Of a stretch of DNA of 18,581 nt, positions 1 to 18,581 are shown one piece after another; position 1 is the first letter of the stretch; each line of letters begins with the position of its first letter. The translations under genes and the position numbers were made by a program. The DNA lies in contig JARGFV010000047.1 of the NCBI GenBank assembly GCA_029210545.1, positions 1 through 18,581 of the forward strand. Direction: 5' to 3'. The notes beneath the pieces were generated by a model. It was not told the origin of the DNA. It did not search any database and saw only the letters and a program-made list of their open reading frames with translations. The stretch is from a bacterium (GTDB lineage Bacteria > BMS3Abin14).

Positions 1-72
1 GTAAGGAAAGGGAAAACGACGCTTTTCCCTTTCCGTGGAGCGAAAAGTCCCGGATTGGACTTTTTGCGACCC
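1..72. repeat. Two adjacent hairpins downstream of the toxin gene
   Basis: A perfect 12-bp inverted repeat lies at 5-16 and 23-34 (GGAAAGGGAAAA and its complement, 6-nt loop). A second hairpin follows, with AAAAGTCC at 43-50 pairing with GGACTTTT at 57-64. The second resembles the GGACT...AGTCC hairpin of the longer repeats at 16385 and 18494. Both lie beyond the toxin stop codon in its direction of transcription, so they could act as a 3' end or terminator. Neither is followed by a clear U-tract on the minus strand. Confidence 0.6.
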
Positions 73-80
73 TGTCACAG

Positions 81-338
81 TTACCTGTACACCTTCTTTC
101 GATGGGGCACCTTTACAACCACAACGACGACCTCCTCGTCAAAGATCTGGTAGAGAATTCGATACCTTCCCTGGCGCAGGCGGTATTTATCCTGTCCTGA
201 GAGTTTCTCACTTCCATGGGGGCGGGGGTTGTCGGCCAGGCCCTGGATTCGATAGACGATGCGGGATTGGTCCTTTTCGGGGATCGCCTCGAGCTCCTTC
301 ACCGCGGAAGGCTTGATGAAGAGCTTATATCCTGCCAC
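81..338 (-). CDS. RelE/ParE-family toxin of a toxin-antitoxin pair
   Basis: This 85-residue protein has the usual length and pattern of the RelE/ParE superfamily. The N-terminus (YKLFIKPSAVKELEAIP) forms the first strand and helix, a central segment contains the typical DNPRP turn, and the end reads YRLRQGRYRILYQI, a strongly hydrophobic strand, then HRKKVYR. Relatives are either ribosome-dependent mRNA interferases (RelE) or gyrase poisons (ParE), and the sequence alone does not decide which. The start is GTG at 338, overlapping the antitoxin stop by 14 bp, which implies translational coupling. The long run of valines is normal for the last strand of the family. Confidence 0.9.
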   Translation of the reverse strand: MAGYKLFIKPSAVKELEAIPEKDQSRIVYRIQGLADNPRPHGSEKLSGQDKYRLRQGRYRILYQIFDEEVVVVVVKVPHRKKVYR

Positions 339-558
339 GCTTTTTAAGGTCCCGTACTACTGCTTCGAAATCCAGGTTCGGCTCAGCAGCCCTGGCATCG
401 AAGGCGGCAAGATCATCGACGTCCTCGGCAAGGCTTTCCCTGATCGCCTCGTTTACCAGCTCAGAGACCGAAATATCGGCCTGAACGGATTTAAGCTTCA
501 GGGCTCGATGCAGTTCAGGGTCCAGATAGATCGTGGCGCGCTTGGATTTTGCATTCAT
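325..558 (-). CDS. Ribbon-helix-helix antitoxin (CopG/RelB-like)
   Basis: This 77-residue protein begins with a ribbon-helix-helix DNA-binding module: the strand RATIYLDPELHRALK, then helices through SVQADISVSELVNEAIRESL (about residues 7-44). It ends in an acidic and basic tail (about 45-77) that should wrap the toxin. By family analogy it neutralises the downstream RelE/ParE toxin and represses its own promoter. The ATG at 558 lies only 6 nt after a good -10 box and has no Shine-Dalgarno sequence, so the mRNA is probably leaderless. A palindromic site in the promoter is the likely operator. Confidence 0.9.
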   Translation of the reverse strand: MNAKSKRATIYLDPELHRALKLKSVQADISVSELVNEAIRESLAEDVDDLAAFDARAAEPNLDFEAVVRDLKKRGRI

Positions 559-564
559 GATAAC

Positions 565-593
565 ATCATAACGTTATAGCGTTATGCCGTCAA
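565..593 (-). promoter_or_regulatory. Sigma-70-type promoter of the toxin-antitoxin operon
   Basis: Read on the minus strand, a TTGACG -35 box (588-593) is followed after exactly 17 bp by a TATGAT -10 box (565-570). The antitoxin ATG begins 6 nt after the -10 box, about where transcription should start. Confidence 0.75.
567..586. promoter_or_regulatory. Palindromic operator, probable antitoxin binding site
   Basis: CATAACGTTATAGCGTTATG has arms CATAACG and CGTTATG separated by 6 bp, and contains the perfect 10-bp palindrome ATAACGTTAT. It fills the spacer between the -35 and -10 boxes and overlaps the -10 box. This is the expected place for autorepression by a ribbon-helix-helix antitoxin. 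Confidence 0.7.
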
Positions 594-637
594 CCTTCAT
601 GATTGAGGTTTCCCTTCGTTCTCTCCCAGATTTAGTC

Positions 638-666
638 TTTCTCTGCGTTCTTCGCGTCCTTGCGTT
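638..666. repeat. Degenerate short tandem repeat in the antitoxin/Mut7-C gap
   Basis: TCTCTGCG, TTCTTCGCG and TCCTTGCG follow one another as an imperfect 8-9-nt repeat. It is the weakest member of the short-period intergenic arrays in this window, and no inverted second arm is evident. Confidence 0.4.
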
Positions 667-713
667 AATGCTCTTGCCGCTTTTACAGGACCCGCGCCTT
701 CCCCCATGCTCGC

Positions 714-1199
714 TTACTCCAACGCGCCCTTCCCCTCTTCCAGAATTTCTCTCATCCATTCCACATCTTTTGCCATCCTCTCACCGTGGGTCCCCTCCCA
801 GAAAATTTTTTCACAGGAATAACACTCTGAAAAAGTTTTTCTGGACAAGAACACGTAAGGGGGAACCCTGTTTTCAGCTCTCTGAGGTTCAATGGGTTCA
901 AGGAGGCTGTTGCAGACGAGGCATCTCGAGAACGGCTTTATCTCACCCCTGAAAAGCGCCAGCCTTTCAGCAATGGACAGGAACTCTTCCCTGACATCGG
1001 CCCCTTTTACCAGCCACGCGTTGTCAGCCAGTTCCCCGGCCAGCCCGCTGTCCTTTGTCAGCAGGATCCTGCCCTGGGAGCGGACAAGGGATTTTCGTTC
1101 GCTGTCGGCGGCATTCCGCAGGTAAAGGGTGTCGATCCCCAGCATCCGGAGTCTCCGGGCCAGGGTGCCGAGCATGGAGTCAGCAATAAATTTTCCCAA
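714..1199 (-). CDS. Mut7-C RNase domain protein (COG1656-like)
   Basis: About 161 residues, the normal size for stand-alone Mut7-C proteins. The start KFIADSMLGTLARRLRMLGIDTLY matches the characteristic N-terminus of that family (PIN-like fold, putative nuclease), followed by RILLTKDSGLA. The C-terminal half carries a zinc-ribbon pair, CLVC and CYSC, followed by KIFWEGTH. No ATG precedes the conserved N-terminus, so I chose TTG at 1199 (giving MGKFIADSML); TTG at 1205 is also possible. There is no good ribosome-binding site, and the gene starts 14 nt after the MBL-fold gene stops, so translational coupling is likely. Its substrate is unknown. Confidence 0.8.
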   Translation of the reverse strand: MGKFIADSMLGTLARRLRMLGIDTLYLRNAADSERKSLVRSQGRILLTKDSGLAGELADNAWLVKGADVREEFLSIAERLALFRGEIKPFSRCLVCNSLLEPIEPQRAENRVPPYVFLSRKTFSECYSCEKIFWEGTHGERMAKDVEWMREILEEGKGALE

Positions 1200-1213
1200 A
1201 ATCAACGGAAAAT

Positions 1214-1873
1214 TTATTGTGGCAAATTCGCCGGGTTCAGGACCAGAACGCCCTCCGGAAGCGCAGAAGCACTCACATCCACCTCCGACGCCCCTTCCCA
1301 CGTCACGTCTTTCCTGCCGGACAGGAAATTTTCTACCGGGGCGATGGGGAAATCCACACCGTCGGTTTTAAAGTGCATGGGAATCACCAGTTTCGGCTCC
1401 AGAGCGTCGATGATGGCGTCGATCTCCTCGCCGCCCACAGTAAAGAAGCCGCCCACCGGCACCAGGAGGATGTCCACCGGCATGAGGCTGTCGACAGTCC
1501 CACCATCCAGAGTGTGCCCCAGGTCACCAAGGTGGCAGACGGAAAGGCCGTCGGCCTCGATGCGGAAAATGACAACCTCTCCGCGCTCAGACCCCCTGGA
1601 AGAATCGTGAAAGGCCGGGACACCGAGGATGTTTACTCCGGAAACGGTGTTTTCGCCGGGTTTGTCCAGAACGGTAAAACTCCCGGGGACGCCAGCGGAG
1701 TAGTTGTGGTCCGGATGGCCGTGGGAAATGAGGACGACGTCCGCCTCTTCCTTTATCGGCCTGTACTTGACCGCCCCGTCGTAGGAGCCCGGCTCGTACG
1801 GGTCGGTGACGATCCTGGTCCCGTCTCCCGTGGTCAGAAGAAAGCTGGAGTGCCCCAGGTACTTGATCTTCAT
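1214..1873 (-). CDS. Metallo-beta-lactamase-fold hydrolase (COG2220 type)
   Basis: This 219-residue protein resembles the UlaG/UPF0173-like branch of the metallo-beta-lactamase fold. The metal-binding motif HGHPDH is at residues 51-56, with further likely ligands at H89, D117 (LGDLGH) and H167 (IPMHFKTD). The N-terminus MKIKYLGHSSFLL is typical of the group. There is no signal peptide, so it should be cytoplasmic. The ATG at 1873 is preceded by a G-rich ribosome-binding site (GGGGGTGATGG). It is co-oriented with the Mut7-C gene downstream. The substrate cannot be read from sequence; relatives include lactonases and phosphodiester hydrolases. Confidence 0.88.
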   Translation of the reverse strand: MKIKYLGHSSFLLTTGDGTRIVTDPYEPGSYDGAVKYRPIKEEADVVLISHGHPDHNYSAGVPGSFTVLDKPGENTVSGVNILGVPAFHDSSRGSERGEVVIFRIEADGLSVCHLGDLGHTLDGGTVDSLMPVDILLVPVGGFFTVGGEEIDAIIDALEPKLVIPMHFKTDGVDFPIAPVENFLSGRKDVTWEGASEVDVSASALPEGVLVLNPANLPQ

Positions 1874-1890
1874 CCATCACCCCCTGTTAT

Positions 1891-1983
1891 TTCGTGCGTG
1901 CGTATGGGCGTGTGTGCGTACGTGCGTCAATTTTATTGCATTGTTCCGCTATCGGTTCACGCACACACCCTTTACGCATCCAC
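1891..1983. repeat. Intergenic inverted array of GCGT-rich short repeats
   Basis: The left arm (1891-1930) is a run of GTGCGT/GGGCGT-type units. The right arm (about 1951-1983) carries the complementary ACGC/CACGC units, with an AT-rich middle. The right arm runs into the stop codon of the 53-residue gene at 1972. Similar arrays are at 2151-2250 and 12176-12258. Confidence 0.6.
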
Positions 1984-2133
1984 GGATTCAGCCGTTTCCT
2001 CCACAGCGCCTGTTTCCTCCTTGTGGACCTGGATGATGCTGCGGACCTCGATACCGGCCGCCTCGAGGGCTTTTTTCACCTCCGGCATCTTCGCGTCGGT
2101 CACCTTGACCATGTAGTTGGATAGGGTTGCCAA
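1972..2133 (-). CDS. Small protein of unknown function
   Basis: This is a 53-residue reading frame starting at TTG (2133), with a strong GGAGGT ribosome-binding site 5 nt upstream. The text reads MATLSNYMVKVTDAKMPEVKKALEAAGIEVRSI and then an acidic tail rich in Glu, Thr and Ser. The first 35 residues could form a small beta-alpha-beta unit; I do not recognise a family. It lies 117 bp downstream of the ompA-like gene and 98 bp upstream of the MBL-fold gene, all on the same strand. An in-frame extension up to 2181 would read through repeat DNA and is less likely. Confidence 0.6.
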   Translation of the reverse strand: MATLSNYMVKVTDAKMPEVKKALEAAGIEVRSIIQVHKEETGAVEETAESVDA

Positions 2134-2150
2134 TTGGTACCTCCGGTATT

Positions 2151-2250
2151 TCGTGCGTGCGTAAAGCGTCAATGCGCGCATGCGTTCTCCGTATAAAAGA
2201 TGTGAGATCTTAAACGATCACGCTTCACGCAATTACGCACCTACGTGCGG
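2151..2250. repeat. Intergenic inverted array of ACGC/GCGT short repeats
   Basis: GCGTGCGTAAAGCG-type units (2151-2185) face ACG units spaced 7-8 nt apart (about 2219-2250). The array separates the ompA-like stop from the small gene. The 12176-12258 copy shares its layout and the word ACGCAATTACGC. Confidence 0.6.
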
Positions 2251-3285
2251 TTATTCCGCTGTCGTTGTCGATTCCTGAGCTTCGCTCATGCTCTCGTAAG
2301 GCGGCAGGAGCACGATCTCTATGCGGCGGTTGGCCGCCTTGCCCTCGGCCGTGTCGTTGCTTTCGGCCGGCTGGTATTCGCCGTACCCGGCGCCCGACAG
2401 CTTCTCGGGAGAGATGCCCACCTCATCCTGGAGGAAATGGACCACGGCAAGGGCCCTGCTGGCTGCCAGTTCCCAGTTTGTGGGGAACTTTTCCTTCAGA
2501 CGGCCGCCGATGGGGACGTCGTCAGTGTGGCCCTCGATCTGGATCCGCTTGCCCTCGATCCGGGCCAGCTGCGTGCCCACCTTCTTCATGACCTCTATAC
2601 CGGAACTCTTGAGGTCGGCCTTGCCCGAATCGAAAAGGATCTTTTCCACGAGGTTGACGGACAGGCGGTCCTTCATCCTGCGGATCTCCACCTCGCCGGC
2701 CTCAATCTCTCCCTTGAGGCTGCCCACAAGTTCGTCGTAGGTGGCCTTGAGCTTCTCCAGCTCGGCCTCTTTTTGTCTTTCCAGCTCACCGAGACGGAAC
2801 TCAACCGCGGCCAGGTCGGTCTTCATGCGGCGGCTCTCGGCCTCGTTGGTGGCCAGTTTCTCCCTGAGTTGGGCATTGGTCCCCTGGAGGCCCTTGTTGA
2901 TCTCCATAGTCTCCTGGATGAGGGCCTTGGAGTTGATCTCCTTCTTCTCCAGGATGCTGCCGAGCCGGTCGTTGTGGGTCTTGAGTTCCTGGTTCACCGC
3001 CTGCTGGGTGGTCAGCTGGCCCGACAGGCCGTCCCGCTCGCTGCTCACCCGTGCGAGGCTCCCCGTGAGCTCATTCACCCTGGTCCCGGATGCGGCCAGA
3101 TCCTCCTGGCAGCTGGACAGTTCCTCCCTCAGAGCCAGGTTTTCCCCGACCTGCATCTTGAGGTCCCTGGAACAGTTGTCGGCTTCCTCCTCTTTCAGGA
3201 GGTAATCTTTCTTGCTGACCACGCAGTTCGTCAGAAGCAGGGGTGCGGCGACAGCGATCACTAAAAATATCCTGCAGATCTTCAC
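2251..3285 (-). CDS. OmpA-family peptidoglycan-binding protein, probable lipoprotein
   Basis: This 344-residue envelope protein has three parts. An N-terminal signal (KICRIFLVIAVAAPLLLTNC) ends in a lipobox-like LLTNC at about residue 20, though the asparagine before the cysteine is unusual. A long coiled coil rich in Glu, Leu and Lys covers about residues 30-215. The C-terminal OmpA/MotB domain contains ILFDSGKADL, the peptidoglycan-binding motif IEGHTDDVPIGG, NWELAASRA and NRRIEIVL. It would tether the outer membrane to the cell wall. I chose GTG at 3285 because AAGGAGG lies 8 nt upstream and a clean signal peptide follows; ATG at 3312 or 3303 would add hydrophilic residues. A relic of a paralogue's 3' end lies at 12259-12336. 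Confidence 0.88.
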   Translation of the reverse strand: MKICRIFLVIAVAAPLLLTNCVVSKKDYLLKEEEADNCSRDLKMQVGENLALREELSSCQEDLAASGTRVNELTGSLARVSSERDGLSGQLTTQQAVNQELKTHNDRLGSILEKKEINSKALIQETMEINKGLQGTNAQLREKLATNEAESRRMKTDLAAVEFRLGELERQKEAELEKLKATYDELVGSLKGEIEAGEVEIRRMKDRLSVNLVEKILFDSGKADLKSSGIEVMKKVGTQLARIEGKRIQIEGHTDDVPIGGRLKEKFPTNWELAASRALAVVHFLQDEVGISPEKLSGAGYGEYQPAESNDTAEGKAANRRIEIVLLPPYESMSEAQESTTTAE

Positions 3286-3354
3286 GATAAAATCCTCCTT
3301 CATTGCGTTCATGGGAATGGGGATACTATTCCATAATAGCGTGGCGGATTCAAG

Positions 3355-3487
3355 GGAGGCAGTAATCAGGAGGCAGTAATCAGTAGCCAGTAACCAGACA
3401 AAGCAAAAATACTTTGTCTGAAATCTGCCTACTGGTGTCTGTCTACTGGTATCTATCTACTGGTGTATAGCTACTGATATCTGACAT
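3355..3487. repeat. Heptad repeat array with a central hairpin between the M50 and ompA genes
   Basis: The right arm is four 14-nt units at 3429-3484, each CTACTGR plus a variable heptamer. The left arm (about 3357-3399) has GGCAGTAATCAGGA-type 14-nt units in the complementary sense. A perfect 9-bp hairpin sits between them: CAGACAAAG (3395-3403) and CTTTGTCTG (3412-3420). The array reaches the M50 protease stop codon. Confidence 0.75.
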
Positions 3488-4362
3488 CAGATTATTTTGA
3501 ACGGTGCCGGGACGAAGGTGAGCACGAAGATGACCAGGGCCGCGTAACCGACCCTGACCCTTTTCCGGTCCAGGGTGATGTGGGGCAAAAGGACCGGGGG
3601 GTGGCGGACCCCGATAAACACCAGGAACAGGGCCCAGATGAGCCAGCCTTCCCAGAAGAAGACCCCCATGAAAAGCAGGGAGAAGTGGACGACCCTCGCG
3701 ACGGTGATCGAATGCCGCGGAAACATGGCCGTGGAAATATGTCCTCCGTCCAGTTGTCCCACCGGCAGGAGGTTCAGGGAGGTCACGAACATCCCGATCC
3801 ACCCGGCGAAGGCGACCGGGTGAAGGATGACGTCGGCGCCGGCCGGGATCTCACCCAGAATAATTCTGCCCACTGCGGCCACCAGGATGCTGTCTCCCAG
3901 GACGAGGCCTCCCTCCCCGAGCCCTCCCCCGGGCACGACCTCGGACATGGCGAACCCGAGGATGAGGGCAGGAAGGGCGAGGATAAAACCGCCGATGGGC
4001 CCCGAGGCCCCGATGTCGAGAAGCGCCCGCCGGTCCCAGATGGCTCCCTTCATGCGGATGACCGCTCCGAAGGTCCCGATGATGGACGGCGCCGGTATGA
4101 AGAACGGGAGGGTGGAGGGCACTCCGTGGGCCCTGGAGGAAAGGAAGTGGGATATCTCGTGGACCATGAGGATGGCGAGCAAGGTCACGGAGAAGGGCAG
4201 CCCCTTGAAGAACCCGAGGGGTTCGGCCATGGGGTTGATCCCGCGCTGAAGAGCCCCGGCGAAGGTGGTTGTGAGACCGGTGAGGAAAAAGAGCAGGACC
4301 GGAAGCCGTCGGCTTTCCTTCGGCGGAGTGACGTCCTTGTAAGGCAGCTCATCCCCGTTCAA
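3487..4362 (-). CDS. Site-2 protease family (peptidase M50) membrane metalloprotease
   Basis: This 291-residue multi-pass membrane protein carries the zinc-binding motif HEISH at residues 68-72 in a transmembrane segment, and the partner motif NLLPVGQLDGGH at 197-208. Both are hallmarks of intramembrane zinc proteases of the S2P/M50 group, here of the compact EGY-like form. Hydrophobic segments lie near residues 20-38, 55-67, 117-140, 183-200, 225-255 and 270-288. No PDZ domain is visible. The substrate is unknown. The best-supported start is TTG at 4362, with AAAGGG about 8 nt upstream; no in-frame ATG precedes the core. It is followed by the ompA-like gene after a 201-bp repeat-filled gap. 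Confidence 0.85.
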   Translation of the reverse strand: MNGDELPYKDVTPPKESRRLPVLLFFLTGLTTTFAGALQRGINPMAEPLGFFKGLPFSVTLLAILMVHEISHFLSSRAHGVPSTLPFFIPAPSIIGTFGAVIRMKGAIWDRRALLDIGASGPIGGFILALPALILGFAMSEVVPGGGLGEGGLVLGDSILVAAVGRIILGEIPAGADVILHPVAFAGWIGMFVTSLNLLPVGQLDGGHISTAMFPRHSITVARVVHFSLLFMGVFFWEGWLIWALFLVFIGVRHPPVLLPHITLDRKRVRVGYAALVIFVLTFVPAPFKII

Positions 4363-4431
4363 AGGTCAATCCCTTTAGCAACTGTTGTCTGAGCTATTCC
4401 AGATTCCATGCAATGACAAGATCGGATGCCT

Positions 4432-4511
4432 CCCATTGCCCATCGCCTATTGCCTATTGCCTGCTCTTCTTCCGGCTCCCACTCGGCTTTCTCCGCACTC
4501 CGCACCACGCA
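4432..4511. repeat. Two heptad arrays between the HAD and M50 genes
   Basis: Four tandem heptamers CCCATTG, CCCATCG, CCTATTG, CCTATTG lie at 4432-4459. Three more, CTCCGCA, CTCCGCA, CCACGCA, lie at 4491-4511. The 201-bp gap around them (4363-4563) shows no convincing gene. Confidence 0.7.
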
Positions 4512-4563
4512 CTGCCTCCCACGCCCTCCGTAATGGCTCATCTCCTGGCTACTGGCTCCTTTT

Positions 4564-5277
4564 TTACCTCAACCCCAACATCTCGGCCAGGTCGTTGAAG
4601 CTTCCCCGGGCACCAGGCTCCAGGCTTCCGGTCCCCCGGTCCACCACATGCCCTTCCACCAGGAACGTGTCCATCCCGGCATCCGAGGCGGGCAGGTCCT
4701 GCTGGACGTCGTTGCCCACCATGAGGCAGCGGGCTGGGTCGGATCCGATCCGGCCTGCGAGTTCCTCGAAATACCTGACCTGTGGCTTGCACGAACCCAT
4801 GGTTTCGAGACCGGGAATAAAATCGAACAGGTCGGGATCCACCCGGGCCCACTTCAGCCGCTCCACGATGGCAGAGGTCGGGAAGATGGGGTTGGTGGCC
4901 AGGACAAGCCTGTACCCCCTCTTCGAGGCCTCCCGCACGAACCGGTCGGCGCCGTCCCGGGGACGGGCGTGACCGTTAAGGGTGGGGAAGAGTTCCCTGT
5001 AGAACCTGTCGAACCTCCCCGCAACCTCCTCAGGCGAAACTCCTGTCAGGATGCTGAAGGCGGCGGTAAACCCTTCCTGGTTGGTCTGACCTTCCGGCCG
5101 GGGCTTTTCCATGATCTCCTCGATGCCCCGGAAAAGGCCGCCAGTGAAGGTGTCCCTGGTGAGAAGTTCCTCGAAGCATCCGTGCATGGCCTGGACCATG
5201 GGGCCCAGAAAAAAAGCGACCTCGATGTCCAGAAGGGTGCCATCGAGGTCGATCATCAGTGCTGAATATTTTTTCAT
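4564..5277 (-). CDS. HAD-superfamily hydrolase
   Basis: A 237-residue HAD phosphatase-type enzyme. Motif I is DLDGT at residues 10-14 (nucleophile D10, acid D12). Motif II is LATNP around T128, motif III is K164 in SCKP, and motif IV is VGNDVQQD with D190 and D194. The helical region from about 20 to 95 is the cap domain. The substrate cannot be inferred; phosphoglycolate-phosphatase and haloacid-dehalogenase relatives share this layout. ATG at 5277 is the only sensible start, with a weak ribosome-binding site. It is the last gene of the fatty-acid run, separated from fabF by a 104-bp hairpin repeat. Confidence 0.87.
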   Translation of the reverse strand: MKKYSALMIDLDGTLLDIEVAFFLGPMVQAMHGCFEELLTRDTFTGGLFRGIEEIMEKPRPEGQTNQEGFTAAFSILTGVSPEEVAGRFDRFYRELFPTLNGHARPRDGADRFVREASKRGYRLVLATNPIFPTSAIVERLKWARVDPDLFDFIPGLETMGSCKPQVRYFEELAGRIGSDPARCLMVGNDVQQDLPASDAGMDTFLVEGHVVDRGTGSLEPGARGSFNDLAEMLGLR

Positions 5278-5288
5278 TTGTTGATCCG

Positions 5289-5386
5289 GGAGTCTGTCAG
5301 AGAACCATACTCGGACTCCTTGATATACCTAGGAGTCTGTCGGAGAACCTCCCTGTTTTTTAACAGGGAGGGCACAGACTCCTAGG
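5289..5386. repeat. Hairpin repeat overlapping the fabF stop codon
   Basis: GGAGTCTGTCRGAGAACC occurs as a direct repeat at 5289-5306 and 5332-5349 (17 of 18 identical). The second copy forms the left side of a large hairpin. The outer stem is 13 bp (5328-5340 with 5374-5386). The inner stem is 10 bp, CCTCCCTGTT (5348-5357) with 5362-5371, closed by a TTTT loop. The fabF stop (5382-5384) is inside the outer stem. It lacks a U-tract downstream of fabF, so it is more likely a dispersed repeat or 3'-end stabiliser than a simple terminator. Confidence 0.8.
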
Positions 5387-6629
5387 GCTGATATTTCCTG
5401 AACACCAGGCTGGCGTTGGTGCCGCCGAAACCGTAGTTGTTACTCATGGCCACGTTCACTTCGGCGTCCCTGGCCGTGTTGGGCACATAGTCCAGGTCGC
5501 ATTCCGGGTCGGGGGTTTCATAGTTGATGGTGGGCGGGACACGGTCGTCGACAAGGGTCATGATGGCCGCAATAGCCTCCACTCCGCCTGCAGCCCCCAG
5601 GAGATGCCCGGTCATGGACTTGGTGGAACTCACCGGAACCTTGTAGGCGTGATCGCCAAACAGCGATTTCACAGCCTGGGTCTCGAACCGGTCGTTATAC
5701 GCCGTGCTGGTGCCATGGGCGTTGATGTAGTCCACCTGGGAGGGGTTGAGACCTGCATCAGCAAGGGCGGTGCGCATGCACTGGGCCATTCCGGCTCCAC
5801 CCTCCGCAGGAGAGGTGATGTGGTAAGCGTCCCCGGACATGCCGAACCCGACCAGCTCACAGATGATCTCGGCGCCTCTCGCACTGGCGCTCTGGAGCTC
5901 TTCCAGAACCAGCACTCCGGCGCCCTCGCCCATGACGAACCCGTCACGGTCCATGTCGAAGGGCCGGCTTGCTCTGGTCGGCTCTTCGTTACGGATGGAC
6001 AGGGCTTTCATGGCGTTGAACCCGGCAAAGGCAAGGGGGGTGATGGTGGACTCCGTACCGCCCGCAATGGCGGCATCCGCGTCACCGTACTGGATCATGC
6101 GGAAGGCGTCTCCAATGGAGTGGGTCCCCGTCGCACACGCTGTGACGACACAGCTGTTGGGCCCTTTGGCACCGCACCGGATAGAGATGTGCCCCGAGGC
6201 CAGGTTTGCGATGGTCATGGGGATGAAGAACGGGGAGATACGCCGCGGACCGGAGTCGCGAAGCACGTCGGCGTACTTCACGATATCCGGAAGGCCTCCC
6301 AACCCGGCACCCACGACCACCGCCACCCTCTCGGCGTTGGTCTGGTCGATGACGAGGCCTGACTGCTCCAGGGCCTCATTGGACGCGAAGATCCCGTACT
6401 GGATGAAGACATCCATCTTGCGGAGCTCTTTCCTGTCGATCAGGGGATCGGGGTCGAACCCCTTGACCTCCGCGGCGATGGTGGTCGTTATCCCGGCCTC
6501 GTCGGGATCGAATTTTGTGATCCGACCCGCGCCGCTGCGACCCGCCAGCATGGACTCCCAGGTGCTTCTGACATCGAGACCAAGGGGCGTCACCGCCCCC
6601 GTGCCCGTTACCACCACACGTCGTTTCAC
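5382..6629 (-). CDS. fabF: 3-oxoacyl-[ACP] synthase II
   Basis: This 415-residue ketoacyl-ACP synthase carries out condensation of malonyl-ACP with a growing acyl-ACP in fatty-acid elongation in the cytoplasm. The catalytic triad is complete: C165 in [12 protein letters not shown]305 in NAHGTST, and H342 in [12 protein letters not shown], with the conserved K337. Length and the N-terminus [16 protein letters not shown] are standard. The start is GTG at 6629, 10 bp after the acpP stop, with AGGA about 8 nt upstream. This tight acpP-fabF spacing is the classical arrangement. Its last codons lie within the hairpin repeat at 5328-5386. Confidence 0.97.
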
Positions 6630-6639
6630 AGCGGTGTCC

Positions 6640-6873
6640 TCAGCCCTGTTTCTCCGTGATGTAATTGATGGCGTCCTGAACCGTCAGGATCTTCTCGGCG
6701 TCCTCGTCCGGGATCTCCAGATCGAAAGCCTCTTCGAAAGCCATCACCAGCTCAACCACATCCAGGGAATCAGCGCCCAGGTCGTTTACAAAATGGGCAG
6801 AGTTATCGGTACCGGCGGCATCCTGATTCAGCTGCTCGGCGATGATCTCTTTTACTTTTGCTCCTACGTCCAT
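6640..6873 (-). CDS. acpP: Acyl carrier protein
   Basis: This 77-residue acidic four-helix protein carries acyl chains on a 4'-phosphopantetheine arm attached to S36 in [21 protein letters not shown] at 6873 follows a strong ribosome-binding site (GGAGGAA). An in-frame extension upstream to 6990 exists but runs through repeats and is rejected. The gene sits between fabG and fabF as in most bacteria. The 119-bp leader is unusually long for this operon and contains a set of alternative inverted repeats that may tune expression. Confidence 0.97.
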
Positions 6874-6887
6874 TTTCTTTCCTCCTG

Positions 6888-6992
6888 ATATGCAGTTTTC
6901 ATTGCACGGTTCATGTTCGTTGAGTTGAGTTGAATGGAATATCACATATGCAGTTTTCGATGCACCTGGCAAGGGTACGGAAAACTGCATAT
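6888..6992 (-). promoter_or_regulatory. Three-copy inverted/direct repeat in the acpP leader
   Basis: The 13-mer ATATGCAGTTTTC (plus sense) occurs at 6888-6900 and 6946-6958, and its exact complement at 6980-6992. In the mRNA the upstream copy can pair with either downstream copy. One choice gives a short hairpin with a 21-nt loop. The other gives a long hairpin ending 2 nt from the acpP ribosome-binding site. The 3' neighbours (TGCAC) of the two direct copies also match. Regulation is inferred; the repeats are seen. Confidence 0.6.
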
Positions 6993-7733
6993 CTACATAT
7001 ACATCCCGCCGTTGACGTGCAGCACCTGGCCCGTGATGTAGGAGGCGTCGTCGGAAAGCAGGAACCTGACCGACGCGGACACATCCTCGGGAAGCCCGAG
7101 GCGGCCGTTGGGAATCAGGGACACCAGTTCATTTCTGGCCTTTTCCGGCAAATTGTCGGTCATGGCGGTCTGGATAAAGCCCGGAGCGACCGCATTGACG
7201 TTGATGCCTCTCGCGGCGACCTCACGGGCCAGTGATTTTGTGAGCCCGATGACGCCTGCCTTGGAGGCGGAATAATTGGTCTGGCCCGCGTTCCCCATGG
7301 CACCCACCACGGACGAGATATTCACGATCCTGCCGGAACGCTGCTTCATCATGGTGCGGATCACTGCCTTGGAACAAAGGTAGGTGCCGGTGAGGTTGAT
7401 GTCAATGACCGCCCTCCAGGCGTCATCACCCATACGCATCATGAGCGCGTCCCGGGTGATCCCGGCGTTGTTGACCAGATAGTCTATTCGCCCGTATTTA
7501 TCCAGGGTTTTTTCGACCATGGCCTCGACGTTGTCCGCGTCGGCCACGTTGACCTGGAAGGCAAGCGCGTCGATACCCGCGGCTGCCGCCTCGGCTGCCG
7601 CTGATTCCGCCGCTTCGATATTGATATCGGCGGCGACGACATCGACGCCGATCTCAGCGAGGTCCAGGATGATGGCTCGCCCTATCCCCTGCCCGCCGCC
7701 GGTAACGATGCCCACTTTTCTGTCCGCCATCAT
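6993..7733 (-). CDS. fabG: 3-oxoacyl-[ACP] reductase
   Basis: This 246-residue short-chain dehydrogenase reduces 3-oxoacyl-ACP with NADPH in fatty-acid elongation. It has the cofactor motif TGGGQGIG at residues 11-18, NNAG at 88-91, and the catalytic S141, Y154 and K158 in the YSASK context. The C-terminal LHVNGGMYM is typical of FabG. The start is ATG at 7733, overlapping the fabD stop by 4 bp (ATGA), with a G-rich ribosome-binding site inside fabD. An adjacent ATG at 7730 is equally good. The stop codon abuts one arm of the acpP-leader inverted repeat. Confidence 0.96.
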
Positions 7734-8671
7734 TCACCCCCCAGGCACGCCACCGCACCGTCAATGTCCTCCGGAGATGCAAAGGAGTGTGCTGCGGCCT
7801 GTTTGTCGATCCTTTTCGCGAGTCCGGTCAGGACCTTCCCGGGCCCAACCTCTAAAAAAGATGTCACACCCCTGCCGATCATGGCCCTCACAGAATCCTC
7901 CCACAGGACCGGGGAGGTCACCTGTCTGATCAGGGAGGGCACGATCTGACCGCTTTGGGTCAGGGCTTTTGCCTGAGCGTTGTTTATCAGAACGGTCTTT
8001 GGACTGTCAATATGAATGTCTCTGAGGACCTCTTCCATTCGCCGGGCCGCCGGTTTCATGAGCGCGCAGTGGAAAGGAGCGCTGACGGGAAGCTCCACGG
8101 CACGCCGCCCCCCTCTCTCCCTGTAAAGATCCATGGCGGCAAGCACGTTGGACCTGTGACCGGCGATAACGATCTGTCCGGGCGCATTGAAGTTGGCTGC
8201 CGCTGCAACCCCGCCGGCGGCCGATGCTTCCCGGCACACTTCAAGAACATCCTCGCGATCCATACCCAGGAGAGCCGCCATGGCGCCTTCCCCTGCCGGC
8301 ACCGCGGCCTGCATGGCCACGCCCCTTTCGCGCACCGCGGCCACCGCGTCTGAAAAGGAAAGGCTCCCGGCCGCGACGAGGGCCGTGTATTCCCCGAGAC
8401 TGTGACCTGCCACGAAAGCAGGGGCGACGTTTGTCCTGGCTGACAGGGCCCTGAGTGCGGCAACACTGGCCGTAAGGATGGCGGGCTGGGTGTTCTCGGT
8501 CAGTTTGAGACCCTCTTCCGGGCCGTCGAAACAAAGGCCGGAAAGAGAGATCCCCAGAACATCATCCGCCTCTTCGAAAGTCCGGCGCGCCTCTTCAGAC
8601 CACTGGACGAGTTCCCGGCCCATGCCGACATACTGGGATCCCTGTCCGGGAAAGACCAGTGCGTAGCTCAT
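7730..8671 (-). CDS. fabD: Malonyl-CoA:ACP transacylase
   Basis: This 313-residue transacylase loads malonyl groups onto ACP. It has the N-terminal FPGQGSQYVGMG, the nucleophile S91 in GHSLGE, and the partner H201 in SAPFHCALM, all as expected for FabD. The length is normal. It overlaps etfA upstream and fabG downstream by 4 bp each (ATGA), so these genes are translationally coupled. The coupling to etfA is notable, because it ties an electron-transfer flavoprotein directly into the fatty-acid operon. Confidence 0.96.
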   Translation of the reverse strand: MSYALVFPGQGSQYVGMGRELVQWSEEARRTFEEADDVLGISLSGLCFDGPEEGLKLTENTQPAILTASVAALRALSARTNVAPAFVAGHSLGEYTALVAAGSLSFSDAVAAVRERGVAMQAAVPAGEGAMAALLGMDREDVLEVCREASAAGGVAAAANFNAPGQIVIAGHRSNVLAAMDLYRERGGRRAVELPVSAPFHCALMKPAARRMEEVLRDIHIDSPKTVLINNAQAKALTQSGQIVPSLIRQVTSPVLWEDSVRAMIGRGVTSFLEVGPGKVLTGLAKRIDKQAAAHSFASPEDIDGAVACLGGE

Positions 8672-9873
8672 GAAAGACCTCTTGCGGATTTAACAGCACG
8701 GATGATCTCGGGGATAATGGTGAACAGGTCACCCACCAGCCCGTAGGTCGCAACATCGAAAATGGGGGCGTCGGCATCCTTGTTGACGGCCACGATCACA
8801 TCGGACGCCTGCATTCCGGCAAGATGCTGCACGGCACCGGAGATGCCGCAGGCAATGTAAAGCCTGGGCTGGACTGTCTTGCCGGTCTGTCCCACCTGGT
8901 GGCTGTACGAAATCCACCCGGAATCTACAGCAGCCCTGGAGGCACCGACGGCGCCGTCCAGCAGGAGGGCCAGTTCTTCCATAACCTTGAACCCCTCCGG
9001 ACCGCCCAATCCGCGGCCTCCGGAGACGATGATATCCGCCTCGGCCAGGTTGACCGTGTCCATGATATCTTCGACGACTTCGATCACCCTGGTCCGGATA
9101 TCGATCATTGCCTCGTCAACCCCCCTGATGACGTGGACCTCACCCTTGTGGTGAGGATCACCCGGAGCCGCGGGCAGGACCTTGTGCCTGACTGTAGCCA
9201 TCTGGGGACGGTGGCGGGGGCAGATGATGGTCGCCATGATGTTGCCGCCGAAGGCCGGCCGGGTCTGGAGAAGGTCCCCGGTTTCGGGGTCAATAGCGAG
9301 GGCGGTGCAATCGGCGGTGAGGCCGGTTTTGATCTTGGACGCGACCATGGGAATGAAGGAGCGGCCCATGAAGGTGGCGCCGGCAAGAACGATGGAAGGC
9401 CTGTGCTCCAGGATAAGACCGCTGAGGACAGAAGCGTAGGGTCCGTCGTTGAACTGGGCCAGGACCGGGTCGTCCACGTAAAGGACCTCGTCGGCCCCGT
9501 AATGGACCAGTTCCCTCGCGGCAGGTTCCATGTCGTGGCCGAGAAGGACTGCAGTGACCTTTTCACCCGTCGTTCCGGCCAGGTCACGGCCCGCCCCCAG
9601 CAGTTCCATGACAACAGAGGAAACCTTGCCGTTCCTTTGTTCCGCGAAGATCCAGATCCCCGAATAGGACTCCTTGTCCAGATCGGGAAGCTCAACCTCG
9701 CTCTCCTCCTGGATGATGGCCTCCACGGGGCACGCTTCGATACAGGCAAGGCATATGGTGCACTTTTCGTTGATCCAGGCGACCCCGTCCACCATCTCGA
9801 TGGCTTCGTAGGGGCACGAATCAAGACACGCCTCGCAGCCGGTACACTCTTCCTTGATAACAACTACAGCCAA
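8668..9873 (-). CDS. etfA: Electron-transfer flavoprotein alpha subunit with N-terminal ferredoxin domain
   Basis: This 401-residue protein fuses a two-cluster ferredoxin (about residues 1-60) to a full EtfA. Cluster motifs are C10-x2-C13-x2-C16-x3-C20 and C38-x2-C41-x2-C44-x3-C48. The EtfA part ends in the FAD-binding domain (GGRGLGGPEGF, SGWISYSHQVGQTGKTVQP, GISGAVQHLAGM, NKDADAPIFDVATYGLVGD). It passes electrons between acyl-CoA dehydrogenase and another carrier. The start is TTG at 9873, with AAAGGAG 7 nt upstream; an upstream TTG at 9906 lies in repeat DNA. It is preceded by etfB and overlaps fabD by 4 bp. Whether the pair bifurcates electrons cannot be settled here. Confidence 0.93.
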   Translation of the reverse strand: MAVVVIKEECTGCEACLDSCPYEAIEMVDGVAWINEKCTICLACIEACPVEAIIQEESEVELPDLDKESYSGIWIFAEQRNGKVSSVVMELLGAGRDLAGTTGEKVTAVLLGHDMEPAARELVHYGADEVLYVDDPVLAQFNDGPYASVLSGLILEHRPSIVLAGATFMGRSFIPMVASKIKTGLTADCTALAIDPETGDLLQTRPAFGGNIMATIICPRHRPQMATVRHKVLPAAPGDPHHKGEVHVIRGVDEAMIDIRTRVIEVVEDIMDTVNLAEADIIVSGGRGLGGPEGFKVMEELALLLDGAVGASRAAVDSGWISYSHQVGQTGKTVQPRLYIACGISGAVQHLAGMQASDVIVAVNKDADAPIFDVATYGLVGDLFTIIPEIIRAVKSARGLS

Positions 9874-9894
9874 TGAAGCTCTCCTTTGTGGCAG

Positions 9895-9966
9895 TCCAAG
9901 GTCCAATGTCCAAAGACCCAGGAAAAAGCGTTCTCTCCCTTTGGACTTTGGCCTTTGGGCTTTGGG
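9895..9966. repeat. Inverted heptad repeat array between etfB and etfA
   Basis: Three heptamers TCCAAGG, TCCAATG, TCCAAAG (9895-9915) face four heptamers CTTTGGA, CTTTGGC, CTTTGGG, CTTTGGG (9939-9966). The two arms are complementary, with 23 nt between them. The etfB stop lies 8 nt beyond. Confidence 0.85.
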
Positions 9967-9973
9967 CCAATGC

Positions 9974-10759
9974 TCAGATGATGTTCTGCTCTTTCAGCCC
10001 TTTTACAAGGTCAGCGGCCATCACGGCCGGTTCCCCGGTCCACTTGACCCCGTCCCGGGAAAGGTCGGGGGAAAAGATCTTTACGACCCTCGTGGGGGAA
10101 CCGTCCAGGCCCAGACAGGGGTCCTGAACTTCCAGATCCTCCCTGGCGAAAGTCCTGATCTCGGCCTTCTTTGCCCTCATCTTCCCTTTCAGGGACGGCA
10201 GGCGGGGTTCGTTGATCTCCTTGACCACCGTCATGAGTCCGGGGAGCGGCATGGAAACGAGTTCGTACCCCTCCTCGAAGGTCCTTTCCACCACCATCTC
10301 CCCCGAATCGACGGAACGGATCTTGCGGACGAACGCTACAAAGGGGATGCCGAGCTGGTCTGCCAGTGAAGGCCCGACCTGGGCCGTGTCGCCGTCGATG
10401 GCCTGTTTGCCGCAGAGGATGAGATCCACCTGCCCCAGCCTGCTTACGGCCGCAGCCAGCGTGTAAGCCGTAGCCCACGTGTCGGAACCGGCGAATGCCC
10501 GGTCGCTGACGAGGCACGCTTCATCGACTCCGAGGGAGATCGCCTCACGAAGAGCGGACTCGGCCTGGGGCGGTCCCATGGTGAGTGCCGTGACGGTCCC
10601 GCCGTGGGCCTCCCTGAGACGGACCGCCTCCTCGATGGCGTACATGTCGAAGGGGTTGATGATGCTGTCGACGCCTTCACGCATCAAGGTGTTGGTTTCG
10701 GGATTGATCTTGACCTTCGTTGTGTCGGGGACCTGCTTGATACACACGACAATGTTCAT
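9974..10759 (-). CDS. etfB: Electron-transfer flavoprotein beta subunit
   Basis: This 261-residue EtfB begins with MNIVVCIKQVPDTTKVKINPETNTL. It carries the nucleotide-binding region and the family signature region CGKQAIDGDTAQVGPSLADQLGIPFV. It ends in a short helix (KGLKEQNII) that contacts EtfA. With EtfA it forms the flavin heterodimer that accepts electrons from, or donates them to, the acyl-CoA dehydrogenase encoded upstream. The ATG at 10759 has AGGAA about 8 nt upstream; the in-frame extension to 10846 runs into repeat DNA. A 100-bp gap filled with heptad repeats separates it from etfA. Confidence 0.95.
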   Translation of the reverse strand: MNIVVCIKQVPDTTKVKINPETNTLMREGVDSIINPFDMYAIEEAVRLREAHGGTVTALTMGPPQAESALREAISLGVDEACLVSDRAFAGSDTWATAYTLAAAVSRLGQVDLILCGKQAIDGDTAQVGPSLADQLGIPFVAFVRKIRSVDSGEMVVERTFEEGYELVSMPLPGLMTVVKEINEPRLPSLKGKMRAKKAEIRTFAREDLEVQDPCLGLDGSPTRVVKIFSPDLSRDGVKWTGEPAVMAADLVKGLKEQNII

Positions 10760-10869
10760 TTTATCATTCCTGGGGTTTATGCGGTGCGCGATAAAGGGCA
10801 ATCTGCTTCGTTCTCGGTCGCGTGTGATCCTCGAAGTACCCGGCAATGTACGTCTGTGGTCCCTCGCTT

Positions 10870-10897
10870 CCGCCGTCGCTCTATTGAGCTATGGCGG
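10870..10897. repeat. Imperfect hairpin resembling a tRNA D-arm
   Basis: CCGCC (10870-10874) pairs with GGCGG (10893-10897), and GCTC pairs with GAGC inside. The minus strand reads CCGCCATAGCTCAATAGAGC, like a tRNA 5' end with its D-arm, but no anticodon arm, T-arm or acceptor 3' strand follows. It sits in the 246-bp gap between the dehydrogenase and etfB genes (10760-11005), which shows no gene. Confidence 0.45.
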
Positions 10898-10954
10898 GAC
10901 AAGCCCTGCGGCCTTGCATCTTACCCGTTCTCCCACACCTTAAAGTCGGTGTTC

Positions 10955-10989
10955 CTCTGCACTCTGCACCCTGCACTTTGCACCCTGCA
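10955..10989. repeat. Heptad repeat array downstream of the acyl-CoA dehydrogenase gene
   Basis: Five perfect-register heptamers: CTCTGCA, CTCTGCA, CCCTGCA, CTTTGCA, CCCTGCA. The consensus CYYTGCA is the same as in the array at 18352-18372. Confidence 0.85.
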
Positions 10990-10991
10990 CT

Positions 10992-11020
10992 GCCAGGAAA
11001 TAGTCTTACGATTTCCTGGC
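10992..11020. repeat. Hairpin spanning the acyl-CoA dehydrogenase stop codon
   Basis: GCCAGGAAAT (10992-11001) and its exact complement (11011-11020) form a 10-bp stem. The 9-nt loop contains the stop codon at 11006-11008. The coding 3' end thus supplies one arm. Confidence 0.75.
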
Positions 11021-12163
11021 ATACTCTTTGATCAGCGCCGCGCCAATGACGTTGCGCTGGATCTGGTTGGTGCCCTCGTAGATCTGGAGGATCTTGGCGT
11101 CACGCATCATCTTTTCCACCGGGTACTCTTTCATGTAGCCGTATCCGCCCAAGACCTGGACGGCGTTGGTGGTGACCTCCATGGCCACGTCCGCAGCGTA
11201 AAGTTTGGTCATGGCCGAGACCTTGGAAACGTCCTTGGCTCCGCTGTCGATGTACCTGGCCACTGCATAGGTCAGGGCGCGCGCCGCCTCGGTCCTTGTG
11301 GCCATGTCGGCCAGTATATGCTGAACCGCCTGGAACCCGATGATGGGCTGGTTGAACTGGTGCCGCTCACGGGCGTACTGAACGGCGACGTCCAGAGCGC
11401 CGGTGGCAACTCCAACACCCTGGGCCGCGATACCCGGCCTGGACATGTCCAGGGTTTTCATGGCCACCATGAAACCCAGCCCCTCCCGGGAAATGATGTT
11501 CTCCGCGGGGATGCGGCAATCCTCGAAAACAAGCTCCCGGGTTGCCGAACAGCGGATCCCCATCTTGTTCTCCTTCTTTCCGAAAGAAAAACCGTCCATA
11601 CCTTTCTCGACGATAAAGGCGGAAGCTCCACGCGCACCACGGCTCTTGTCCGTGATGGCAATCACGGAATAGATATCCGCCTCGCCGCCGTTGGTGATCC
11701 ACTGCTTGGTCCCGTTGAGGACGTAGGAATCCCCATCCCTGACGGCAGTGGTGCGGACACCGCCGGCATCGCTGCCCGCGTTGGCCTCGGTGAGACCGAA
11801 GGCGGCGAGTTTTTCGCCGGACGCGATCTGCGGGAGGTACTTTGCCTTCTGCTCTTCGCTGCCGTTGAGCAGGATGGGATAGGCGCCGAGGCCCGTGGCA
11901 GCATAACTGACCGACACTCCCAGGCACGCCCTGGACAGTTCCTCGACGGCGATGCACGTTTCGAATACTCCCAGTCCCAGGCCACCGTATTCCTCGGGGA
12001 TGTTGATCGCGAACAGATCGGACTGGCCGCATACTTTCATGATGTCCCACGGGAACTCCTGGGTTTCGTCCAGTTCGGCCCTTACAGGCACCACCTTTTC
12101 TAGGGCGATCTGCCGGGCGATCTCCGAGATCGCCTGCTGCTCTTCGGTAAGGAAGTAGTCCAT
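11006..12163 (-). CDS. Acyl-CoA dehydrogenase
   Basis: This 385-residue FAD enzyme interconverts acyl-CoA and 2-enoyl-CoA, exchanging electrons with Etf. The family marks are FGLTEANAGSDAGG, KQWITNGGEADIYSV, ERHQFNQPIIGFQAVQH, GGYGYMKEYPVE, and the catalytic base E363 in IYEGTNQIQRNVI. The position of the base fits the short- or medium-chain (butyryl-CoA-dehydrogenase-like) group. ATG at 12163 has GGAGGT 5 nt upstream. It precedes etfB and etfA on the same strand, forming a usual electron-transfer trio. That trio is unusual inside a fatty-acid synthesis cluster. The stop codon lies in a hairpin. Confidence 0.95.
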   Translation of the reverse strand: MDYFLTEEQQAISEIARQIALEKVVPVRAELDETQEFPWDIMKVCGQSDLFAINIPEEYGGLGLGVFETCIAVEELSRACLGVSVSYAATGLGAYPILLNGSEEQKAKYLPQIASGEKLAAFGLTEANAGSDAGGVRTTAVRDGDSYVLNGTKQWITNGGEADIYSVIAITDKSRGARGASAFIVEKGMDGFSFGKKENKMGIRCSATRELVFEDCRIPAENIISREGLGFMVAMKTLDMSRPGIAAQGVGVATGALDVAVQYARERHQFNQPIIGFQAVQHILADMATRTEAARALTYAVARYIDSGAKDVSKVSAMTKLYAADVAMEVTTNAVQVLGGYGYMKEYPVEKMMRDAKILQIYEGTNQIQRNVIGAALIKEYARKS

Positions 12164-12175
12164 TTGAACCTCCGG

Positions 12176-12258
12176 TTTCGTGTGTGCGTAGGGCGTTCGT
12201 GCGTATGAGCGTAGATATTAACGCAATTACGCTTCACGGACATACGCTTAACGGAAGG
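12176..12258. repeat. Intergenic inverted GCGT/ACGC array upstream of the acyl-CoA dehydrogenase gene
   Basis: GTGCGTA/GAGCGTA-type units (12176-12212) face ACG units spaced 7-8 nt apart (about 12218-12252). The layout, and the adjoining ompA-like 3' end, parallel 2151-2253. Confidence 0.6.
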
Positions 12259-12336
12259 TTATTCCGTTGCCGTTGTCGTTTCCTGAGCTTCGCTGATGCT
12301 CTCGTTGGGCGGCAGGGGCACGATCTCGATACGGCG
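12259..12336 (-). pseudogene. Relic of the 3' end of an ompA-like gene
   Basis: On the minus strand this encodes RRIEIVPLPPNESISEAQET plus TTATE and a stop. It matches the C-terminus of the OmpA-family gene at 2251-3285 (RRIEIVLLPPYESMSEAQES and so on). I count 69 of 78 identical bases, with several differences at third codon positions. Homology ends sharply at 12336, where an in-frame stop lies just upstream (TAA two codons before). The rest of the gene is absent. The remaining gap to the fabH stop (12337-12426) holds only a small palindrome, AGACCGGTCT. Confidence 0.85.
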
Positions 12337-12426
12337 GTATTAAGACCGGTCTCTCCCCACCCGCGAGTTTGTGCGCTCCGGGGACGAAAACAGGTTAATT
12401 CCCGGTCCTGTATCTGGCGGAATGCG

Positions 12427-13410
12427 TTACCAGTGCACCAGGGCAGCGCCCCACGTCAAGCCGCCCCCGAATGCCTCGAGCAGCACCTTGTTACCGGGGC
12501 TGATCCTTCCCGCGCGGACCGCCGCGTCCAGGGCCATGGGAACTGATGCCGCGGATGTGTTCCCATGCCTGTCCACCGTCACGATCACCTTCTCCATGGG
12601 AAGCTTGAGCTTTCGTGCCGTGGCCATGATGATGCGTAAATTCGCCTGGTGGGGAACAAGAAAATCGATCTCCTCTTCCGAAAGATCGTTGGCCTCCAGG
12701 ACTTCATCCACGACCTCACTCAGCTTGGTCACCGCGATCTTGAACACTTCGTTACCCTGCATCTTGACCGTGTTGAGCTTCTGATCGATGGCTTCCTTGG
12801 TGATGGGTATCCTGGAGACTCCAGCGGGAGCGTAGAGGAGTTCAGCCAGGCGGCCGTCGCTGTGCAGGTGTGTCGATTCGATCCCCCTGTCACCCTCACC
12901 CGGAACCAGGACGACCGCCCCTGCCCCGTCACCGAAAAGGATACAGGTGTTACGGTCCTCCCAGTCAAGGAACCGGGTGAGAACCTCCGCCCCGATGACC
13001 AGGACACGTTTATATGTACCGGTACGGATAAACAGGTCACCGATGGTCAGGGCATAGATGAAACCGGTGCAGGCTGCTTCGAGGTCAAATGCGGCGGCTT
13101 TGACGGCACCGAGATTCTTCTGGACGAACCCGGCGGTGGAAGGGAAATAGTGGTCCGGGGTCAGGGTCGCGACGACAATAAGGTCAAGATCGGCAGGATC
13201 GACACCGGCCATGTCAAGGGCAGCCCGGGCGGCTTCGGTGGCCAGGTCGGAAGTGGCCTCCTCCGGCGCGGCCATGCGCCTTTCACTGATACCGGTCCTG
13301 GACACGATCCACTCATCGGTGGTGTCCACCATCCTGGCCAGGTCAGCGTTGGTGATGATCTTTTCCGGAAGGTAGGAACCGGTGCCGGCGATGACAGTTC
13401 TCAGGCTCAT
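12427..13410 (-). CDS. fabH: 3-oxoacyl-[ACP] synthase III
   Basis: This 327-residue initiating condensing enzyme joins an acyl-CoA primer to malonyl-ACP. The triad is complete: C114 in [10 protein letters not shown]254 in [10 protein letters not shown] and N284 in RHGNTSAAS. Its N-terminus [21 protein letters not shown] is typical. ATG at 13410 lies 10 bp after the plsX stop; GGGAG upstream is rather far (about 16 nt), so coupling to plsX is likely. Downstream, instead of fabD, come the ompA relic and the dehydrogenase/Etf genes. Confidence 0.96.
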
Positions 13411-13420
13411 GGCGGCTGCT

Positions 13421-14521
13421 TTATTCTCCCTGCTCGGAGGAAGCCGGCTCCTTGGGGTCCATGTCCTGCCTCTTTTCCTTGATCTGCTCGAAAACATGTT
13501 GGACCTTGTCTCCGAAACTCTGTCTGAGTTCCACGCTGGACTCCACTTCCTCGCGCACCCTTTGGTCCACCCTGGTCTTGGCGTAATCGTAGGACATCCT
13601 GATGGCGTTCTTGATCGCCACGGGGTTGGAACGCCCGTGGGCCATGACACCAATACCGTCGAGGCCCATGAGCAGCGCTCCCCCGTACTCGGCGTAGTCG
13701 AACCTTCGTTTGAACCGTTTGAGAGCCGGCCGCATGAAAAGATACCCGAACCTCCCGAAAAGGGAGGATTTTATCTCGGTTTTGAGCCGCGTTCCAAGAG
13801 CCTGAACGACACCCTCGGCGGTTTTCAGGGCCACGTTGCCCACAAAACCGTCGCATACGACCACGTCGACACGGTCATTGAAAATATCGCCGCCCTCCAC
13901 GTTGCCGAGAAAGTTAAGGTCGCTCTTTTTAAGCAGCTTGTAGGTGGTTCGGACCACCTCGTTTCCCTTGCCGGGTTCCTCGCCGATGCTGAGAAGACCG
14001 ATCCTCGGTGACGGGATGCCCAGCGTGTAACGGGCAAGGGCGTGGCCCATGAAGGCAAACTGGACCAGGTTGTGGGACTTGCAGTCCACGTTGGCTCCAG
14101 CGTCCAGCATCACCACCCGACCGTCCACGGTGGGCAGGATGGATCCGATACAAGGCCTGTCCACGTGTGGCAGAGTGCCCAGAACATGAAGGCCCGCCAG
14201 CATGGCCGCTCCGCTGTTTCCGGCGGACATGGCGGCATTCGCCTCGCCGGACCGCACCAGCTCGAAGGTGCGGCGGATGGATGTGTCCTGTTTCGAGTTG
14301 AGGGCCTTGCGGGGCGATTCGTCCATGCGAACCACTTCATTGGCGTGTTTGATGATGAGCCTGGAAGCCTGCCGGGGATGTTTGGCCACAAGGGGTTCTA
14401 CCACCTCACGGTCCCCGACCAGGATCACGGTACAATCCAGTTCATCAACGGCCAGGGCCGCTCCCTCGATGACAGCTTGGGGGGCGTAATCCCCCCCCAT
14501 TGCGTCAACTGCGATCTTCAT
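13421..14521 (-). CDS. plsX: Phosphate acyltransferase PlsX
   Basis: This 366-residue enzyme converts acyl-ACP to acyl-phosphate for phospholipid synthesis. The N-terminus [21 protein letters not shown] is diagnostic, followed by [30 protein letters not shown] and [16 protein letters not shown]. The C-terminal 30 residues are charged and variable ([22 protein letters not shown]), somewhat longer than in E. coli. The start is ATG at 14521, 21 bp after the rpmF stop. The rpmF-plsX-fabH order is widely conserved. Confidence 0.97.
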
Positions 14522-14542
14522 AATGGCTGATCAAGGGGCCCT

Positions 14543-14725
14543 TCAGACCTCTTCGATCTCCAGGACCTTGCGACCCTTGTAGTAACCGCAGTGGGGGCAA
14601 ACCCGGTGTGGAGTCTTGGACTCGCCGCACTTGGTGCAGGTGCTGACAGCGGGGCTGGGCAGCGCATCATGGGCTCTGCGCTGCCTCGTCCGTGCTTTGG
14701 CCATTTTCTGTTTTGGGACTGGCAT
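14543..14725 (-). CDS. rpmF: 50S ribosomal protein L32
   Basis: This 60-residue L32 has the basic N-terminus MPVPKQKMAKARTRQRRAHDAL and a zinc ribbon formed by C30, C33, C43 and C46 (CTKC and CPHC). It is therefore the zinc-binding form. ATG at 14725 follows a GGAGAGG ribosome-binding site. It lies 10 bp after yceD and 21 bp before plsX. Confidence 0.98.
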   Translation of the reverse strand: MPVPKQKMAKARTRQRRAHDALPSPAVSTCTKCGESKTPHRVCPHCGYYKGRKVLEIEEV

Positions 14726-14735
14726 TTTCCTCTCC

Positions 14736-15263
14736 TTACCTCTTTTTTTTCTCCATCCGTTCCTTCAGCTCCTGCAGGGCCGTAAAACGCGGATCGACTA
14801 TCCGGGGCCGGCACCGGCATTCACCGCCGGCGGCGCCGCAATCAGGACAGAGCCCACCGCAATCCGCCCGGCACAAGGGCTTCATGGGTAAAGCCAGAGA
14901 AATCTGTTCCGCGATGAGATGGTATATGTCCAGCGCATCCCCGCGGAAATGTTCAACGTTCAGGTCGTCAGGCCCCAGTTCCATCTCCTGAGCCGTATTT
15001 TCGAGATCCGTGATCGACCTGAGTACGAGGTCCACCGGTTCATCAACCCTGTAGACGATATCGGAAAGGCAGCGGGCACACGCCATCGACACCTCCCCGC
15101 TGACCGAACCTTTGACCAGGACCTGGCTTCCTGTTTTCCCTATTTGAAAGGAACCGGTAACCGGACCCTTGATATCAAACTCCCGGAGCGCCGGATCATC
15201 AGGATCCAGGTTGACCTCGATCTCGATCCCCTCCGGGAGGATATCCTCAAGGTGCAGCAGCAT
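14736..15263 (-). CDS. yceD: YceD/DUF177 family protein
   Basis: This 175-residue protein belongs to the DUF177 family, which almost always precedes rpmF and has been linked to 23S rRNA processing and accumulation. It shows the conserved ACARCLSDIVYRVDEPVDL and LDIYHLIAEQISLALPMKPLC, followed by a cysteine-rich CGGLCPDCG near the C-terminus. ATG at 15263 is chosen because GGAGGG is 5 nt upstream; the GTG at 15269 would overlap that site. It is the first gene of the fatty-acid operon, 20-25 nt behind the predicted transcription start. Confidence 0.93.
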   Translation of the reverse strand: MLLHLEDILPEGIEIEVNLDPDDPALREFDIKGPVTGSFQIGKTGSQVLVKGSVSGEVSMACARCLSDIVYRVDEPVDLVLRSITDLENTAQEMELGPDDLNVEHFRGDALDIYHLIAEQISLALPMKPLCRADCGGLCPDCGAAGGECRCRPRIVDPRFTALQELKERMEKKKR

Positions 15264-15289
15264 CCCCACCCTCCGAAGTCAAGAAGGAA

Positions 15290-15318
15290 TAAATACCGGA
15301 TGAGTAATGGTTTGTCAA
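15290..15318 (-). promoter_or_regulatory. Promoter of the yceD-rpmF-plsX-fabH operon
   Basis: On the minus strand a perfect TTGACA -35 box (15313-15318) is followed after 17 bp by TATTTA (15290-15295), a weaker -10 box. No FabR/FapR-type operator could be identified with confidence. Confidence 0.6.
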
Positions 15319-15333
15319 CGAGGCTGCGCCTCC

Positions 15334-15376
15334 CCGCAGAATCGCGAGATAGTGGTAATAGATCGCGATTTTGCGG
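15334..15376. repeat. Hairpin directly after the DUF523/DUF1722 stop codon
   Basis: A 14-bp stem with one mismatch: CCGCAGAATCGCGA (15334-15347) with TCGCGATTTTGCGG (15363-15376), 15-nt loop. It touches the stop codon at 15377-15379. It could end the transcript, but no U-tract follows. Confidence 0.65.
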
Positions 15377-16372
15377 CTACACATGATTCCTCAAAATGAT
15401 CTCAAGGGGGTTAGGATGAAAGTAGATCTGGCCCTCGAGGTACGGTTGGCCATGCTTGCGAATGTGATGTCTTATCAGTGTCAGGGGGACGACCAGGGGA
15501 ACGAGTTCCTTCCGGTACTGGTGAATGGCCGTGAGTAGCTCCTCCTTCTCGTTGCCGTCCAGGACTTTCTTGAAATACCCCATGGCGTGCATCAGGACAT
15601 CGGTGTTCTTTTTCCTGGTAGCCTTGAGTTTGAGGGCTTCTACCAGAAGCCCGCCATATTCCCGATACAAACCTTCAGGCTGCATGGATCTTTCACCCGC
15701 TACCAGGCGGCCCATTGCGGCGTAATGTTTCCGGCTGTGGGACAGGAGCAGCAGTTTGTGTTCCGTGTGGAACCGGACAAGGTTCCCCACCCGCTTTTTC
15801 CCTCTGGCCAGGGCTCTCCAGCGCCCGAGGGTAAAAACGGCCTCGATGAAATTTTCCCGGAAAACCGGGTCGTGGAGCCTGCCCTCGTCCTCCACGGGAA
15901 CCATGGGAAAGCTCTCCATGAAAACCCTGGCGAAGATTCCGACTCCCTTGTTCACCGGCTGCCCCTTGTCGTTGGTGACCTTGACCCTTTCCATGCCGCT
16001 GCTGGGGGACCTGCTCTTGAATATGAACCCGGAGAGGTTTTCCGACTGGAGTTCCCCGACCTTTCTCTTTGACCACTTGACCATGCGGTCGGTGAGGTCG
16101 ATCCCGGTCCTGGTGGTCACCAGCCTCGGGTTTCCCGGGTCTCCGACCAGATGCATGGACTCCCGGGGAACGCCGAGGCCGCACTCGAACTCGGGACAGA
16201 CAGGCACGTATTCCACGGACTGTCCGAGGGTATCCCGAAGGAAACGGTCCAGCTTGTGCCCCCCGTCGTAACGGACGTTCTCGCCTAAAAGACACGAGCT
16301 GATCCCGATCCGGAGCCCTCCGGGCTCCGGATCAACAAACCCTTTGCGGAAGGAAATTCCCTTTAGATCCAT
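15377..16372 (-). CDS. DUF523 (TudS-like) + DUF1722 fusion protein
   Basis: This 331-residue fusion has a DUF523 domain at about 20-165 and a DUF1722 domain at about 190-320 (VRFHTEHKLLLLSHS, LIRHHIRKHGQPYLEGQIYFHPNPLE). DUF523 includes 2-thiouracil desulfurase TudS, which binds an iron-sulfur cluster through three cysteines. Here C27 (SSCLLGENVRYDGGHK) and a cysteine of CPEFECGLGVPRE (C59 or C64) are present. The third motif, usually SRSPSCG, reads SRSPSSG, so residue 125 is serine. ATG at 16372 has a weak ribosome-binding site and adds about 19 residues before the family's usual start. A perfect 12-bp palindrome lies in that extension (16307-16333). Function is predicted only. Confidence 0.88.
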   Translation of the reverse strand: MDLKGISFRKGFVDPEPGGLRIGISSCLLGENVRYDGGHKLDRFLRDTLGQSVEYVPVCPEFECGLGVPRESMHLVGDPGNPRLVTTRTGIDLTDRMVKWSKRKVGELQSENLSGFIFKSRSPSSGMERVKVTNDKGQPVNKGVGIFARVFMESFPMVPVEDEGRLHDPVFRENFIEAVFTLGRWRALARGKKRVGNLVRFHTEHKLLLLSHSRKHYAAMGRLVAGERSMQPEGLYREYGGLLVEALKLKATRKKNTDVLMHAMGYFKKVLDGNEKEELLTAIHQYRKELVPLVVPLTLIRHHIRKHGQPYLEGQIYFHPNPLEIILRNHV

Positions 16373-16384
16373 GGGCTCAATTGT

Positions 16385-16436
16385 GATGGACTCGAAAAAA
16401 GTCCATCAACGCGCCCCGCGCGGGGCGCCCAAATCA
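16385..16436. repeat. Dispersed palindromic repeat, copy 1
   Basis: This 52-bp unit has two dyads. GATGGACT (16385-16392) pairs with AGTCCATC (16400-16407) around an A-rich loop. The perfect 18-bp palindrome GCGCCCCGCGCGGGGCGC is at 16411-16428. It matches 18494-18545 at 51 of 52 positions. It lies in the divergent gap between the DUF523 and selenoprotein genes. Confidence 0.9.
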
Positions 16437-16505
16437 TTGTTAACAGCTGGCGATTGCGAGGGGAAGAACATTTGCCCTGGGCCACAGGTCTCTGCGGGGA
16501 ACTCT

Positions 16506-16544
16506 ACCCGAAATCAAAAAAAATATCCTGTGCGGATTTCGGGT
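16506..16544. repeat. 10-bp inverted repeat upstream of the selenoprotein gene
   Basis: ACCCGAAATC (16506-16515) and its exact complement (16535-16544) flank an A-rich 19-nt loop. It ends 38 nt before the selenoprotein start codon, so it could be an operator or leader hairpin. No promoter could be assigned with confidence. Confidence 0.5.
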
Positions 16545-16582
16545 GATTGCACGACCCGCCATAATCCGGTAATCTCTCCGTC

Positions 16583-17449
16583 ATGAAAAAAATCAAGGCA
16601 GCATCCACAGCACTGGCCCTGATCCTGGTCCCCACTCTTTTCTCACCGGTCCCTGCCGCCATCGGCGACTCTTTCGACATCCTGGAAAGACGGGAGACGG
16701 TCCTTTCGGGAGCAGCCGTCGACCTGGCCGTTTCCGGTGACGGTCAGTGGACCTTCGTCCTCACAGACGGCGGTGAAGTGGCCATCTACGACAGATCAGG
16801 CAAGCTTCAGCAAACCCTTAAGGTCGGCAGCGGCTTTAACCGCATCGTGTACGACCAGGCCGGGAACCGGCTGCTCCTGGGAGGTTCCGGACGGCAGGAG
16901 CTTCGTGTCATCACCCTGGCCATGCGCTACGGGATCGACGACAGCGGTTCCCCGGTCAAGGGAGCTGCCGGCGCGCCGGTGACGGTGGCAGTTTTCGACG
17001 ACTTCCAGTGACCTTACTGTGCGGGGCTCGTCCCCCTGCTCGAGCAGGTGCTCGAAAAGTATCCGGGAAAAGTCAGGCTCCTTTTCAAGAACTTCCCTTT
17101 GCGCAACCACAACATGGCCCGTCCCGCGGCAATGGCGGCTCTCTCGGCCGGCAACCAGGGCCGCTTCTGGGAGTACCACGACAAGGTTTTTGAAAATTAC
17201 CGCACCATTTCCGAACAGATGCTCGTGGAGACGGCACGGGAGATCGGGCTCGACATGGATCGCTTCGAGAAAGACAGGAAGGACATCAAAACCAGCAACC
17301 TTATCAACCGTGACCTTCAGGAAGGCAGCCGGATAGGTGTCCGCGGAACACCCACAATTTTCATAAACGGCAGACGTCTGGGCGAAAGATCCCTGGCAGC
17401 GTTTTCGGCCGCCATCGAAGATGAGTTGAGACCCATTTCATCCCCCTGA
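16583..17449 (+). CDS. DsbA-like periplasmic selenoprotein (UGA = selenocysteine 143)
   Basis: The frame reads through an in-frame TGA at 17009-17011 to a real TGA stop at 17447, giving 288 residues. Residues 1-26 are a signal peptide (KKIKAASTALALILVPTLF...PAA). Residues about 30-115 look like beta-propeller blades (LAVSGDGQWTFVLTDGGEVAIYD). Residues about 128-285 are a DsbA/thioredoxin-fold domain. The UGA falls exactly at the first position of the CXXC active site: VAVFDDFQ-U-PYC, where relatives read FSDFQCPYC. The cis-proline motif GTPTIFINGR and KNFPLRNHNMARPAAMAAL follow without frame change. A SECIS-like hairpin lies at 17040-17055. The role is probably thiol-disulfide exchange in the periplasm. 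No clear ribosome-binding site precedes the ATG. It is co-directional with the DsbC-like gene 34 nt downstream. Confidence 0.93.
17040..17055 (+). promoter_or_regulatory. Bacterial SECIS element
   Basis: TCGAGC (17040-17045) pairs perfectly with GCTCGA (17050-17055) around the tetraloop AGGT (17046-17049). The loop begins 35 nt after the UGA, inside the 16-37-nt window known for bacterial SECIS elements. It has the G at loop position 2 and the GU that SelB recognises. The core GCAGGU is the same as in the E. coli fdhF element. A competing stem (17023-17035, loop CTCGT) is also possible. Confidence 0.8.
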
Positions 17450-17483
17450 ACCGCTTATTTCCCGACTATTGAGGATAACCATC

Positions 17484-18284
17484 ATGAACTGCAACCGTTT
17501 CTTGCTCTTCGCCCCTTTAGCCCTGTTCATCCTGGCCCTGACACTCATTCCGTCCGGAGCGGCCGCTTTCGGGAACGAGGGCTGCGGTGAAAGAGCCTGC
17601 TCTGACTGTCACTCCATCAACATTGATGATACGAGCGAGCTCCTCAAGGATATCGTGAGCCAGGTCCACGCTGCCGATTTCGCCGAGGTGCCCGGCCTGT
17701 TCGTCGTCGACATCACGGACAAAAAGGGCAACCGGGGCATCATCTACATGGATTTCTCCAGATCGTATATCCTCTTCGGGAATCTGGTCGTCATGGGGAT
17801 CGCCGACGGCAGGAACGTGAGCCGGAAGGAGATGATGAAGCTCAGGAAGGTGGATCTTACCACCGTCTCCCTGGCAGACTCCGTGGTGCTCGGCAAAAGG
17901 GACGCCTCAAAAAAGGTGATCCTGTTCACTGACCCCAAGTGCCCCTATTGTGAGAAGCTGCATCCGGAACTGAAAAAAGTCGTCGAGGCCGATCCGGACA
18001 TCGTTTTCTTTATCAAGATGATGCCCCTGGTCAAGATCCACCCGGAATCGTACGACATCTCAAGGGCGATCCTGTGCGAGGGGGACATAACCCTCCTGGA
18101 AGACAGTTTCGCGAAAAAACCGGTCCCTCCGCCAACGTGCGAGTCCGACGCGGTGGACAGGTCTCTCAAACTGGCCCAGAGCCTGGGCATCAGCTCCACA
18201 CCGACAATGATCCTCCCCGATGGGCGGATCTCGCCAGGGTACCTGCCTGCCGAGGAGCTGTTGAAGCTGATAAATGGGGAATAA
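17484..18284 (+). CDS. DsbC-like thiol-disulfide interchange protein with CXXCH motif
   Basis: This 266-residue exported protein has three parts. Residues 1-28 are a signal peptide. A short cysteine motif follows, GCGERACSDCHSI, with C34, C39, C42 and H43 (CXXCH at 39-43). A DsbC-type N-terminal domain (about 50-125) then leads to a thioredoxin-fold domain. Its active site is CPYC at 153-156 (FTDPKCPYCEKLHPEL), its cis-proline motif is STPTMILPDG (P240), and C198 and C219 probably form a structural disulfide as in DsbC. ATG at 17484 has GAGG 9 nt upstream; the TTG at 17469 would overlap that site. Its place behind the selenoprotein suggests a joint role in oxidative folding. Whether CXXCH binds haem is unknown. 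Confidence 0.9.
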   Translation: MNCNRFLLFAPLALFILALTLIPSGAAAFGNEGCGERACSDCHSINIDDTSELLKDIVSQVHAADFAEVPGLFVVDITDKKGNRGIIYMDFSRSYILFGNLVVMGIADGRNVSRKEMMKLRKVDLTTVSLADSVVLGKRDASKKVILFTDPKCPYCEKLHPELKKVVEADPDIVFFIKMMPLVKIHPESYDISRAILCEGDITLLEDSFAKKPVPPPTCESDAVDRSLKLAQSLGISSTPTMILPDGRISPGYLPAEELLKLINGE

Positions 18285-18291
18285 TTTACAG

Positions 18292-18372
18292 TGCAGAGTG
18301 CAGTGTTCAGAGTGCAGAGATAAAACCTCTGTCAATCACTTTTTTCCTTGCCTTTGCACCTTGCACTTTGCA
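18292..18372. repeat. Inverted heptad repeat array between the DsbC-like and NRDE genes
   Basis: The left arm is TGCAGAG, TGCAGTG, TTCAGAG, TGCAGAG (18292-18319). The right arm is CTTTGCA, CCTTGCA, CTTTGCA (18352-18372). The arms are complementary in sense. The middle (about 18320-18350) is AT-rich and ends in TTTTTT. Confidence 0.85.
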
Positions 18373-18379
18373 CTGCCTC

Positions 18380-18581
18380 ATGTGCCTGATCCTCTTCGCT
18401 CACCGATGCGACCCCCGCTACCCCCTCGTGGTGGCGGCCAGCCGTGATGAGTTCTACGACCGCCCCACCCGCCCCGCCGGGTTCTGGAAAGATGATGGAC
18501 TCGCAAAAAGTCCATCAACGCGCCCCGCGCGGGGCGCCCAAATCAATGACTCACCGCGCCTGGGAGAGGCGCCCGGATCGA
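18380..18581 (+). CDS. NRDE/TANGO2-family protein, N-terminus, interrupted in frame by a repeat (truncated by window end)
   Basis: The start MCLILFAHRCDPRYPLVVAASRDEFYDRPTRPAGFW is the unmistakable N-terminus of the NRDE (TANGO2/T10) family, whose members usually read AANRDEF; here it is AASRDEF. In relatives FW is soon followed by an LAGRDL..GGTWLG segment. Here, after FWKDD, the 52-bp palindromic repeat at 18494-18545 is read in frame as GLAKSPSTRPARGAQI and the expected segment has not appeared by the window edge. The frame stays open to 18581. It could be a disrupted gene or a gene carrying a translated repeat. Function of the family is unclear; TANGO2 is linked to haem trafficking in some reports. 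Confidence 0.8.
   Translation, partial: MCLILFAHRCDPRYPLVVAASRDEFYDRPTRPAGFWKDDGLAKSPSTRPARGAQINDSPRLGEAPGS
18494..18545. repeat. Dispersed palindromic repeat, copy 2, inside the NRDE reading frame
   Basis: It is identical to 16385-16436 except for one base in the first loop (CGCAAAAA versus CGAAAAAA). It contains the same hairpin and the same 18-bp GC palindrome. A further small hairpin, GCGCCT/AGGCGC, follows outside the shared unit at about 18557-18573. Confidence 0.92.

Follow-up and report, generated by a model that had tools for sequence, protein, structure and literature searches.

The gene at positions 16583–17449 of the analysed DNA is predicted, with a probability of about 0.95 for this claim only, to encode a selenocysteine-containing, exported oxidoreductase of the DsbA fold. 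The window, by which we mean the whole 18,581-nt stretch of DNA under analysis, is contig C47 of a 2.72-Mb draft genome (241 contigs, completeness 97.5%), and the gene with its parts, its downstream neighbour and the repeat described below lie on its forward strand. The selenocysteine reading draws on three independent lines of evidence that agree with each other: the conserved position of an in-frame UGA, a covarying SECIS hairpin, and the presence of the decoding genes selA, selB and selC. The initial annotation, which had proposed a DsbA-like selenoprotein from the sequence of the window, is thereby supported. The general class of UxxC DsbA-like selenoproteins is already known; what is new is the subfamily and its architecture.

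An in-frame UGA at the active site

Reading from the ATG at 16583 through to 17446 gives a single frame of 288 residues, in which one internal TGA (17009–17011) supplies residue 143 (U) in the context FDDFQ-U-PYC, and a terminal TGA (17447–17449) closes the product. Two open frames in the same register are joined by this one TGA at the first residue of a CXXC-type active site, as had been claimed from the sequence, and ordinary annotation does break the gene apart in the expected way: translation table 11 yields a 142-aa ORF (16583–17011) and a headless 133-aa ORF (17048–17449). The coding character was also said to continue past the TGA, and it does. The matches to Thioredoxin_4 (PF13462; residues 122–280, E 1.2e-27) and DSBA (PF01323; residues 134–278, E 5.4e-20) both run across it uninterrupted; the third-position GC content is 73% on its 5' side versus 70% on its 3' side; and the orthologues are closed at a similar position by TAA, TAG or TGA. 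The 288-residue CDS is defined by the readthrough translation together with the Pfam matches and the orthologues.

The product possesses the features of the DsbA-like families PF01323 and PF13462: a thioredoxin fold with an inserted helical domain, a [CU]xxC active site and a TP loop with the cis-proline. Within the UPYC active site, the resolving Cys146 (codon 17018–17020) is invariant in both alignments (A1 and A2) and is lost in one extra gene copy described below. The GTPT sequence (residues 255–258), which had been pointed out as a cis-proline motif, includes Pro257 (17351–17353); the T256-P257 pair is invariant among 57 sequences, and family membership leads us to expect a cis geometry for this proline, beside the active site.

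Homologues were sought in 193 relative genomes and in a public genome collection. In 37 loci, including the window and 36 others, a single TGA falls at exactly the position of codon 143, and in 26 homologues with the same N-terminal domain this position is occupied by the Cys codons TGC or TGT; the UGA-bearing position thus corresponds to the redox Cys of the homologues. Scattered stops or frameshifts among close relatives had been named as the mark of a decaying gene; instead, the UGA is kept at the identical codon and no scattered stops were found. The loci of both kinds are mainly from Desulfobacterota (Desulfobulbia, Desulfobacterales and Desulfuromonadales); a single record bears the name Nitrospirae, some metagenome-assembled genomes carry broad names only, and the named cultured carriers are Desulforhopalus singaporensis DSM 12130 (Sec, L069) and Geothermobacter hydrogeniphilus (Cys).

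Mapping Sec or Cys onto a tree of 57 full-length proteins requires 14 changes, and at least seven of these are forced by well-supported branches; the tree gives the number of switches rather than their direction. Recent switches are represented by a congeneric pair of genomes, G009 (Sec, L029) and G004 (Cys, L027), and by the loci L108 (Sec) and L100 (Cys). In the Cys homologue L027 the SECIS sequence is mostly kept with two positions unpaired, which we read as a stem that is starting to decay.

Several variants of the active site were observed among the relatives. An extra copy in genome G010 (L025; contig C301, 1176–2108) has UHYT in place of UPYC, so that Sec is kept, the resolving Cys is lost and the SECIS hairpin is intact; its sequence makes it a possible one-selenol (monothiol-like) variant. 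Two other loci (L098 and L106) carry UPAC. A separate gene in the relatives G003, G007 and G001 (L140, L141 and L142, respectively) encodes a fusion of two domains, one DsbA-like with UxxC (FMUPFC) and one peroxiredoxin-like, whose TxxU motif reads FTPVUTG or FTPTUSG, with two in-frame UGA codons in one protein, apparently a self-contained two-Sec thiol peroxidase; no gene of this type was seen in the window's genome.

The SECIS hairpin and the decoding genes

A hairpin, CUCGAGC-AGGU-GCUCGAA, is located at 17039–17056, with its loop AGGU at 17046–17049. The bacterial SECIS model requires a loop of 3–9 nt with a G in its first two positions, a stem of 4–16 bp, a spacing of 16–37 nt and a minimum free energy (MFE) of at most -7.5 kcal/mol (PMC13188914). 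All of these values are matched by the window hairpin, which has a 4-nt loop with G at position 2 followed by another G, a 6-bp stem, a spacing of 34 nt from the UGA and a folding energy of -9.1 kcal/mol. The family sequence is CUCGAGC-AGGU-GCUCGAG, and the stem reaches 7 bp in most relatives.

Since the z-scores of single-sequence folding are weak (-1.1 to -2.1), the case for the SECIS element is built on covariation. The stem cells are paired in 94.6% of cases among the Sec genes versus 51.1% among the Cys homologues, and a synonymous-codon null model gives 65.7 +/- 2.3% with a maximum of 73% in 2000 randomisations. The hairpin is part of the MFE fold in 35 of 37 Sec genes versus 2 of 26 Cys genes. 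When both hairpins that follow the UGA are considered, the covariation score is 0.206 versus 0.110 +/- 0.013 in shuffled alignments (0 of 500 as high), and structures slid along the alignment score 0.089 or less. Compensatory changes altered both sides in five of the seven pairs of the second stem; the pair 34-45 is seen as G-C, C-G, A-U and G-U. The first of the two hairpins (GGGG-CUCGU-CCCC, 17023–17036, -5.5 kcal/mol) was also considered as the SECIS; it is paired in 63% of cells among the Sec genes, with a synonymous-codon null of 44 +/- 3%, and was set aside as partly conserved only, the second being the better supported candidate. The hairpin at 17039–17056 is, on this comparative evidence, the predicted SECIS element of the window gene.

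The initial annotation had tied the selenoprotein reading to four decoding genes, three of which are present in the window's genome, among them selB and selC, whose absence had been named as refuting the reading. The tRNA-Sec gene selC is recognised at 74.3 bits, the gathering score being 47, and ARAGORN calls it tRNA-SeC with the anticodon tca (UCA); it lies elsewhere in the genome, the Rfam gathering scan and ARAGORN having returned neither tRNA-Sec nor any other RNA in the window itself. SelA (510 bits) and SelB (363 bits, above the cut-off) are encoded by adjacent genes on contig C14. The fourth gene, selD, was not found: nothing in the 241-contig assembly exceeds the SelD cut-off, two SelD profile hits (L018 and L019) proved to be ThiL-like and HypE-like, respectively, and a search of the genome with the Sec-containing SelD of a relative recovered the ThiL-like gene only. 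Among 11 relatives of the same family, tRNA-Sec scores above 70 bits in ten, and selD genes above the cut-off occur in six, each with one in-frame TGA (L050–L055). We infer that the selD gap reflects a missing piece of the assembly rather than a loss, because the assembly breaks often, many times beside a repeat with 59 copies.

This repeat is intergenic and consists of two palindromes, GATGGACT-CGNAAAA-AGTCCATC followed by GCGCCCCGCGCGGGGCGC, and is present in the window at 16385–16436 and 18494–18545. A 32-nt core of the repeat occurs 59 times without mismatch in the 2.72-Mb genome and never in a reversed control, and since many copies are located within about 130 nt of contig ends, the repeat breaks the assembly. 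Near the contig end (18380–18581), the copy at 18494 lies inside a frame whose beginning, over the first 39 residues only, is that of a TANGO2/NRDE protein (PF05742); either a gene is interrupted there by the repeat or the assembly is chimeric at this place.

Two explanations of the TGA at 17009 other than selenocysteine were weighed. In a decaying gene, or after a sequencing error, the TGA would be a nonsense mutation of a Cys codon (TGC or TGT, each one base away) and the downstream half would be a remnant, in line with the two fragments given by ordinary annotation. The conservation refutes this explanation, which we consider extremely improbable: the TGA occupies the identical codon in 37 genes, which come from many families and whose frames continue intact and conserved past it, the catalytic and cis-Pro residues are invariant, and the SECIS hairpin covaries and is largely missing in the Cys homologues. 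The frame would also be open under any code that reads TGA, and UGA 143 might then stand for Trp or another ordinary residue, through a recoded genome or near-cognate suppression. That reading was rejected as scarcely credible, given that homologues have the catalytic Cys at this position, where Trp would be inactive, that tRNA-Sec with the UCA anticodon, SelA and SelB are present and the hairpin fits the SECIS model, and that the same gene terminates with TGA (17447) where orthologues use TAA or TAG.

Domain architecture and known relatives

The selenoprotein begins with a putative signal peptide (residues 1–26, MKKIKAASTALALILVPTLFSPVPAA; 16583–16660), recognised from the sequence with its cleavage site guessed by eye. 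The corresponding region forms a low-confidence helix in the structural model (H2-19), and the orthologues have similar hydrophobic leaders; this leader suggests export. It is followed by an N-terminal domain of two antiparallel beta-propeller blades (16670–16948), with four and three modelled strands in residues 45–111, and by the DsbA-like thioredoxin-fold domain (residues 122–280; 16946–17422), which is matched by PF13462, by PF01323 and by structure.

The AlphaFold2 model of the full-length protein, built from an alignment of 57 sequences, has a mean pLDDT of 93.1. Foldseek and VIA searches with the whole model returned matches to the DsbA domain only, and the N-terminal domain was modelled and searched alone. 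Its 93 residues gave a pLDDT of 91.1 and seven strands arranged as two blades, in keeping with the blade-like N-terminus perceived in the sequence by the initial annotation. Profile comparison with known propellers matched the domain to WD40 (2ymu, E 1.3e-30) and YVTN (1l0q, E 1.3e-22) structures, VIA superposed it on pairs of blades in numerous WD40 propellers with Z of about 10, and Ph1500 was matched as well; the propeller assignment is based on the profile match because the Foldseek E-values for the domain alone are weak (1e-3). The antiparallel repeats and the WD40/YVTN similarity are those of propeller blades, and there are two blades only, the second with three strands instead of four, so that the propeller is incomplete. 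In the DsbA part, residues 113–286 superpose on 3gyk with a VIA Z of 23.7 (2.0 A over 169 residues), and the other structural neighbours include Wolbachia alpha-DsbA2 (22.7), BdbD (22.6), CcScsC (22.1) and PmScsC (about 21).

UxxC DsbA-like selenoproteins, correctly described as known in the initial annotation, have been on record since a Sargasso Sea study of 2005 (PMC1088965). They were described in sequenced bacteria including Anaeromyxobacter, Desulfovibrio and Desulfotomaculum in 2006 (PMC1794560) and in the GOS data (PMC2398784), and they are listed in a 2026 review (PMC13188914). The window protein resembles the COG2761 DsbA-like proteins of the Sargasso Sea, the PF01323 family 'DsbA 1' of GOS and the 'DsbA-like protein form 1' of the review (PMC13188914) in its PF01323 domain and in the Sec residue at the first position of UxxC; a bacterial SECIS just 3' of the UGA and mostly Cys homologues elsewhere are also common to them. 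The window clade differs by its two-blade propeller N-terminus, an architecture absent from the published tables, and by its own conserved SECIS sequence, a distinction made from these tables rather than from sequences. In NCBIfam no model fits the members as one whole-protein family; the nearest, NF041057 (Rcas_1661 family thioredoxin-like (seleno)lipoprotein, 'DsbG-like' in PMC13188914), shares the UxxC motif and matches residues 114–280, the catalytic domain only, at 87.4 bits, far under its curated cut-off of 190 bits.

Other known proteins share parts of this architecture. The trimeric isomerases Wolbachia alpha-DsbA2 and the ScsC proteins of Proteus mirabilis and Caulobacter crescentus likewise have a DsbA-fold domain (Z 21–23) after an N-terminal extension, but their extensions are helical oligomerisation regions (PMC6450060) and their active sites have Cys, in contrast to the propeller blades and the Sec nucleophile predicted here. 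Escherichia coli DsbC and DsbG also combine a non-catalytic N-terminal domain with a thioredoxin-fold domain, and there is a weak DsbG profile match; however, the dimerisation domain of DsbC is an unrelated beta-sheet domain, and the DsbC-like protein of this locus is the neighbour at 17484–18284. In the two-blade tetramer WRAP (6R5X) and in Ph1500, as in the window protein, each chain contributes two propeller blades, too few to close a ring without partner chains; they lack a fused DsbA domain, and their oligomerisation is experimentally established, whereas that of the window protein is inferred. The combination of signal peptide, blades and Sec-DsbA had been suspected to be less described, and no account of a propeller-bearing DsbA selenoprotein was found in the openly readable texts that formed the scope of our literature search.

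Proposed function and redox partners

In the proposed mechanism, SelB would bring Sec-tRNA-Sec (anticodon UCA) and recognise the hairpin at 17039–17056, so that UGA 143 would be read as Sec and not as a stop. The product would be exported via its hydrophobic leader and would take part in disulfide exchange with extracytoplasmic substrate proteins, Sec143 acting, by analogy with UxxC/CxxC family chemistry, as the attacking nucleophile that Cys146 resolves. The two-blade N-terminal domain cannot close a ring alone, and several chains would probably assemble around a shared propeller, which would gather several UxxC domains, in the manner of the N-terminal domains of DsbC, ScsC and alpha-DsbA2, and favour reduction or isomerisation over simple oxidation. 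Such assembly has experimental precedents: two-blade WD40 fragments form tetramers with 8-bladed propellers (PMC6805158), the title of the Ph1500 PDB entry names a homohexamer centred on a 12-bladed propeller, and DsbA-like proteins become isomerases when they oligomerise through their N-termini (PMC6450060), as also described in two further papers (PMC8900818, PMC5524982). A multimeric reductase or isomerase is favoured because two blades cannot close a propeller and because of these precedents, and the blades are proposed to oligomerise the enzyme since its structural relatives include oligomeric disulfide isomerases. We would put oligomerisation through the blades, an argument by analogy, at even odds, and the role as an isomerase or reductase rather than an oxidase may equally well prove right or wrong.

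No match to DsbB (PF02600), VKOR (PF07884) or DsbD_TM was detected in the window's draft genome, which thus yielded neither a classical oxidant nor a classical reductant, an absence that is provisional; a canonical DsbA-DsbB system would include a re-oxidising DsbB or VKOR, and the protein is thus unlikely to belong to a standard DsbA-DsbB pair. Downstream, the gene at 17484–18284 encodes a DsbC-like protein that has a CPYC motif of its own and, in its N-terminal part, a CSDCH motif of possible haem c type; it was assigned by NCBIfam and PDB matches to DsbC, the NCBIfam score being under the equivalog cut-off. A possible haem is an uncommon feature for a disulfide isomerase. This gene adjoins the selenoprotein gene in 9 of about 63 loci (the window and eight others), all from a close clade, and the CxxCH is conserved in all nine neighbours. 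Many more distant members are followed 3' by a phoH-like and then a ybeY-like gene (named from reading of the sequences rather than a profile search), and a redox partnership with the DsbC-like protein is therefore possible but not general; for the window gene we judge it to be somewhat short of an even chance.

The functional alternatives start from the same selenoprotein. It could act as a monomer and oxidise dithiols as E. coli DsbA and BdbD do, with the propeller fragment serving only as a docking or membrane-partner module; UPYC resembles the CPHC and CPYC sites of oxidases, and DsbA oxidases, BdbD among them, match the protein closely in structure. Against this stand the lack of a detected DsbB or VKOR to re-oxidise it in the genome, the two-blade fragment, which is not a closed fold and whose counterparts oligomerise experimentally (PMC6805158), and the trimeric isomerases alpha-DsbA2, CcScsC and PmScsC among the top structural neighbours; a monomeric oxidase nevertheless keeps considerable weight while falling short of probable. 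Instead of working in general protein folding, the selenoprotein might be paired with the CxxCH DsbC-like neighbour for electron transfer or detoxification, with cytochrome c maturation or stress defence as examples. Sec is a low-potential, fast nucleophile, the adjacency is conserved in the window's family, and the general Dsb membrane machinery was not found in the genome, all of which would suit such a role; the restriction of the adjacency to a close clade, with phoH-like and ybeY-like genes following in many of the more distant loci, counts against it, and we consider it unlikely. The full form of the multimeric reading, in which a widespread subfamily holds several Sec-UxxC DsbA domains on an intermolecular propeller of two blades per chain and acts as a selenium-dependent disulfide isomerase or reductase in anaerobes without DsbB, VKOR and DsbD, is offered tentatively, and we doubt that it will hold in every part.

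The analysis recovers a gene that would be cut in two by annotation, and its Sec and Cys orthologues form a recurring group whose SECIS element is clean and covarying. With its repeated switches and recent sister pairs, the group is well suited, as a natural experiment, to asking why bacteria exchange Sec and Cys within a single enzyme. The missing known Dsb partners raise the question of how this anaerobe runs its extracytoplasmic disulfide chemistry. If the blades do oligomerise the enzyme, this subfamily would represent a novel design for a multimeric disulfide isomerase.
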